Below are positions 1-64,000 of a DNA stretch of 64,000 nucleotides, in pieces. Source of the DNA: Cytobacillus sp. NCCP-133 (GTDB taxonomy: Bacteria; Bacillota; Bacilli; Bacillales; Cytobacillaceae); assembly GCF_026011715.1 (NCBI RefSeq), contig NZ_BRVM01000016.1, positions 1-64,000 of the forward strand, written 5' to 3'. Both the position numbers and the translations under genes were made by a program. Numbering within the stretch: the first letter of the stretch is position 1; each line of letters begins with the position of its first letter. The notes under the pieces were generated by a model. It saw only the letters and a list, made by a program, of their open reading frames with translations. It searched no databases and was not told where the DNA came from.

Positions 1-55
1 GTATTAGGCACGCCGCCAGCGTTCGTCCTGAGCCAGGATCAAACTCTCCATATAA
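1..55 (-). rRNA. 16S ribosomal RNA, 5' end only
   Basis: The complement of the first ~55 bases is the conserved start of bacterial 16S rRNA (the AGAGTTTGATCCTGGCTCAG primer region followed by GACGAACGCTGGCGGCGTG). The gene runs leftward out of the window, so only its first bases are present. The 5' end near base 55 is set by similarity to Bacillus 16S and is approximate. Confidence 0.97.
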
Positions 56-196
56 GAGTTGATTAAGCTCGATTTGTCTTTTCAAAAAAGACTAAAGAAT
101 TAACGTTGACGTATTTGTTCGTTCAGTTTTCAAAGATCAATTCGCCGCTCAGAAGCGACTTTATAAATATATCACATATACCACCAACAAATCAAG
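56..196 (-). promoter_or_regulatory. rRNA operon leader with boxA-like element and probable promoter
   Basis: Upstream of 16S the minus strand carries TGATCTTTGAAAAC (126-139), the boxA-type sequence typical of Bacillus rrn leaders, followed by a GTTAATTC segment. A possible sigma-A promoter is TTGATT (190-195) with TATATT (166-171) at 18-bp spacing. The boxA call is fairly secure; the promoter hexamers are a best guess. Confidence 0.55.
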
Positions 197-307
197 AAGT
201 TTTTGAAAAAGGTATTAATATCTATTTCAATATGTTTACTTCCCTGAAAGCTATTCTTAAATATTATCACTTGCAAAGCATCAAGTCAACGCCTTTACAG
301 TGGCAGT

Positions 308-1573
308 TTACTCCATCTTTTTACCTGTTTTTTTCTTTTGTACTAAAAATGGCATGTTAATAATAAAACTTGTCCCATGCATGTCACTTTGTACATCCAA
401 TGTACCTTGGTAGTTTTCAATTATTTTTTTCGAGACAGAAAGTCCCAGACCTGTTCCTTCATCTTTTGTAGTAAAGAAAGGGTCAAAGATATGCTCAATA
501 ATCGAATCACTAATGCCTTTACCGTTATCCTTAAAGGTAAATCGTATATAATCACCTGACCTTTCAGCCTTAAGCAAAATTTGAAGTTCTGTATTCCCGG
601 CTGCATGCAGTGAATTTTGGAGAAGATTTATAAAAACCTGCAGCAGTTCTTCCCGATTTGCTTCAAAAGAGCATTCAATCACGTCGAAATCGGTTTCATA
701 TTCAATTGCAATATTATGAAGTAATGCCTCACTGTTCAGAAACTTGCCTAGGTACTCGTAGATAAACTCATTTACCTTTATTTCTTCAGTGAGTATTTCA
801 GCTGGTTTTGCTATCCTTAAAAAATCGGAAATGATTTTATTGGCCCTATCGATTTCTGGGATTAACAGAGTTTTAAATAAATCTGCTGTCAATTCGTCTG
901 ATTTGCTTTGAAGTACTTGCAGGAAGCCTCTTACGGTTGTTAATGGATTTCGGATTTCATGAGCAATGCCTGCAGCAATTCTTCCGGCAAGTGCGGCTTT
1001 TTCCGCATCTTTAATTCCATTCAGAAATTGGAAAATACCAATAACCCTTTGAACTTCCCCTTTGGAATCCCTTATAATTCTTGTATTATTGATACCATAA
1101 TTCCTATCAAGTATTTCTCTATTAACTATGGATTTTTCTGACCTTAGTGTTTCAAGCAAGTTAATTTTCTCATCAGGAATCTGCAAAAGCTCTCTAATAT
1201 GATGCCCAACTATTTCCTCTTTTTTCTTTTTCAGATCCATGCAAGCCTGCAGATTGCATAGTGTTACCAAACCATTTCTGTCAATAAAGACGATATGATG
1301 AGGAACCACATCAAGTATTGGTTCTAGAAAGGTTTCAACGTTAGCGAATGGCAAATCCTCAAGCTTTTTATTAAATGCAATCAATTCAGATTTTCGTATT
1401 TCCCCATTTTCCGAGATGGAGTATGACTGATCATTCCCCTTATCAAGCTGCATTCCCAATTCAGCATCCCTATATGAAAAGGAATAAGGAAGTTCACTGA
1501 TTAGATTTTTATAAAAGCGAACCTCTCTATCTAGGCTCCGCAGTTTGTTTTGGGATGTTCCTTTAGCGTCCAT
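308..1573 (-). CDS. PAS-domain sensor histidine kinase (sporulation-kinase-like)
   Basis: A 421-residue cytoplasmic histidine kinase with no membrane segment. A coiled N-terminus is followed by a PAS domain (about residues 80-190), a HisKA dimerisation/phosphoacceptor segment with H205 in AHEIRNPL, and an HATPase domain with the DNGKGI and GTGLGL nucleotide-binding boxes. Kinases of this build in Bacillus (KinA/KinE type) feed the Spo0A phosphorelay. That role is inferred, because no cognate regulator is adjacent. An AGAGGTAAC ribosome site precedes the ATG. It lies alone beside the rRNA operon. Confidence 0.85.
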   Translation of the reverse strand: MDAKGTSQNKLRSLDREVRFYKNLISELPYSFSYRDAELGMQLDKGNDQSYSISENGEIRKSELIAFNKKLEDLPFANVETFLEPILDVVPHHIVFIDRNGLVTLCNLQACMDLKKKKEEIVGHHIRELLQIPDEKINLLETLRSEKSIVNREILDRNYGINNTRIIRDSKGEVQRVIGIFQFLNGIKDAEKAALAGRIAAGIAHEIRNPLTTVRGFLQVLQSKSDELTADLFKTLLIPEIDRANKIISDFLRIAKPAEILTEEIKVNEFIYEYLGKFLNSEALLHNIAIEYETDFDVIECSFEANREELLQVFINLLQNSLHAAGNTELQILLKAERSGDYIRFTFKDNGKGISDSIIEHIFDPFFTTKDEGTGLGLSVSKKIIENYQGTLDVQSDMHGTSFIINMPFLVQKKKTGKKME

Positions 1574-1665
1574 CAGTTACCTCTTCTAATCACAATTTAA
1601 TTCCTGTTTTTATATAGAATAGATCAAATAATTTAGAAAATCTAATTATAAAGCCTAATACATAA

Positions 1666-2490
1666 TTAAGCGAACATCTTACTGTTCATTTTTTTTATTA
1701 TCATCAACAGAATAATAAGCATTAGGCTAAAATAAATGGGGTGCCAGCAAGAACTCACATGCAAAATTTCCATTTTAATTAGTATTGTGTGAAAAGAGAA
1801 ATCAGCGAAGAATAGCAAGGCAAGCCATACGAAACGATAAAATCTCATAATGATCACCGTCAACAGCACCGCGTAGATGAGCCATATGAAAACACTGAAT
1901 GCGATATGATCCTGATAAGGAGATTCAAACAACCCTAGAGTATAGTGATGAGTCTTTAAAATAGCCGTCAAATAAAAAGTTAAACCTTGAAATATTGTCG
2001 TAATCGTCATATAGATAGTAACAAACTGAAAAAAGAAGCCCCTTCCCTCAATTCTGTTCCTCCACCATTTCACAACAAAAACCGATACAAATAAGATAAT
2101 TGAGGTGAACCAGGATTTCCACCAATTATGTTCGTAAATTCCAAGCCATAGGAAAAACTCTTCTAACCCCAAAATTGCAACTATAATCAAAACAACCCAT
2201 TTGACTGGAATTCTGAACGCGGCAATTGCCACAAGTACACTTGGGATAAAAAAAGCCTGGGAAATGCTGGAGCCAAAAACGTCATCATACCATTGATTCG
2301 AAAAAAAACGTGGATAATAAGTATAGGCACCTCCTAAAATTAACACTATATATTCCATTATAAATGCGAGTCCCATCGTGAAAAAATATAAAGCAAGGTT
2401 ATGACGGAACTTCGTTTTCTTATATGTAATGTACATGATCCAAAGGCTAATAAGAACTAAGGCCATAAACCATAATAGGTTATTTGACAT
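1666..2490 (-). CDS. CBO0543-family multi-pass membrane protein
   Basis: 274 residues with about eight hydrophobic helices separated by short charged loops. The pattern, with an early Tyr-Lys-Lys loop and a GGAYTYYPRF motif near residue 55, resembles the CBO0543 family of Firmicutes membrane proteins, whose function is not known. The start is an ATG with GGAAGTGG upstream. It is transcribed alone; nothing nearby suggests a role. Confidence 0.7.
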   Translation of the reverse strand: MSNNLLWFMALVLISLWIMYITYKKTKFRHNLALYFFTMGLAFIMEYIVLILGGAYTYYPRFFSNQWYDDVFGSSISQAFFIPSVLVAIAAFRIPVKWVVLIIVAILGLEEFFLWLGIYEHNWWKSWFTSIILFVSVFVVKWWRNRIEGRGFFFQFVTIYMTITTIFQGLTFYLTAILKTHHYTLGLFESPYQDHIAFSVFIWLIYAVLLTVIIMRFYRFVWLALLFFADFSFHTILIKMEILHVSSCWHPIYFSLMLIILLMIIKKMNSKMFA

Positions 2491-2639
2491 TTTTCCACTT
2501 CCAATTTTAACTCGTTTCCTTTATCTTGTTTCAGCTTACTTAAACCTATTCTATTCCTAAATAGATCAAAGCGAATTGACGAGAGCTATCCTCTTACCTA
2601 TACTAGTAAAGTCAAATTTGAGAAATAAAGGTGAATGAA

Positions 2640-3696
2640 ATGTATTTTGAAATCAATTATTTATCTTTTTATGTGGTTCAGGTAGAGGGAAAAGGAGAGA
2701 ATGCCGAAAAGTTTTCTAAGCATTTTCAAACATTGGGTCCAGATGATTAAGAAAATAGTGCTTTAAAGGAATTTTTAGATGGAGAACTTGCAAAGATTTC
2801 TAAAAGAACAGTTGAAAGGCATCCGAAAACAGATCAGGCTCCTACAAAAAAAGGGAGATTTATTGTTGAACCTGGACATGAACTAAGTTCTAATCCAAAT
2901 TATAATCTTTTTTCCCGGGTAAGAATGGCAGAATCCAAAGAATTTTTCCAGAAGGCTAACGAACAAATTGTGAATGCCTATCTTGATACAAGCGCTGTCC
3001 GAGGAGGAGTTTTGCTTGTTGCTAACGCAAAGCTGAGAAAGTTTTTTGATGAACCATTCGTCTTTTCATGTAATGCGATTTTGAACCAAAGGTAGCATCG
3101 ATTTCGGATGAAACAACTCTTATCACGAATGTGGAAATAGCGATAACGACTAAAAATATGAAGTCCATCCAGTATCCTTATATGCCTGAGGAAGGCATGA
3201 TTGAACAAAGAGAACTGAAAATTCACCAATCATCGGATGCACGTTACTTTGAAGACTTTTTAAAGTTTGTAGACTATGAACCCTTACTCCCTGAAATCGT
3301 CAAAACACAAGTAATAGTGATGGTTCAGGAACATATTAAAGATACATTCCAGCCGGAAAATGAAGAAAGGGAGCAGTTGGAAACGAGTATGGAAGTATGG
3401 GCCGCCAGCCCAAAAAGTGAAATTCAGGAGAGGTTTTCCTCGGAGCAAGTGATTGAAGCAGCAGCGCAAATTATTGAAAATTCACCTGAGATTCAACTAA
3501 AACTTAAAATGGATCATGTATTAGTAAGTAAACGGTCTGCTATCTGATTTCGGAGAGACCATTCATATGGCTAAGGTAAACGGACGCTATGTATTGCTTA
3601 TTGAAGCTGATTATGTTCGAGAAAGGCTTCTCGCCAATTGAATTTTTAAAACCAGATGAACTAGCAAGCGTAATCGAGAAAATTAATAATAAATAA
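2640..3696 (+). pseudogene. DUF3900-like gene broken by a stop and three frameshifts
   Basis: Reading from the ATG at 2640 gives MYFEINYLSFYVVQVEGKGE and then an in-frame TAA at about 2748. The same frame continues sensibly to about 3070, shifts there, and shifts again near 3535 and 3645 before ending FLKPDELASVIEKINNK at 3696. Joined, the pieces make a protein of about 350 residues that resembles the Bacillus DUF3900 family (family call from memory). The largest intact piece is the 138-residue stretch 3131-3547. Several independent lesions argue for true decay rather than one sequencing error. Confidence 0.7.
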
Positions 3697-3720
3697 AAGG
3701 GCGACTTACTATCGCCCTTT
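3696..3720. terminator. bidirectional hairpin terminator
   Basis: AAAGGGCGA / TCGCCCTTT, a 9-bp stem with a 7-nt loop. It sits between the converging DUF3900-like pseudogene and ydjO. Confidence 0.8.
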
Positions 3721-3725
3721 GTAAA

Positions 3726-3935
3726 TTATTTAGTATAAATGCTGTTATTATTAACGACCTGAAGCTCTTTGATTGATTCGTTCATTTCACTTTTGCAGAT
3801 TGGACAAGCAGGTACCTGACTGCTTTTAAAATTATCCCTAACCCAGCAGTTGCATGAATCTGATGAACATTCCCAGACCTTAACTTCTTCCATCTTAATT
3901 TCTTCCATATTCTTCCTGCCAAATCCCATTGCCAT
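3726..3935 (-). CDS. ydjO: YdjO-family cold-inducible zinc-ribbon protein
   Basis: A small protein of 69 residues. Cysteines at about 23, 28, 30, 44 and 47 (WECSSDSCNCW and ACPICKSEM) form a probable zinc ribbon, matching B. subtilis YdjO, which is known as cold-inducible and is otherwise uncharacterised. A longer reading begins at a GTG at 3944, but that codon lies inside the GGGAGGTG ribosome site. The ATG at 3935, six bases after the Shine-Dalgarno sequence, is the credible start. Confidence 0.85.
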   Translation of the reverse strand: MAMGFGRKNMEEIKMEEVKVWECSSDSCNCWVRDNFKSSQVPACPICKSEMNESIKELQVVNNNSIYTK

Positions 3936-4289
3936 ACCAGGCACCTCCCAAAGAGTAAGACCGTATAAACATAATAAAAATCACCTGCTATATAAAGGCT
4001 CAAACAGACCAACAATATATAACAAGTGTTTACGGGCATTATTATATTCTTTAAACTAAAATTAGTATAACATATTTAGGGTGAACTGTCAAAAAGATTA
4101 CTATTCCTGCGTAATGAACTCTTAAATACTAATTTAACCACTAAGCTTCATTTGTTGTGGAAAATATGAAATCAGCGGGGAACAACAACAGAGGGATTAC
4201 TAAAAAAACAAATACTATCATTCTATACAGGGAAAAGTGTATAATGACGTATACAGCAGGATATGTTTATGTTAGAAAGGGTGAAGGCC

Positions 4290-4580
4290 ATGAACATTAC
4301 TGGATATTCAATTGAATCCATAAAAGATCCAACAGGCATCCTCTCCGGAGACCGCTATGAGTTCTATTTGGATATTGATGTGGATGAAGATGATGAGCTG
4401 TATTCAGAAAATGGCATCAAATTAAGAGTGCTTTTTTATAAAAATGAAGATGATGAAAGGATTCTAAATTATCATTTTTTGGTGAATCAATCCGGTGAGG
4501 TTTTAGAATTCGCTTTGGACGAAGATGAAGAGAAAGTGGTTTCCCGTTTCTGCAGCGATAACATCTCTCAAGCAAAATAA
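4290..4580 (+). CDS. DUF6509-like acidic protein
   Basis: A 96-residue soluble, very acidic protein beginning MNITGYSIESIKDPTGILSG, with a cluster of Asp/Glu around residues 30-40 (DVDEDDELYSENG). It resembles Bacillus proteins annotated DUF6509; the function is unknown. An upstream in-frame ATG at 4263 exists, but AAAGGGTGAAGG lies directly before the ATG at 4290, which is therefore preferred. Confidence 0.75.
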   Translation: MNITGYSIESIKDPTGILSGDRYEFYLDIDVDEDDELYSENGIKLRVLFYKNEDDERILNYHFLVNQSGEVLEFALDEDEEKVVSRFCSDNISQAK

Positions 4581-4607
4581 AAAGAGCAGGCCAGCCTGCT
4601 CTTTTTT
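4579..4607. terminator. convergent hairpin terminator
   Basis: AAAGAGCAGGC / GCCTGCTCTTTTTT with a very short loop, between two converging genes. The T-run favours the plus-strand transcript, and the A-run serves the minus strand. Confidence 0.85.
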
Positions 4608-4610
4608 GCA

Positions 4611-5009
4611 TTATACCGCAATATTCTTGCCATCCTCCAAAATGTGGTGCAATAAATGTGCTAAGTGTTGAACTGGTGTGTAGGCATTTTCATCGCTCTG
4701 CACATTTTCTTCATTAAAGTCCAAATCATTCAGATATAGCGCCGTAAACTGGTAAAAGTCTTTAAGTTCAAAAGCATAGCATGCGCTTGGCTCCTCCTGG
4801 TCCTCTTCATAGTGCAAAACCATATAGGATTCTTTGCCTTTAAGATCCACTGCATCAAAAAAGACAAAATAACCAATGTTGCTATCCAGTTCGAATAAAT
4901 GCCTTGTTCCTCCTTCTGTGTATTGCTCAAAATCATTTTCGCTTAGTTTCTCAATCGCCATCGGCTGAACCTGGTCTTCCTTATGAAAGTTAACCGTAAA
5001 AGTCTTCAT
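4611..5009 (-). CDS. conserved hypothetical cytosolic protein
   Basis: 132 residues, soluble and acidic, with no signal peptide or membrane helix. The product (MKTFTVNFHKEDQVQPM at the start) is not recognised with confidence. A central YFVFFDAVDLKGKESYMVLHY segment suggests a beta-rich core. A GGGGGAT ribosome site precedes the ATG. It converges on the DUF6509-like gene and shares its terminator; no function is proposed. Confidence 0.75.
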   Translation of the reverse strand: MKTFTVNFHKEDQVQPMAIEKLSENDFEQYTEGGTRHLFELDSNIGYFVFFDAVDLKGKESYMVLHYEEDQEEPSACYAFELKDFYQFTALYLNDLDFNEENVQSDENAYTPVQHLAHLLHHILEDGKNIAV

Positions 5010-5176
5010 GAATATCCCCCTTTATCCATCACATGCTATCACACCAAGATATGTATTACTATTATTACCCTTCCAAAAGGCTATAACTGAAATTTAGGGC
5101 TATTCTATTATATTTTTTCCTATATTATATTTCTATACATTCAATTAAATTGACTTAAAAACAGAGGGCAGATTGA

Positions 5177-6014
5177 GTGCTGGCAAATAAAGAATTAAAT
5201 GATATTCAACATCTGCAGCAGATGTGCGAGGAGAAAGGGAGGCTCGATCTAAAATTAAATTGGGATAGCTTGCGAACAAGGCCTGATGGCTCAGAGTTTG
5301 ACTTTTTTCAATATGATGAACAAGGAAAACTTATCGGATTTCTTGCTCTCTATACTTTCGGCAGACTTATGGAATTATGCAGTATGGTTCACCCTGAACA
5401 CAGGCAAAATGGCGTTTTCAGTCATCTTTCAAACAGGCAAAAAGATCAATCAGCAAGGCCAGCAAACTGCTTATTAACGCACCTGCTAATTCTTCTTCCG
5501 CAAAAGGATTCCTTGAATCATTGCCTTGCACTTATTCCTTTTCAGAATACCAAATGAAACGCCTGTCAGTCCCCGGGAATAGCACCGCCAACCCTAATGT
5601 AACCTTGCACCATGCAACAGAGAGCGATCTTGACTTCATTAGCCGCCTCGATTCTGTATGCTTCAATATTCCTGATCAAGAAGCGAAGACTTTCAACAAA
5701 GAGATTTGGGATAACGGCAGCGAAGCTACCTTTATAATTAAATTAAAAGGAAAAAAGCCGGAAAAATAAGGCTTCAAAAAGAGCAGGACGCTACCTGGAT
5801 CTACGGTTTTGCAGTTGAACCCTCTCTTCAGGGAAAAGGAATTGGCAGAAGCGCGCTCTCTTACGTCGTTACTTCTGAGGAAAAGAATGGCATTGAAAGA
5901 GTGCACCTGGAAGTTGCAGCAGATCATGAACATGCTTTAGGACTTTATAAATCATGCGGATTTATGACATACAATACCCAGGACTATTATAATTATGATT
6001 TGAATCTGCTCTGA
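5177..6014 (+). pseudogene. two-domain GNAT acetyltransferase with two frameshifts
   Basis: The GTG/ATG-proximal reading (5177 to about 5430) gives an acetyltransferase N-domain with MVHPEHRQNGVFSHL. The frame then shifts to FKQAKRSISKASKLLINAPA and onward, and shifts again near 5765 at an A-rich run. The last part contains the acetyl-CoA motif VEPSLQGKGIGRSALSYVV and ends YYNYDLNLL at 6014. Intact members are about 280 residues with two GNAT folds. The 3' end abuts a truncated metallophosphoesterase on the other strand. Confidence 0.8.
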
Positions 6015-6015
6015 T

Positions 6016-6224
6016 TGAAAAAAAGGCCTTAACCCGCTATCCGTGTTTCCATATACACCTTCTACAGGTACGAATGCCCGCATTTTTTCGTATACTTTAG
6101 TACTTTGCCAATCGCCTGCATGAATGATTAAATCACATTCGTTCAGTTCATTAAGGAGGACAGCCGGGAGTTTTTTAGCTCTCTTTAGCATGTGGATATC
6201 TGACAAAATAATAATTTTCATCAT
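6016..6224 (-). pseudogene. metallophosphoesterase, N-terminal fragment
   Basis: About 65 residues match the start of YsnB/YfcE-type phosphodiesterases. MKIIILSDIH supplies the first metal-binding Asp and His, followed by the second motif IHAGDW and the third GVYGNTD. Beyond about base 6016 the reading frame runs antisense into the GNAT pseudogene, so the rest of the domain (roughly 100 residues) is missing. A GAGGAATA ribosome site and ATG are intact. It is best read as a deletion remnant; the missing metal ligands should leave it inactive. Confidence 0.75.
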
Positions 6225-6276
6225 TATTCCTCTCTTTTTTTCTATCTACATCCTTACACCCTTCTGTCATCAAAAT

Positions 6277-6305
6277 AAAAGAGCCCCTTCAAGAGGAGCT
6301 CTTTA
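6277..6305 (-). terminator. terminator of the first csp gene
   Basis: Complement AAAGAGCTCCTCTTGAAGGGGCTCTTTTATTTT: an AAGAGC-type stem followed by T-rich sequence immediately after the csp stop codon. Confidence 0.8.
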
Positions 6306-6311
6306 TTTGCA

Positions 6312-6512
6312 TTATAACTTTGTTACATTAACAGCTTGAGGTCCACGCTGGCCCTGCTCTATGTCAAAGTTAACTTCTTGGCCTTCATCAAGGGATTTAA
6401 AGCCTTCTGTTTGGATTGCAGAGTAATGAACAAAAACATCTTCTCCGCCTTCAACTTCGATGAAACCGAAACCTTTTTCTGCATTAAACCATTTTACTTT
6501 ACCTGTTGCCAT
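6312..6512 (-). CDS. CspA/B-type cold-shock protein
   Basis: A 66-residue single OB-fold nucleic-acid chaperone. Both RNA-binding motifs are present: RNP1-like KGFGFIE (about residues 13-19) and RNP2-like VFVHYSA (about 27-33). Cold-shock proteins melt mRNA structure at low temperature. An AGGAGG site lies upstream of the ATG. A second paralogue lies on the other side of the cshA helicase gene on the same strand, so the three form a compact cold-adaptation block. It has its own terminator. Confidence 0.97.
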
Positions 6513-6669
6513 TTTATTTCCTCCTAATATCTATAACTCACAGGGAGATATTTTACCCTGCATTTACTAATATGGGTAAATTAATCAGATTTTATAATCA
6601 GATGATTAAAAAGTATTGAAAAAATAGCACGAGGCCTTTTAGCCCGCATCTTTGAACATAGGTAAATCA

Positions 6670-8115
6670 TTATTTGCTGCGGTTTTTGCTGCGTCTGTCT
6701 CTTCCGCCTTTAAAATCTCTTCCATCCCTGCTGCCGCTTCTGGATCTGTCGCCAAATCTTCTTCCGCCGCGGTCACCTCCGCCTTTAGGCTTTCTCACAC
6801 GGATAGGTTCAACAGCAGTCAATTTAACAGGTGTTGCATCAGGACCTTTTGTTAGCAATTTTAATGCAGCTGCCAGCATCGTAACAGAATCGGTATCCTC
6901 AAGAAGCGTTTCTGCAGCTCTCTTAAAGTCCGCATGTTCACCTTTATCAATAACTTCCAATAATTTGTTGATGGTAGCCTGCTGGTTGCCTTCAACCACA
7001 TCCTTGAATGATGGTACCGGCTTTTTGGTCATTTTACTTTTTGTTACACTTTCAATAATTTTCAAATGATCAATTTCTCTTGGTGAAACGAAAGTAATAG
7101 CCAGCCCTTTATTTCCAGCTCGTCCGGTACGGCCAATACGGTGAACGTAACTTTCTGGATCCTGCGGAATATCAAAGTTGTAAACATGGGAAACACCTGA
7201 AATATCCAATCCACGGGCAGCAACGTCTGTCGCAACCATAATCTCGATTGTCTGCTCTTTAAAACGGCGGATAACCTGGTCACGCTTTGCCTGAGGAATA
7301 TCTCCATGAATTCCTTCGGCTGAATATCCTCTTTTTATTAGACCTTCTACTACTTCGTCTACCCGTTTTTTTGTTCTCCCAAACACAATCGCCAATTCCG
7401 GAGATTGAATATCCAAAAGATTGCAAAGCACATCAAATTTTTGTTTTTCATGCACTTCCATATAATATTGTTCAATATTTTTAACGGTCATTTCTTTTGC
7501 TTTCACTTTAACCATTTCAGGTTCCTGCATGAATTTTTCTGCAAGTGATTGAATTCTCTTTGGCATTGTAGCAGAAAAAAGAAGTGTTTGGCGTTCACCT
7601 TTAATTTCACTAAGGATTCGTTCAATATCCTCAATGAAACCCATATTAAGCATTTCATCTGCTTCATCAAGAACAACCATTTTAATATTGCTTAAACGGA
7701 TTGTTTTTCTTTCGATATGGTCAATAAGCCTTCCTGGTGTTGCAGCAATAATTTGCGGATGCTTTTTTAGCGCACGAATCTGGCGGTTGATATCCTGGCC
7801 GCCATATATCGGAAGTGTCCGGACACCTTTTACCTGTCCAATACGGTTTAATTCTTCAGCTACCTGGACGGCAAGCTCACGTGTTGGTGCAAGCACAAGG
7901 CCCTGTATCCCCTCATTTATATCGATTTGCTCTAGAAGCGGTACACCAAATGCAGTAGTTTTACCTGTTCCAGTCTGTGCCTGACCAATCATATCTTTGC
8001 CCTTTAAACCAATAGGAATTGCTTGAGCCTGGATTGGTGTAGGTTCTTCAAACCCCATATTGGAAAGGGCTTTTACTATTTCATTACTTAAACCAAAATC
8101 TGAAAAAGTTGTCAA
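6670..8115 (-). CDS. cshA: DEAD-box RNA helicase CshA
   Basis: 481 residues. The Q-motif region is followed by motif I AQTGTGKT (about 46-53), PTRELA, DEAD (150-153), SAT (181-183) and HRIGRTGR in the second RecA lobe. An unstructured C-tail from about residue 440 is rich in Arg, Gly and Asp. This matches Bacillus CshA, which remodels RNA, associates with the RNA degradosome and ribosome assembly, and helps growth in the cold. The start is TTG behind GGAGGAAAA. It is flanked by two csp genes on the same strand. Confidence 0.95.
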
Positions 8116-8372
8116 AATAAATTTTCCTCCTTGTACTAAAGCCTTTAAAAGACTATAACATTTAATATGTTGATGCTCACTACGTTACTAGGCTTTCCAG
8201 TTTGTATCTCTTTTTTACATTTCCAAATGTACTAATTTTAAACTTTATTTTGTTTGCGAAGTAATTTTTTTAGAAGAAATGAAAAATGTTTTATTCCTAA
8301 AAAGCAGTTAAATGGGAAGATTCTGTTTTGAGGAATTCATGAAGACTACAAAGTGGATGAGTAAAATAACGT
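8116..8372 (-). other. long 5' region of cshA, no gene
   Basis: About 255 bases separate the cshA start from the terminator of the upstream csp gene. No open frame or known riboswitch is recognised. Its length and AT-rich sequence fit a long untranslated leader, which is common for cold-regulated helicase mRNAs; that interpretation is inferred. Confidence 0.4.
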
Positions 8373-8407
8373 AAAAAGGCGATGCATGATTAGACACGCA
8401 TCACCTC
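8373..8407 (-). terminator. terminator of the second csp gene
   Basis: Complement TGATGCGTG / CATGCATCGCC followed by TTTTTTAC, a strong hairpin with a T-run just after the csp stop at 8420. Confidence 0.8.
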
Positions 8408-8419
8408 ATTTAAGAAAGA

Positions 8420-8620
8420 TTATGCTTTTGTTACGTTAGCAGCTTGAGGTCCACGGTTACCTTCAACGATTTCGAAATTTACGTCTTGACCTTCTTCTAA
8501 AGTTTTGAAACCATCAGTTTGGATAGCTGAGAAATGTACGAATACATCTTGGCCTTCTGAAGATTCGATGAATCCGAAACCTTTTTCTGCATTAAACCAT
8601 TTTACTTTACCTGTGTTCAT
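8420..8620 (-). CDS. CspA/B-type cold-shock protein (second copy)
   Basis: 66 residues, about 80% identical by eye to the copy at 6312, with KGFGFIE and VFVHFSA RNA-binding motifs. The frame is open to 8650, but the ATG at 8620 follows GGGAGG at eight bases and gives the usual cold-shock length; the longer reading would put the ribosome site inside the gene. An unusual hairpin lies in its leader at 8679-8742, so its expression may be controlled by RNA structure. Confidence 0.96.
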
Positions 8621-8678
8621 TTGTGTTGCCTCCCAAGAATTGTTTTTCACTATAATGTACCAATATAAACTTAAACAT

Positions 8679-8742
8679 AAAAAAGTCGCATCCGCCAGAA
8701 ATGAGGATGAACGATCGCCTACATTTCTTTGCAGCCACGACT
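8679..8742 (-). promoter_or_regulatory. terminator-like leader hairpin upstream of csp
   Basis: On the minus strand AGTCG (8738-8742) pairs with CGACT (8684-8688), with an inner AGAAATG / CATTTCT stem separated by an internal loop. The outer stem is followed at once by TTTTTT. It sits about 60 bases before the csp ATG, so it could be an attenuator, the end of a short RNA, or a temperature-sensitive structure. Which of these applies is unknown. Confidence 0.5.
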
Positions 8743-8847
8743 ACTTATCCAAAAAGTATATAACGAACTTTACAGCGTTAACCTAATATTAAACGACAAT
8801 CATTTATAAGTCAATCTTTTTACCAATCATTTTTAATTAGGGACAAA

Positions 8848-9711
8848 TTAACTAGTTGCCTCTCCCTTTATTTCTGATGATTTTACTGCTGCCTGTACAG
8901 TGTGCTTCAAAAGCATTGAAATCGTAACCGGTCCTACGCCGCCTGGTACTGGCGTAATGGCAAAAGCTTTGTGAAGGCAGCTTTCATAGTCCACATCCCC
9001 AATGTTCCCTTTATTATAGCCAGCATCAAGCACAATGGATCCCTCTTTTATCCATTCGCCTTTAATAAAATTAGGTTTTCCAACTGCAGCTACAACAATA
9101 TCAGCCTGCTTGAGGATCTGCGGCAAATTCCGGGTATGCGAGTGGCAGGTCGTAACGGTAGCATTTCGATTTAATAAAAGAGCAGAGACTGGTTTCCCCA
9201 ATATCGGACTTCTGCCTACCACAACTGCATGCATTCCTTTGGTCTCCAATTTATAGAAGTCGATTATTTCCAGAATAGCAGCTGGAGTACAGGAGGGGTA
9301 TTCCCCAAAGCCTAAGGCTGTTTGTCCATATCCCAAGCTTGTAACACCATCTACATCTTTTTCAATCGCTATTGCTTCAAACGCTTTACGTTCATCGATA
9401 TGGCCTGGTACCGGATGCTGCAGAAGGATTCCATGAACAGCTGGATCTTCATTTAATTCTGCTATCGTTTGAAGAAGGTCGTCCGTTGTAATATCCTTGG
9501 ACAAGTGTATTCTTTTTGAAACGATTTCCATTTTATCACATGCATTCCCTTTCATTCTGACGTAAGTTTCAGATGAAGGGTCATCCCCGACCAGAATGGT
9601 GGCCAAACAAGGACGTACACCAAGCTTCTTCAATCCACTGACTTGCTTTTTTAATTGTTCTTTCACGTTTTCCGCAACTACAATTCCATCAAGTAATAGT
9701 TTGTTATCCAT
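8848..9711 (-). CDS. folD: FolD, methylenetetrahydrofolate dehydrogenase/cyclohydrolase
   Basis: 287 residues. It interconverts 5,10-methylene-THF and 10-formyl-THF in the cytosol. Visible signatures are YVRMKGNACDKM (catalytic Lys region), the conserved HGILLQHPVPGH segment, VVGRSPILGKP in the NADP-binding domain and the C-terminal TPVPGGVGPVT. An upstream in-frame ATG gives 13 extra residues, but GGAGGGATATGC lies just before the ATG at 9711, which fits family length. The gene is monocistronic and sits behind a ZTP riboswitch. Confidence 0.96.
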   Translation of the reverse strand: MDNKLLLDGIVVAENVKEQLKKQVSGLKKLGVRPCLATILVGDDPSSETYVRMKGNACDKMEIVSKRIHLSKDITTDDLLQTIAELNEDPAVHGILLQHPVPGHIDERKAFEAIAIEKDVDGVTSLGYGQTALGFGEYPSCTPAAILEIIDFYKLETKGMHAVVVGRSPILGKPVSALLLNRNATVTTCHSHTRNLPQILKQADIVVAAVGKPNFIKGEWIKEGSIVLDAGYNKGNIGDVDYESCLHKAFAITPVPGGVGPVTISMLLKHTVQAAVKSSEIKGEATS

Positions 9712-9773
9712 GCATATCCCTCCAGTTAGGAAAAGCACACTTCGCAGCATACGGGCTTTTCCATTAAATTATG

Positions 9774-9803
9774 AAAAAAGAGACAAGGATATCCCTTCTC
9801 TCT
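9774..9803 (-). terminator. intrinsic terminator, expression platform of the ZTP riboswitch
   Basis: Complement AGAGAGAAGGGATATCC / TTGTCTCTTTTTT: an imperfect stem with a T-run directly after the aptamer's CTGGGCAG. Binding of ZTP or ZMP is expected to prevent it forming. Confidence 0.85.
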
Positions 9804-9877
9804 GCCCAGACGACCGGCTATACATAGACGCAGCTCCCTTGCGGTTCATTCCGCATTGTCGTCAGTCACTGCGATTT
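9803..9877 (-). promoter_or_regulatory. ZTP riboswitch (pfl motif) controlling folD
   Basis: The minus strand carries the two conserved halves of the pfl/ZTP aptamer. The 5' part is GTGACTGACGAC; the linker holds a GCGG/CCGC hairpin and GGGAGC; the 3' part is GCCGGTCGTCTGGGCA. An intrinsic terminator follows. ZTP riboswitches sense ZMP/ZTP, the alarmone of 10-formyl-folate shortage, and usually control folD and purine genes. The call rests on sequence recognition; a covariance search with the Rfam pfl model would settle it. Confidence 0.9.
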
Positions 9878-9899
9878 GAATTCTTATTCTTATATTAAA

Positions 9900-9928
9900 A
9901 GTATAACAAAAAAACACAAATATTTCAA
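9900..9928 (-). promoter_or_regulatory. sigma-A promoter of the folD transcript
   Basis: TTGAAA (9923-9928) and TATACT (9900-9905) with a 17-bp spacer, ending about 20 bases before the riboswitch. Confidence 0.75.
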
Positions 9929-9965
9929 TGGATTTTCTATTAAAATGTTCGTGTTTTATACTGTT

Positions 9966-9993
9966 AAATAAAAAGACAGCAGCATGCTGTCTC
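9966..9993 (-). terminator. terminator of the orphan small RNA
   Basis: Complement AGACAGCA-TGC-TGCTGTCT followed by TTTTATTT. Confidence 0.8.
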
Positions 9994-10131
9994 ATAAGAT
10001 ATATTTGAGTTTTAAAGTTATTACCTAAAACAATGAAAGCCCTGCCTCTCTTCCATCCTTACGGCTCCTAGGCCGCGCCAGTGGGAATCAGGTTGATCGG
10101 ATGTGCATCCGACTTTGGTGCTCTCTGAGAT
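9970..10131 (-). ncRNA. candidate structured small RNA, about 160 nt
   Basis: A complete transcription unit with no protein-coding frame. A sigma-A promoter (10138-10166) precedes it and an intrinsic terminator (9966-9993) ends it. The 5' 90 bases are clearly more GC-rich than the surroundings and hold a TCGGAT-GCAC-ATCCGA hairpin and CGGC-CTAGGA-GCCG. It does not look like 6S, SRP, RNase P, tmRNA or a riboswitch I can name, and it ends before the folD promoter, so it is not a leader of folD. Confidence 0.6.
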
Positions 10132-10137
10132 TTTTTT

Positions 10138-10166
10138 ATTAAATGTAAGAAACAAACTAGAAGCAA
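10138..10166 (-). promoter_or_regulatory. sigma-A promoter of the orphan small RNA
   Basis: TTGCTT (10161-10166) and TTTAAT (10138-10143) with a 17-bp spacer; transcription is predicted to start near 10131. Confidence 0.6.
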
Positions 10167-10459
10167 AAAAAACGGAGAAGTGTCTGGTTTATAGAAGATG
10201 ATTAAGAAGAAATTCAGCCAAAAGCTGTCCACACAAATTATTCTTAATTACAAACACATGCTTACTCTTTTAAAATCCTAAAGAGCTTTAAACATAACAA
10301 AAAGCCGGACTCTCACACAAATGAAGGCATTTCGCCCAAATCCATGTGAATTCGCGACTTCATTAATGTACCTCAAATACTTCACTAATCATCATAACCT
10401 AATCAGGATAATCTGTCAAGAAAATAACTTGTCAATGCCCCATATTCGACCGCTCTTTA
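10167..10459. other. intergenic region without recognisable content
   Basis: About 290 AT-rich bases between the small-RNA promoter and the next gene. An 82-codon plus-strand frame here overlaps the end of the minus-strand gene and has no ribosome site, so it is not called. Confidence 0.5.
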
Positions 10460-10963
10460 TTAATATAGTTCGTCTTCTCCTTTATACTCTGTTACATCAA
10501 AATAATCAGTTGTATCCTTATATTCGTTATAGTCAATATCAAGATCATGAAAGAAGCGGTGCAGTCTAATAAGGTCATCTTTTTCTTTAGAACCTGATTG
10601 CACTGATTCCGCCAAAGCGGCGATAGCATTCAAATCCTTCTGCAAAGATTCATTCTCGGCTGATATCTTGCCTAATGACTGTATAATTATTTCTGCTTGC
10701 TTTCGCTGTTTAGACCAGCTGACAAAACGGTCTCTCCCCCAGCCAAGTGTCTCGTTATAAAAAGTATGATGCGATGCAATAAAATCACCCAAATCATCAT
10801 ACATTAAGCCATGTTCACTCATCTCCACATTTGTAGAGCCTTTTTGAACACTTGATATATCCCGTTCCTTTTTTAAATAGACTAGAACACTATAGGCAAT
10901 CGCTATAGCTGCGACCATTCCCAGTATAGAAAAAATTCTGTTCATTTGTTTATTTTTCAGCAA
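10460..10963 (-). CDS. membrane-anchored hypothetical protein
   Basis: 167 residues: a short cytoplasmic N-terminus, one hydrophobic helix (about residues 11-30) and an outside domain rich in charged residues with possible coiled coil (about 95-135). It is not recognised. The frame is open to 11038, but the extra residues match the tail of an epimerase remnant. GGAGG eight bases before a TTG at 10963 marks the likely start. No function can be inferred. Confidence 0.65.
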   Translation of the reverse strand: MLKNKQMNRIFSILGMVAAIAIAYSVLVYLKKERDISSVQKGSTNVEMSEHGLMYDDLGDFIASHHTFYNETLGWGRDRFVSWSKQRKQAEIIIQSLGKISAENESLQKDLNAIAALAESVQSGSKEKDDLIRLHRFFHDLDIDYNEYKDTTDYFDVTEYKGEDELY

Positions 10964-10984
10964 TGTTAGAGCCTCCATACTTTT

Positions 10985-11293
10985 TCCCATCGAAGATATA
11001 AAAATATAATGTTCCACTTTCCCATTTATAACTTCCAATTTATCTTTTGCTTCCTTTGGAGAAAAGCAGGATTGCTCATAGACTGCATCCCACTTCTTGT
11101 CCGAAAAGGCATTATGCCGAAAGTAATGATCTTACCTGCCAATCATTAAACGCACCACTTTATCGTCAAAAGGATCCTTTATACGTATACGCCCGCGGTT
11201 TGTTATAGTAACATTCTTTCCTTCACTTACAAGTTTTTCGACCAATCCTATCCCGAAAAATTGTGTTCCGCCTAAAATTAATATATCTTTCAT
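10985..11293 (-). pseudogene. NAD-dependent epimerase/dehydratase, N-terminal remnant
   Basis: The ATG at 11293 has AAGGAG upstream and starts MKDILILGGTQFFGIGLVEK, a Rossmann nucleotide-binding motif. The frame stops at 11132, but after a shift the sequence continues with KKWDAVYEQSCFSPKEAKDK and KVEHYIFISS, the next conserved parts of the same family. The remaining two thirds are gone, and the remnant runs straight into the ribosome site of the membrane-protein gene. A deletion with frameshift is the simplest reading. Confidence 0.75.
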
Positions 11294-11367
11294 TAAGGGA
11301 TGCTCCTTACCTGCAATAGTTATCCATATTAGTACTAATTCTATAGAGCTCCGCCATTCCCCTTTCA

Positions 11368-11406
11368 AAACAAAAAAAACCCTAACACTGTGTGTTAAAA
11401 GGTTTT
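11368..11406 (-). terminator. hairpin terminator after the nucleoside hydrolase remnant
   Basis: Complement AACCTTTTAACAC / GTGTTAGGGTTTTTTTTG, an imperfect stem with a T-run. Confidence 0.65.
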
Positions 11407-11653
11407 ATTGGAGGCCATCTTCCTGTGATAGGAACACTTCCGTAAAGTCAATGACAAAATGCTCAACGTCAAGTTCCATCGCTATGTGATCATGTGTTTT
11501 CGGGGATTTTTCATCAAGCTTCGGCCTAAAGTCAGCAATGCTTTTGCCCTTTGCTTTTCCAAACTGTTCAATTCTTACTCTACGTTTTACATACTTGACC
11601 ATATTCGGATTCGCAAGGACACTTAAAACAAGAACATCATGCAGCGGAGCACC
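11405..11653 (-). pseudogene. inosine/uridine-preferring nucleoside hydrolase, C-terminal remnant
   Basis: From a TGA at about 11654 the frame reads KGAPLHDVLVLSVLANPN, then a basic segment and KGKSIADFRPK, and ends near ELDVEHFVIDFTEVFL. This is the order of the last third of nucleoside hydrolases: a GxPxHD active-site histidine region, then a strand pair, then a terminal helix. The N-terminal two thirds, including the Asp-rich metal site, are absent. The ATG within it at 11602 is unlikely to be a true start. Confidence 0.7.
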
Positions 11654-11683
11654 CTTTCAAATAACAAAGTGCCTGAGCATAAG

Positions 11684-11718
11684 CGAAAAAAGAAAACTCT
11701 CCAGATGGAGAGCTTCAG
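11684..11718 (-). terminator. terminator of glpD
   Basis: Complement CTCTCCATCTGGAGAG followed by TTTTCTTTTTT. Confidence 0.85.
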
Positions 11719-13379
11719 TTTTGGTCTGCAGGCATTACAGCAAATTTCACTTCCTGATGTAGCTGCTGCTCGAAATTCTTTCTTTCAGCAGATTTCCATT
11801 TAAATACATCAGCCATATAAGTAATGACCTGATCTTGATAATCTCTTACTGTTTCAATGTCAAAAAGAAGAGCACTTGTTCTGCGGTTAAAGAAATCTAC
11901 AGGTGTTGCCGCCATTTCGTTTTCAATCGCATATTTCAGTTTTGCCCATAATACAGCTGGAAGCCTATATTTTTCCGCTTCATTTCTCTTTTCCTCAATT
12001 AGTTTAAATAGATGAGTGACATTAGAACCGTACATTTTAACAAGGTGATGGGCCTCTTCGTTTGTTAAGCCGATAGCCATCCCTTTGTCAGCCTGGAATT
12101 GAATATAATCTTGGAATTTTGCAGATCCCCCAACGTTTCCGCCTGAGATTCGCATGGTCTTTGTGGTGCTGCCGCTAAAACCCTTATTAAACTCTTGCTT
12201 GAATTTATCCGCTAACAAATCGACAATGGTTTCAGCCATTTTGCGATATCCTGTCAGCTTTCCGCCAGCTATCGTCAGCAGCCCCGTTTCTGATTCCCAA
12301 ATTTCATCTTTGCGTGAAATCTCGGAAGGATCCTTACCCTCCTCCCAGATGAGCGGACGCACACCAGCCCAGCTGGATTCTATATCATCCTCAGAAATGT
12401 TAACAGAAGGAAACATAAAGTTAATCGCATTTATAATATAGGCTCTGTCACTTTCGGTCATTTTAGGATTGACGGGATTCGAATCAAAAAAAGTATCCGT
12501 TGTGCCTACATAAGTTTTGCCATCCCTTGGTATGGCAAAAACCATCCGTTTGTCTGGGGTGTCAAAGTATACTGCCTGCTTTAAAGGAAACTTCGACTGG
12601 TCTATAACTAAGTGTACTCCTTTCGTCAGGCGCAGTGTCTTCCCTTTCTTAGAACCATCTTTTTCGCGAATGGTGTCTACCCATGGACCAGCAGCATTAA
12701 CTACTTTTTTTGCTTTAATTTCATACAGTTTGCCTGAAAGCTGATCTTCGGCTTCCACTCCGGATACTTTTCCATTTTCATCATACAAAAGCTTTTCAAC
12801 CTTTAAATAGTTTACAGGCATTGCGCCTTTTTCGGCTGCCGCTTTTATTACTTCAATTGTCAGGCGTGCATCATCTGTCCGGTATTCCACATAATAGCCT
12901 CCGCCTTTCAATCCTTCTTTTTTAATAAGCGGCTCTTTTGCAAGTGTTTCATTGGGATTAAGCATACTCCTGCGTTCAGCCTTTTTCACCCCTGCCAAAA
13001 AGTCGTAGACTCTCAGGCCAATTGAGGTACTGAACTTCCCAAAGGTGCCGCCTTTATGCATTGGAAGCAGCATCCATTCAGGCGTGGTTACATGTGGCCC
13101 ATTTTCATAAACGATTGCCCGTTCCTTGCCTACTTCCGCAACCATTTTCACTTCAAATTGCTTTAAATATCTTAATCCACCGTGAACCAGTTTTGTTGAA
13201 CGGCTGGAAGTACCGGCTGCAAAATCCTGCATTTCAACGAGTGCGGTTTTCATACCACGCGCTGCCGCATCTAGGGCAATACCAGCACCAGTGATTCCCC
13301 CACCGATAATCAGTACTTCGAATTCGTCGGTTGCCAATTTATTTATCATGTGTTCACGATTTAGATTTGAAAATGTCAT
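11715..13379 (-). CDS. glpD: aerobic glycerol-3-phosphate dehydrogenase
   Basis: 554 residues, the usual length for Bacillus GlpD. It oxidises sn-glycerol-3-phosphate to dihydroxyacetone phosphate with FAD and passes electrons to menaquinone at the membrane. The FAD-binding motif [19 protein letters not shown] is at about residues 24-42, and the [17 protein letters not shown] signature follows near residue 56. A GGAGGAGACAACA ribosome site precedes the ATG. It has its own promoter and a GlpP-type leader terminator, and lies last in glpP-glpF-glpK-glpD. Confidence 0.97.
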
Positions 13380-13437
13380 TGTTGTCTCCTCCTTATGAAC
13401 AGGCTAGCTTGTTGGTTCACTACCCTTTATTCGCAGA

Positions 13438-13505
13438 AAATAAAAAAGAGACCACAAAACACATTATCGATTAGCCGATAATGATTTTGTGGTCTCTCCG
13501 CATCT
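13438..13505 (-). promoter_or_regulatory. GlpP-controlled leader terminator of glpD
   Basis: A long inverted repeat, GAGACCACAAAA / TTTTGTGGTCTC, with an inner CATTATCG / CGATAATG stem, ends in TTTTTTATTTT. The 5' arm is preceded by CGGAGA, also seen before the glpF leader hairpin. In B. subtilis GlpP with glycerol-3-phosphate binds such a glpD leader, prevents termination and stabilises the mRNA. By similarity this is the same element. Confidence 0.88.
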
Positions 13506-13530
13506 CCTGCCGAACTATTAACTTATAGTC

Positions 13531-13540
13531 ATTATAACAT
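13531..13540 (-). promoter_or_regulatory. glpD promoter (extended -10)
   Basis: TGTTATAAT on the minus strand, an extended -10 (TGnTATAAT), about 30 bases before the leader hairpin. No well-spaced -35 is obvious. Confidence 0.6.
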
Positions 13541-13715
13541 AAATTTCACTATTTGAGTACAATTAACGCTTTTTAATTTTCCTGTTAATGTTAATGACCG
13601 TTCTTGGCTCTTAACGTACGGCGGGAGGTCTGCAGGTCCTCAGTCCATCATCCATGACATTGATTCTGCTTTTTCGAATAAACACCGGACGCCCTCTTCG
13701 ATCAGCGGGTGCTAA

Positions 13716-13732
13716 AAAATGCGAAGCATTAA
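13716..13732 (-). terminator. weak hairpin downstream of glpK
   Basis: Complement AATGC-TTC-GCATTTTTT, a 5-bp stem with a T-run just after the glpK stop. The stretch 13,545-13,715 between it and the glpD promoter holds nothing recognisable. Confidence 0.5.
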
Positions 13733-13738
13733 ACAGCA

Positions 13739-16088
<2,350 letters not shown>

Positions 16089-16117
16089 CAAAAAATCCCC
16101 TTTCATCGTTTTGCATC

Positions 16118-16188
16118 GAAAAATAAAAAAGGAGATTCGCGACAGAATAAGCCCTAAATGGCTAAACTGTGTGAATCTCCTAATCTCC
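16118..16188 (-). promoter_or_regulatory. GlpP-controlled leader terminator of glpFK
   Basis: Inverted repeat GGAGATTCACACAG / CTGTCGCGAATCTCC with an inner AGCC/GGCT stem, ending TTTTTTATTTTT, preceded by CGGAGATTA. It resembles the glpD leader in design and in the CGGAGA motif, so GlpP antitermination is the likely control. Confidence 0.85.
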
Positions 16189-16215
16189 GACACATAAATT
16201 AACTTGTTAAAAAAA

Positions 16216-16244
16216 AGTATACAACCCTATGAAAACGTTGTCAA
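16216..16244 (-). promoter_or_regulatory. sigma-A promoter of glpFK
   Basis: TTGACA (16239-16244) and TATACT (16216-16221) with a 17-bp spacer. Confidence 0.85.
16230..16243. promoter_or_regulatory. cre site for CcpA over the glpFK promoter
   Basis: TGAAAACGTTGTCA matches the catabolite-responsive-element consensus at all but about one position and overlaps the -35 hexamer. That predicts repression by CcpA-HPr(Ser-P) when glucose is present, as known for B. subtilis glpFK. Confidence 0.8.
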
Positions 16245-16274
16245 TCATTTCAGCGTGCTAATTTTGGCGCTATT

Positions 16275-16820
16275 TTAAGAGAACATTTCCCATAAATCCA
16301 CTTTAGAGGTCGTAATGGCAACTGCTCCGGCATTAAGCGCATTCACTACCTCGTCTTTTGAACGAATTAATCCACCCGCAAAAATGGGCGTATTCAAACG
16401 ATCATTTACTTCTTTTATCATCCAAGGCATGGCACCGGGCAAAACCTCAATATAATCCGGTTTCGTTTTCTCGATCAATTTATAGCTTTTCTCTAACGCA
16501 TGCGAATCGATCAGGAAAATCCTCTGAACTGCAATAACCCCTTTTTGCTTTGCTTTTAGGATTACACTGGATTTCGTGGATATTAATCCATATGGTTTAA
16601 ATTCCTGGCATATGTATTCAGTTGCATAGTCATCGCTTTTCAATCCATGGATGAGATCCACATGATAGATCATTTTTTTCTTATGTTCTTTCCCCATCTG
16701 AGAAACAGGCTTCAGCTGAGAAATATGCATATCAAGGAAAACTCCGATTTCATACGGGCTTTTCAGGAATTTTTCAAACTCTTTCATATTAGAAGAAGCC
16801 GGCAAGATCTTTTGTTCCAT
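16275..16820 (-). CDS. glpP: GlpP glycerol-3-phosphate-responsive antiterminator
   Basis: 181 residues with a TIM-barrel-like fold. Recognisable segments are DMHISQL, YHVDLIHGLKSDDYATEYIC, PDYIEVLPGAMP and TPIFAGGLI, all shared with B. subtilis GlpP. It binds glycerol-3-phosphate and then the leaders of glpFK and glpD mRNA to allow read-through. A GGGAGTAGAAGAA site precedes the ATG. It is directly upstream of the glpF promoter on the same strand. Confidence 0.93.
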   Translation of the reverse strand: MEQKILPASSNMKEFEKFLKSPYEIGVFLDMHISQLKPVSQMGKEHKKKMIYHVDLIHGLKSDDYATEYICQEFKPYGLISTKSSVILKAKQKGVIAVQRIFLIDSHALEKSYKLIEKTKPDYIEVLPGAMPWMIKEVNDRLNTPIFAGGLIRSKDEVVNALNAGAVAITTSKVDLWEMFS

Positions 16821-16890
16821 TTCTTCTACTCCCCATTCTGTTTTTTATTCTCTCTATGTTATAAGGTAAGCAGGCATTTCTCAATATAAA

Positions 16891-17550
16891 TCATAAATTT
16901 TTACAGGATTCATAATAACGGAATCCCAAGATCATAATGGTCAGCCACACACCTCCTGCAGCAAAACCCGCTATCACATCGCTTGGAAAATGAACTCCCA
17001 AATAAATGCGGCTTATTCCGATCGCTATAATAAAACAGCTAAGCAATAAGGACCATGCAGCCTTCCATCTCCTGCTTCTGGCCAGGTGTATAATTATATA
17101 TGCAAGAGAGCCATAAAATATAAAAGACCCCATTGAATGTCCGCTCGGAAAGCTGAATCCCTGCGCTTCGATCAGCGGCATGATATCTGGCCGCTCCCTT
17201 TTAAAAATCAATTTTAATAATATATTGAAAAGGGCGCCGACACCCGATGATATCATCATAAAAAATGCAAGTGATATCTTTTTAACTATTATCAAAAGGA
17301 CCGAAGCAATTATGACAGCTATAACCAGCCACTTTACAGACCCAAAAAAAGTTATCACGTTCATAAATTCTGTTAGCCGCGGGGAAATAAAAGCATGCAT
17401 GTTATCAATGACCCGCTCATCAAAACGGACAATCTCGTTCTCCTGCAATTCATCCACAATCGCAATAAAAAGATAAAAAAAGCCGCCAAGGATTAAAGCT
17501 TCCATTACAATATAGAGTATTCTTTTAAAAGTCAACGCCTTCCATCTCAT
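16891..17550 (-). CDS. PAP2-family membrane phosphatase
   Basis: 219 residues with about six helices and the three acid-phosphatase signatures: KRERPD (about 115-120), PSGHS (about 133-137) and SRIYLGVHFPSDV (about 180-192). Members dephosphorylate lipid phosphates such as phosphatidylglycerol-phosphate or undecaprenyl diphosphate; the substrate here is unknown. An AAGGAATTTTTTCTT site precedes the ATG. A true UppP is encoded elsewhere in this window at 31,992, so this is a separate lipid phosphatase. Confidence 0.88.
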   Translation of the reverse strand: MRWKALTFKRILYIVMEALILGGFFYLFIAIVDELQENEIVRFDERVIDNMHAFISPRLTEFMNVITFFGSVKWLVIAVIIASVLLIIVKKISLAFFMMISSGVGALFNILLKLIFKRERPDIMPLIEAQGFSFPSGHSMGSFIFYGSLAYIIIHLARSRRWKAAWSLLLSCFIIAIGISRIYLGVHFPSDVIAGFAAGGVWLTIMILGFRYYESCKNL

Positions 17551-17774
17551 AAGAAAAAATTCCTTTTTAGTTAATAGTTACCACAATCTTAAGGATTTGA
17601 ACATGGATTTGTATTTTCCAGGCGCAGCGCATGTTGCTCAATTCGCCATCCTATTGCTGAGATGATCGATTCATGTTAAACCTTGGCGTTTTTGCTGCAA
17701 CAAATTCCTTTGGTCACTTGTCCATTTTTCATTACTCTCACCTGGGAATTAACGGAAGTAAGAACACTTATTCA

Positions 17775-18629
17775 TTACGCTTGCTTCTTTACTTTCGTCT
17801 TTGCAGCAGCCCGTTTCTTTTTAGCTGCAGGCTTTTTCGGCGCTTCCTTCTCTGCCGGTTTCGTTTTATCAATAGAGGCCTGCAGGGCTGCCATAAGGTC
17901 TGTCACATTGGCAGCAGGCTCTTTTTCTACTGGGGTTACAATATCTTTGCCTGTTCGCTTGGCTTCTATGAGTTCAAGTAGAGCAGTGCGGTAATCATCA
18001 TTATATTTATCAGGCTGGAACTCAGAAGTTAGCTGGTCAATCAGCATGATTGCCGTTTCAATTTCCTTGCCTGTCACTTTATCTTCTGCAGGCACGTTGG
18101 GGACATCAGCAGCCTGGCGCACTTCGTCCGGATAATGGATGGTTTCCATGACAAGCGTGTTTTCATATACACGCACAACTGCCAGCTGTTCTTTAGAGCG
18201 TATTACGATTTTTGCCAATCCTACTTTTTCGGAAGTCTCGAGTGCTTTCCTCAAAAGAGAATAAGCCTTACCGCCGCCGTCTCCCGGAGACATATAATAC
18301 GTCCGGTTAAAATAAATCGGATCAATTTCCTTCATTTTAACAAAATCTACTATTTCTACAGCTTTGTCTTCATTCTCCTGTTTTAGCTTATCAAGATCCT
18401 CATCCTCCAGGACAACAAACGTTCCCTTTGTATATTCATAAGCCTTTACAAGATCCTCATTTTTGATTTCAACCTCACAAACAGGACATGTTTTTTCATA
18501 CTTGATTGGCGAATGGCATTCTTTATGAAGATTTCTTAGCTTAATGTCTTTATCCTCTGTAGCCGCATGTAGCTTAATTGGAATATTAACTAGGCCGAAG
18601 CTGATGCTCCCTTTCCACATTGTATGCAT
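17775..18629 (-). CDS. ku: Ku protein for non-homologous end joining
   Basis: 284 residues. The start MHTMWKGSISFGLVNIPIKL and the Cys-containing ECHSPIKYEKTCPVCE region are typical of bacterial Ku, which forms a ring on DNA double-strand breaks and recruits LigD. The last ~40 residues are a Lys/Ala/Pro-rich tail that should bind DNA. The GGGGTTG site precedes the ATG. It is divergent from ligD across 144 bases, unlike the B. subtilis ykoV-ykoU arrangement as I recall it, where the two share an operon expressed in the forespore. Confidence 0.96.
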   Translation of the reverse strand: MHTMWKGSISFGLVNIPIKLHAATEDKDIKLRNLHKECHSPIKYEKTCPVCEVEIKNEDLVKAYEYTKGTFVVLEDEDLDKLKQENEDKAVEIVDFVKMKEIDPIYFNRTYYMSPGDGGGKAYSLLRKALETSEKVGLAKIVIRSKEQLAVVRVYENTLVMETIHYPDEVRQAADVPNVPAEDKVTGKEIETAIMLIDQLTSEFQPDKYNDDYRTALLELIEAKRTGKDIVTPVEKEPAANVTDLMAALQASIDKTKPAEKEAPKKPAAKKKRAAAKTKVKKQA

Positions 18630-18773
18630 ATTACAACCCCATTCTCTTTAAGATATATCTATTCTTAATTTGTGTTTTTCCATTCAGTACATACCCATAA
18701 AGAACTGGAAACAGAGTAGTTAGTAGGGTAAAAGCCAAAACTAAAAATACATTCATGAAATGGGGGCCAACCG

Positions 18774-20612
18774 ATGAAACCAATGCTTCCTACTTTGACT
18801 TTTGATATGCCGGAAGGTGATGAGTGGCTCTTTGAAACCAAGTATGATGGGTTTAGGGCGATGCTTCACCTGAATATAGATATAAGCCTGACCAGCCGGA
18901 ATGATAAGCCTTTATTGGACTTATTCCCTGAAATAAAAATGTTTATTGAACAAAACAAAGAAAAGTTTGAACCATTTCTCCCAATCATTTTAGACGGTGA
19001 GCTGGTTTTTTTGGAAAATGCTCATAAAGCTCATTTTGGTTCCATTCAAGTCCGGGGAAGAATGAGATCGGAGGTGAAAATCGCTGAGAAAGCAAAATCA
19101 GCACCCTGCCGCCTCCTTATTTTTGATGTATTGATGATAAAAGGAAAAAACATAAGCGAAAAAGAGTACCTCTACCGAAAGAAGGAATTGGACACCCTTT
19201 TTAGGGCTTCAAATTTGCCCATGCATCCTGATGAATCAGATCCAAGGTTAATCCAATTAATCCCTGCTTATCAAAACTTTGATGAGCTATGGGAAAAAGT
19301 GGTCCTTCATGATGGGGAGGGCATTGTGGCAAAGCAATCCAGAAATAAATGGGAAGAGGGCAAAAGATCTACTCTTTGGTTAAAATTAAAAAATTGGAAA
19401 TATGTATCGTGTTTTATTACAGCTTATGAAAAATCTAATGGATACTTTTATGCAGGAGTCTACCAAGGAAAAGACATCTTCTCCATCGGTCAATTTATCT
19501 TTGGTTTAAAGCCTGATGAGAAACAAGCCCTGTTCCAAATCATCAAAGAGAATAAAACAGACGAAGACAGCCGATTTATTTATGTGAAACCGGCTATTTG
19601 CGTGGATATCAAATATCTTGAGAATTATGAAGAGCAAATGCGCGAACCTCATTTCCACCAATTCCGTTTTGATCTTAAGCCAGATGATTGCACGTATGAT
19701 AAATTTATACAGCACCAAAAAAACCTGCCGCCGGAAATAGACATCACCCATCCTGACAAACCATTATGGGAAACACCGGCTGTGCAAAAAATCGATTTTA
19801 TTCATTTTTTAAGAGAAATCGCTCCTTACCTGCTTCCGTTTTTAAAAAATAGGCTGCTGACTGTAATCCGTTATCCGCATGGTATTTTTGGCGACCCATT
19901 TTATCAGAAAAATTGCCCAGATTATGCACCGGACTTCGTGGAAACTCATATGTCAGAGGGCATCAACTATATTGTCTGCAACAATTTAAAGACGCTTCTA
20001 TGGCTAGGAAATCAGCTTGCATTTGAGTACCATATTCCATTCAGCAAAATCGACAGCAAGGGGCCAAGCGAAATTGTTTTTGATTTGGACCCGCCTTCCA
20101 GGGATGCGTTTCCACTTGCAATTAAAGCTGCTTTGCTAATTAAAGAAGTGCTCGATCACTTGAAGCTGATCAGCTTTATCAAAACATCCGGGAATAAGGG
20201 GCTTCAGATTTACATTCCTTTGCCAGAAAATACTTATTCTTTTGATGAAACGCGACTGTTCACAGAGTTTTTAGCTGAATACCTGGTTTCCAAAGATCCG
20301 GATTCTTTCACAACTGAACGAATGAAGAAAAATCGGGGCGGTCGCCTTTATGTAGATTACATCCAACATGCAGAAGGGAAAACGATTGTCGCTCCATATT
20401 CAGCAAGAGGAAATAAGGCCGCAACGGTCGCCACCCCTTTATTTTGGGAAGAAGTGGATGATCGATTAACAATGGAAAAGTTTAAAATAACTAATCTGAT
20501 GAAACGTATAAACAGTGACGGCGACCCTTTTCATACTTATTTCCAAACAAAAAATATCCAAAATTTCTCACCTGTACTCGATTTTTTAAAACAGCAGAAA
20601 AGAAAAGGATAA
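18774..20612 (+). CDS. ligD: bifunctional DNA ligase/polymerase LigD
   Basis: 612 residues in the Bacillus order, ligase first and polymerase second. The adenylated lysine is K23 in KYDGFR. ILDGELVF (about 72-79) and EGIVAK (182-187) are further ligase motifs. From about residue 330 comes the primase-like polymerase domain with the metal-binding DLD at 437-439. No nuclease domain is present, as usual in Bacilli. With Ku it repairs double-strand breaks, notably in spores. The ATG follows ATGGGGGCC, a modest ribosome site. Confidence 0.96.
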   Translation: MKPMLPTLTFDMPEGDEWLFETKYDGFRAMLHLNIDISLTSRNDKPLLDLFPEIKMFIEQNKEKFEPFLPIILDGELVFLENAHKAHFGSIQVRGRMRSEVKIAEKAKSAPCRLLIFDVLMIKGKNISEKEYLYRKKELDTLFRASNLPMHPDESDPRLIQLIPAYQNFDELWEKVVLHDGEGIVAKQSRNKWEEGKRSTLWLKLKNWKYVSCFITAYEKSNGYFYAGVYQGKDIFSIGQFIFGLKPDEKQALFQIIKENKTDEDSRFIYVKPAICVDIKYLENYEEQMREPHFHQFRFDLKPDDCTYDKFIQHQKNLPPEIDITHPDKPLWETPAVQKIDFIHFLREIAPYLLPFLKNRLLTVIRYPHGIFGDPFYQKNCPDYAPDFVETHMSEGINYIVCNNLKTLLWLGNQLAFEYHIPFSKIDSKGPSEIVFDLDPPSRDAFPLAIKAALLIKEVLDHLKLISFIKTSGNKGLQIYIPLPENTYSFDETRLFTEFLAEYLVSKDPDSFTTERMKKNRGGRLYVDYIQHAEGKTIVAPYSARGNKAATVATPLFWEEVDDRLTMEKFKITNLMKRINSDGDPFHTYFQTKNIQNFSPVLDFLKQQKRKG

Positions 20613-20630
20613 GGCTTTTGGCCTTATCCT
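20608..20630. terminator. convergent terminator between ligD and dapF
   Basis: GGATAAGGC-TTTTG-GCCTTATCC, a 9-bp perfect stem. It overlaps both gene ends. Confidence 0.75.
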
Positions 20631-21612
20631 ACATGCATTCTTTTAATATTTGCTGTGCATGCTCCTGAAGCTTGGCATACTGCTTGATTTCATCCTGATA
20701 TTCTTCTCTTTTAGACAGTGTAAATTCAATAGGATTATCCATATTAACGTCCAATTGACAGCGGAAAACGTAACTCGCATTTCCAATCAAGTCAATGGAT
20801 TGCTTCCCATTTTTCTCATGAACAACACAGCTTACTTTTCCGCCATTATTATAAACCTCTACAGGCTTTTCTATTTCATTAAGGCCGTTCATGCAAGTAA
20901 CAAGGGTGGATGCAGACATGGCCGTACCGCAAGCATTGGTAAAACCAACACCTCTTTCAAATGTCCGGACATAGATATGACCTTTTTTTAGTGGTTTTAC
21001 AAAACTGACATTTACACCATCGGGGAAAAATTCATTCGGTCCATTTAAATATTCACTAATGTTTTTTTGCAGATCCGATCTAATATGTTTTTTTTCGACA
21101 ATCGAAACAAAATGCGGATTCGGGACAGCTAAAGCTGTAAAGGACAATTCCTCAGAGATTTTGCTTATTTTTTCATTAATCAAGGTTTCCTTTTCAAGAA
21201 TAAGCGGCAGATCAATCAAATCGAAAGATACTGGAGAAATCTCAACCAAATAAGTCGGTATATCTGCAAGGATATCTTCCTGTTTTTTTACTTGTAAATC
21301 TGCTTTCATCGTTTCGATGATCGCTTCCTCTAAACCGAGAAGTTCACAAACATAACGAGCCACACAGCGCAGCCCATTTCCGCACATCGAAGCTTCGGAT
21401 CCATCCGGATTGAATACACGCATGTTTGCGTCTGCTTTCTTGCTTTTTAAAATATACAGGATTCCATCAGCACCCAGGTCAGTACTCCTGCTGCATATCG
21501 CTTTTGCCAGTTCAGCCCGCTGTGTATCTGTAAAACCATAAGTATTTGATATTTCATCTATAATAAAAAAGTCATTTCCTGAACCATGGCATTTAATAAG
21601 GTCGATCTTCAA
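20629..21612 (-). CDS. dapF: diaminopimelate epimerase
   Basis: 327 residues. It converts LL- to meso-diaminopimelate for lysine and peptidoglycan synthesis. Both catalytic cysteines are visible, in SMCGNGLRC and in FTNACGTAM. The frame is open to 21663, but GGAGG lies nine bases before a TTG at 21612, giving LKIDLIKCHGSGNDFF, the normal N-terminus. The protein is somewhat longer than the usual ~280 residues because of a charged C-terminal extension after about residue 285. Confidence 0.94.
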   Translation of the reverse strand: MKIDLIKCHGSGNDFFIIDEISNTYGFTDTQRAELAKAICSRSTDLGADGILYILKSKKADANMRVFNPDGSEASMCGNGLRCVARYVCELLGLEEAIIETMKADLQVKKQEDILADIPTYLVEISPVSFDLIDLPLILEKETLINEKISKISEELSFTALAVPNPHFVSIVEKKHIRSDLQKNISEYLNGPNEFFPDGVNVSFVKPLKKGHIYVRTFERGVGFTNACGTAMSASTLVTCMNGLNEIEKPVEVYNNGGKVSCVVHEKNGKQSIDLIGNASYVFRCQLDVNMDNPIEFTLSKREEYQDEIKQYAKLQEHAQQILKECM

Positions 21613-21850
21613 AATAAAATACCTCCAAACCTTTTGTAAATAACTTATAGATAAGAGTGCCATAAAACCATTTATTATTCAATAATAGTTTTCAATTTAT
21701 CTATATTCAGAATTTGAGTCTGTCGAAACTTGTAAAAAAGCAAAAATTAGTGTTTTTACAAAAAAATTAATTCTTTGCACTGGCAAAACGATTATTTCAA
21801 AGTCTCAATCCTTAATTGGATACAAGAGAGTCGAAGTGACAATTAGCAGC
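21613..21850. other. intergenic region upstream of dapF
   Basis: AT-rich promoter region of dapF with no open frame or clear structure. Confidence 0.4.
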
Positions 21851-21883
21851 AAAAAAGGATGCCCGTCATGAGCATCCTTTTAA
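21851..21883 (-). terminator. terminator of the NCS2 permease gene
   Basis: Complement AAAAGGATGC-TCATGACGG-GCATCCTTTTTT, a strong stem just after the stop codon. Confidence 0.8.
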
Positions 21884-21888
21884 CTATA

Positions 21889-23187
21889 TTAACTAATAAC
21901 ATGAAAAACAAAATTAAACAAGAACAGTGCAGCAATTACGTATAGAGCCACAGAAACTTCCCTGGCCTTCCCAATTGAAATCTTAAGGATTGGATAAAGG
22001 ATAAAGCCAATGGCTATGCCATCTGCAATGCTGTATGTGAAAGGAATCATGGCAATGATAAAGATGGACGGAAAACTTTCACTCATGTCCTTTAAATCAA
22101 GATTTCGGATGTTTTGGAGCATTAAGCCGCCAATAATCATTAAAATGGGCGCTATCGCACTGTTTGGAATCAGCTTAATAACCGGAATAAAGAAAGCCGA
22201 TAACAAAAATAGAAAACCTGTAGTTACTGTTGTCAGCCCTGTCCTTCCGCCTGCTGCCATGCTGGCTGCACTTTCAACGGTGGAAACAGTTGGGCTTGTT
22301 CCAAAAATGCCTGATAATAAAGCTGAAACCGAGTTTGCCTGAAATGCGCGTGAAAACTGTTCCGGCCTTTTGATAAAACCGACATGCCCGTGAACTAATC
22401 CGATATTTTCGAATACAAGCACCATTGTCAAAGAAAATACGGCGATCCAAAAAGTAATAGAAAGAATGTTCTCAAACGACATCGCTCCAAAAACTTGCAT
22501 ATAATCTGAAAGCGAAAATACCTTATGCTCTGTATTTTGCACATCAATTATGCCAAAGGCCCATGCAATTAAAGTCCCCGCAACAACCGTAATCAAAAAG
22601 TTGCCAGGTACATTTCGCATGAATAATATGATGGCAAGCAAGAAGGTCAGGATGGTTGCTAGTACCTGCGGATCTCCCAGTTCACCAAGAGCGATTATAG
22701 AGTTTGTCCCTTTTTCAACGATACCGCCCTTTTCAAGCCCTATCAGCATGAGGAAAAGACCCAATCCAACAGTGATGGCTTCTTTTAGCGACTGAGGTAT
22801 GGATTCGTTTAATGTCTTCGCAAAACGCGAGAACGCTACAAATACAAAGATAAGACCTGAAATAAAGACAACAGCCAATGCTTCCTGCCAGGACAGCCCC
22901 ATGGATTGGACCATCGTATAAGAGAATAAAGCATTAATCCCCATTCCCGGAACAAGAAGAATCGGAACATTCGCCCAGAAGCCCATAATTATACAGCCTA
23001 CCACTGAAGTTAATATGGTTGCCAGAATGGCTGCTTCCAACGGAATCCCTGCTTCTGATAGAATAAGAGAGTTAACAGCAATGATGTAGACAATCGTAAA
23101 AAACCCGATTGCTCCAGCCACAACCTCCCTCTTTACAGTTGCCCCATTTGAATCAAGCTGAAAAAGCTGGTTAAACCACTTGTTCAT
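21889..23187 (-). CDS. NCS2-family purine permease (PbuG/PbuO type)
   Basis: 432 residues with about 12-13 helices. It starts with the REVVAGAIGFFTIVYIIAVN segment and contains PGMGINALF (about residues 80-88) and GTSPTVSTVESAASMAAGGRTG (about 295-316), signatures of the AzgA/PbuG-type branch. This branch imports hypoxanthine, guanine or adenine by proton symport. No purine-riboswitch core is seen upstream, but a different structured leader is present. The ribosome site (AGGTAG) is weak. Confidence 0.88.
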   Translation of the reverse strand: MNKWFNQLFQLDSNGATVKREVVAGAIGFFTIVYIIAVNSLILSEAGIPLEAAILATILTSVVGCIIMGFWANVPILLVPGMGINALFSYTMVQSMGLSWQEALAVVFISGLIFVFVAFSRFAKTLNESIPQSLKEAITVGLGLFLMLIGLEKGGIVEKGTNSIIALGELGDPQVLATILTFLLAIILFMRNVPGNFLITVVAGTLIAWAFGIIDVQNTEHKVFSLSDYMQVFGAMSFENILSITFWIAVFSLTMVLVFENIGLVHGHVGFIKRPEQFSRAFQANSVSALLSGIFGTSPTVSTVESAASMAAGGRTGLTTVTTGFLFLLSAFFIPVIKLIPNSAIAPILMIIGGLMLQNIRNLDLKDMSESFPSIFIIAMIPFTYSIADGIAIGFILYPILKISIGKAREVSVALYVIAALFLFNFVFHVIS

Positions 23188-23280
23188 GTAAACTACCTAT
23201 CTATTTAATTAGCCCTCTCCCTACCCGCTCTCTCCAATAAGCTGAACTCTTCATTCAAAGAGAAGCCTTTTGCATCAGGT

Positions 23281-23420
23281 GAGCCACACAGCATATTTTA
23301 ACAAAAAATATGCTATCTGCCAACAGAAAGGTCAGACGTCTATTCAATAAGAAAAGCTCACGTCCTCCCAAATGCTACCTCGTTCGGTCGTGCGACCCTT
23401 AGGCTATACAATTGATCCTT
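23281..23420 (-). promoter_or_regulatory. unidentified structured leader of the purine permease
   Basis: On the minus strand a GC-rich block has GGGTCG-CAC-GACC, then ACGAGGTAGCATTTGGGAGG, and AGACGTCT. It is followed by a 10-bp AT-rich stem, AGCATATTTT / AAAATATGCT (about 23,291-23,315). The 355-base gap before the permease contains no open frame. The architecture suggests a cis-regulatory RNA. It does not match the purine, ykkC, PreQ1 or FMN motifs I could recall. Confidence 0.5.
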
Positions 23421-23542
23421 TGTGGAACTAAACAGTTATGAACATTGAAAATTTTTCCGCTTATTTTATAAATAAGGCTAACAAATGAGAAAACAGCTCC
23501 CGCTAATGTTAGCCAAATTTTTTTGAAGTTCAAGTTGAGTAA

Positions 23543-24025
23543 TTACTGGCCGGCAACCTCTGTCAACTGCTTATACAGATTACCCATTTCAATAGCTCCG
23601 ACAGCTGCTTCATAGCCTTTGTTTCCAGCTTTTGTACCTGCGCGCTCAATCGCCTGTTCAATTGTATCGGTCGTAAGGACACCGAAAATAACAGGTACAC
23701 CGCTTTGCATTGACGTTGAAGCTACCCCTTTTGCCACTTCACCGCTGACATAGTCAAAATGGGGTGTTGCTCCACGGATTACTGTTCCAAGTGTGATGAC
23801 TGCATCATATTTTCCTGATTCAGAAAGCTTCTTGGCTGCAAGGGGAATTTCAAATGCCCCAGGAACCCATACAACTGTTACATCCTCTTCATTTACTCCA
23901 TGTCGCTTAAGGGCATCTTCTGCTCCCCCTAAAAGCTTGCCAGTAATGAATTCGTTAAAACGCGAAACCACAATCGCCATTTTCAACCCAGTTCCTACTA
24001 AATGTCCTTCAACCACTTTTTTCAT
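23543..24025 (-). CDS. ribH: 6,7-dimethyl-8-ribityllumazine synthase
   Basis: 160 residues. It condenses the 4-carbon product of RibB with the pyrimidine from RibD to give lumazine, in an icosahedral shell around riboflavin synthase. [31 protein letters not shown] and [14 protein letters not shown] (catalytic His) are conserved. Last gene of the rib operon, 15 bases after ribBA; AAGGAGCGATC lies before the ATG. A RibT gene, usual in B. subtilis, is not present downstream. Confidence 0.97.
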
Positions 24026-24040
24026 CTCTCTGATCGCTCC

Positions 24041-25234
24041 TTAAAATTGTAATAAATGTCCAAGTTTCGTTTTTTTCGTCTTTAAGTAGTTCTCATTTTC
24101 GGTTTTTGCAGGCATTTGCAGCGCAACTCGTTCGACTACCTCAAGCCCGTATCCGCCCAGCCCTGCGATTTTGCGAGGATTATTGGTCAGCAATCGCATT
24201 TTTCTAACACCCAAATCCCTTAGAATCTGGGCCCCCACTCCATAATCACGCAGGTCATCCTTAAAGCCCAGCTTGTGATTAGCTTCAACGGTATCATAGC
24301 CCTCTTCTTGAAGCTTATAGGCCTTCATTTTATTAATCAGGCCGATTCCCCGGCCCTCCTGCCTCATATAAAGCAGAATCCCTTTGCCTTCTTTTTCAAT
24401 TTGTGTTAACGCAGCTTCAAGCTGAGGTCCGCAATCACAGCGGTTCGAACCGAATACATCCCCAGTCAGGCATTCGGAATGGACGCGCAGCAGTACAGGT
24501 TCATCCTCATTGATTTCTCCCTTTACAAGTGCAACATGATCTTTTCCATCTACCGTATTGGAATAACCTACAGCTCTGAAATCTCCAAGCTCTGTGGGCA
24601 GCTCAATTTCTACTTCCCGCTTTATAATCGAGTCATGCTTCAGCCGGTACTCAATCAATTGCTGAATCGTGATCATTTTCAGATCAAACTTTTCTGCCAC
24701 TTTTTCAAGATCATCTACTCTTGCCATCGTTCCATCGTCTTTCATTATTTCACAAATAATCCCGGCCGGCTTCGCTCCGGCAAGACGGGCCAAGTCGACC
24801 GCGGCCTCTGTATGGCCAGCTCGCCTTAACACACCGCCTCTTTTTGCCACTAACGGAAAGATATGCCCCGGACGAGAAAAATCTGAGGGCTTCGCATCAT
24901 CTGCAAGCATTTCTTTAATGGTAAAAGCGCGCTCAAAGGCGCTGATTCCTGTGGTTGTTTTGACATGGTCAATACTTACAGTAAAGGCTGTCCCATGGCT
25001 GTCAGTGTTTACTTCTACCATTGGATTCAGCTCCAGCTTTTCAGCGAGCTCCTCCGTAAGGGGAGCACAGATCAGACCTCTTCCTTCCTTAGCCATGAAA
25101 TTAATGGTATCTGGCTTAGCATATTCGGCAATTGCCAGAAAATCACCTTCATTTTCTCTGTCTTCATCATCACAAACAATAATGACTTTCCCGGCTTTCA
25201 AATCTTCTAAGGCATCTCGAATTTCACTGAACAC
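24041..25234 (-). CDS. ribBA: bifunctional DHBP synthase / GTP cyclohydrolase II
   Basis: 397 residues. Residues 1-200 are 3,4-dihydroxy-2-butanone-4-phosphate synthase ([11 protein letters not shown] acidic loop, [14 protein letters not shown]). The rest is GTP cyclohydrolase II, with zinc cysteines in [17 protein letters not shown] and RQEGRGIGL. It supplies both precursors of riboflavin. The frame is open to 25255, but GGAGGG lies eight bases before a GTG at 25234, giving the B. subtilis-like start and length. Confidence 0.96.
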
Positions 25235-25263
25235 CTTACTGTCCCTCCTTCTCATACTACATT

Positions 25264-25917
25264 TTATAAGAAACCATTTTCTTGTAAAAATTGCTCTGAT
25301 ATCCCCTTTTGTGGAGCTGCATTTTCATGCTGCTTATTCATAAAGGAATAAAGGTATTTAGCTAGCATATCAAATTCAAGATTCACAATATCTCCAGCAG
25401 CTTTGAATCCAAGGACCGTTTCACTGGCAGTATGGGGAATAATTGATACCGTTACAGTATTCCCCTCGTTTCCAAAAACAGTAAGGGATATCCCGTCCAC
25501 AGCAATGGACCCTTTCATGATGAGCAAATGGCTTAATGCAGCAGGCACTGATATTTGGATATAGATTGCATTATCACTCGCTGTTTTTTTCAAAATTTGC
25601 CCTGTGCCATCAACATGGCCAGTAACAAAATGCCCGCCAAAACGGCCGTTTGCTGACATTGCCCTTTCCAAGTTAACTTTTGAGCGTTCTTTTATGGCAG
25701 AAAGCGAAGTGCTTTTAAAAGTCTCAGGCATTATATCTGCTGAAAATTCGTCTTTCATAAATTCAGTAACGGTGAGGCATACGCCATTTACCGAAATGCT
25801 ATCCCCAAGCTGAATGTCTGACAATATTTTGGATGCTCCAATGGTCAGTTTCATTGCTTTGCCCTGCTGTACGACTTTTTTTACGGTGCCAAGTTCTTCG
25901 ATAATACCTGTAAACAT
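25264..25917 (-). CDS. ribE: riboflavin synthase alpha chain
   Basis: 217 residues made of two lumazine-binding repeats, the first starting [12 protein letters not shown] and the second around [11 protein letters not shown]. It dismutates two lumazines to riboflavin. The ATG overlaps the TAA of ribD, with GGAGGCACAAG inside the end of ribD, so translation is probably coupled. Confidence 0.97.
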
Positions 25918-27014
25918 TAATCTTGTGCCTCCTTAAGAGGTTTTGCAGTAATTTTAAGATCCCTGCCAATCCTTTCAATTTCAACAAATTCGAGCGAAGG
26001 CGCATCTTTTACAAAATCAGCACCGATTCCTCCAACAAAAGGAATTGCTTCTTTGCCTCCAATAATTTTAGGCGCCATATAAAGGATTACTTGCTGAAAT
26101 GAACGGCTTTTTATAAACGAAGCGTGCACTTCTGATCCGCCTTCAACAAAAAGCGTCATGATGTTCCTTTCTCCTAAATCTTTTAACACTTCTTTAATTG
26201 AAATGACTTTGGAAGGAAAGGCAACAATTTCCACGCCAAACCTTTTTATCTCTTCCGCTTTAGTTTCATCTATGCCTGAGCCGGTATAGATAATTGTCTT
26301 AACAGCCTGATCCCGGATGACGTTAGCGTCAGCCGGTATTCTTAAATTAGTATCTAAAATAATTCGAATGGGATTTTTTCCGCCTTGGGGCAGCCTGGCG
26401 GTTAAAAGAGGATTATCGTGAATGATGGTGCTTACACCTGTTAAGATTGCGTCATGTTCGTGCCGTAGCCGATGGACATCCTGCCTGGATTCTGGAGAGG
26501 TAATCCATTTGCTGTCCCCGGTTTTTGCAGCTGTTTTTCCATCAAAGGAGGAGGCTGCTTTAATCGTTACATATGGTGTTTTTGTTTTTATAAAATGAAA
26601 AAATGGTTCATTAAGAGCATCTGCTTCTTCATGCATTAGGCCTGTAACAACCTCGATGCCGGCCTCTTCCATCCTCGTAATTCCTTTGCCTGCTACTAGC
26701 GGATTTGGATCTTCAGAAGCTATAAACACCCTTTTAATGCCTGAGTTTATAATTAAATCCGCACATGGCGGTGTTCTTCCAAAATGGCTGCATGGTTCAA
26801 GCGTGACAAAAATATCAGCGCCTTTTGCCTTTTCACCGGCAGCAGCTATGGCATGAACTTCTGCATGGGGGGTTCCTGCTTTCAGGTGAGCACCCATCCC
26901 CAAGATTTCACCATCTTTAACAACAACCGCACCCACCTGGGGGTTAGGACTGGTTTGCCCTTTAGTGGCCGCTGCCAGGCTTATGGCTAACTTCATATAC
27001 TCTTGATGCTTCAA
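25917..27014 (-). CDS. ribD: bifunctional riboflavin deaminase/reductase
   Basis: 365 residues. The N-terminal zinc deaminase carries HAEVHAI and PCSHFGRTPPC. The C-terminal reductase has VTIKAASSFDGKTA and FVEGGSEVHASF. It performs the second and third steps from GTP to the ribitylamino-uracil. The start is TTG at 27014 with GGAGG about 11 bases upstream; aligned with B. subtilis the extra six residues before MKLAISLA fit. First gene of the operon, behind the FMN riboswitch. Confidence 0.95.
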   Translation of the reverse strand: MKHQEYMKLAISLAAATKGQTSPNPQVGAVVVKDGEILGMGAHLKAGTPHAEVHAIAAAGEKAKGADIFVTLEPCSHFGRTPPCADLIINSGIKRVFIASEDPNPLVAGKGITRMEEAGIEVVTGLMHEEADALNEPFFHFIKTKTPYVTIKAASSFDGKTAAKTGDSKWITSPESRQDVHRLRHEHDAILTGVSTIIHDNPLLTARLPQGGKNPIRIILDTNLRIPADANVIRDQAVKTIIYTGSGIDETKAEEIKRFGVEIVAFPSKVISIKEVLKDLGERNIMTLFVEGGSEVHASFIKSRSFQQVILYMAPKIIGGKEAIPFVGGIGADFVKDAPSLEFVEIERIGRDLKITAKPLKEAQD

Positions 27015-27065
27015 ATTACATGAAGCCTCCTTCCCTTACTACTTCTCCAAATTAAGTATGAAACG

Positions 27066-27097
27066 GCAAAACCCCGCACACCAACAAGGTAATACGG
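27066..27097 (-). terminator. riboswitch-controlled terminator before ribD
   Basis: Complement CCGTATTACC-TTGTT-GGTGTGCGG with one bulge, then GGTTTT. It lies between the FMN aptamer and ribD. Confidence 0.75.
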
Positions 27098-27159
27098 AGC
27101 AAAATCACATGACTAACTAAGCGTTTAAAAAAGTTTTTTTGAACGCAGCACTATAATCA

Positions 27160-27354
27160 TTCCTTCTCCCATCCAGACTTTCACTGTCGGCTTTGGAGTT
27201 TCACCAAATCCACCGTTTTCATTAAAAATGCGCAAGCACCTTGCTCACCAAGGAACGCAAACATTCTGTCAATAACGAAACCGGGTCACGGACTTAGAGG
27301 GCGTACCCTCATTACCGCCGGTTGGGAATTTCACCCTGCCCCGAAGGAAATCCT
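27160..27354 (-). promoter_or_regulatory. FMN riboswitch (RFN element)
   Basis: The minus strand shows the RFN blocks in order: AGGATTTCCTTCGGGGCAGG, GAAATTCCCAACCGGCGGTA, AGTCCGTGACCC, GGTGAAACTCC and AAAGCCGACAGT, closing with TGGATGGGAGAAGGA. FMN binding lowers expression of ribDEBAH. A further hairpin, GCGTT / AACGC (27,121-27,146), follows the aptamer. Confidence 0.97.
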
Positions 27355-27479
27355 ATTCTATTATAAGAATCTTATCATGAACTCTCGGAATATACAAAGA
27401 GAAAAGTTCGGCAAAATCGAAACTTTTACGGCAGCTGTCCGTATACTTACCATCAAACAATTGAAAGGATGCTACATAA

Positions 27480-28295
27480 ATGATTGAGACTAAAGACTAT
27501 TTGATAAATGAGTTAAAAAAATGCGAGGACTGGGAAAAAGAGCAGGGTGACCTATGGTTTTGGGAGAAGATTGGCCGCCTTCCTTTTAAGCTCTTAGATA
27601 AGTTCACACCGGAATTTCTCCAAAAGAAGGTTGGTGTAATTCTTGACGAGCTTGGCACTTACATTCAATCTGGAGGAAGGTATTTAAGCTCGGTATCCTC
27701 CTTAAAGAATTATTATTCAGATGAAAATATTTATACTCTAAATGATGTCGAATGCCTGCCGATAGCAAGAATGGATGAAGTTGCCGCTAGGATTTCCTCC
27801 AGCCGTAAAAGAGCTGCAGCATTTCAGGGTGCCAGTACAGGAGTTGGCGGTGTTTTTACTCTTGCCATTGATATCCCTCTATTGCTCGGGATCAAGCTGA
27901 AAACCCTTCAGGACATCGCGATCTGTTATGGATTTGATCCTGCAGATAAAAAGGAAAGGATGATCATCGTTAAAATTCTGCAATTTGTTTCTTCCGATAT
28001 CGTTGGCAAGGAAGCCATTTTACAGCAGCTATCCATGTTTGCCTCCAACACAGACGGATCTAAAAGAGAAGTAGTTTCTGAGTTGCAGGGATGGAGAGAA
28101 GTCGTATTTTCCTACCGGGACCAAATTGGCTGGAAAAAGCTCTTTCAGATGGTGCCGATTGCAGGGCTATTATTTGGAGCCTTCATTAACCGTTCGGCAG
28201 TAAATGATCTTGCTGAAGCAGGGATGATGCTCTACCGCAAAAGAGCGATTCTTGCTCGCTTGGATCAGCAGAAAAAAAAGCCGGAGAGCATATAA
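27480..28295 (+). CDS. EcsC-family protein
   Basis: 271 residues. The central AAAFQGASTGVGGVFTLAID, with a following hydrophobic stretch (about 118-140), is the EcsC-family core; a second hydrophobic segment lies near residue 225 (VPIAGLLFGAFIN). EcsC in B. subtilis lies beside the Ecs ABC transporter, but the family's biochemical role is unknown. Here there is no ABC gene nearby. The ribosome site GAAAGGATG is about nine bases before the ATG. Confidence 0.85.
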   Translation: MIETKDYLINELKKCEDWEKEQGDLWFWEKIGRLPFKLLDKFTPEFLQKKVGVILDELGTYIQSGGRYLSSVSSLKNYYSDENIYTLNDVECLPIARMDEVAARISSSRKRAAAFQGASTGVGGVFTLAIDIPLLLGIKLKTLQDIAICYGFDPADKKERMIIVKILQFVSSDIVGKEAILQQLSMFASNTDGSKREVVSELQGWREVVFSYRDQIGWKKLFQMVPIAGLLFGAFINRSAVNDLAEAGMMLYRKRAILARLDQQKKKPESI

Positions 28296-28313
28296 TTGCC
28301 TCCCCGGCTTTTC
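28276..28313. terminator. convergent terminator between EcsC and ResA-like genes
   Basis: AAAAGCCGG / CCGGCTTTTC with an 18-nt loop, overlapping the end of the EcsC gene. Confidence 0.7.
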
Positions 28314-28318
28314 ATTTC

Positions 28319-28894
28319 TTATGGCAGTCTTTTAATTTCCTTTTCCATATATTCTTCATTCAACGCTCCAAGAACTTTTTCTCTAATCACACCGTCCGAA
28401 TCAATAAAGTAGCTTGTAGGATATGCAAGCACTTCGTAATCAGCTCCTACAGCTCCTTTTTCATCCAATGGAATAGTAAAAGTAAGTCCAAGCTCTTCAA
28501 CAAATCGCTCTGCGTCTCCACTGTTTTTCTCTGTATTTGTAAGATTCACTGCAACTATATCAAAATTCTCATCTTTATATTTATTGTATAGCTTTTCCAT
28601 ATGCGGCATTTCCGCCCGGCATGGTGGACACCAGCTTCCCCAGAAATTTAAAAGGACCGCTTTGCCTCTGTAATCACTTAGCTTTACAGCATTGCCTTCC
28701 AAATCCTTGAGCTCAAAATCAGGAGCAAGATTTCCTTTTTCCAAACCGACAGGCAGATGGTCCGGATTATCAATTTTTTCATATTTCTGCATTTGTCCCG
28801 CCTGTTCAATCATCCCTTTATCCTTAAGGATTGTTTTATCAACAATAAACAGTAAAAGGACAATAACTGCAGCTGCCAGCAAAAACTTTTTCAT
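28319..28894 (-). CDS. ResA/TlpA-like membrane-anchored thiol-disulfide oxidoreductase
   Basis: 191 residues. A single N-terminal helix (about 4-17) anchors a thioredoxin fold facing outward. The active site is WCPPC (about residues 90-94) in FWGSWCPPCRAEMPHME, and the cis-Pro motif YPTS follows. Such proteins reduce disulfides in apocytochrome c or spore/envelope proteins. The usual resB/resC cytochrome-assembly genes are not adjacent, so the partner is unknown. GAGGTGTCCAA precedes the ATG. Confidence 0.88.
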   Translation of the reverse strand: MKKFLLAAAVIVLLLFIVDKTILKDKGMIEQAGQMQKYEKIDNPDHLPVGLEKGNLAPDFELKDLEGNAVKLSDYRGKAVLLNFWGSWCPPCRAEMPHMEKLYNKYKDENFDIVAVNLTNTEKNSGDAERFVEELGLTFTIPLDEKGAVGADYEVLAYPTSYFIDSDGVIREKVLGALNEEYMEKEIKRLP

Positions 28895-28992
28895 TTGGAC
28901 ACCTCTATATCAGTTACTTTTCTCTTCCGTCTTTTAGCTAAATCTATCTTACAATACGGGGAATAGGGATTCCATCATTCTGCCTTTGCCTT

Positions 28993-29785
28993 TTAATGGT
29001 TCCTGTAATGAAACAGGCGCGCAAAAATTGCGTAAATCCTAAGCTTTTCCTTAACAGATATTCCAGATTCAAATGAAAGTACCGGCGTGTTGGGGTCTAA
29101 AAACCGGTGGCCCCATTCAGTTGGCATCCAGCCTTTTCGAAATCGGGCAACCTTTTTTTGAATCTGCATCATAAACTTGCAGATCAGTATAAAATAAATT
29201 TTTGGACATATAATAATGTCCATTGCTATGATGATAAATTCGTTTATCGCCTTTTGGTTTAGAAAGAATTTTTTCTTTTCCAGAAGTTCTGCAATTAATT
29301 ATTTCAATACCGGCTTTCCTGATATAGATCACAGCTTCAAGTTCGTTAACTTGGTTAAAGATTCCCAGCTTTTTCGGCAATAAACAATCTAAAAAATAGG
29401 GCAAGAACCATCGTATTTTCCACATGTTCATATCTCTAATTTCCCCAATCTGCATTCCTTTTGGATTAAATATAATCATTCGCAGGGAAGGAGCAGGCAT
29501 GTAGGTGATCAGGACATTAGACTGTAAAAGAAAAGGAAAATTACCTGCACGTATATAACGCAATCTTGTATTCGCGACTTTCTTTGCCCTTTGTTTATTC
29601 AGCAAAAATACTTGAAAGCACAAAAAACTATAAATAATAAAAGGAGCAGTAATCAGAAGCAGATTGATGCGCGAAACATTTATAATGGAATACACGAGAA
29701 AAATAGAAGAAGGCATAAGCGCTGCCAGGCTGCCATTCAGAGAAATGTCAGCTGATTGGCGGTAATATTGCTGGATATTCATCAT
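28993..29785 (-). pseudogene. two-helix membrane protein with a frameshift at an A7 run
   Basis: The first frame (29785 to 29117) gives 222 residues with two helices near residues 20-65 and a soluble domain. At CAAAAAAAGG (about 29,150) the reading slips into MPISKRLD and stops. In the neighbouring frame the sequence continues naturally (VARFRKGWMPTEWGHRF and on to FARLFHYRNH at 28993). Restoring one base gives about 263 residues. The homopolymer could be a true mutation, a slippage site or a sequencing error. The protein is not recognised. Confidence 0.65.
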
Positions 29786-30001
29786 CAGGACTCCCTGTTT
29801 ATATATTCTTCACTATTCTATTAAGTGAATCTCGTAAACATGAATATAATAGGAGAACTTTTGCAGAAATGTTTTAATCCGTTCCTCCACCGATTTTGAA
29901 AAAGACTCTTTTCACATAGATTATTTTTTGCTTATGAATGAAGTCCGCTGACCGCAGCTAAAATCAAGACGTTACTAAATCCCGGTAACCGCTCTCACAA
30001 A

Positions 30002-30030
30002 CATAAAAAACACTCTATTAAAGAGTGTTG
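30002..30030 (-). terminator. terminator of the WYL regulator gene
   Basis: Complement AACACTCT-TTAAT-AGAGTGTTTTTTATG. Confidence 0.8.
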
Positions 30031-30053
30031 AAGCAGTGTTGAAGGCAGCCTGT

Positions 30054-31055
30054 TCAGTCTCCTGACTCATCGTAGACAGTAAGCATATTATGGATTTCGT
30101 TCACTACTTCTTCAACTAGCGATGACGGCGACAGGACTTTCGCCTGCTTTCCCCAATTCAGCAGCCACTTAACTAAACCATCACTGACGATTGCTTTAGC
30201 TGTAAGGACAAAATGTTGTTCATCAAGCTTGCGGATATCGGCGTCCTTTCCGAACTTATCGATTATTACGTTAATTAAATCATGATGAAATCGGATTTTT
30301 ATCCACTCTTCTGAACCTGCGTACATATGAAAAGTTGAACTTACATATTTGGACACATCAAAAGGTTCGTAGGGAAACTGTTCTTCCGTTATTCTGACAT
30401 TGCGCAGACGGTCCATCCGATAATGGCGAATTTCTTCCTTTTTAAAAAAATAAGCTATTAAATAATAAAAATCATTCACCCATGTAAGTGCTATTGGCCT
30501 TACTCGGTACTCATCGCCATCATGACTCAGGACGAACTCCTTGTTGATATTATATCTGCCGTATTGAAAGGCAACAATTTTGCGCTCGGAAATCGCTTCA
30601 TGCAAATCATTGATCGCAAGCCGAACCATTTTGCTCTCGCTTTTTACGGAAGAATCAATCAAAATTTCATTGTGCAGTTTTCTTGCATGACGAGTGCTTG
30701 TCAATTTTTTAATTTTACGGATGAGCTGCTTCGTTTCGTCTTTTGTAATAAAACGTGCAGAAGCTACAGCATCAATCAGCATCCGCAGTTCATAGAGCTC
30801 AAATAGTCGGTATTGATGACTGTAATACTTTGGCATCCCTTCTTTTTCTTGATTAATGGTAATATCAAAATTTGCTTCAATTAAATGGTTAATGTCGTCT
30901 TTTAACGAATTTTTATTCAGTTTTACTTCCGGGCCATATTCTCTCTTAAAGCATTCCACGATTTCATCTATGGTATATTCATTTTCTTCATCCGTCTGTT
31001 CCTTTAGAATCTCCATAAGCTTCAGCATTCTTTCTTTATTATCAAGCCTAGTCAT
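30054..31055 (-). CDS. WYL-domain transcriptional regulator
   Basis: 333 residues. An N-terminal winged-helix segment (about 1-85, YTIDEIVECFKREYG and LKDDINHL) is followed by a WYL domain (about 145-225), where RVRPIALTWVNDFYYLIAYF is the core, and a C-terminal extension. WYL proteins sense ligands, often nucleotides or DNA ends, and control stress or defence genes; no target is visible here. GGGGTGATAAA lies before the ATG at 31055; the frame itself is open 33 bases further. Confidence 0.88.
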   Translation of the reverse strand: MTRLDNKERMLKLMEILKEQTDEENEYTIDEIVECFKREYGPEVKLNKNSLKDDINHLIEANFDITINQEKEGMPKYYSHQYRLFELYELRMLIDAVASARFITKDETKQLIRKIKKLTSTRHARKLHNEILIDSSVKSESKMVRLAINDLHEAISERKIVAFQYGRYNINKEFVLSHDGDEYRVRPIALTWVNDFYYLIAYFFKKEEIRHYRMDRLRNVRITEEQFPYEPFDVSKYVSSTFHMYAGSEEWIKIRFHHDLINVIIDKFGKDADIRKLDEQHFVLTAKAIVSDGLVKWLLNWGKQAKVLSPSSLVEEVVNEIHNMLTVYDESGD

Positions 31056-31107
31056 TTTATCACCCCGAGTCCCCGAAAATACTGACATTTATGCTTTATT
31101 ATCCATT

Positions 31108-31139
31108 TAAAAAAGCCCTATGGCAACAAGGGCTCTTTA
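31108..31139 (-). terminator. terminator of the DUF4870 gene
   Basis: Complement AGAGCCCT-TGTTGCCAT-AGGGCTTTTTT. Confidence 0.8.
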
Positions 31140-31142
31140 ACC

Positions 31143-31481
31143 TTACTTTAGAACTCTGAAAACAAGCGGTATCCTGTATTCCCTGCCTTCATATGCTTTG
31201 ACAGCAGCAACAATTGTAAAAATAAAGGCAAGTATTCCCACAATCCAGATGGTAATAACACCGATAAGAATGATCATTAACACCACGCTGATCGCACTAT
31301 AAACTGTATAGGAAATCAGGAAGTTCAGATACTCTTTCCCATGATAATCAACAAACTCTGAATCATTCTTTTTCAAAAGCCAGATGATCAGCGGCCCGAT
31401 AAAGGTTGTAAAAAAGCTTGTTACATAAATGGCAGCTGCTAAAAGCCTTTCCTCACTGGGAGGCATTTTTAATTCGTTCAA
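31143..31481 (-). CDS. DUF4870 membrane protein
   Basis: 112 residues with a short N-terminal segment (SEERLLAAAIYVTSFF), the family motif SEFVDYHGKEYLNFLISYTV at about residue 45 and a pair of C-terminal helices. DUF4870 (formerly Tic20-like) proteins are small membrane proteins of unknown role. The frame is open to 31523, but AGGAGG seven bases before a TTG at 31481 gives the usual N-terminus. Own terminator. Confidence 0.85.
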   Translation of the reverse strand: MNELKMPPSEERLLAAAIYVTSFFTTFIGPLIIWLLKKNDSEFVDYHGKEYLNFLISYTVYSAISVVLMIILIGVITIWIVGILAFIFTIVAAVKAYEGREYRIPLVFRVLK

Positions 31482-31547
31482 TCTGATTCCTCCTAATATC
31501 TTATCTAAATGCTCTTTGCACATGATTTCTGTTATTGCTTTGGAATT

Positions 31548-31740
31548 CTGACCGTCGATTTCCGGGTGCAGCGCTTATCACGGGGCTATCGACGCTCCCA
31601 AGTCTGCGGGGTCTCCCTTGGTATGCTCTCTCCCCGCAGGGCTGGGAAGAAGCTTTCCTCGAAAGAATTCCTCGATGTAAGAAAATGCGTTAGCATTTTC
31701 GAGGATTCTGCTCCTTTCGCTACAAACAACTCAGCGGATT
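31548..31740. repeat. GC-rich palindromic intergenic repeat
   Basis: A GC-rich island in an otherwise AT-rich gap contains CTGCGGGG (31,604-31,611) and CCCCGCAG (31,632-31,639), flanked by CTCCCA and TGGGAA. It continues into AAAATGC-GTTA-GCATTTT. Its wording (CGTCGATTTCCG..., CTGCGGGGTCTCCC...) recalls a dispersed repeat common in Bacillaceae genomes; that family link is from memory. A 77-codon frame through it is not credible. Confidence 0.6.
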
Positions 31741-31991
31741 AAATTAATTTAAAAGCAACAAACTTTACGGAACAGCCTTTATAAAACTAATTATGATTGC
31801 TTCTATACTATTTACGTTATGCATTTAAAAAGGTTTCATGATATTTTATTTTTTTATGCACTCATGGCCAAAATCCGCTAGAGCCTGAATTCCGAGTTCT
31901 TGATTGGGACAACTTGAATACACATGTTAAAGACAGGCATTATGGCATTCCTTTGCCTAATCACAGATATCTGCTAGGGAAGGTGATATAG

Positions 31992-32774
31992 ATGATGTCA
32001 AAGTTCGAAGCTTTCATCCTTGGAATTATTCAGGGGCTTACTGAATTTTTGCCCATATCGAGTACAGGACACCTGTATTTAGGGAGGCACCTTTTTGCCC
32101 TTGATGAAGCAGGCCTGTTTCTTGATACCATGCTCCACATTGGAACTTTGCTGGCAGTCCTGGTTGTGTATAAAAATGAACTGCTGAAAATCTTGAAGAA
32201 TCCCTTTGGCAAGTTATCCATGCTCCTGGTAATCGGCACGATACCGGCCGTTATCGTTGGACTATTGCTAAGTGATTTGTTTGACTCCATATCGAAAACG
32301 GGAATTACAATCGGCTGGGAATTTTTGTTTACAGGCTTCATTCTTTGGATAGCTGATGGCGTTAAGAAAGGCGCAAAAAAAATGGACAGTATTAGCTATG
32401 GAGATGCCCTTTTTATCGGAACCTTCCAGGCCGCAGCGATTTTTCCAGCCGTCTCCCGATCAGGCTTAACCATTGCCGCTGGTCTTTTTCGCAAGCTGGA
32501 AAGGGAAACAGCTGCCTATTTTTCATTCCTGCTATCCATTCCCGCTATAGCTGGCGGAATTGTTCTGCAATTTGGCGAAATGATGTCAGGCCATACTGAA
32601 GCAGTGACACTTGGCAGCATGTTAATGGCTACTTTATCTTCTGCCATTTTCGGGTATATGGCAGTAGTTTGGATGATCAACTTTCTAAAAAGAAAGTCCT
32701 TGAAGGTATTTGCAGTCTATGTCTGGATTCTTGGATTTTCTGTCCTTTTTCTGCAAATGACCGGGATATTTTAA
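31992..32774 (+). CDS. uppP: undecaprenyl-diphosphatase
   Basis: 260 residues and about eight helices. The catalytic GLTEFLPISSTGHLYLG (E18, S23-S24, H27) and the second motif AVSRSGLT are intact. It removes a phosphate from undecaprenyl diphosphate outside the membrane so the wall-carrier lipid can be reused, and it can confer bacitracin tolerance. GGGAAGGTGATATAG precedes tandem ATGs. It is followed 21 bases later by a DedA-family gene, probably co-transcribed. Confidence 0.96.
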   Translation: MMSKFEAFILGIIQGLTEFLPISSTGHLYLGRHLFALDEAGLFLDTMLHIGTLLAVLVVYKNELLKILKNPFGKLSMLLVIGTIPAVIVGLLLSDLFDSISKTGITIGWEFLFTGFILWIADGVKKGAKKMDSISYGDALFIGTFQAAAIFPAVSRSGLTIAAGLFRKLERETAAYFSFLLSIPAIAGGIVLQFGEMMSGHTEAVTLGSMLMATLSSAIFGYMAVVWMINFLKRKSLKVFAVYVWILGFSVLFLQMTGIF

Positions 32775-32795
32775 TGCAAATGGGGAGGTTTTCAT

Positions 32796-33380
32796 TTGGA
32801 AGAAGTGGTTTCCTATATTTTTGAATTGCTTTCCCAGCTAGGTTATGCCGGTATTGCTCTTGGTCTAATGGTTGAAGTAATTCCAAGTGAAATTGTCCTG
32901 AGCTATGGCGGTTTTTTAGTCAGCACCGGAACTATTCACTTTGCCGGTGCCTTGCTTGCAGGGATAGCAGGCGGTACACTTGCCCAGCTTTTTTTATACT
33001 GGCTTGGCACATACGGAGGAAGACCCGTTCTTGATCGGTATGGAAAATATTTACTGATTAAGAAAAGCCATTTAGACGCTTCTGAAAAATGGTTCGAGAA
33101 ATACGGAACAGGCGTAATCTTTACAGCAAGATTCATTCCAATTGTCCGCCACGCCATTTCGATTCCTGCAGGCATTGCCAAAATGCCGCTATCCATTTTT
33201 ACCATTTATACAATTGCTGCAATGGTCCCGTGGACTGTTCTCTTTTTATTATTGGGGATGGAGCTTGGAGAACATTGGAGAGACATAAAGGATTATGCAA
33301 ATCCCTTTATTATGCCGATTATCATCATTGCCCTTACTTCCGGGTTCGTTTATTTTCTTTATAAAAGGGCAAGAAAATGA
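32796..33380 (+). CDS. DedA-family membrane protein
   Basis: 194 residues, about five helices or re-entrant segments. DedA signatures are the early GLMVEVIPSEIVLSYGG and the later FTARFIPIVRHAISIPAGI with its two arginines. DedA proteins flip lipids, and some (UptA in B. subtilis) return undecaprenyl phosphate to the cytosolic face. Its position directly after uppP fits that role here, by inference. The start is TTG, seven bases after GGGAGG. Confidence 0.92.
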   Translation: MEEVVSYIFELLSQLGYAGIALGLMVEVIPSEIVLSYGGFLVSTGTIHFAGALLAGIAGGTLAQLFLYWLGTYGGRPVLDRYGKYLLIKKSHLDASEKWFEKYGTGVIFTARFIPIVRHAISIPAGIAKMPLSIFTIYTIAAMVPWTVLFLLLGMELGEHWRDIKDYANPFIMPIIIIALTSGFVYFLYKRARK

Positions 33381-33528
33381 AAGCATATTGTAAAGTGGCT
33401 TCTTTCGCGAACTATTTTGCTTTTATACCATTTTATACCTATAGTGAGCAGAAACAGTTGTCTTTACTTTATAAGTTAGCCCTCAGAAAGATCCTTAAAA
33501 AACATATACATTAATTACCATACCCAAG

Positions 33529-33558
33529 AGCGTGGAAGAGATTATTCCATGCTTTTTT
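33529..33558 (+). terminator. terminator of uppP-dedA
   Basis: AGCGTGGAA-GAGATTA-TTCCATGCTTTTTT. Confidence 0.75.
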
Positions 33559-33631
33559 AAATTACTGTTCCCCTTTCCATTCTATTTTTGTAAAATAATA
33601 AAAACTACTTCAGGACTAAAGGACGATATAA

Positions 33632-34756
33632 ATGGTGAAAACTTTATTAAAAAATGCACAAATTTATCCTGTAACTGCTGCTTCTTTTCACGGTGACGTT
33701 TCAATAGAGAATGGAAAAATAGCGAAGCTTGGCAGGAACCTTATAACCGAAGCAGATGTCAAGATTATTGATTGCCATAACCATCATCTTCTGCCTGGTT
33801 TTATAGATGTCCATACACATCTTGGTCTATATGATGAAGGAACGGGGTGGGCAGGCAATGATGCTAACGAAACCATTGAGCCGCTCAGCCCGCATATAAG
33901 GGCAATGGACGGTGTTTACCCACTGGACCCCGCTTTTTCCGATGCAGTGAAATATGGGATTACAACTGCCCATATCATGCCTGGCAGCGCCAATGTAATT
34001 GGCGGTACTACTTCTGTCATTAAAACTGCCGGCAAAAACATTCAAAAGATGCTTGTGCAGGAAACGGCTGGCTTAAAGATTGCCCTAGGGGAAAATCCCA
34101 AGCGGATCCACAGCCAGGGAAACAAGGATTCCATTACAAGAATGGGGATTATGGGTATGCTCAGAGAAGCCTTTTATGAGGCTATACATTGTGATAATCC
34201 TGAAGCGCTAAGATTTGCTCCACTCGTCAAAGCTCTAAAAAAAGAAATACCTGTAAGAATACACGCACATCGTGCAGATGATATTATCTCTGCCATCCGC
34301 TTTGCCGAGGAATTCAATCTTGATCTGAGAATTGAACATTGTACAGAGGGCCATTTAATTGCAGATGAATTGGAAGGGCTAAATTTAAAGGTTTCTGTTG
34401 GACCCACACTGACTAGGAGATCAAAAGTAGAGCTGAAGAACAAGACTTGGAAAACCTATCAGGAGCTGACTGAACATGGAGTGGAAGTTTCAATAACAAC
34501 TGATCACCCTTATACACCTGTTCAATATTTAAATATGTGCGCCGCAATAGCAGTCAGGGAAGGTTTATCAGAGCAAAAGGCTCTGGAGGGCATCACTATT
34601 TTACCTGCAAGGAACTTGAGAATTGACCGCCAGCTGGGGAGCATTGAAGAAGGAAAAGATGCTGATTTGGCATTGTGGACTCATCATCCATTTCACTTTA
34701 TAGCTAAGCCAAAATGGACGATGATCGCAGGAAGCATTGCATTCAAAGAGTCTTGA
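33632..34756 (+). CDS. amidohydrolase (imidazolonepropionase-like)
   Basis: 374 residues of the metal-dependent TIM-barrel amidohydrolase superfamily. Metal and catalytic motifs are DVHTHLG (about 61-67), HAHR (about 210-213), HCTEGH (about 236-241) and TDHP (about 288-291). The C-terminus returns to the small beta-domain (GSIEEGKDADLALW). The substrate is unknown; no neighbouring metabolic genes point to one. AAGGACGATATAA precedes the ATG. No clear terminator follows. Confidence 0.88.
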   Translation: MVKTLLKNAQIYPVTAASFHGDVSIENGKIAKLGRNLITEADVKIIDCHNHHLLPGFIDVHTHLGLYDEGTGWAGNDANETIEPLSPHIRAMDGVYPLDPAFSDAVKYGITTAHIMPGSANVIGGTTSVIKTAGKNIQKMLVQETAGLKIALGENPKRIHSQGNKDSITRMGIMGMLREAFYEAIHCDNPEALRFAPLVKALKKEIPVRIHAHRADDIISAIRFAEEFNLDLRIEHCTEGHLIADELEGLNLKVSVGPTLTRRSKVELKNKTWKTYQELTEHGVEVSITTDHPYTPVQYLNMCAAIAVREGLSEQKALEGITILPARNLRIDRQLGSIEEGKDADLALWTHHPFHFIAKPKWTMIAGSIAFKES

Positions 34757-34920
34757 TTTTTGTCGGAATCTGCTGGTGTTTTTTGACATAAAATCACAAA
34801 AAAAATAATCAAAAAACCTATTTCCTTTTTGAATTTTTTTTAGTATTATACCTTAAGTGAAGTGAATATTTCATTCCATAAATGACAGACAATCAAATAT
34901 CGGAAACGATAGTTATAGGG

Positions 34921-35068
34921 AAGGCAAATGGTGCGCCACCAGTTATCTGGTTCTAGTGGGTTCGATTCCCACCCCGAAATTTTTTGCACATTATAAAAAA
35001 TTTCGAGGGTGGACCGACGGCTCTATTTGGCATGGAGTAGGACTGTCCTCAGGTTGGAGGGATAACCT
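34921..35068 (+). promoter_or_regulatory. tRNA-like, mutually exclusive leader RNA upstream of the GNAT gene
   Basis: Directly visible: (1) TGGTG-CGC-CACCA overlapping CCAG-TTAT-CTGG (34,929-34,950); (2) GTGGG-TTCGATT-CCCAC (34,956-34,972), with the size and loop sequence of a tRNA T-arm; (3) a 17-bp stem with one bulge pairing 34,969-34,985 with 34,995-35,012, which uses the same CCAC bases and so excludes the T-arm; (4) AGGTT / AACCT flanking the GGAGG ribosome site at 35,051-35,068, ending at the ATG. The AGGGTGGACCG at 35,006 only partly resembles a T-box. A switch controlling translation is inferred. Confidence 0.6.
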
Positions 35069-35629
35069 ATGCTCAAGAAACGTGATCTTCACGACTGCCA
35101 TACTTTGTATGATTTAATGACGCACCCTGATGTCTTCCCTTTTGTTCGCCAAAAAGCCCACTCTTATGAAGAATTTATGTTTATAACAAAGCAGACAATC
35201 GAAGCAGAAGAACGCGGTGAATTAGTTTCACGCACTATTCTTGATGAATGGGGCGCTCCGATTGGGACGATTAATTTATTCGATATCCAGGACAATGCCG
35301 GCTTCTTAGGAACATGGCTTGGCAAACCATATCACGGCAATGGCTACAATAAAATGGCAAAGGATGCCTTCTTTGAAGAGCTTTTTTATGAAACCCGAAT
35401 TGAAACGATCTTTATGAAAATCCGAAAAGAAAATATCCGTTCGCAAAAAGCTGCTGAAAAGCTTCCTTATGTCATTCTTGCAAATGAAACAAGAAAGTCT
35501 GTATATGACCAGCTGAATGCAAACGGAGATATCTACAATCTGTATGAAATTTCGAAAGATTTATATACGCTGCATGTTATGCGGCATGGAGTTGCAGCCC
35601 AAGAATCGTCCCAATTACTGGAGGCTTAG
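35069..35629 (+). CDS. GNAT N-acetyltransferase
   Basis: 186 residues of the RimJ/RimL-like branch of GNAT. LGTWLGKPYHGNGYNKMAKDAF (about 91-112) is the acetyl-CoA-binding segment, and RKENIRSQKAAEKL follows as the usual helix. The product looks close to a Bacillus protein I recall as YkwB; its substrate is unknown. The ATG directly follows an AGGTTGGAGGGATAACCT hairpin, so the ribosome site lies in an RNA loop and expression may depend on the structured leader. Confidence 0.85.
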   Translation: MLKKRDLHDCHTLYDLMTHPDVFPFVRQKAHSYEEFMFITKQTIEAEERGELVSRTILDEWGAPIGTINLFDIQDNAGFLGTWLGKPYHGNGYNKMAKDAFFEELFYETRIETIFMKIRKENIRSQKAAEKLPYVILANETRKSVYDQLNANGDIYNLYEISKDLYTLHVMRHGVAAQESSQLLEA

Positions 35630-35636
35630 CATATTC

Positions 35637-35670
35637 AATAGCACTGGCTCTTTATAGCCAGTGCTATTTT
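35637..35670 (+). terminator. terminator of the GNAT gene
   Basis: AATAGCACTGGC-TCTTTATA-GCCAGTGCTATTTT. Confidence 0.9.
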
Positions 35671-35706
35671 GTTACAGAAAAGACTGATGAGGGGGTTGAA
35701 CAGCTG

Positions 35707-35862
35707 CTAGTTTATAAAACTTGAATCCTCCTCTGGTCTTTCACTGATTCCTGCTTGGGAAAGCAGATCTTCAAGCTCTTCATTTGTCAAGGTTTCAAAA
35801 CGTCCATCCAAAAACATCACTTGTATCTGGTTAGGATTGATTCTGTTCAAATTAAAGCTCAT
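35707..35862 (-). CDS. small acidic protein, 51 residues
   Basis: Reads MSFNLNRINPNQIQVMFLDG and continues with a Glu-rich half (NEELEDLLSQAG) to a TAG. GGGAGCGAAGGCG precedes the ATG. The strong ribosome site, absence of rare codons and a sensible amphipathic composition make it likely real, although it is short. Not recognised. It faces the GNAT gene tail to tail. Confidence 0.65.
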   Translation of the reverse strand: MSFNLNRINPNQIQVMFLDGRFETLTNEELEDLLSQAGISERPEEDSSFIN

Positions 35863-36082
35863 CGCCTTCGCTCCCTTCGAAAGAGTTAACTGCTGACTTA
35901 GAGTACATGTAATATGAGATGAAAGATGATTTTCATTACTATAATTAACAAATCAGCTGATTTCCATTCATAATTTTAAAAAGTTCACATAATTGAAAAA
36001 ATCATATGTGGATTTAATCATGATTTTAACTTTACTCATACTTACTTGAAGTAAATAATAGAAGAGCTATTTCCTAATTTTC
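35863..36082. other. AT-rich intergenic region
   Basis: Promoter region of the small minus-strand gene and upstream DNA of the MscS gene. No open frame or repeat is seen. Confidence 0.4.
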
Positions 36083-36110
36083 TTGCAAAAATATCAATCT
36101 ATGCTAAAAT
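36083..36110 (+). promoter_or_regulatory. probable sigma-A promoter of the MscS gene
   Basis: TTGCAA (36,083-36,088) and TAAAAT (36,105-36,110) with a 16-bp spacer, about 115 bases before the ATG. Confidence 0.5.
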
Positions 36111-36224
36111 CCATTAAAAAATATATCTTTTTCACTATTAACCTATTTTTTTATAGATGATAAATTTATCGGGTTATTTCTTTTAGTTTCAGCATAGTAA
36201 TGACCATTGAGATGGAGGATATGA

Positions 36225-37334
36225 ATGGATATTATTAATTTAGAAAATACGTGGGTAAGAATGGGCATTTCAGCAGCCATTCTTTTATTATTTTTAGCAT
36301 TGAGAAAGATCTTTACAGCTTATGTTTTTAAAATGATTCTTTCATTTATGCAAAAAAAGAAAGTCGAAACTGCAGCAAATATTTTAATTGCATTTGAAAG
36401 GCCTGCAAGATGGCTTTTCGTCATCATTGGCTTCCAGCTTGCCCTTAAATTTTTCCCTTATGATCTAATTAGTGATCCGCGGGAAACCCAAGTTTTCAGG
36501 TCACTCTTTATTTTATTGATTACATGGGGGCTTTTTAATTTGAGTTCAATCATTACACATCTTTTCCCGCGCCTTATGAATAAGCTCGACATTGATGTTG
36601 ATAGGATTGTCATTCCTTTTATAACGAAGATTGCGAAACTGATTATTATTGTACTGGGAGTGACAATTATTGCGGAGGAATGGAATTATAATATTAATGG
36701 ATTTATTGCCGGCCTGGGACTTGGCGGATTGGCCTTTGCCCTTGCTGCAAAAGAAACGGTAAGCAATTTATTTGGCGGGGTCGTCATCGTTACAGAAAAA
36801 CCTTTTACAATCGGGGATTGGATTAAGACTCCAAGTGTTGAAGGAACCGTTGAGGATATTACCTTCAGAAGCACGAAGATCAGAACGTTTGCTCAGGCGC
36901 TTGTAACGGTGCCCAATTCGACGCTGGCCAATGAGCCGATCATTAACTGGTCAAAAATGGGTAAAAGGCAAATTGCATTCCATCTTGGTGTTACCTATTC
37001 AACACCGAAAAATAAGCTCGAGAAATTGGTTAAGAGCATTGAGCAAATGCTTATTGACCATGAAGAAATTCATAATGATACTATTCTGGTTAAATTTGAT
37101 CGATTCAACGACTCCAGCCTTGATATATATCTATACTTCTTTACCACTGTAACCACTTTTGCGGAGTACTTGAACATTAAAGAGGATGTCAACTTCAGGA
37201 TTATGGATCTGCTTGAAGAAGAAGGTGTAGAAGTCGCATTCCCAACCCGTACACTTATTGTCCAGCAGGATGGGCAGGCGGTTGAAGAACAGCAGGATCT
37301 GATGAAAAAAGAGCAAATGCATTCACATTCATAA
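36225..37334 (+). CDS. MscS-family mechanosensitive ion channel
   Basis: 369 residues with four N-terminal helices. The last, GLGLGGLAFALAAKETVSNLFGG (shown in two parts: about 162-172 and 173-184), is the Gly/Ala-rich pore helix TM3. The beta-domain follows with FTIGDWIK and VPNSTLANEPIINWS, then the alpha-beta C-domain. It opens on membrane tension to release solutes after osmotic downshock. GGAGGATATGA lies before the ATG. Monocistronic with its own terminator. Confidence 0.93.
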   Translation: MDIINLENTWVRMGISAAILLLFLALRKIFTAYVFKMILSFMQKKKVETAANILIAFERPARWLFVIIGFQLALKFFPYDLISDPRETQVFRSLFILLITWGLFNLSSIITHLFPRLMNKLDIDVDRIVIPFITKIAKLIIIVLGVTIIAEEWNYNINGFIAGLGLGGLAFALAAKETVSNLFGGVVIVTEKPFTIGDWIKTPSVEGTVEDITFRSTKIRTFAQALVTVPNSTLANEPIINWSKMGKRQIAFHLGVTYSTPKNKLEKLVKSIEQMLIDHEEIHNDTILVKFDRFNDSSLDIYLYFFTTVTTFAEYLNIKEDVNFRIMDLLEEEGVEVAFPTRTLIVQQDGQAVEEQQDLMKKEQMHSHS

Positions 37335-37342
37335 TAGAATTA

Positions 37343-37375
37343 TAAGCGTCCCGTTTTTTTTACTGGGGCGCTTTT
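37343..37375 (+). terminator. terminator of the MscS gene
   Basis: AAGCGTCCC / GGGGCGCTTTT with an intervening T-rich loop. Confidence 0.7.
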
Positions 37376-37428
37376 AAGTTTGGAATATACTGTGCAAATG
37401 GACTTTGACAATAAAATCAAAAAACGGA

Positions 37429-37533
37429 GGAAGAAAAAACGGAATTTAGGGAATAGAACTCTAAAAACGGGGAATGGGACGCAAAACTTAAGGAATAAAA
37501 CAGCTAATTTTAGGAATGAAATCCAAGGTCATA
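37429..37533. repeat. 21-bp tandem repeat, five degenerate copies
   Basis: GGAA(T) begins at 37,429, 37,450, 37,471, 37,492 and 37,513, an exact 21-base period. Units read GGAATAGAACTCTAAAAAC.., GGAATGGGACGCAAAACTT.., GGAATAAAACAGCTAATTT.. and GGAATGAAATCCAAGG.., with consensus about GGAATRRAACNSYAAANTT. It is intergenic between the MscS and MATE genes. Confidence 0.75.
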
Positions 37534-37656
37534 GACAAGTGATTATTAGGTAATGGTGCTAAATCCAGACGGTTTCCCGGCAAAATATTAAATAATCACC
37601 AGATGACTTTATCTATGTTATAATTCTCTCGTCACTTCACAGAAAGAGGAATATAC

Positions 37657-39024
37657 ATGGAACAGACATATAGCAAGAAAGAAAAGTTTCGCCAGCTTTT
37701 AATCATTTTAATTCCAATTCTCATTACACAGCTTACGATCTATTCCATGACGTTTGTTGATACTTTAATGACAGGAAGGTATAGTTCAGAAGATCTGGCA
37801 GGTGTAGCGATTGGCTCCTCTTTGTGGCTTCCAGTGTTTACTGGGCTAAGCGGCATATTAATGGCGGTTACGCCGATTGTATCGCACTTGGTGGGGGCTA
37901 AAAAACAGGGAGATGCTGCTTTTTCTGTTATACAAGGTGTCTATTTATCAGTTATTATGGCACTGATCATTTTTGCAGGAGGAGCATTGTCCCTGGGCCC
38001 AATCTTAAATGGAATGAGTCTGGAGAACAGGGTTCATGAAACCGCTTTTGATTATCTTGCCGCTTTGAGCACAGGCTTGGTCCCCCTTTTTGTTTATAAT
38101 GTATTAAGGTCCTTTATTGACGCTTTGGGAAAAACAAGGGTGAGCATGATCATCACGTTGATTTCCCTGCCTATTAATGTGGTATTTAACTATTTGCTCA
38201 TATATGGAAAGTTCGGCTTCCCGGAACTGGGAGGTGCCGGAGCTGGCTTTGCATCATCCATTACCTATTGGCTGATCACCATCCTTTCTTTTTACATTAT
38301 TCAAAATAGTATGCCCTTCTCAGCATTTGGTATTTTTCGAAAACTTCATTCTATTTCATTAGTCAAATGGAAAGAAATACTTTTAATCGGCATTCCGATT
38401 GGATTATCCATCTTTTTTGAAACTAGCATTTTCTCGGCTGTCACGCTATTAATGAGCACTTTTGAAACAGCTGTTATTGCTTCACACCAGATTGCCCTAA
38501 ATTTCGCTTCCTTGCTGTATATGATTCCCCTGAGCATTTCCATGGCTTTGACTATTTTGGCAGGGTTTGAAGTTGGAGCAGCAAGGTATAGGGATGCCAA
38601 GGAATACAGCTGGATGGGAGTAGCTGTTGCTTTGGCAATGGCACTTGTCTGCGCAGCGATCTTGCTGCTCTTCCCAGAAGAAGTTGCATCCATTTATACA
38701 AAAGATGAGGAAGTATTAAGCCTCACAACACAGTTCTTAATTTACGCAATGTTCTTCCAGCTTTCAGACGCTATACAGGCGCCAGTGCAAGGGGCATTGC
38801 GCGGATATAAAGATGTAAATGTTACCTTTATTATGTCGCTTGTATCATATTGGGTGATCGGACTTCCATTTGGCTATTATCTTGCCAATTATACTGGCTG
38901 GGGCGCATTTGGCTATTGGACCGGTTTGATAACCGGACTGGCTGCAGGTGCTCTTACTTTAACAAGCAGACTTATTTATGTACAAAAAAGAAAATTCCCT
39001 GCTGGTTTGCAGGAAACTCGCTGA
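37657..39024 (+). CDS. MATE-family efflux transporter
   Basis: 455 residues with 12 helices in two homologous halves. FVDTLMTGRYSSEDLAGVAIGSSLW (given in parts: FVDTLMTGRY and LAGVAIGSSLW, about 30-55) and the later ASHQIALNFASLLYMIPLS are typical of MATE exporters, which expel cationic drugs by sodium or proton antiport. The substrate is unknown. AGAGGAATATAC precedes the ATG. The gene stands alone, converging on an SDR gene across a shared terminator. Confidence 0.93.
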   Translation: MEQTYSKKEKFRQLLIILIPILITQLTIYSMTFVDTLMTGRYSSEDLAGVAIGSSLWLPVFTGLSGILMAVTPIVSHLVGAKKQGDAAFSVIQGVYLSVIMALIIFAGGALSLGPILNGMSLENRVHETAFDYLAALSTGLVPLFVYNVLRSFIDALGKTRVSMIITLISLPINVVFNYLLIYGKFGFPELGGAGAGFASSITYWLITILSFYIIQNSMPFSAFGIFRKLHSISLVKWKEILLIGIPIGLSIFFETSIFSAVTLLMSTFETAVIASHQIALNFASLLYMIPLSISMALTILAGFEVGAARYRDAKEYSWMGVAVALAMALVCAAILLLFPEEVASIYTKDEEVLSLTTQFLIYAMFFQLSDAIQAPVQGALRGYKDVNVTFIMSLVSYWVIGLPFGYYLANYTGWGAFGYWTGLITGLAAGALTLTSRLIYVQKRKFPAGLQETR

Positions 39025-39030
39025 GATATA

Positions 39031-39058
39031 AAAGCCATCGTAATGATACGATGGCTTT
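39031..39058. terminator. convergent terminator between MATE and SDR genes
   Basis: AAAGCCATCGTA-ATGA-TACGATGGCTTTTA, a perfect 12-bp stem. Confidence 0.9.
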
Positions 39059-39060
39059 TA

Positions 39061-39834
39061 TTATTCCTGATGCATTTTCCCCAGGACGTCTTTTCCGCCC
39101 GTTACAGGTATGATGCCGCCTGTTATAAAACTGGATTTTTCATCAGCCAGAAAGCTGATGACACGTGCGATATCCTCACCTGTTCCAGGCCTCCCAACAG
39201 GTGAAAAACTGTCTTTGGCTTCTGCTGTATCTTCAATATCTTTTTCTTTCCATTCTCCGATAATGTCACCTGGGCAAACCATGTTTGCAGTGATCCCGTT
39301 CCCTGCTTCCTCAAGAGCAATGGATTTTGTCAGTGAAGCTGCACCAGTTTTTGCAGCAGCAAACGCAGATCTGTAAATCCAGCCTGAAGCTGCCTCCACC
39401 CTGTCAAAGCCAATGGTAATGATTCTTCCCCATTTCTTTTCCCTCATTTTAGGAAGAAGCATCTTTGATAAATAAAAAACTGCATTTAGATTTCCATTAA
39501 TAAGGTAATTCCATTGGTCAAATGAATAATCTGCCATCCCGATCCTTTCATGGACATAAGGACCTGCATTATGGACTAAGATATCAATTGCAGGAAATGC
39601 ACGAAGCGCAGCCTGTACTATTTTTTCACAATCAGAAGCAATTGAAATATCCCCTTGTATTGGGATGTTTTTTGTTCCATGTTTGTCTGTAAGTTCTTTG
39701 CATAATGAAACAGCTTCCTCTTGACTGCTGCGGTAGTTAATCACAAGATGGACACCGCTTTCTGCAAGTGCCGCCGCCGTTCGTTTTCCGATTCCAGTTG
39801 CTCCTCCTGTGATTAAAGCTGCTCTATTCCTCAC
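39061..39834 (-). CDS. SDR-family oxidoreductase with non-canonical active site
   Basis: 257 residues. The Rossmann motif TGGATGIG (about 9-16) and HNAG (88-91) are intact. In the active-site helix, however, the sequence is YRSAFAAAK: the Lys is K162, but the position of the catalytic Tyr is F158, and the usual Ser is also replaced (around residue 145). The gene looks otherwise like FabG/YmfI-type reductases. A GTG at 39834 follows GAGGGG by seven bases; an upstream TTG at 39849 is less likely. It may be a reductase using Y154 or a non-catalytic relative. Confidence 0.85.
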   Translation of the reverse strand: MRNRAALITGGATGIGKRTAAALAESGVHLVINYRSSQEEAVSLCKELTDKHGTKNIPIQGDISIASDCEKIVQAALRAFPAIDILVHNAGPYVHERIGMADYSFDQWNYLINGNLNAVFYLSKMLLPKMREKKWGRIITIGFDRVEAASGWIYRSAFAAAKTGAASLTKSIALEEAGNGITANMVCPGDIIGEWKEKDIEDTAEAKDSFSPVGRPGTGEDIARVISFLADEKSSFITGGIIPVTGGKDVLGKMHQE

Positions 39835-40070
39835 AAAATTACCCCTCAATTATAGAAAATTTATATACGCTATTAACAATATACTAGTAATTACCGTGTG
39901 TTTATGCAAATAATAAGGAACTTTTCCTTTCTGTCTTCCTTTTGGGAATCGTCAGGTTTGATGCATTTATGAAATTTTTTAACAGATAGGCTTTTTACAG
40001 CATAGAATAAACTAACTTTAAAATGCATGGCTTGCCTTGTCAGCAGTTCTGCATGGAAAGGATGAGCAGG

Positions 40071-40547
40071 ATGTTCCCATGGAATTTTTTCCCCTTCAAT
40101 AAAGATATGAAGAATTTTTCGAAACAAATGAAACCTGAAGAAATTGATAAATATATCCAAAATTTGATGGGGCAAATGTTCCCTCAAAATATGCAAGGAA
40201 TGACTGCCGCTCCCGATTTCATGAAAGGTTTCAATGCAGCATCAAATCATTCGCATACCAACACACCAGTTCTGAATTCTTCCGTTTTCGAAACCCATGA
40301 CCATATATTTGTCAGAGTGCCAATCAAAAATGAAGAATGGCTAAAAGAAATGAAGCTTTTCCACACATCGAATCAAATGATCATTGAGCATATTCCTGAA
40401 AAAGATGATCAGCATTTTATTACCCTGCCAGCTATTGTAAAGAGAAAAGGTTCTTCTGCTCAATTTAAGGATGGCTGCCTGGAGATTAAAATCCCGAAGA
40501 ATGTAGATATGCAATATTCAGAGATAGATGTCACAGAAATCCTTTAA
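40071..40547 (+). CDS. Hsp20/alpha-crystallin-like small heat-shock protein (divergent)
   Basis: 158 residues. The N-terminal MFPWNFFPFNKDMKNFSKQM, rich in Phe and Met, precedes a beta-rich crystallin-like domain (about 70-158: HDHIFVRVPIKNEEW ... GCLEIKIPKN). The final LEIKIPK strand is the Hsp20 hallmark. The best start is the ATG at 40071 with AAAGGA upstream; three earlier in-frame ATGs lack spacing. It overlaps none but is 28 bases from a second Hsp20 gene, so the two probably form an operon. A spore-coat or heat role is possible. Confidence 0.8.
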   Translation: MFPWNFFPFNKDMKNFSKQMKPEEIDKYIQNLMGQMFPQNMQGMTAAPDFMKGFNAASNHSHTNTPVLNSSVFETHDHIFVRVPIKNEEWLKEMKLFHTSNQMIIEHIPEKDDQHFITLPAIVKRKGSSAQFKDGCLEIKIPKNVDMQYSEIDVTEIL

Positions 40548-40575
40548 ATGCATTCACCGAAAGGGAGAGAAACTT

Positions 40576-41073
40576 ATGGATATGGAAAAATGGAAAGAAT
40601 TAATCCAGTTAACAGCTCAGTATCAAAACGAGGATTTCTGGAGTGGATTTATGGAATCGGAAAACTCGGATTTAAATAAAAAGCGTTCTTTTTCAGGTCT
40701 TGAACAGAGAAAAATCAACACTTTCCTCTCTAATCAGGAGGTTTATCCGAGATGTGACATGTATGAGGATGGAGATAAGATTATAATTGAAGCTGAACTT
40801 CCGGGACTTGCGAAAAATGATATCAAGGTCTCCTTAATACAAGATGAACTTATTATTAAAGGAAAAAGCAGCACCTTTCGTAATCACTGCCGTTACTTAT
40901 TAAAGGAAAGACCGAGCAGAAACTTTGAAAAGAAGCTGTCAATCCCTATTGCAATAAATAAGAACATGATTGAAACCTCTCTAAACCATGGAATTCTATC
41001 CATTATTCTTCCTATTAAAAAAGATACTAATGAAAAGATCCCTATTTTTGTAAGAAATCAGGAAAACAGCTAA
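40576..41073 (+). CDS. Hsp20/alpha-crystallin small heat-shock protein
   Basis: 165 residues. YPRCDMYEDGDKIIIEAELPGL (about 56-77, in the usual place) opens the alpha-crystallin domain, followed by NDIKVSLIQDELIIKG and the closing LNHGILSIILPIKK. These proteins hold unfolded clients in large oligomers. GGGAGAGAAACTT precedes the ATG at 40576. Second gene of the Hsp20 pair; a terminator follows. Confidence 0.88.
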   Translation: MDMEKWKELIQLTAQYQNEDFWSGFMESENSDLNKKRSFSGLEQRKINTFLSNQEVYPRCDMYEDGDKIIIEAELPGLAKNDIKVSLIQDELIIKGKSSTFRNHCRYLLKERPSRNFEKKLSIPIAINKNMIETSLNHGILSIILPIKKDTNEKIPIFVRNQENS

Positions 41074-41105
41074 CAAAAAAGACAGCCTAATTTGGCTGTC
41101 TTTTA
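41074..41105. terminator. terminator after the Hsp20 pair
   Basis: AAAAGACAGCC-TAATTT-GGCTGTCTTTTAA; it can also serve the converging CAP-domain gene. Confidence 0.85.
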
Positions 41106-41117
41106 ATGAATCAATGA

Positions 41118-41861
41118 TTATTTTCCAATGAACATTTGTGTCCAGTAGTTGCCGTCTGCAACATGGCCTACACCAAGATGTGTAAAGTTGGCATTCATGA
41201 TGTTTTTACGGTGTCCTTCACTGTTCATCCAAGCGTTTACTACTTCTTCAGGTGAACGCTGACCCATAGCAATGTTTTCACCAGCAGTACGGTAAGAAAT
41301 ACCGAATTGCTTCATCATATCAAATGGTGAACCGTAAGTTGGGCTATTATGGTCAAAGTATCCTTTTGCTTGCATATCACGGGACTTTTCACGTGCTACT
41401 TTACTTAGTTCTACATCAAGTTTTAGTGCAGATATGCCCGCTTTAGCGCGTTCCTGGTTTGTTAATTCAAGTACTTTTTGCTCATATGCACTTACTTCAG
41501 ATGTTACTTGTGCTGGTGCTTCTGTTTTTGGCTGTTCAGCTGGAGCTTGCTGCTGGGCAGGAGCTTTTGCTTGTTCCTGAACAATTGCCGGCTCCTTAAC
41601 AGGTGCTTTTGTCTGAGCTGCTGGCTGCTGTACTTGCTGTTTGTTTATTTGAACATCCTGCCAGTTTACATTGAAACCTTTAAGATATTTTTGAAGAATG
41701 CTATTAATTTGATCTTGGCTTAGGTTACCAGTTTGAGAGTATACTACATTACCTTTTTCAGGAGTAGGACAATTTGAAGCTGCGTCCGCTTTGTTTACCC
41801 CTGGTGTTGATACTAGTAATGCTGCTGCCGCTGCTACTGAGAAAATTACTTTCTTATTCAT
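41118..41861 (-). CDS. secreted CAP-domain protein (YkwD-like)
   Basis: 247 residues. A signal peptide with Ala-rich core ends near ADA-AS (about residue 28). A linker rich in Gln, Pro and Ala (about 75-120) leads to a CAP/SCP domain with H and E ligands in YFDHNSPTYGSPF, TAGENIAMGQRSPEE and MNSEGHRKNIMNANFTHLGVG. The same layout is seen in B. subtilis YkwD and in the spore-coat-assembly protein SafA neighbours. The function of bacterial CAP domains is not settled. GGGAGGATTTTAATAG precedes the ATG. Confidence 0.92.
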   Translation of the reverse strand: MNKKVIFSVAAAAALLVSTPGVNKADAASNCPTPEKGNVVYSQTGNLSQDQINSILQKYLKGFNVNWQDVQINKQQVQQPAAQTKAPVKEPAIVQEQAKAPAQQQAPAEQPKTEAPAQVTSEVSAYEQKVLELTNQERAKAGISALKLDVELSKVAREKSRDMQAKGYFDHNSPTYGSPFDMMKQFGISYRTAGENIAMGQRSPEEVVNAWMNSEGHRKNIMNANFTHLGVGHVADGNYWTQMFIGK

Positions 41862-42272
41862 CTATTAAAATCCTCCCTGTTGTTTGTTTTCTTTGTTGTG
41901 CTGTGTTGCTTGCAGAATCATCATAACATAGGGTTTTATGTAATATTTCTGGGTGGATTTTACAATTAACCAATTGACTCTATGATTTTAGAAAGTTACA
42001 GGAACAGCAGTGACGAAAAAATTTCATAAATCCTTATTTTAATAGGTTTAGCATGTGGATATAACGGGTAGAGGTATGATTGGGTATATTTCACTATGAA
42101 GGAAAAACTCTTAAATCAATGCCAATTATATACTAAAACATTGTTGTTGACAGGTTTTTAGTTTGATAGTTATCTTTACGTTTATTACAGAGGTGTAACA
42201 AATATGAAAGTAGATCATATGTAATAACGGGTAAATACACCTATTCTATTCCAAACCAAAAGAAACCATGAA
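41862..42272. other. intergenic region without recognisable content
   Basis: About 410 AT-rich bases upstream of the CAP-domain gene. A possible promoter-like TTGACA lies at about 42,149, but nothing it could serve is evident. Confidence 0.4.
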
Positions 42273-42274
42273 TG

Positions 42275-42302
42275 AAAAAAGCAGCCGGAAGCTGCTTTTT
42301 TA
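42275..42302 (-). terminator. terminator of the lipoprotein/two-component operon
   Basis: Complement AAAAAAGCAGC-TTCCG-GCTGCTTTTTTC, overlapping the last codons of the FixH-like gene. Confidence 0.85.
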
Positions 42303-42785
42303 ATGGCTGTTATGATCTTTCTCTCCTTCGACATCTTCCATTTCTTCCTTATTATCCATCTCCGCGTTCGCGGAATCTTCTTCTGGTTCGCTTGGCTGCC
42401 CTATAATAAACTCTTTCTTAGGCATATTATGCATTCTGCGGGCAGTTACATGGGAGTATATATAATAGGTGCCTTCTTCTGTAAAACTTTTTTCGAGGCG
42501 GTAAATTCCGTTCTCAGCATGTTCTACAAGTATTTTCTCATGCTCTTTTTCATTTGCTCTCCAGACCTCGAATTTAACTTCGTCTGCGTCTGTTACTTCT
42601 TCCTCACCATAGGTAACCTTTGCTTCAAAAGCTACAGGCTCGTTCACTTCTGCTTTTTCTGGATTGACACTTAATTTCACATCAAGAAATTGCGGCTCTT
42701 CTTCTCCATCAGTATTATTGTCATTGCATGCTGTTAAGCTAACTAAAAGCATAAGAGGTATCATTACATAAATTAATTTCTTCAT
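42300..42785 (-). CDS. FixH/YtkA-like lipoprotein
   Basis: 161 residues. The signal peptide ends in a lipobox LVSLTAC with C20 as the lipidated residue. A beta-sandwich domain follows (about 35-130: VKLSVNPEKAEVNEPVAFEA ... GTYYIYSHVTARRMHNMPKK), resembling FixH/YtkA domains. The tail is very acidic and ends HNSH. The HxTxxxMHxMP segment could bind metal. AAGGAG precedes the ATG at 42785; the frame is open 45 bases further. Last gene of the operon, after the kinase. Confidence 0.82.
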   Translation of the reverse strand: MKKLIYVMIPLMLLVSLTACNDNNTDGEEEPQFLDVKLSVNPEKAEVNEPVAFEAKVTYGEEEVTDADEVKFEVWRANEKEHEKILVEHAENGIYRLEKSFTEEGTYYIYSHVTARRMHNMPKKEFIIGQPSEPEEDSANAEMDNKEEMEDVEGEKDHNSH

Positions 42786-42816
42786 TACTATCTCCTTTTT
42801 ATATCCATTCTTTCTT

Positions 42817-44220
42817 TTAATCCATCTCAAGGATTGGCAGGAAAATTCTTATGACTGTCCCCTGATCCACTTTACTTGATATGATTAAATTCCCTTGATG
42901 CAGTTTTATAAGTTTTTCTGCAATTGCAAGGCCCAAGCCTGTTCCTCCGTCATCTCTTGAACGGCCTTTATTGACCCTGTAGAACCTTTGCTTTATTTTG
43001 TTTACATGTTCCTCAGGTATACCTATTCCAGTGTCCTCTATGTCAATTATGCCTTTATCCTTCTCCTGATATAAACGAATGCTTATTCCTCCGTTTTCCG
43101 TATAGCGAATAGAGTTATCCATAATATTCTGGATGACCTGCTCAATTCTGCCTTCATCTCCGTTAATGATAATTTCAGGATCTAAATCATAATGAAGCTT
43201 CAGTTTTTTTTCACAGATGATAGGCTTGTATTTTTCTATTGAATCTTCAATGAGCTGTGCGAGCGGCAGAGGCATTTTCTCCATCGGATATTCATCTGAT
43301 TCAAGCTTGGACAAATCAAGCAAATCCCCAACAAGCCGATCCATTCTTCCTGCCTCCCTATGAATTAGCTTTAAATACCTTTGTTTCTCTTCGTCTGTAT
43401 GGACCATATCTGACATAAGGGCATCGCTGTACCCTTTTACATAGCTGATGGGGGTCCTGAGCTCATGGGAAACATTTGCCAAAAACTCTCTCCTTCGTTC
43501 ATCCTCTTTTTGAATAGAAGAGGACATGTGGTTAAACGCATGGGCCAGCTGCCCAATCTCATCAAGAGAATTAATATTCAGCTGTACATCATATTGTCCC
43601 TGTGAGACATGCTCGGCAGCATCCTTCATATCAAGAAGCGGTTTAGTCAGTTTTTTGATAAGCATGGTGCCCAATAATATACTAACGACAGTAAAGATCA
43701 ATGCTGCTATAAACCATACATAGGCAAAGTCTTTTGTAATCTCCGATATTTTTGCAAGAGGCAAGTACAAGTAAATGATGCCTTGAAGCCTGTTTTCATC
43801 AAGCAGAGGAATAATGACACCCATTATTTTGCGGCCGAACCTTTCTTCATAGCCCAATTTTTGTACAGCATTTCCTTGAAGGAGCTCTTCTCTCTCTTCC
43901 TGCCCTATTAAAGACTGATAGTCAATATCAAAGGGCAAACAGGCACTTAACTCCCTAGGGTTGCTGACAATGAAGATTTCTGTTTCAGACTTGGAATTAT
44001 ACCAGTCAATCTTCTCTTTAAGTTCTTCAGTCAAGGGTCCTCCCTGATACTCCATGGCTAAACGCTGCCCTTCATCAAAGAGCGATTTTTCAACATTCTT
44101 GACATAAATTTTTTCATAAAAAAGATAGGATAAAAAATAGGAATAGAGAATCGTAATCAATATAGCTGCTGTCACAGTCAGCCACATTTTTTTTGCGAGA
44201 CTATTAGGCAGAAACCTCAT
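42817..44220 (-). CDS. membrane sensor histidine kinase
   Basis: 467 residues. TM1 (about 13-35) and TM2 (about 165-187) enclose an extracytoplasmic sensor of ~130 residues. Then come HAMP (about 188-240), HisKA with H252 in VSHELRTP, and HATPase with DTGIGIP and GTGLGLA. It phosphorylates the OmpR-type regulator encoded just upstream; its ATG overlaps that gene's TGA. The signal is unknown, but the operon context (two lipoproteins) points to an envelope cue. Confidence 0.95.
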   Translation of the reverse strand: MRFLPNSLAKKMWLTVTAAILITILYSYFLSYLFYEKIYVKNVEKSLFDEGQRLAMEYQGGPLTEELKEKIDWYNSKSETEIFIVSNPRELSACLPFDIDYQSLIGQEEREELLQGNAVQKLGYEERFGRKIMGVIIPLLDENRLQGIIYLYLPLAKISEITKDFAYVWFIAALIFTVVSILLGTMLIKKLTKPLLDMKDAAEHVSQGQYDVQLNINSLDEIGQLAHAFNHMSSSIQKEDERRREFLANVSHELRTPISYVKGYSDALMSDMVHTDEEKQRYLKLIHREAGRMDRLVGDLLDLSKLESDEYPMEKMPLPLAQLIEDSIEKYKPIICEKKLKLHYDLDPEIIINGDEGRIEQVIQNIMDNSIRYTENGGISIRLYQEKDKGIIDIEDTGIGIPEEHVNKIKQRFYRVNKGRSRDDGGTGLGLAIAEKLIKLHQGNLIISSKVDQGTVIRIFLPILEMD

Positions 44221-44897
44221 TCACCCGGCACCTCAAATTTATAGCCCACTCCCCAGACAGTTTGAATATAGTCTCCTACTCCTAATTTCATTCTTAAGGT
44301 TTTGATATGGGTATCAACCGTTCTCAGACTTCCGGTATATTGAATGCCCCATACCCTCTCGAGCAGCTGCTCCCTGCTTAGGGCTTGGTTCTTATGTTCA
44401 ATGAAAAAAAGGAAAAGTTCAAATTCTTTCAAGGTCAGCGGTATGGCCTTTCCTTCAACTGTAACTTTACGCGCTATTTTATCAAGAGTGATTTTCCCTA
44501 TTTTCAAAAAGCCAGTATCACTTTTGGCACCCCCTGTTCTCCGCAGTACAGCATTGATCCTTGCTATAAGTTCTCCAGGAGTGAATGGTTTAACAATATA
44601 ATCATCACCCCCGAGCTGAAGAGCCTTTACCTTATCCCATTCCTCTCCTTTTGCAGAGAGGAATATAATCGGGATTTCTGAATTGCCCCTAATTCTTGAG
44701 CATACTTCATACCCATCTTCTTCAGGCATCATGATATCCAGGATAACGAAATCGATTGCTGTGTTTTTTAGGATATTATACGCCTCACTACCATTTTCAG
44801 CGGTAAAGCACTGAAAACCTGAATTGCCAAGATACATTTCTATTAGATTCCTCATATCTGCTTCATCATCTATGATCAGGATGTTTTGCATGCTCAT
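44217..44897 (-). CDS. OmpR-family response regulator
   Basis: 226 residues. The receiver domain has D10/D11, phospho-acceptor D54 in VILDIMMP and K103 in VKPF; the winged-helix effector follows (LTLKEFELFLF ... RTVDTHIKTLR). It probably controls its own operon and envelope genes. GGAGAGAATGAA precedes the ATG, which overlaps the stop of the preceding lipoprotein gene. Confidence 0.96.
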   Translation of the reverse strand: MSMQNILIIDDEADMRNLIEMYLGNSGFQCFTAENGSEAYNILKNTAIDFVILDIMMPEEDGYEVCSRIRGNSEIPIIFLSAKGEEWDKVKALQLGGDDYIVKPFTPGELIARINAVLRRTGGAKSDTGFLKIGKITLDKIARKVTVEGKAIPLTLKEFELFLFFIEHKNQALSREQLLERVWGIQYTGSLRTVDTHIKTLRMKLGVGDYIQTVWGVGYKFEVPGE

Positions 44898-45874
44898 TTC
44901 ATTCTCTCCCTTAAAACAATTTTGAAAGGTCCTTTGCCAACTTTAATTGTTTTCAGCGATTTTAAACTTTCAGGATCGAGGATATGGATATCATTGCTAT
45001 CATAGCCGGCAACCAATAATCGTTCCTCAGCAAGTGCCATTTCAAAAGGATTGGCTGCAACCGAAACCGAGGCAGCCTTCTCCCCTAAATCATTTATTTT
45101 ATATAACATGTTTGACCCATGGCTTAAAACATATACATAGTCATCTTTTTCAAGAAAATTTACCGGCATTGAAGGCGCAGGAATCGTCTTTTTTAATGCT
45201 CCTGTCTCTGTATCGTAAACATGGATATTCTTTTCAATTTCGATTCCTTCTCCATGGCCCCCAATCCATATTTCATTGCTTCCGTCATTAAGCCAGGCCC
45301 CCGCAGCAGATGGATGGATTGCAAATTCCTCCGATTTCTCTTTTGATTGAAGATCAATCCCCGCCAGCTTTTCACTGTTGAAGCTGAGCACAAATAACTT
45401 TTTTAATGGCTCTGACTCTAATATGGTTAGCGGGTCGCTTCCTGCTTCAATTTGTTTGAGCTCTTGCCCTTGTAAATTAAAAAATCGAATCTTGTTCAGA
45501 TTCTGATCAACCAGGGCAGCTTCCTTTCCACTATCCAGAAGCAGTCCGTTTACAATCCCAATACCGGTCTCCCAGCTGCCAATCTTTTTCCCTTCTTTTA
45601 AAGAATACAAATCAGCCTTTTCCAGCTGGCTCCCAAAAAAAAGAATCGTATCCTGGTCCGGCAGTATTAGGGCACCCGTATATGGCTTTTCCATTCTCCA
45701 TTCCTCTGCAATGGCCATTTTTTTTAAATCCACAAAGGAAACAGACATATCCTTTATATTGACTGTGGCAGCAAAAGATAGTTCTTCCGGAATTGAAGGG
45801 AGCTGTTTTTCCATACAAGAAGAAAGGATGATGGTCATTAAGATCAAGATGACAAACCCATATTTTTTTAACAT
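44894..45874 (-). CDS. YncE-like beta-propeller lipoprotein
   Basis: 326 residues. The lipobox IILSSC puts C20 at the membrane. The remainder consists of repeated ~40-residue blades with phrases such as TVNIKDMSVSFVDL, VYDTETGALKKTI and DIHILDPESLKSLKTIKVG, typical of YncE/PQQ-type propellers. First gene of a tightly overlapping operon with a response regulator, kinase and FixH-like lipoprotein. It may be the ligand-binding partner of the kinase. AAGGAGAAG lies upstream of the ATG. Confidence 0.87.
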   Translation of the reverse strand: MLKKYGFVILILMTIILSSCMEKQLPSIPEELSFAATVNIKDMSVSFVDLKKMAIAEEWRMEKPYTGALILPDQDTILFFGSQLEKADLYSLKEGKKIGSWETGIGIVNGLLLDSGKEAALVDQNLNKIRFFNLQGQELKQIEAGSDPLTILESEPLKKLFVLSFNSEKLAGIDLQSKEKSEEFAIHPSAAGAWLNDGSNEIWIGGHGEGIEIEKNIHVYDTETGALKKTIPAPSMPVNFLEKDDYVYVLSHGSNMLYKINDLGEKAASVSVAANPFEMALAEERLLVAGYDSNDIHILDPESLKSLKTIKVGKGPFKIVLRERMK

Positions 45875-45993
45875 TCCATGTTCTTCTCCTTATGACAATC
45901 TTACCTTTATCATACAGCAATTTTGTGAGATAAATGTGAAAGGAACTTGAATCTTGTCACACAAGGATAATGCAATAGAAACATACATACGAA

Positions 45994-46023
45994 AAATAGG
46001 AAGCGCTCACCACTTCCTATTTC
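45994..46023 (-). terminator. hairpin terminator, overlapping the next gene's end
   Basis: AAATAGGAAG-CGCTCACCA-CTTCCTATTT, with A/T flanks on both sides. Confidence 0.75.
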
Positions 46024-46292
46024 AAACTTTCAAGCTGCTCTATATGCAATTCAATCAGGGCTTTTTTATCAATATCACTCAAATTTGAGGCTGATATTCT
46101 CTTGATAGCCAGAAAAAACTTTTCATAAAGAGGCTTACGGACTCTGGGATGGGAGTTTTCATCCTTGAGTTCTCTTGCAATGGTTTCTTTCAACAATAAT
46201 TCTGCGTCTTCATTCCCGGATAATTTTCGGTTGTTCCACAGCTTTCTATATTCTTCAAGGAGTTGATCGAAATCCATCTTCAAAATGTGCAC
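46017..46292 (-). CDS. small helical hypothetical protein
   Basis: 91 residues from a GTG at 46292 (MHILKMDFDQLLEEYRKLWN), predicted all-helical and charged (KKALIELHIEQLESLK at the end). Not recognised. The start is uncertain: AAGGAAGGGAT lies just before this GTG, while a TTG at 46283 and an ATG at 46277 are alternatives. Divergent from the zinc-ribbon gene. Confidence 0.6.
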   Translation of the reverse strand: MHILKMDFDQLLEEYRKLWNNRKLSGNEDAELLLKETIARELKDENSHPRVRKPLYEKFFLAIKRISASNLSDIDKKALIELHIEQLESLK

Positions 46293-46398
46293 ATCCCTTC
46301 CATACAAGGAATTTTCATGAACTCTATATGTATTTTTACATAAATAAATTTGCAAATGCAAAAAATATAGCTAATATGCCAGAAAGGAGAATAATTGC

Positions 46399-46641
46399 AT
46401 GAACTCACCCTATCGCTGCCCAAATTGTAAAACGAACAGAAGCCGGTTTAATATAATCCAGCAGGTTCCCCAGTCAATCAAAATGGATCCGCAGACAGGG
46501 CAAGTGCTTGAAGAGTATAGCACCGAACAGCTATCCCCTTTTCACATGCCCTATAAGGGTCCTGATAAACGAGTACAATGTGCAGCTTGCGGTTTAGTAG
46601 AAGATGAGCGTACATTTATTAAATTTGGCGAAAAGCAATAG
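46399..46641 (+). CDS. zinc-ribbon small protein
   Basis: 80 residues with two CxxC knuckles, CPNC (about 8-11) and CAAC (about 62-65), separated by about 50 residues. That is consistent with one zinc-ribbon site. The middle (PQSIKMDPQTGQVLEEYS) is polar. Similar small proteins occur widely in Bacillus without assigned function. GGAGAATAATTGC precedes the ATG. Confidence 0.75.
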   Translation: MNSPYRCPNCKTNRSRFNIIQQVPQSIKMDPQTGQVLEEYSTEQLSPFHMPYKGPDKRVQCAACGLVEDERTFIKFGEKQ

Positions 46642-46671
46642 TACAGCTGCCAAACTCTATATTTTAAATGT

Positions 46672-46709
46672 AAAAAAAGCTTGAGATCATCTATCTCAAG
46701 CTTTTTTTT
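46672..46709. terminator. convergent terminator
   Basis: AAAAAAGCTTGAGAT-CATCT-ATCTCAAGCTTTTTTT, a perfect long stem overlapping the end of the next minus-strand gene. Confidence 0.9.
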
Positions 46710-47533
46710 ATTAAATGGTTTTCTTCCAAGAACCGCCTATTATCCACCTTCCAGGAACCAGCTGGCGAGAATCGGACAAGCTGTATACTGCCTCTAAAGT
46801 GCTGTCTGCCGCTGTTCTTAATAAACAAAACAACTTCAACCGGTATTTCAAGGGTTAATTCCTCTTCTAAATCCTCCGCAGGAAGCACAGGCATACTGAC
46901 TAGCCTTACATTTTCAATGGCAGGCATTAATTTAATCCAATTGAATGGCTGAAGGGATAAGGGCTGAACGATTTTGGGATCTTGCTGTTTCAATCCGGCC
47001 ATGAACGCACTTACTGCATCATAAGGATTAGCACTATATAAGTAGTCTTCCAGCCTGCCGGCAGCTTTTAAAATCATCAATTTATGTGATAAGTCCATAA
47101 AATTCGTTCTGTGTGTTGTACTGCCATAAAAGTGGATACAAAAATGGCCTGGAAAGTTATTTTTAAGAGCACCGCCTCCATGAGGCATTCCGTGCATAGA
47201 TGCTGCAATCCATTGGTCTCCATGAATAACAATGATTGCCCGCCTTTTCCAGCTCCATTTTCCTCCATAAATGCTTTTCATAATCTTTGTTTCGTTGGCG
47301 TTTAAAGGCTGAACGTCAGCGTGATGGCTGCCCGCACGCCTCTGTACTTTAAATTTTTTGCCCGATTCAACATCTAGGACCGTAAACTTGCTATATTTAG
47401 GCAATATAGTATTTGCCCGTTCCCAAGGAAGCATGTCAATTCTCCAGCTTACCCCCTCCTCGACAGCCCATGCAGATGAACTGCCGGCAGAAAAAAATGC
47501 GATAGCCATTACGATTGATTTAAAGATTTTCAT
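46691..47533 (-). CDS. secreted protein with conserved His/Cys core, function unknown
   Basis: 280 residues. A signal peptide (cleavage likely after AWA, about residue 22) leads to a domain with GKKFKVQRRAGSHHADVQPL (about 55-74), GKWSWKRRAIIV, SMHGMPHGGGALKNNFPGHF and CIHFYGSTTH (about 105-140). The concentration of His with a Cys suggests a metal or catalytic site. I know this segment only from uncharacterised Bacillus proteins. GTGGAGCTA precedes the ATG at 47533. Confidence 0.75.
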   Translation of the reverse strand: MKIFKSIVMAIAFFSAGSSSAWAVEEGVSWRIDMLPWERANTILPKYSKFTVLDVESGKKFKVQRRAGSHHADVQPLNANETKIMKSIYGGKWSWKRRAIIVIHGDQWIAASMHGMPHGGGALKNNFPGHFCIHFYGSTTHRTNFMDLSHKLMILKAAGRLEDYLYSANPYDAVSAFMAGLKQQDPKIVQPLSLQPFNWIKLMPAIENVRLVSMPVLPAEDLEEELTLEIPVEVVLFIKNSGRQHFRGSIQLVRFSPAGSWKVDNRRFLEENHLIKKSLR

Positions 47534-47619
47534 TAGCTCCACTCATTTTTAATAAATTTTTCAGTTTAACTTTATATAAAAGAGTTTCCCAAAAGCTCAC
47601 TTCCTTCATTCATTGAACC

Positions 47620-47649
47620 AAAAAAAATCGCATCCTTCTCTAGATGCGA
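47620..47649 (-). terminator. terminator of the CobW operon
   Basis: Complement TCGCATC-TAGAGAAG-GATGCGATTTTTTTT, a strong stem with eight T's. Confidence 0.9.
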
Positions 47650-47654
47650 CTCCT

Positions 47655-47783
47655 TTAAAATCGATTAAAAATAGCGCTAATCAGTTGATTGGCAAGGTTT
47701 ATAATAATTATTGACATACCAATGCCGCTTAATAAGCCTATAAGATCGCGCAAAAAATTATTGCTGATCCTCCATTTTTTCAT
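47655..47783 (-). CDS. possible 42-residue membrane peptide
   Basis: Reads MKKWRISNNFLRDLIGLLSG and continues as one hydrophobic helix with Ile/Leu/Asn residues to NRF. It lies between the CobW gene and the operon terminator. The ribosome site is poor (AGGATTAATGG is some distance upstream), so the call depends on its position, basic N-terminus and helix. A 65-codon frame on the opposite strand is less credible. Confidence 0.4.
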   Translation of the reverse strand: MKKWRISNNFLRDLIGLLSGIGMSIIIINLANQLISAIFNRF

Positions 47784-47859
47784 CTGGGTGAAACCATTAA
47801 TCCTATTGAACATGAACATTTTTCAATTGGCTGTGTTAAAGCCTTGCACTATGTATTCT

Positions 47860-48780
47860 TCACAGCTTTTCCTCAAGCATTTTTAGCTGTTTTTCAATTG
47901 TGGCCCAATTAAGATCCTCACCAATAAAAACCATATTCAGCGGCATATTAATATTTTCCTGCAAATATAAAGGCATGCCGTAAGAAAACTGAAATAACGA
48001 AGGATAACGTGATGGAGCCAATTTTAGATAGCCTTTTATTCTGTACACTGTATCAGGGAGCCCTCGTAAAAAGTCCTCAAAGCCAGCAAGGTTTACTGGG
48101 TGTTTAAACTGATAGACATAAGTGCTTAATTTTAAATCAGAAAAAACATGAGTGCGAGCTGCTTCACTCTTTTCACCCGGTGACATTCCCCTGATCTGCT
48201 TGATAGCGACCTTGGAGTAAGATGTCAGTATGCTAAAAGCCCGGCTATTAAGAGCCTGTGTGTCCATTGTAAGCTGTGATTGCTCTGCATCAGTAATCTG
48301 ATCAGCCTTATTCAGAACAATTAAGTCAGCATGGCGCACTTGTTCAACTAACAGCTGCTGAACCTGCGGACTTAAACATTTGCGGTTAAGCCATCTTGGC
48401 CCATCAACTATAGAAATGATTCCCTTTACAATTATGCAGTCTGCAAATAGCGGTGATAGGATGCTATCAAGCACTTCAATAGGATGTGCTGCGCCAGTGG
48501 TTTCAATATAAATAGCTTTAGGCTTTTCAATTGTTAGCAATTCCTGAAGCTGGGCCTCCAGCTTATCAGAAATCGTGCAGCATATACATCCGTCCAGGAG
48601 CTCTTTTAAAGGAACATCCTCTTCCACCGAGTCAGAATCTATTGATACTTTTCCAAGCTCATTCATCATAACAGCTACTTTTCTTCCTTGCTTTCTTTCA
48701 TCTTTAAGGAGCTGCTTAAGCAAAGTCGTTTTCCCGCTTCCAAGAAAACCAGATAGAACATAGATTTCGGTTTTATACAT
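47860..48780 (-). CDS. CobW/COG0523-family GTPase, putative metallochaperone
   Basis: 306 residues. Walker A GFLGSGKTT (11-19), the metal-binding CxCC at 65-68 in DGCICCTI, ETTG and NKAD define the G3E family. A C-terminal CobW domain begins around residue 215. Members deliver or insert metals (zinc, cobalt, iron) under GTP control. No Zur-type operator is evident upstream. The ATG at 48780 overlaps the end of a preceding 133-residue gene by eight bases, so the two are co-translated. Confidence 0.93.
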   Translation of the reverse strand: MYKTEIYVLSGFLGSGKTTLLKQLLKDERKQGRKVAVMMNELGKVSIDSDSVEEDVPLKELLDGCICCTISDKLEAQLQELLTIEKPKAIYIETTGAAHPIEVLDSILSPLFADCIIVKGIISIVDGPRWLNRKCLSPQVQQLLVEQVRHADLIVLNKADQITDAEQSQLTMDTQALNSRAFSILTSYSKVAIKQIRGMSPGEKSEAARTHVFSDLKLSTYVYQFKHPVNLAGFEDFLRGLPDTVYRIKGYLKLAPSRYPSLFQFSYGMPLYLQENINMPLNMVFIGEDLNWATIEKQLKMLEEKL

Positions 48781-49174
48781 CTTCTTCCCCTTTTTCACGC
48801 TCTGCCAGCATTTCTTCTATCATTACATTCATTTTTTTCTCAATTGAATTCAGATCCAGATTCGTGAGATATCCAACTGGCTGAAACATTTCCTGCTGGC
48901 ATTTCCATATGGGAATATAAGCATTCGGAAAATAGTCTTCTTCTGTCTCAATCCCAACCTCAAGAAATGATTCATAATCCATAGTAAAAACATCTTCATT
49001 GGCAGCACTTTTTCCTTTAATAGTCCTGATTAGATCGACAACAAGTTGTTCATATACGGGTTCAAAGTCTTGTTTATACTTATTTTGAAGTTTTTCTGCG
49101 AGTTTTTGGCATTCCTCTTCTAAGAATGAAATTTTTTTTCGTGTTTCCTCATGAAGTTCTACTATCTGTTTCAA
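48773..49174 (-). CDS. coiled-coil hypothetical protein, partner of the CobW-type GTPase
   Basis: 133 residues. Residues 1-40 (KQIVELHEETRKKISFLEEE and on) form a helix with coiled-coil character. Later parts include WKCQQEMFQPVGYL with a single Cys. Starts with TTG after AGAGGTGATCC. It overlaps the GTPase gene, implying a functional tie, but the protein itself is not recognised and no metal ligands stand out. Confidence 0.75.
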   Translation of the reverse strand: MKQIVELHEETRKKISFLEEECQKLAEKLQNKYKQDFEPVYEQLVVDLIRTIKGKSAANEDVFTMDYESFLEVGIETEEDYFPNAYIPIWKCQQEMFQPVGYLTNLDLNSIEKKMNVMIEEMLAEREKGEEDV

Positions 49175-49287
49175 AGGATCACCTCTTCATAGCTATCCTG
49201 TCTAATGAGTCATTGTATATGATTTTAGCAGTGCGTACAAACCATAAGGTATATTTGTTATAATCTCCTTATTAAGGAGGTGGTTTA

Positions 49288-49902
49288 ATGCTTAAGAATA
49301 CCGGAGAAAGAATAATTTTGGAAGAATTGCCCCTTACAAATGGCATGCTTCTGGAACATTTGGCACGTTATTATTTTGCCCTTTACTATGCCAAAGGCAG
49401 AGTACTTGATATTGCCTGTGGCACAGGCTATGGGTCCAAGATCATGGCGAAATCCAAAAAAAATGAAATAGATGAAATTATTGCAGTTGACTTAGATGAA
49501 GAAACATTAAAGTATGCAAAGCAACATCACTATCATCCCCTTGTCAAATATAGAAAAGCCGACGCCGCAAGTGAAAATCTTCAAGTTGAGTTAGGCCTTT
49601 TTGATGTGATTACAAGCTTTGAAACCATTGAGCACCTTGAGGCAGAAGATGCCTTTCTTAAAAATCTATTCAATATGCTGAAACCTGGAGGAATACTTAT
49701 TTTGTCCACCCCTTTTGGGGATGGAAGAGGTAAGCCGACCAAAGAACCTTTCCATGTCCATCAGCTGACAGAAACTGAATTTATTGAACTGTTTGAGCCA
49801 TTTGGAACGACAGAATTTTACTATCAGCGAAGCGTACTGATTGAACCAAAGAGAAAAGGCAAGCATTATCCAATAGGAATTGCTGTCTGCTTGAAAAGTT
49901 AA
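49288..49902 (+). CDS. class I SAM-dependent methyltransferase
   Basis: 204 residues. Motif I is VLDIACGTGYGSK (about 39-51) and binds SAM. IIAVDLDEE and FDVITSFETIEHLE follow as motifs II-IV, and LKPGGILILSTPFG is the post-core strand. Substrate unknown; it resembles UbiE/SmtA-like enzymes. A perfect AAGGAGGTGG site precedes the ATG. Divergent from the CobW operon. Confidence 0.9.
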   Translation: MLKNTGERIILEELPLTNGMLLEHLARYYFALYYAKGRVLDIACGTGYGSKIMAKSKKNEIDEIIAVDLDEETLKYAKQHHYHPLVKYRKADAASENLQVELGLFDVITSFETIEHLEAEDAFLKNLFNMLKPGGILILSTPFGDGRGKPTKEPFHVHQLTETEFIELFEPFGTTEFYYQRSVLIEPKRKGKHYPIGIAVCLKS

Positions 49903-49932
49903 AGAGGAGCCTATGAGCTCCTCTAATTTTTT
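49903..49932. terminator. convergent terminator between methyltransferase and LCP genes
   Basis: AGAGGAGC-CTAT-GAGCTCCTCT followed by AATTTTTTTC. Confidence 0.85.
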
Positions 49933-49957
49933 TCTAAACTTAATGCTGCTAATAATT

Positions 49958-50875
49958 TTACTTCTTTTCTGCCTGTAAAAACTGCTTAAGAGCTTCTGTG
50001 TTTTCTTTAAAATTCAATTGAAGAACGGCTCCTGCATGCTCATATGTTTTATTTTCATAACTGTCTGAAACAGGAACTCTTAAAGTTTCAATGTCAGTTA
50101 TAGGATTCACAAGGAAAGAAGCGCCTAGGGAAAGGACCTCTTCAAGCTTTAAGTCAGTTTCTACATATTTCATTGCCTGGCTAATCACCTCAGGGAATCG
50201 CGCAATCCCTGCTGGTGTAGAGAATTCATCCATCACTTGGTCCTTTAAGGAAATTAATATTTCCTGCTGCCTGTCCACCCTTCCAAAATCACTTTGGCCA
50301 TCGTGGCGGAATCGGACATATGATAAAAGGTCATTTCCCTTAAGCTTTTGTTTTCCTGGTTCTAGATTCAGCCCCATATCTTTTATCATGGCAGAAGTCA
50401 CATTGACTTCGATTCCATTAGGTGCAATTGCATCGAGCATTTTTACAAACCCTTGGAAATCAATAACCGCTGTATGATCGATTTCCACACCAAAGTTATT
50501 TTCGATCGTTTCTTTCAGCAATTCCTTTCCGCCCATATAATAGGCATGGTTTAACTTGCTATAGGTATAAGTATAATCTGGAATTTTCACGTAGCTGTCC
50601 CTCATTAAGGAAACCAGCTTTATTGACTCACCTGAAGGTTCATAACTGGCAAGCAAAATCGCATCGGAACGGGAATCTTCCTCTCCCCGGCTATCAACCC
50701 CGATCAGCAGCAAGTTCATTTTATTTGAAAGCTTCATTGGCTCTTTATCAGCCTGATTTATTTCTGAAGATTCATTTTCTCGACCAGGCTCATTAACATT
50801 TTCCTTTTGAAGGAAAGAAGTGCAGCCAGAAAGGATTGAAGCAGCAAGCAAAATGATCATCAACATTTTCTTCAA
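49958..50875 (-). CDS. LytR-CpsA-Psr family protein with a lipoprotein signal
   Basis: 305 residues. The N-terminus is a lipoprotein signal with lipobox SILSGC (C18), unusual for LCP proteins, which normally carry a membrane helix. The LCP domain has LLIGVDSRGEEDSRSDAILL (about 57-76), LMRDSYV, SKLNHAYYMGG, and RFRHDGQSDFGRVDRQQ with the Arg and Asp residues that bind polyprenyl pyrophosphate. The family transfers teichoic acids or other glycopolymers to peptidoglycan. A TTG at 50875 follows GGGGTGAT. Confidence 0.9.
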   Translation of the reverse strand: MKKMLMIILLAASILSGCTSFLQKENVNEPGRENESSEINQADKEPMKLSNKMNLLLIGVDSRGEEDSRSDAILLASYEPSGESIKLVSLMRDSYVKIPDYTYTYSKLNHAYYMGGKELLKETIENNFGVEIDHTAVIDFQGFVKMLDAIAPNGIEVNVTSAMIKDMGLNLEPGKQKLKGNDLLSYVRFRHDGQSDFGRVDRQQEILISLKDQVMDEFSTPAGIARFPEVISQAMKYVETDLKLEEVLSLGASFLVNPITDIETLRVPVSDSYENKTYEHAGAVLQLNFKENTEALKQFLQAEKK

Positions 50876-50984
50876 GTTTATCACCCCTGAGTGTTCTTAT
50901 GCTCTTAGATATCAGTTTTATTATCATTGTTGGAAAGAAAATTGCTTTATATACCCATGTTCTGCAAAGGCAATACATAATCAA

Positions 50985-51011
50985 AAAACTCTCCAAAAAA
51001 TTGGAGAGCCA
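50985..51011 (-). terminator. terminator of the CtpA/B gene
   Basis: Complement CTCTCCAA-TTTT-TTGGAGAGTTTTTTG. Confidence 0.85.
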
Positions 51012-51015
51012 GTGA

Positions 51016-52512
51016 TTAAGAGCCCATTTGTTCTTTTAAAATTTCAGCCGCTTTTTGAATTTGTGTATCATTCTCATCAATTTTCTCACGCAGTTTTTCC
51101 ATTAGCTTGATCGTAGACTGTCCTGATAACACACCGGTTTGTTCAAGTTTTTCTGCAGACTGAAATTCTCTGACAGCCTGTTCAGTTTTTTCATCAAAGA
51201 AACCATCTTCTCTGCCAGGCTCATATCCAAGCGCCTTCAGCATTTGCTGTGCAGCTTTAACCTGTGTGGATGAAGAAGAAAGCTTTAATTCATGATCCGG
51301 ATTAATAAAAGGTAAGGATGCATACTCCGGCAAGGATACTTCATGGTCAGGGGTAATTCCCTTTTTATGAATCCAATTGGCATCAGGAGTAAGCCATTTC
51401 TCTGTTGTAAACTTCATGTTGGAGCCATCAGAAAAGTCCTGTGCACGCTGGACAGTGCCTTTACCAAACGATTTTTCACCGACAAGCGGGACATCGGCAG
51501 ATTCATTCACAGCTGCAGCAAGGATTTCCGATGCACTTGCGCTTCCTTTATCAATGACAACGACTAGAGGCATATCTGGGTTCTCTGCCTTAGTTGACTT
51601 AACTTCCTCTCTGTTGCCATTACGATCTTCAATTTGGAACAAAATCTCTCCTTCAGGCACAAAAAGGCTGGAAATTTTGATTGCCTGATCGAGAAGTCCG
51701 CCTGGATTTTGCCTCAAATCAAGAATTAAGCCTTTCATTCCCTGTTGCTGAAGTTCATTCAAAGTCTCAACGAGCTCTTTCGAAGTGCTTTCTGAAAAGG
51801 TGGTAATCTGCACCTTAGCAATTCCATCCTCCAGCATTTCGCCATAAACCGTTTCAAGCGGAATGGTGTCGCGAGTAATGGAGATATTCATTGGTTCATC
51901 CACTCCAGGGCGCTGAATGGCAAGTTCTACCTTTGTGCCTTTTTCACCCCTGATCAGCATAACTGCTTCTGTTGAACTCATCCCTTGAAGGCTCTTTCCA
52001 TCAACAGAAAGGACCTTATCATTTGGTCTTAGCCCTGCTTTTTCAGCAGGTGATCCCTTTAGAGGCGAGACAATTACAATATAGCCTTCCAGCTCCTGAA
52101 TCTCAGCTCCAATTCCCTCAAAAGAGGACGAGATGCTTTGGTGAAAGCTTTTCGCTTCCTCCTCGTTCATATAATCTGAATAAGGATCGTCCAGGGCTTC
52201 AAGCATTCCGTTGATCGCCCCGTTTATTAGGTTTTCCTGTTCTACTTCCTGGAAATAGTTTGCTTTTAGCGTATCATAAGCTGTATATAGCTTATCAAAT
52301 TCCCTTCGTTCACTCGTTCCTACATCTACTGCTTTTTCATCTCCAAACGCCAGGGCAAATGTCGTAATGCCCGCTGAGAGAAAGACAATAAAAAACAGCA
52401 GCATAACAAAATGAAACTTCTTCATACGGATAAAACCTGAGTTGCTGTTATCCGGAGTTTCAGATGCTTCCTTGTTTAAATCTTCATTTTGCAAACTCTT
52501 CACCACTTTCAT
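51016..52512 (-). CDS. S41 carboxyl-terminal processing protease (CtpA/CtpB type)
   Basis: 498 residues. Cytoplasmic N-terminus, one membrane helix (about 32-55), PDZ domain (about 140-205), S41 peptidase core with the nucleophile in DKGSASASE (324-329) and catalytic lysine K351 in FGKGTVQ, and a C-terminal peptidoglycan-binding helix bundle (about 412-472). B. subtilis CtpB cleaves SpoIVFA to trigger sigma-K; its neighbour here (M15 carboxypeptidase, deoD) recalls CtpA instead. The start is uncertain because the ribosome site is weak. Confidence 0.92.
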   Translation of the reverse strand: MKVVKSLQNEDLNKEASETPDNSNSGFIRMKKFHFVMLLFFIVFLSAGITTFALAFGDEKAVDVGTSERREFDKLYTAYDTLKANYFQEVEQENLINGAINGMLEALDDPYSDYMNEEEAKSFHQSISSSFEGIGAEIQELEGYIVIVSPLKGSPAEKAGLRPNDKVLSVDGKSLQGMSSTEAVMLIRGEKGTKVELAIQRPGVDEPMNISITRDTIPLETVYGEMLEDGIAKVQITTFSESTSKELVETLNELQQQGMKGLILDLRQNPGGLLDQAIKISSLFVPEGEILFQIEDRNGNREEVKSTKAENPDMPLVVVIDKGSASASEILAAAVNESADVPLVGEKSFGKGTVQRAQDFSDGSNMKFTTEKWLTPDANWIHKKGITPDHEVSLPEYASLPFINPDHELKLSSSSTQVKAAQQMLKALGYEPGREDGFFDEKTEQAVREFQSAEKLEQTGVLSGQSTIKLMEKLREKIDENDTQIQKAAEILKEQMGS

Positions 52513-52645
52513 GACCGTAAAATTACTATGTACAATCCTTAATGATTAGAATAACATTTTTATTGAAAAAATAACAAAGAAAAATGCACAAAATAAATTT
52601 CTTAAAAAAATTATTCTAACCTTGCAGCTTCCACATGATTAAGAA

Positions 52646-52680
52646 TAGCGCTTAGCAAAAATCAGCTAAGCGCTTTTGTT
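52646..52680. terminator. hairpin terminator adjoining copZ
   Basis: AGCGCTTAGC-AAAAATCA-GCTAAGCGCTTTTGTTTT, a perfect 10-bp stem next to the copZ stop. The T-run points rightward, but the stem can also act on the copZ transcript. Confidence 0.75.
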
Positions 52681-52887
52681 TTAGGCCACTCCATAGCCTT
52701 GATCTTTAATTGCATTTATTAGATGGTTCCTATTCGCTTTCTCTGGATCATATTCCACTTCAACCTGTTCTTCAAGAAAAGCAATTGAAACACTTGCCAC
52801 TCCATCAATAGACATTAGAGCATTTTTAACAGCTTCTTCACAATGCCCGCAAGTCATGCCTGCAACTTTTAATGCCATCTTTTCCAA
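52681..52887 (-). CDS. copZ: CopZ copper chaperone / heavy-metal-associated domain protein
   Basis: 68 residues, one HMA domain with the metal site MTCGHC (about residues 11-16) and a conserved C-terminal GYGV. It carries copper(I) to CopA-type ATPases. No copA or csoR gene lies next to it. The frame is open from 52905, but AAGGAGG lies eight bases before a TTG at 52887, which gives the standard length. Confidence 0.92.
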   Translation of the reverse strand: MEKMALKVAGMTCGHCEEAVKNALMSIDGVASVSIAFLEEQVEVEYDPEKANRNHLINAIKDQGYGVA

Positions 52888-53320
52888 GGTTAACGCCTCC
52901 TTCATTCCAAGTACTCTCTTTATCTTAGTATTACCTCATTTGAGGAATAGGATAAACATTCCTTGTGTTAGAGTGTGCTATCATGTTATTCCTCTCAATT
53001 TTACTCTTGTTTAACTGAAGTAGACCGTCTTCGTCGCTTCTCTCTTAAGCAACTTTTTGCTGCGTAAGGAAAGCTTTTTTCCTTTTTTTCAAGACATCAA
53101 CCAAAAGCTTTTTTAGAAATATTAACTTTATCCCTCACTCAAACCGATTTTCTTTCAGTTTATCAAGCCCTTTGAAAATATTAAGTAAAAGAAAAGATTA
53201 ATTGTTTAGCAAGTAAAATCATATTTTAATATACGACCTGCTTATTTATGCACGCAGCCATCTCCATTAAGTAACCCCCGTGCGTTTAAAGCCTTTCAAA
53301 TCCAAAGGAGTGATCAAATT
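52888..53320. other. intergenic region between copZ and a small membrane protein
   Basis: About 430 AT-rich bases. GGAAAGC-TTTTTTCC-TTTTTTT at about 53,069 looks like a weak rightward terminator, but no gene leads into it. Nothing else is seen. Confidence 0.4.
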
Positions 53321-53566
53321 ATGATAACTGCGTTGTTATGGCTAAGCTTTGCCCTCTCCCTAATCAGCCTTATTGCCGGTATCATGAATCAATCATGGAA
53401 CCTGGCATCATTAAGCGGACTTTTGCTGCTACCACTTGCTTACTACTTATTTGGAGCAGAGAATGGCATCCGCTATTTAATGTTCCTGCCTACAGTACCT
53501 TTTATAATCGCAGTCATCTATTATTTTCAATCCGGACAAAAGGCCAGCAAACAAAAAGGAAATTAA
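53321..53566 (+). CDS. small two/three-helix membrane protein
   Basis: 81 residues, almost entirely hydrophobic in three stretches (about 2-21, 28-45 and 52-68) with a short basic tail GQKASKQKGN. AAAGGAGTGATC precedes the ATG. Not recognised; similar short membrane proteins are common in Bacilli. Convergent with the M15 carboxypeptidase gene. Confidence 0.75.
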   Translation: MITALLWLSFALSLISLIAGIMNQSWNLASLSGLLLLPLAYYLFGAENGIRYLMFLPTVPFIIAVIYYFQSGQKASKQKGN

Positions 53567-53592
53567 AAAGAGGCCATAATCGGCCTCTTATA
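53566..53592. terminator. convergent terminator
   Basis: AAGAGGCC-ATAATC-GGCCTCTTAT, between the small membrane protein and the carboxypeptidase. Confidence 0.8.
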
Positions 53593-54457
53593 TTTTCTTT
53601 ACGATATTAAAATATTCCTCTAGTGTCCATTTTTTTTCAAAAATAACTTTAGCTGCATTTTCTCCAACATAGCGGAAATGCCAAGGTTCATATTTATAAC
53701 CCGTTATGCTTTCTTTTCCTTTTTGATAACGGAGTATGAATCCGTATCGATGAGCATTTTCTGCCAGCCACTTGCCTTCCTTTGTTTCACCAAATTTCTC
53801 GGATAGCTCCAAATTGGCACTTCGGCTCGAAATATCCATCGTAAGGCCTGTCTGGTGTTCACTGGTTCCTGGAACAGCAACTGCTTGCATTGCCTTTTCC
53901 TCCCCAACTCGTGTAACCTCAGCATCAAAAACTTGAGATTGCCTATCATACGAACGATAGCCTGAGACGGCAAAAAGCTCCACTCCGGTCTGCTGTGCTC
54001 CTTTAAACAGATTTTCCAGTGCAGCAGCAGCATCCTGCCGCATATAGCTCTTTTCAAGATTTAAATTCCCATAAGAAAATGATACATCCGGAATAACCAA
54101 TTGAGAAGGTTCATAATCATCCGGCAAACTGAACTGTTTATTGACAAGAACCATCACATTGTCTGGATTTTGAATTACATTTTTTCCGTTTACTGCTTTT
54201 ATATCATTAAAATACGAAGCTTCCAAAGATAGAGAATCTTTTTCTAGGGAAGATTGCTTTGATTTATCATGACTTGCTTCCATCGAAGCACTCTCTTCCT
54301 CAATGGATTGTTCAGGAACTTCTTCTATGCTCTGCTCTTTTTTCAGGAACGGTATTTTTTCGATTAGCGGTTCCACTTTCTCTATATAAGGGTCAAGCTG
54401 GCTGCACCCGGATAGCAGTATGCCTAGCGTTCCCGCTAATATTAAGATCTTTTTCAT
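53588..54457 (-). CDS. M15-family D-alanyl-D-alanine carboxypeptidase lipoprotein
   Basis: 289 residues. Lipobox GILLSGC places C18 at the membrane. A Ser/Glu-rich linker (about 40-85) leads to the VanY/LdcB-type domain with SGYRSYDRQ, the zinc ligands in SEHQTGLTMDIS (His and Asp) and EPWHFRYVG (His). It trims the terminal D-Ala of peptidoglycan stem peptides. It corresponds to yodJ of B. subtilis, which also lies by deoD and yodL. AGGTGAATTGA precedes the ATG. Confidence 0.92.
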   Translation of the reverse strand: MKKILILAGTLGILLSGCSQLDPYIEKVEPLIEKIPFLKKEQSIEEVPEQSIEEESASMEASHDKSKQSSLEKDSLSLEASYFNDIKAVNGKNVIQNPDNVMVLVNKQFSLPDDYEPSQLVIPDVSFSYGNLNLEKSYMRQDAAAALENLFKGAQQTGVELFAVSGYRSYDRQSQVFDAEVTRVGEEKAMQAVAVPGTSEHQTGLTMDISSRSANLELSEKFGETKEGKWLAENAHRYGFILRYQKGKESITGYKYEPWHFRYVGENAAKVIFEKKWTLEEYFNIVKKI

Positions 54458-54627
54458 TCAATTCACCTATCTTTATATTTCTTTGCAACAGTACTATTTT
54501 AACACTCCGCGTCAACTATTCCATCCTTGAGGAAAAAACAGGACCATCGGCTCAAAATGAAGGAATATTTTTAATTTGTATTTTATGCCAGAATCATTTA
54601 ATTTTAACCTGAAAAAAGACAAAAACT

Positions 54628-54652
54628 GGCTCATTAGATGAACCAGCCCAAT
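54628..54652 (-). terminator. terminator of deoD
   Basis: Complement CTGGTTCAT-CTA-ATGAGCCAGTTTTTG. Confidence 0.8.
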
Positions 54653-54656
54653 GTTT

Positions 54657-55361
54657 TTATTCCTTGATTACAGCTTCCAATGCAACTTCAATCATTTCAT
54701 TAAAAGTTGTTTGTCTTTCTTCTGCTGTTGTCTCTTCTCCAGTTAGGATATGGTCACTTACTGTCAGGACGGATAATGCCTTTCGGGCAAATTTCGCGGC
54801 AAGCGTATACAGAGCAGCTGTCTCCATTTCAATGGCAAGGATTTGATATTTAGCCCATTTTTCAAGTTCTGAGTTGTCATTATAAAACATATCCGCAGTG
54901 AACACATTTCCAACCTTTAGATTTAACCCTTTCTCCACCCCAGCATCATACGCTTTTTTCAGCAGGTCGAAGTTAGCTGTTGGAGCAAAATCCACTCCGC
55001 CGAAAGTAAGCCTGTTCATCTGGGAGTCCGTAGAAGAACTCATTGCCAAAATAACATCCCGGACTTTTACATCCTTTTGGATTGCACCGCAAGTTCCAAC
55101 ACGAATTAAATTTTGTACATTATAGCTCTGCATTAGTTCATTAATGTAAATAGAGATTGAAGGAACACCCATGCCCGTCCCCTGTACAGAAATGCGCTTG
55201 CCTTTATAGTTTCCTGTATAGCCGAACATGTTGCGGACTTCGTTATAGCATTCTGCGTTTTCCAAGAATGTTTCTGCAATATATTTTGCACGTAACGGAT
55301 CTCCCGGAAGCAGGACCGTTTCCGCAATTTGACCTTCTTTAGCACCAATATGTACACTCAT
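54657..55361 (-). CDS. deoD: purine-nucleoside phosphorylase DeoD
   Basis: 234 residues. It phosphorolyses purine (deoxy)nucleosides for salvage. [19 protein letters not shown] (about 19-37), the RVGTCGAIQ segment and the [13 protein letters not shown] motif with DHILTGE are typical hexameric PNP features. An ATG at 55361 follows GGAGG by nine bases; the TTG immediately before it is an alternative start. In B. subtilis deoD also precedes yodL. Confidence 0.97.
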
Positions 55362-55515
55362 CAAACATAACCTCCAATTCGTTCTGAAGCCTCTGTAAAT
55401 GCTTTCAAATCACACTATACCATATGTAGCAAGAACATAGAAATAAATAAGCAAAAGCATGTTTTTTCCCTATTCGGGAAAGCTATCATTAGCTTTTCCA
55501 AAGGAGGTTCTGAAC

Positions 55516-55644
55516 ATGCCACAAAAAGGGATGAGCAAAAAGCTGAGACAGGCCGTTCAGCATGCCAATGAAACAAACCCGTCTTCAAGAGCTAATACTG
55601 AACCGCATACATCAAAAACTGTCAAAACAAAAAGCAATCGATAA
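55516..55644 (+). CDS. small basic protein, 42 residues
   Basis: Reads MPQKGMSKKLRQAVQHANET then a Ser/Thr/Lys-rich tail to SNR. A consensus AGGAGG eight bases before the ATG strongly supports translation. Small, basic and Asn/Ser-rich as minor spore proteins often are; unassigned. Followed 15 bases later by a second small gene. Confidence 0.7.
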   Translation: MPQKGMSKKLRQAVQHANETNPSSRANTEPHTSKTVKTKSNR

Positions 55645-55659
55645 TTTGGAGGGATTCAG

Positions 55660-55809
55660 ATGGGCAAAAAGCATCGCAACCGCATAAATTCGCCAAAGAA
55701 GAATAATCATATACCTGCCGAAGCCATAATCGCCGAACAAGAAGCCCATGGTAAAGAATATACGGCCAATAAGCGCAAAAACAGCCCAGGGTCCAACATA
55801 ACGGAATAA
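55660..55809 (+). CDS. small basic protein, 49 residues
   Basis: Reads MGKKHRNRINSPKKNNHIPA and continues EAIIAEQEAHGKEYTANKRK with a polar end. GGAGGGATTCAG precedes the ATG. It forms a pair with the 42-residue gene and may be a spore-associated protein. Too short for confident family assignment. Confidence 0.7.
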   Translation: MGKKHRNRINSPKKNNHIPAEAIIAEQEAHGKEYTANKRKNSPGSNITE

Positions 55810-55813
55810 ATAC

Positions 55814-55840
55814 GAAAAAGGAGGACAGCTGTCCTCCTCT
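55814..55840. terminator. convergent terminator
   Basis: AGGAGGACAG / CTGTCCTCCT, with A's on the left and T's on the minus strand, between the small proteins and yodL. Confidence 0.8.
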
Positions 55841-55851
55841 CATAAATTTTG

Positions 55852-56160
55852 TTAACGGATATGTATTCGATTTATTTCTTCCCATCCGCCAGGCTTAAGC
55901 TGATAATAATACTGCCCTCTTCGTCCTTCATCAATATAAAGAATGTCTCCCGTCGAAATAAACCGGCCGGTAAAGTCAAATGGAATTCTGTCTGGTACAT
56001 TAAACCTTCTAAAAACATTATCAAGGCATTCCTCATGGGTCGATCCTTCAACATTCAAGCGGTAAACTTGCTGAAACCCTTTTTTGTCCCTGAACTTGGG
56101 TGTTTGGAATATCGTCACATCATACTCTTTCCTTCTGATTCTCGTTAACTCCTTCAGCAT
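55852..56160 (-). CDS. yodL: YodL-family protein
   Basis: 102 residues. KEYDVTIFQTPKFRDKKGFQ (about 11-30) and IDEGRRGQYYYQLKPGGWEE (about 76-95) match B. subtilis YodL, an early-sporulation protein that, when overproduced, interferes with MreB and cell shape. Its partner there, YisK, is not seen here. Neighbours deoD and yodJ-like keep the B. subtilis order. The ATG follows GGGGGATGCTGT. Confidence 0.9.
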   Translation of the reverse strand: MLKELTRIRRKEYDVTIFQTPKFRDKKGFQQVYRLNVEGSTHEECLDNVFRRFNVPDRIPFDFTGRFISTGDILYIDEGRRGQYYYQLKPGGWEEINRIHIR

Positions 56161-56264
56161 ACAGCATCCCCCTCTGTTTTGTGATAAACCCTTGTTTGTT
56201 AGTGGTAAAAAAATTCTACAATTGGATTTGAATTTTTCTATGTTTCTTGGCCGCTTGATGTATA

Positions 56265-56450
56265 GTGGCTTTTTTGCTGATGGTGTGATTTCTGGCTCTA
56301 TGGACCCTTCATGGCGACCTTTTCGTGGCTGCCGACATCATTTCCTGCTTCATTAATCTTCGCAACAACATTTCAGCTACTGCTGACGCAAATTTCGTCT
56401 TCATCCCCTATCTGGCAGTCGATTTCACTCCTCATATTCCAATTTTCAGG
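56265..56450. repeat. degenerate tandem repeats of about 52 bases
   Basis: A block without a long frame shows recurring GCTG(C/A)(C/T)GA...ATTTC...CTTCAT motifs, with ATTTC-type anchors at alternating spacings of about 30 and 21 bases. Three imperfect ~52-base copies are visible (GCTGCCGACATCATTTC, GCTGACGCAAATTTC and so on). Origin unknown; possibly a dispersed repeat or a decayed gene. Confidence 0.45.
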
Positions 56451-56612
56451 CTTTTTATATGATTATTGTTAAATTAGCTATTTTCCATGTCGTTTCCTTT
56501 ATCAAAATTATTCTAGTTTTGTCGATTTTAGAGTATTTTTATTAATAAAGCGCTTTCAAACAAGTCAATCCCGCATAGTATATAAAAAAGACATTTATTG
56601 GAGTGATGAAAA

Positions 56613-57482
56613 TTGGGGGTTTTTAAAAAGCCATTTTTATTTTCGTTCATAACCGGACTGCTTTTGATGACTATCTCTTACTTTTTTCAGCCTCTTATGC
56701 CATTTCAATCCATAGCACATAGAGGAGCTTCAGCATATGCTCCGGAAAACACGATCGCTTCATTTGAAAAAGCAGTTGAATTAGGTTTCGACTATATTGA
56801 ATTAGATGTGAGGTTCAGCAAAGATGGACACCTTGTAGTGATTCATGATGCTAATGTAAAACGAACTACTGATGGGAAAGGCTTTGTTGGAGATTTGACG
56901 GTTAAGGAAATTAAGAAACTTGATGCAGGTTCATGGTTTTCTTCTGCATACGAAGGGGAGCGCATTCCCTTGCTTAACGAGGTAATAGAACGCTTTAGCG
57001 GACAAATTGGGCTGTTAATTGAGATGAAAGCTCCAGAAAACCAGCCTCGCATGACAGAAGTCCTCGCAGAAATGCTAAATAGCTGCACTCAAGAAAGCAA
57101 GCTTGTAAAAAATATAAAAGTGCAATCCTTCCATGTAAATGAATTGAAAAAGTTTCATCAGCTGGCCCCGGATATCCCTGCAGGCATACTCCTGAGTAAA
57201 CAGCTTGATCTGTTTCATCTGGCTTCTTACCGTTCATTTGCCTCCTTCCTATCTGTCCACCATCTTCTACTCTCCAAATCCTTTGTCTCACAAGCTGAAT
57301 TATTCGGATATGATATCTACTCCTGGACTGTAAAAAAACAATACCAATTTGCAGACATGCAGCGCCTTGGCGTGCATGGAATCATTTCTGATGAAGAGAA
57401 GAGACTGCCTGATTCCCGTCTGTATGCATTAATAACTCCCTTTTTGAAGGGACAGGATTTTCTTAAAACCTTATTGACTTAA
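56613..57482 (+). CDS. glycerophosphodiester phosphodiesterase with N-terminal membrane helix
   Basis: 289 residues. A helix (about 9-27) anchors a TIM-barrel GDPD domain: IAHRGASAYAPENTIASF (about 34-51), ELDVRFSKDGHLVVIHD (about 62-78) and LLIEMKAP supply the metal and catalytic residues. It hydrolyses glycerophosphodiesters from lipids to glycerol-3-phosphate, which GlpD could use. TTG start with GGAGTGATGAAAA upstream. Not next to glp genes. Confidence 0.9.
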   Translation: MGVFKKPFLFSFITGLLLMTISYFFQPLMPFQSIAHRGASAYAPENTIASFEKAVELGFDYIELDVRFSKDGHLVVIHDANVKRTTDGKGFVGDLTVKEIKKLDAGSWFSSAYEGERIPLLNEVIERFSGQIGLLIEMKAPENQPRMTEVLAEMLNSCTQESKLVKNIKVQSFHVNELKKFHQLAPDIPAGILLSKQLDLFHLASYRSFASFLSVHHLLLSKSFVSQAELFGYDIYSWTVKKQYQFADMQRLGVHGIISDEEKRLPDSRLYALITPFLKGQDFLKTLLT

Positions 57483-57486
57483 AATA

Positions 57487-57515
57487 AAAAACGATGGGCT
57501 TTTCCCATCGTTTTT
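57487..57515. terminator. convergent terminator between GDPD and spo0M
   Basis: AAACGATGGG-CTTT-TCCCATCGTTTTT. Confidence 0.9.
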
Positions 57516-57524
57516 CAATATTCA

Positions 57525-58295
57525 TCAGGCATATCTCGCAATCACAGATTGCAGTTTTTGCTGCATATATGGAATATCGCCATTTGTTACAGTAAGCCGT
57601 ACAAAAGATTCATCCATTTCAAGCGCCTCAGCCAGGAAACCACCAAATCCCCTTGCTCTCCGGTCTACCTGCATAAGGATCTCGGTTTCTCCGCCTGGCT
57701 GTGGGAAAAATACTACTTCCAATTCATCAAGCCGTCCTATGAATGATCCGGAGACTGGAACAAATTCAAACTCCTGTATAAATGGCAGCCTGCGGCGAAG
57801 ACGGTGTGGCGCCTGCTCACATTCGGCTTCTCTTAATCGGAAGCCCATACTGGATACAGTGTTTAAAACGGATTCCATTAACGGATTTGGAACCACTCTT
57901 ATATAGTCCTTATCTGTAGGGTCCACTGAATTTTTAATATCGAGGCCAGTCGCAACCCAAATTTTTGTTTTTCCAAAAGATAAGGGTGTATCACTTGGAA
58001 GGTTAAAAGTAAAAGGGATTTTCCTTCGTTCATTTGCTGCGAGTGTGAAAGACTTTGCCAGCCTGAAGCGGTCAATCAATCCGGAAACTGTATATTTTTT
58101 ACCTTCGGATTCCTTGATATATGTTGTATTTAAAGAAAGGTAAATATCATCAATTTTCTGCTCGGTATTCCCTCCTAAAATCTCAAGGACTCCTTTTAAA
58201 TCTTCTCCCGGTGAGACTGTATCTCTTTCCAGCTTTGTATCAACTTTAGCCGATCCAATTCCCACACTTGCCAAAACTTTGTTAAAAAATGACAT
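57525..58295 (-). CDS. spo0M: Spo0M, sporulation control protein
   Basis: 256 residues of the arrestin-like Spo0M family. MSFFNKVLASVGIGSAKVDT, LERDTVSPGEDLKGVLEILGG and DKDYIRVVPNPLMESVLNTV are conserved. It modulates early sporulation in B. subtilis; its mechanism is only partly known. The ATG follows GGGAGAGAATA. It stands alone between GDPD and yozD. Confidence 0.93.
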   Translation of the reverse strand: MSFFNKVLASVGIGSAKVDTKLERDTVSPGEDLKGVLEILGGNTEQKIDDIYLSLNTTYIKESEGKKYTVSGLIDRFRLAKSFTLAANERRKIPFTFNLPSDTPLSFGKTKIWVATGLDIKNSVDPTDKDYIRVVPNPLMESVLNTVSSMGFRLREAECEQAPHRLRRRLPFIQEFEFVPVSGSFIGRLDELEVVFFPQPGGETEILMQVDRRARGFGGFLAEALEMDESFVRLTVTNGDIPYMQQKLQSVIARYA

Positions 58296-58545
58296 GTTAT
58301 TCTCTCCCTAACCAATTTTATATTTATTACATTATATCTGGAGGTTTTACCTTTCACCTGCAAACATTTTTAACCTTTTCAGCGGCTTTTACTATATATT
58401 AACAAAACACTTCTTTCAAAAAGGTATACGTTTATATAGAAAAAAAGTTTCATTTTTTCAGAAGGCTGCAAAGAATTTTTTTCACTTGCTGATAAAGTAT
58501 TTTCTTTATGTATACCTGCGTTCAATCCCTCTCCTTCTCTGCAGC
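58296..58545. other. intergenic region upstream of spo0M
   Basis: AT-rich. A TATAAT-like box is present about 40 bases before spo0M, but no convincing sigma-H site or other feature was identified. Confidence 0.4.
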
Positions 58546-58548
58546 AAA

Positions 58549-58583
58549 AAAATGACGAGCACGTTCCCCGTCATTTTTTTTAT
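58549..58583 (-). terminator. terminator of yozD
   Basis: AAAAAAATGACG-AGCACGTTCC-CCGTCATTTTTTTT, next to the yozD stop. Confidence 0.85.
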
Positions 58584-58584
58584 A

Positions 58585-58758
58585 TTATTCTTCTTCGACT
58601 TCTTCATCAATAATGCATTTTTGCAATAAGTACTCAAAGGTTATATCCGCAAGTTCATCCAATTCTCCTTCAGTAGGCACATATCCCCTTTTTGCCAGCT
58701 CATGAAAGAAAAATTCTGCAATCTCTTCCGTATCAATCACAACTTCTATTTCCTTCAC
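58585..58758 (-). CDS. yozD: YozD-family protein
   Basis: 57 residues, acidic, reading KEIEVVIDTEEIAEFFFHEL then AKRGYVPTEGELDELADITF to a Glu-rich end. It matches B. subtilis YozD, which has no known function. GGGGG lies seven bases before a GTG at 58758; the longer ATG frame to 58779 would include the ribosome site. Confidence 0.85.
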   Translation of the reverse strand: MKEIEVVIDTEEIAEFFFHELAKRGYVPTEGELDELADITFEYLLQKCIIDEEVEEE

Positions 58759-58953
58759 AGCATCGCCCCCTTTGTACAAAATGTATGTTGGTTCCCCTTA
58801 TTTCATGCAAAACAACTGTCAGAAAAGTCTCATTCTTTATTTATCTATGAATTTATTAACCTTTGGCATTTTATTTGATTTTGGACATACATATGGGATT
58901 AACAGCTATAAATGATCAGTTGCAAAGAAAACGATTCGGGGGAGAGAAATAAA

Positions 58954-59115
58954 ATGACCAGTATATCCAGACTAGCCGCTCTAATAAAAGAAGATGTCAA
59001 TAACGAAGAAAGCTTAATCGTTGATTTATTTAGCAATCTATTAAATGGATGGTACAAACTTGTAGTTTGGTTCGGTGTTCCTTTTTTAATCTATATATTG
59101 ATGTCCTGGTATTGA
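58954..59115 (+). CDS. small single-helix membrane protein
   Basis: 53 residues: a charged N-terminal half (MTSISRLAALIKEDVNNEES) and one C-terminal membrane helix (about 33-51, LVVWFGVPFLIYILMSWY). GGGGGAGAGAAATAAA precedes the ATG. Not recognised. Confidence 0.65.
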   Translation: MTSISRLAALIKEDVNNEESLIVDLFSNLLNGWYKLVVWFGVPFLIYILMSWY

Positions 59116-59120
59116 ATTAT

Positions 59121-59816
59121 TTAAACTGTGCTCTTTCCATCATTATTGGCAAGGTGCTTTAGTTTTCTAAGAATGACCCGCATGATATGTTTGTAATCAT
59201 CATCATGAAACATTTCATAAAGAATACGATAATCATTATAGATATCAAGCAAACCATCAATTAGCAATTTTTTTTCTTTTATGCCTTCGAGCAGTTCCTT
59301 TTCAGCCTTGCGGAATGAAAGCGCTGATTCCTTTAATTCAGGCAGCTTTTCCTTTTTGTTGATCATATAAAGAAGTCCCAGCTTTTGGATAAATGCATCT
59401 GCACTTTCTGCATCCGCAACAAGCGTCAGTTCCTCTTCTCCTGCCTCCAGCCATTCCCCGTCATTTATTCTGGAGAGCTCATAAATAACATCTTCCCATG
59501 CATCTTCTTTGTATCTCCAAATCTCAGTCCTGAAGCCTACTATTTTGAAAAGATCCGAACCATACCCCTTGACTTGGACAAGGTCTCCAAAAAAGTATTT
59601 GTATTCGATATCAATGTGCTCCTTTTCCATGATCTCACCTTCATACTCAGAGAGCAGCTGAAGGCTGGATTCCATATAGAGACCTTCACTTTTATTGACT
59701 TCATAGACGTACATATCATCAAGCCACTTGACGTCTGTCACTTTTCCAACTGTTCCGTAAATAGTGATCACAACTGTATCACCGACTTTGTACTTTGGTT
59801 TTTTCCTTTTGCTCAT
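59121..59816 (-). CDS. yodN: YodN-like protein
   Basis: 231 residues. The N-terminus MSKRKKPKYKVGDTVVITIYGTVG begins a small beta-barrel-like domain of two repeats (KVGDTVVITIYGTVGKV and YFFGDLVQVKGYGSDLFKIV), followed by an acidic middle and a helical C-terminal part. It resembles B. subtilis YodN, whose role is unknown. The ATG at 59816 has GAGAGGA eight bases upstream and gives this start; an ATG at 59825 lies within the ribosome site. Confidence 0.8.
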   Translation of the reverse strand: MSKRKKPKYKVGDTVVITIYGTVGKVTDVKWLDDMYVYEVNKSEGLYMESSLQLLSEYEGEIMEKEHIDIEYKYFFGDLVQVKGYGSDLFKIVGFRTEIWRYKEDAWEDVIYELSRINDGEWLEAGEEELTLVADAESADAFIQKLGLLYMINKKEKLPELKESALSFRKAEKELLEGIKEKKLLIDGLLDIYNDYRILYEMFHDDDYKHIMRVILRKLKHLANNDGKSTV

Positions 59817-59987
59817 GTCCTCCATCCTCTCAGACCTGAGTCGTGAGTATTGAATACAATAGTATATGCACATTTTCTAAAAATCGTCCGTAGGTTGATG
59901 ATAATCGAAGCCGAAAGCGGGGCTTTTTCGGAGATCCCATCTAACTCAATTCCAATAAACAGGGTACTAAACTATAATATGCTTGAA

Positions 59988-60020
59988 ATTAAAAAACACT
60001 CCTTTTTCAGGAGTGCTTGG
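59988..60020 (-). terminator. terminator of yozE
   Basis: Complement AGCACTCCT-GAAAA-AGGAGTGTTTTTT. Confidence 0.85.
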
Positions 60021-60049
60021 AGTTTCTCAATCATTAAAGGCTTTGGACC

Positions 60050-60271
60050 TCAGCTTTCGGAAAATACATAAAGCTCCCATGCTTCATCAAAGACTGACAT
60101 GCTTTCCAAGTAAAAGCCGCTTAATTCCAGGTATGAGCTGATTTCATCATAATCATAAGAGGTTTTCGGGAAGCTGTGATCCTCGTATGCGTGGTTAGCA
60201 AAGTGGCTAATGCTATCCAATGGTTTAGGATGCCTGTATTTCATTAAAAAGTGATAAAAGGTTTTTGACAT
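60050..60271 (-). CDS. yozE: YozE-family protein
   Basis: 73 residues. KTFYHFLMKYRHPKPLDSIS, YEDHSFPKTSYDYDEISSYL and DEAWELY match YozE of B. subtilis, a small helical (SAM-like) protein of unknown function. GGGGAAGGGGTAATT precedes the ATG. Confidence 0.88.
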   Translation of the reverse strand: MSKTFYHFLMKYRHPKPLDSISHFANHAYEDHSFPKTSYDYDEISSYLELSGFYLESMSVFDEAWELYVFSES

Positions 60272-60363
60272 AATTACCCCTTCCCCATCAATTATCGGTC
60301 GTTTATTTTACTTAATACTATAAGGGATTTATGCTTACTGCGTCTACTCATCAAAGATTTTTG

Positions 60364-60403
60364 CACAAAAAAAACAACCCGTTCAATCATTACGGGTTGT
60401 TTC
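60364..60403 (-). terminator. strong terminator after yokU
   Basis: Complement AAACAACCCGT-AATGATTGA-ACGGGTTGTTTTTTTT. The 160 bases between it and yokU hold a short frame without a start codon. Confidence 0.9.
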
Positions 60404-60561
60404 CCTATTTATTTCTATCGATCGGTTTTCGCTATTTCTTTAATAGCCCAAATAATATTAAATGTGAGAATTGCTATGGAAACAGGTACTGTATTAATCG
60501 ATAGAATTTGTGACGAACAGGTGAAGAAAATACGAACATTTTTCTGACTTTGATTTATCTC

Positions 60562-60846
60562 CTAGGAAGTAAAGTCAAAATAGTTTCTCTTAAGCAGTCT
60601 CGGCTGCTCCATCAGCTGAGTGTAACTGATTTCTTTTCCGATTTTTTTCGTATCGATTAAAAATAGCTGATCCTCGATTTCTTTTATAAGTTCATCAGGC
60701 TGATAAACCATGTCGCAATCATTGCAGACTGTGGAAGGTGTTTCATTAATTTGAATCGCCCGAGTTCCATCTGGAAGCTCCCAATAAACGGTTTCCCTGC
60801 TATTAGCAATATTATTGCTTTCGCACCATGCGCATTTACTTTCCAT
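60562..60846 (-). CDS. yokU: YokU-family protein
   Basis: 94 residues with two CxxC pairs (CAWC at about 5-8 and CNDC at about 41-44) forming a probable zinc site, similar to the N-terminal domain of some antitoxins. YokU proteins usually accompany kamA. Ten bases separate it from the kamA stop, so it is probably co-transcribed. GGAGGCTGAAA precedes the ATG. Confidence 0.85.
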   Translation of the reverse strand: MESKCAWCESNNIANSRETVYWELPDGTRAIQINETPSTVCNDCDMVYQPDELIKEIEDQLFLIDTKKIGKEISYTQLMEQPRLLKRNYFDFTS

Positions 60847-60856
60847 TTTCAGCCTC

Positions 60857-62296
60857 CTATTCCTTGGTTGCTGCAGTCTTTACATCTGCTGCATCTGCTG
60901 CAGCTGTTGGGCCCTGCTTTGTCTGCTGGGCTTTAAATTTCTTTTCTTTTAATTCATCCCTTTTATCGCGCTTATCTTTTAAAGAACTGTGTGAAGGATC
61001 GCTGTCATACTTTTCGCGGCGATCCAGTCTTGCCAGACCTTCAGGCACGAGGTTAAATTGCTGGTCATTCATCAGGGCTGCTATACCCACATTTGATTTT
61101 TTCTCTTCCATATCTGTATAAATTTCTTTAAAGTAGCCTTCCGCCCGGCCAGGAACATAGTTTTCCGGTTCCGGATAAGAGGTGATTACACCTTCAAAGT
61201 TGCGGAGCACCACTTTGTCGGCGCTTTGCGAGATCAAATAATTGGGCTGCAGGGAGATCTTCCCGCCGCCGCCAGGTGCATCGACCACAAAAGTCGGAAC
61301 AGCATAGCCTGATGTATGTCCCCTTAACCCTTCAATAATTTCCAGTCCTTTGGAAACTGGTGCACGGAAATGGCCGATTCCTTCTGAAAGATCACACTGG
61401 TAAATGTAATAAGGCCTGACTCGTATTTTAACAAGGTCATGCATCAGCTTTTTCATAATTGGAACGCTATCGTTAATCCCAGCAAGAATAACGGATTGAT
61501 TTCCTACGGGAACTCCGGCATTGGCTAACATTTCACATGCTCTCTTTGAATCTTCAGTAATTTCAATGGAAGTATTAAAATGTGTATTTAACCAGACAGG
61601 ATGATACTTCTTTAAAATATTGCAAAGGTTTTCAGTGATTCGCTGCGGAAATACAACCGGGGCTCTTGTGCCAATTCGAATGATTTCTACATGGTCGATT
61701 TCCCGTAGATTTTTCAAAATATATTCAAGGATATTATCATTAATTAATAGGCCATCACCGCCAGAAATGAGTACGTCCCTGACCTGTGTTGCACTTCGTA
61801 TATATTCAATTGCAGCATCAAGCTGTTTTTTCGGCACTCCCATTCCAATTTGGCCGGAGAATCTTCTTCTTGTACAATAACGGCAATACATCGAACATTG
61901 GTTTGTTACCAGAAACAAAACCCGGTCAGGGTAGCGGTGTGTCAGGCCAGGGACTGGAGAGTCTTCATCCTCATGCAGCGGATCTTCAAGATCATATTTT
62001 GTTTTATAGATTTCTTTTGAGATCGGAACGGATTGCATTCTCACCGGGCACCGCGGGTCATCCGGATTCATAAGCGATGCATAATAAGGTGTAATATTTA
62101 ATGGAATGGTCTTTGTTGAAATTTTTACTCCTTCTTCCTCTTCAGGTGTAAGATTAATGACCTTTTTCAGGTCATCAACTGTACGAATGGTGTTCGTCAG
62201 CTGCCAAAGCCAATCATTCCACTGTTCCTCCTTGACACTCTTCCATAGGTCTATATCTTTCCAGTGCCTATCTGGTTTGTATAAAAAGTTTTTCAT
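60857..62296 (-). CDS. kamA: lysine 2,3-aminomutase
   Basis: 479 residues. A radical SAM enzyme with the 4Fe-4S cysteines C134, C138 and C141 in CSMYCRYC, GGDGLL for SAM and a PLP-binding region with VVDAPGGGGKI. It converts L-lysine to beta-lysine, used in lysine catabolism or as an osmolyte. The last ~60 residues form a charged Lys/Asp/Ala-rich tail (KDKRDKRDELKEKKF) beyond the usual ~416-residue core. Expression appears sigma-54 dependent. Confidence 0.95.
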   Translation of the reverse strand: MKNFLYKPDRHWKDIDLWKSVKEEQWNDWLWQLTNTIRTVDDLKKVINLTPEEEEGVKISTKTIPLNITPYYASLMNPDDPRCPVRMQSVPISKEIYKTKYDLEDPLHEDEDSPVPGLTHRYPDRVLFLVTNQCSMYCRYCTRRRFSGQIGMGVPKKQLDAAIEYIRSATQVRDVLISGGDGLLINDNILEYILKNLREIDHVEIIRIGTRAPVVFPQRITENLCNILKKYHPVWLNTHFNTSIEITEDSKRACEMLANAGVPVGNQSVILAGINDSVPIMKKLMHDLVKIRVRPYYIYQCDLSEGIGHFRAPVSKGLEIIEGLRGHTSGYAVPTFVVDAPGGGGKISLQPNYLISQSADKVVLRNFEGVITSYPEPENYVPGRAEGYFKEIYTDMEEKKSNVGIAALMNDQQFNLVPEGLARLDRREKYDSDPSHSSLKDKRDKRDELKEKKFKAQQTKQGPTAAADAADVKTAATKE

Positions 62297-62334
62297 TCAA
62301 ATTCCCCCTGTGTGAGTTTCTTTTCTAATAATCT

Positions 62335-62351
62335 TGCAAGAACCATGCCAA
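62335..62351 (-). promoter_or_regulatory. sigma-54 promoter of kamA-yokU
   Basis: TTGGCAT-GGTTC-TTGCA on the minus strand matches the -24/-12 consensus (TGGCAC-N5-TTGCW) at nearly every base, about 35 bases before the kamA ATG. Confidence 0.88.
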
Positions 62352-62387
62352 TTATTTTAATATTTGTATAATTATATGAAAAGGAGA

Positions 62388-62408
62388 GATGAAGGGAAGA
62401 TTTTCATC
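62388..62408. promoter_or_regulatory. possible upstream activator site for kamA
   Basis: GATGAA-N9-TTCATC, an inverted repeat about 40 bases upstream of the -24 element, a plausible enhancer site for the sigma-54 activator. Function inferred from position only. Confidence 0.4.
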
Positions 62409-62448
62409 ATTGAAGAGGCTGTTGCATAACAAAGTTTCACATAGAGCA

Positions 62449-62474
62449 AAAAAAAAATGCCGATTATCCGGCAC
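62449..62474 (-). terminator. terminator of the sigma-54 activator gene
   Basis: Complement TGCCG-GATAAT-CGGCATTTTTTTTTT. Confidence 0.85.
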
Positions 62475-62497
62475 TGAACAGGTTTCCTAAACTGGTT

Positions 62498-63925
62498 TTA
62501 TGAATGCGAAATTTGTCCATTTTCATGGGCATTCATTTTGTACTTGGATAGCTTATATTGAAGAGTCTGACGGGGTATATCCAATAACTTGGATGCTCTT
62601 TTTATATTCCAATCAGTTTGCTGGAGCGCATTCTCAATTAGTTCTTTTTCTAGGTCCTCTAAACTGGACCTTAAAGAAAGTCTGCGGGCAGGCAGACCTT
62701 TGAAGCCTGCTTGCAGCTTCTGCTTCATCATCACTGGCAAATCTTCCGTCTCTAAAAAATCACCTTCGCAAACATTCATCATATACTCGATTGTATGTTT
62801 CAATTCCCTCACATTTCCCGGCCAGCTATAAGCATTGAAGAATTTAAGAATTTCTTTTGTGCTGCCTTTAACATCTTTATTAAAAGAGTGGTTAAATTGA
62901 TTTATAAAATGCTTGGCCAAGAAGTCAATATCTTCTGCCCTTTCTCTTAAAGGCAGCAATCCGAATGTAAGGACGTTTAAGCGGTAAAATAAATCCGTTC
63001 TGATTTGCTTTTGTTCAAGAGCTTCTCCAGGATGGATATTCATGGCGGCAATCACCCTCACATTTACCTGGGAGTTTTTTGGACTGCCGACTCTTCTCAC
63101 CATCCCATCCTCAAGCACCCTTAGCAGCTTTGCTTGAAGCTCAATCGGCATGGCATGAATTTCATCCAAAAAAAGCGTTCCCCCATCAGCCAGCTCAAAC
63201 AGTCCCGGTCTGTCTACGGCACCCGTATAGCTTCCTTTTGCCGTTCCAAACAGGATGCTCTCGAGCAGTGACTCCGGAATAGCTGCACAGTTTTGCGCTA
63301 TAAATGGTCTGCTTGTTCTCGAGGAGGCATGGTGGATTCCCTGGACAAAAAGTTCTTTTCCGCATCCGCTTTCGCCAAAAACAAGAATAGGAGAATCAGA
63401 CTTTGCGAGCTTTACAGCTTCTTTCTTTATTTTTTGCATTTCCTTGTTAATGGTAAGTAGGCTGTCCAATGTGTATTGCACATTCTTTAGCTTATTTGTT
63501 TTTTTTGCAGGTCTCTTAATTTTTTTCTGCAAATCAAGCAAACTTTCCGAGAGCAGCTTTAACCTGGAATAATCCTTGGCAATCTCAACAGCTCCGGCTG
63601 CCTTGCCATTTACTGTGATGGGCAAGGTCGTGTTGATTGTTTCAATTTGAACACCATGAACATTCACATACGATTGAGTTTGATTATAGATCGGTGTTTT
63701 CGTTTTGATTACTTTTAGCAAGGTGCTTGTCTCTTCATCCAAAGAAGGAAAAACTTTTAAAACGGGCTTTCCTAAGACCTCGGAAACCTCTAATCCATCA
63801 TGTTTGGCAGCAATTTCATTATAAAAAATGGTATTGCCATTCAAATCGACAACATGAATTCCCTCATCTATCCCTTTTAAAATTGCAGCCAAAACCTCTT
63901 TGGAGATGGCTTGTGTTTCAATCAT
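62498..63925 (-). CDS. sigma-54-dependent transcriptional activator (PAS-AAA+-Fis)
   Basis: 475 residues. A PAS domain (about 10-115), a linker, a central AAA+ domain with Walker A GESGCGKE (about 164-171), the sigma-54 contact loop as KGSYTGA (a Y/S variant of GAFTGA) and Walker B GGTLFLDEI, and a C-terminal Fis-type HTH (IKRASKLLDIPRQTLQYKLS). RocR-like. Its neighbour kamA has a clear sigma-54 promoter, so control of lysine use is likely. GGAGGGGATCTTG precedes the ATG at 63925. Confidence 0.94.
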   Translation of the reverse strand: MIETQAISKEVLAAILKGIDEGIHVVDLNGNTIFYNEIAAKHDGLEVSEVLGKPVLKVFPSLDEETSTLLKVIKTKTPIYNQTQSYVNVHGVQIETINTTLPITVNGKAAGAVEIAKDYSRLKLLSESLLDLQKKIKRPAKKTNKLKNVQYTLDSLLTINKEMQKIKKEAVKLAKSDSPILVFGESGCGKELFVQGIHHASSRTSRPFIAQNCAAIPESLLESILFGTAKGSYTGAVDRPGLFELADGGTLFLDEIHAMPIELQAKLLRVLEDGMVRRVGSPKNSQVNVRVIAAMNIHPGEALEQKQIRTDLFYRLNVLTFGLLPLRERAEDIDFLAKHFINQFNHSFNKDVKGSTKEILKFFNAYSWPGNVRELKHTIEYMMNVCEGDFLETEDLPVMMKQKLQAGFKGLPARRLSLRSSLEDLEKELIENALQQTDWNIKRASKLLDIPRQTLQYKLSKYKMNAHENGQISHS

Positions 63926-63957
63926 CAAGATCCCCTCCCATATCATGTATATGATGG

Positions 63958-64000
63958 GGTGCCGAAAACTAGTCTTAATGGTGCCGATAAACTGGCACTT
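63958..64000. promoter_or_regulatory. direct repeats and possible divergent sigma-54 promoter
   Basis: GGTGCCGA(A/T)AAACT occurs at 63,958 and 63,980 (22-bp spacing). The second copy forms GTGCC-N8-GGCAC, and the plus strand ends TGGCACTT, a possible -24 element cut by the window edge. Activator binding and a divergent gene are inferred. Confidence 0.4.

Follow-up and report, generated by a model that had tools for sequence, protein, structure and literature searches.

A truncated tRNA-like cloverleaf as the probable sensor of a proposed translational switch ahead of a GNAT acetyltransferase gene

The GNAT acetyltransferase gene of Cytobacillus sp. NCCP-133 analyzed here is preceded by an mRNA leader that begins with a tRNA-like structure (TLS). 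The pairings of this leader suggest a cis-acting translational ON switch in which a truncated but otherwise tRNA-true cloverleaf would serve as the sensor; we regard this architecture and its ON direction as likely, and grade the effector separately below. The original prediction had placed a translational switch ahead of this gene, a reading that the exclusive pairings and the computed access to the Shine-Dalgarno (SD) sequence make likely, and had supposed that it might sense a tRNA or a tRNA mimic; the leader itself is the tRNA mimic.

Results

Locus and regulated gene

The window, i.e., the whole stretch of 64,000 nucleotides that was analyzed (part of contig C16; genome size, 4.3 Mb), carries the leader between an amidohydrolase ORF (33632-34756) and the GNAT ORF (Table 1). 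The product was assigned to the GNAT class by its Pfam match together with its fold, which was modeled by AlphaFold2 at a pLDDT of 85.2. A fold search placed RimL and MccE, both enzymes of the translation sphere, among the structural neighbors and indicated no substrate, the matches being many GNATs. The name YkwB, which had been suggested for this gene, found no support and was not used in the open-access papers searched. The usual gene neighbors were the amidohydrolase along with two genes that we read from their sequences as epimerase-like and RecX-like.

Ahead of the leader, the string TTAGTATTATAC occurs at 34840-34851 on the plus strand, and an identical string precedes the leader of locus L180. 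It could serve as a -10 element, which would leave approximately 60 nt of non-conserved RNA 5' of the TLS; a consensus scan called no plus-strand promoter around 34840-34851. Elsewhere in the window, an FMN riboswitch was matched at 27157-27352 on the minus strand (108.7 bits); it probably carries an insertion, since it spans 196 nt for a model of 138 positions. A ZTP riboswitch (9797-9879, minus strand) and a BsrC-family sRNA (10020-10106, plus strand) lie approximately 140 nt apart on opposite strands.

Table 1. Elements of the leader and the regulated gene, in window positions
Feature	Position	Strand	Support
TLS, whole cloverleaf, first 58 nt of leader	34918..34975	+	Model R1; RNAalifold
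Acceptor 5' strand GGG, paired with CCC 34973-34975 (3 bp)	34918..34920	+	Invariant: three pairs in 63 leaders, the two pairs held in alignment A3 in 105 rows
AA linker, tRNA positions 8-9	34921..34922	+	Invariant in 106 rows
D-arm GGC-AAATGGTGC-GCC; loop GG (34930-34931) corresponding to G18 G19	34923..34937	+	Three pairs, 100% paired, invariant or G-U
Short anticodon arm ACCAG-TTAT-CTGGT	34938..34951	+	Two-sided changes at 5/6 tested pairs
Variable loop TCTA	34952..34955	+	YYTA in alignment; target of the f49 competitor
T-arm GTGGG-TTCGATT-CCCAC	34956..34972	+	100% paired; T-loop invariant in 106 rows
CCACCC, 3' side of T-arm and acceptor, alternative partner of 35007-35012 (OFF)	34969..34974	+	6/6 Watson-Crick pairs in 100/115 leaders, at least five in 112
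P2 5' strand GAAATTTTTT, paired with 34995-35004	34976..34985	+	6/10 pairs changed on both sides
P2 3' strand AAAAAATTTC	34995..35004	+	6/10 pairs changed on both sides
P3 5' strand GAGGGTGG, paired with 35043-35050 (ON)	35005..35012	+	97.8% of cells paired; 8/8 pairs including G-U in 99/115 leaders
Switching strand GGGTGG, common to extended stem (OFF) and P3 (ON)	35007..35012	+	Pairing counts
P3 3' strand CTGTCCTC; anti-SD TCCTC at 35046-35050	35043..35050	+	
AGGTT-(SD)-AACCT hairpin	35051..35068	+	Window only; not kept in 70 loci (by eye)
SD GGAGGG; GAGGG 35057-35061 pairs with anti-SD	35056..35061	+	Helix conservation; SD accessibility
GNAT acetyltransferase ORF, 186 aa (PF13302), regulated gene	35069..35629	+	Pfam match, GNAT fold

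Structure of the tRNA-like element

Read as RNA, the TLS consists of a GGG/CCC acceptor, an AA linker at tRNA positions 8-9, a D-arm GGC-AAAUGGUGC-GCC, an anticodon arm ACCAG...CUGGU, a YYUA variable loop, and a T-arm, with the arms in canonical tRNA order. The T-arm hairpin, which had been recognized from the window sequence, is present, and the element around it is real; its start lies at 34918 instead of the 34921 originally given, which cut off the acceptor GGG. Once these bases are included, 34918-34955 complete the cloverleaf in canonical order, and the circularly permuted tRNA that had been proposed was rejected.

The leader resembles genuine tRNA genes in its arm order, 5-bp T-stem, TTCGATT T-loop, D-loop GG, and short variable loop, and thus combines a cloverleaf with a D-loop GG and a T-loop of the form TTCRA. 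It differs from them in that the 3-bp acceptor runs straight into P2 and that there is no CCA and no usable anticodon; neither a 7-bp acceptor nor a CCA addition site was found, and ARAGORN called no tRNA in the window. Position 8 is A instead of U and position 21 is G instead of A. Compared by eye with the tRNA-His of the same genome, the TLS has the same arm order, a D-loop of 9 versus 10 nt, and a T-arm matching at 16 of 17 positions, whereas its acceptor and anticodon arm are shorter. A D-loop/T-loop contact would be expected to form an elbow as in tRNA.

The leaders compared comprised 71 sequences, namely that of the window and those of 70 loci obtained by a scan with the GNAT protein. 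Among the 70 loci, a near-invariant block ran from GGG (34918) as GGGAAGGCAAWTGGTGCGYCACC, followed by the variable loop and then CTGGTYYTAGTGGGTTCGATTCCCACCCC, and the anticodon loop differed in length. Pairing was scored in alignment A1, which holds 63 of the 71 leaders after removal of duplicates, and in alignment A3, whose 106 rows are the 105 distinct sequences among 160 leaders found by a regular expression plus that of L162, shortened by hand; L203 and L204 fall outside the expression.

In the 106 TLS rows, 98.0% of the cloverleaf cells were paired, and two-sided changes occurred at six pairs (58 cells), values reached by none of 500 shuffles, although such shuffle counts overstate significance because the leaders are related. 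The covariation in related genomes that the original prediction had called for was therefore found, with two-sided changes in the anticodon arm, in P2, and at one T-arm pair, which was G-C in 98 of the 106 rows and A-U in the other 8 (seven from family f49, described below, and L152 from the first order). The innermost tested anticodon pair was not formed in 32 of 105 rows. Acceptor and D-stem are nearly invariant and barely vary, so that they yield no covariation signal. RNAalifold, run without an input structure, returned the D-, anticodon, and T-arms and did not draw the acceptor. In the divergent members L203 and L204, inspection by eye showed UUUUAG/CUGAAA in place of GGG/CCC, altered on both sides with a one-base register shift, and L203, which belongs to f49, has the T-arm GCGGG/CCCGC and the T-loop TTCAATT.

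Mutually exclusive helices and access to the Shine-Dalgarno sequence

P2 is common to two alternative structures. In the putative OFF structure, it is lengthened to a 17-bp extended stem with a single bulged A (35006), which joins 34969-34974/35007-35012 to 34975-34985/34995-35005; this is the stem excluding the T-arm that had been predicted, and it is present as drawn. In the 63 leaders, 99.1% of cells were paired in the ON structure (TLS, P2, and P3) and 97.2% in the OFF structure (17-bp stem and anti-SD/SD helix). The anti-SD anticipated close to the ribosome site was likewise found, its TCCTC pairing with GAGGG in 92.1% of cells; this was the least kept helix, and 18 of the 63 leaders could not form its middle pair. 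The further hairpin that was said to hold the SD in its loop and to end at the ATG exists in the window (35051-35055/35064-35068, ATG at 35069), but inspection of the 70 loci by eye found it not conserved.

Competition for the switching strand was counted in 115 of the 119 leaders outside f49, with L044, L081, L090, and L161 left out. Complete pairing with the P3 partner, which is mostly CTGYCCTC, drew on G-U pairs in 90 of 99 leaders and on two or more of them in 79. The Watson-Crick fit to CCACCC together with the wobble fit to the P3 partner is what would be expected of a strand that serves two exclusive partners. GGGTGG was altered in 14 of the 115 leaders, with changes in the partner in, e.g., L057 and L066.

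The stretch originally singled out (34921-35068) folded at -51.6 kcal/mol, compared with a mean of -40.9 kcal/mol for shuffled sequences (z = -3.0; none of 200 shuffles equally stable). The extended stem was the energy minimum in 105 of the 122 leaders with TTCGAGGGTGG, and enforcing the TLS was on average 7.2 kcal/mol worse by nearest-neighbor energies, which contain no tertiary terms. SD accessibility was computed for the 100 distinct leaders that contain both an SD and TTCGAGGGTG; as these leaders are related, the numbers are not independent. Mean accessibility was 0.47 with the TLS enforced and 0.21 with the extended stem enforced. The gain exceeded 0.2 in 55 leaders and was at most 0.2 in 45, no leader lost more than 0.2, and enforcing the TLS lowered access by 0.196 in L037, L048, L049, L070, L102, and L112. 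In the window, the effect was small (0.316 with the TLS, 0.268 with the extended stem), and its AGGTT/AACCT hairpin formed in the TLS-enforced fold. By these computations, exclusive folds would act on an expression platform as they do in riboswitches.

The preference for one fold by approximately 7 kcal/mol would also suit a constitutive structural leader that sets expression level, mRNA stability, or a temperature response with no specific effector, as would the origin of the loci, which come from Anoxybacillus and Thermolongibacillus, both thermophilic genera, as well as from other genera. We nevertheless consider such a leader improbable, for the near-total invariance of the unpaired core (AA linker, D-loop, variable loop, and T-loop) would be unexpected in a stability hairpin or a thermometer.

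Some leaders depart from the common layout at their 3' end. In L158-L160, no recognizable SD was found before the start codon either by script or in the sequences, and the TLS and P3-like strands were kept. A scan for SD helices and terminators, to be taken as a hint only given its uneven detection of arms, covered 134 SD-bearing leaders; it found a helix of at least 5 bp in 95 of them, 26 of which had a T-rich tail. L059, L062, L063, L069, L093, and L149 have a T-run between the anti-SD/SD hairpin and the start codon, resembling an intrinsic terminator with the SD as its 3' arm; control might also be transcriptional in these six.

Conservation and genomic distribution

The element was carried by all 71 leaders, ahead of the same GNAT gene. 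Over 52 positions, the mean pairwise identity of the TLS in these leaders was 99.2%, compared with 37.8% at the fourfold-degenerate sites of the gene that follows, and this conservation is decisive evidence against chance.

Model R1, built from 36 TLS rows, matched 226 of 299 genomes sampled from the order; without G269, where the match was a tRNA-Gly, 225 remained, and these scored well beyond real tRNAs. A search of the same 299 genomes with the GNAT protein was positive in 229. Both TLS and gene were thus found in 225 genomes, the gene alone in four (G053, G096, G175, and G258), the TLS alone in none, and neither in 70. Exactly one strong TLS copy was present in 224 of the 225 genomes, and among the 22 genomes with at least two R1 matches, which were searched again, only G097 had more than one. 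In a class sample of 299 genomes, strong matches beyond the order were confined to family f49, and in a 150-genome sample of the order of f49, 23 genomes had the TLS, in each case preceding the GNAT gene, which brought the total to 248 sampled genomes. A phylum sample of 299 genomes added a single match, a tRNA-Asn. All 26 weak R1 matches checked coincided with tRNA or tmRNA genes, and 23 spanned the whole model. The D-, anticodon, and T-arms, P2, P3, the exclusive pairings, and the one gene per genome can be regarded as established at the level of sequence comparison.

At 71 of 72 TLS places checked, the window copy included, the GNAT gene lay 3' of the TLS. The exception, L150 (G097:C23:12174-12240), is an orphan leader that contains the TLS and the switch strands and is not followed by an acetyltransferase gene; its genome has three TLS copies. 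Five gene copies were found without a TLS (L170, L175, and L177-L179). L170, a second, paralogous acetyltransferase copy in G209, has kept GGAGGG and lacks the TLS, which the other G209 copy possesses.

The similarity to real tRNA and the orphan leader would be accommodated by a degenerate tRNA gene, or the attachment scar of a mobile element, that came to lie in a leader by chance. The TLS is, however, conserved above the coding sequence, shows compensatory changes, and has a fixed gene association, and neither blastn against phage records nor an exact-pattern search of viral contigs detected a copy. On its conservation, compensatory changes, and gene association, we rejected a decayed tRNA or scar, which we judge to be extremely improbable.

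A different competitor in family f49

Most f49 leaders have lost the T-arm competitor: at least five Watson-Crick pairs are formed in 8 of 20, versus 102 of 108 elsewhere. A segment after P2 is instead complementary to the variable loop of the TLS, with at least six Watson-Crick pairs in 8 of 20 leaders versus 1 of 108 elsewhere; L195 was misparsed in this count, and its competitor was read in the comparison that follows. CTAGGA was present downstream in all seven rows with TCCTAG in the TLS, YTAGA in 7 of the 13 rows with TTCTAG, and none were crossed. The variable-loop competitor was absent in 6 of the 20 f49 rows. A base difference in the TLS is therefore mirrored by a matching downstream difference; as it splits the rows into just two groups, the matched change was probably one event. 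Predicted competition against the TLS is preserved in most f49 members by these other means.

Comparison with known RNA classes

The Rfam screen that had been proposed as a check returned no family for the leader (Rfam 15, gathering thresholds). With E values up to 10 over 34757-35120, the tRNA clan was represented by one listed match, a tmRNA T-arm fragment that covered 17 nt and scored 10.5 bits; a weaker match overlapping it, to a family of the same clan, had been filtered. In eight loci screened likewise, the only match was to Staphylococcus sRNA 414; it lay in L204, outside the leader. Membership in a known Rfam family was rejected on the lack of a leader match in the window and these eight loci.

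The closest precedent is the yjdF (azaaromatic) riboswitch, RF01764. In the available text of PMC9142559, yjdF is a tRNA-like aptamer in Bacillota leaders that controls SD access and is ON when folded; its T-loop side alternatively pairs with the SD in the OFF state, the liganded tRNA-like fold activates translation, the J1/2 linker is purine-rich, and acetyltransferases are mentioned among the genes controlled. Here, sequence and computation likewise point to a tRNA-like four-way junction controlling the SD. The leader differs from yjdF in its canonical D-loop, T-loop, and T-stem, its linker of just AA, and its two extra helices (P2 and P3). For yjdF itself, the available part of the crystal structure report describes no direct L2b-L4 contact, the proposed D-loop/T-loop contact (PMC10987639). 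The RF01764 model had no match at gathering in the window, none up to E = 10 in 34757-35120, and none in the genome, one of 41 genomes being matched; membership in yjdF was rejected, the covariance model missing both leader and genome.

The yjdF work also bears on what might read the TLS. According to the available text of PMC9142559, the yjdF aptamer bound 70S ribosomes when liganded, and translation rose 2- to 6.3-fold when tRNAs were grafted into mRNAs. A tRNA-binding factor, such as a T-loop modifying enzyme, the L1/E-site of the ribosome, RNase P, or another elbow binder, might recognize the TLS, its occupancy reporting the state of tRNA or of the translation machinery. The TTCGATT T-loop is invariant in the 106 rows even where the host tRNAs compared differ from one another, the D-loop GG is kept, and one copy accompanies one gene in 224 of 225 genomes, all of which would suit this reading. 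However, a 3-bp acceptor with no CCA makes aminoacylation and canonical RNase P cleavage unlikely, the bases 5' of GGG show no conservation, and the T-loop of L203 is TTCAATT; we regard such a sensor as unlikely.

The leader shares with T-box leaders (RF00230) the Bacillota host, the tRNA theme, and an AGGGTGG string, whose UGG had been likened to a T-box bulge. The RF00230 model did not match the leader; elsewhere in the genome it produced 20 matches of at least 61 bits, of which 12 exceeded the cut-off and none lay on contig C16. In contrast to the unpaired UGGN bulge of T-boxes, UGG here is helix-paired in both folds (P3 and extended stem) and covaries, e.g., as TAG/CTA in L057. With no model match and UGG paired and changing with its partner, T-box membership was rejected.

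Translational operators such as that of E. coli thrS also use tRNA mimicry in an mRNA leader, and thrS is controlled through synthetase binding: ThrRS binds its own tRNA-like operator, a model for autogenous control. The available text of PMC7373986 mentions the binding of tRNA-like structures by ThrRS and lists the 1989 thrS paper. The present leader differs in that its gene encodes an acetyltransferase and its anticodon arm is variable, which makes anticodon recognition unlikely. An autogenous circuit, in which the GNAT binds its tRNA-like leader because its own substrate is tRNA-like or tRNA-bound, would fit the close pairing of TLS and gene in single copy per genome and the presence of RimL and MccE, of the translation sphere, among the near folds. 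Yet a stabilized TLS would be ON, so that binding would give positive instead of negative feedback, and five gene copies lack a TLS; we therefore doubt this circuit strongly.

Within the open-access literature searched, no paper was recognized as describing the leader, which supplements and subscription papers, outside that search, may list. A word search of the available text of the motif surveys PMC11109978, PMC8632094, PMC2864571, and PMC6429828 did not recognize it. The leader looks like an undescribed switch within the known tRNA-like leader switches.

Discussion

In the ON state of the proposed translational switch, the folded TLS, with its T-arm closed, its GGG/CCC acceptor formed, and its elbow in place, would leave P2 as a separate hairpin; GAGGGTGG would pair with CTGYCCTC as P3, and the SD GGAGGG would be free. 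When the TLS unfolds, CCACCC would pair with GGGTGG and thereby extend P2 to 17 bp, and the released CTGYCCTC would cover the SD and turn translation off. We infer the direction, folded TLS being ON, from this chain of pairings and the computed SD access, and it parallels yjdF. The OFF fold would be the default, its computed energy being lower by approximately 7 kcal/mol, and the TLS would therefore have to be stabilized by something, presumably elbow tertiary contacts and an effector.

As effector, we tentatively favor a small molecule that would bind within the tRNA-like core, with the GNAT acetylating that molecule or a relative, possibly as detoxification. Our ranking of effectors, which is a guess, places a small molecule handled by the GNAT first, a component of the translation machinery second, and the GNAT itself third.

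A bolder reading, which we put forward as a doubtful possibility, is that of an unreported RNA class in which the canonical tRNA elbow (G18 G19 and TTCGATT) is a reversible mRNA sensor, with different competitor strands in two orders, read by some part of the translation apparatus or by a compound with affinity for tRNA cores, such as polyamines or a translation inhibitor. If this were true, the cell would sense in cis whether a tRNA can fold and be bound, and would switch on an acetyltransferase in response.

To our knowledge, few natural tRNA-like leaders are known in bacteria. Its full cloverleaf, its compensatory changes, its occurrence in 248 of the genomes sampled, and its single target gene make the leader a clean model in which to ask if a tRNA fold acting in cis is able to sense something and drive translation. 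The leader also provides a handle on a conserved acetyltransferase.
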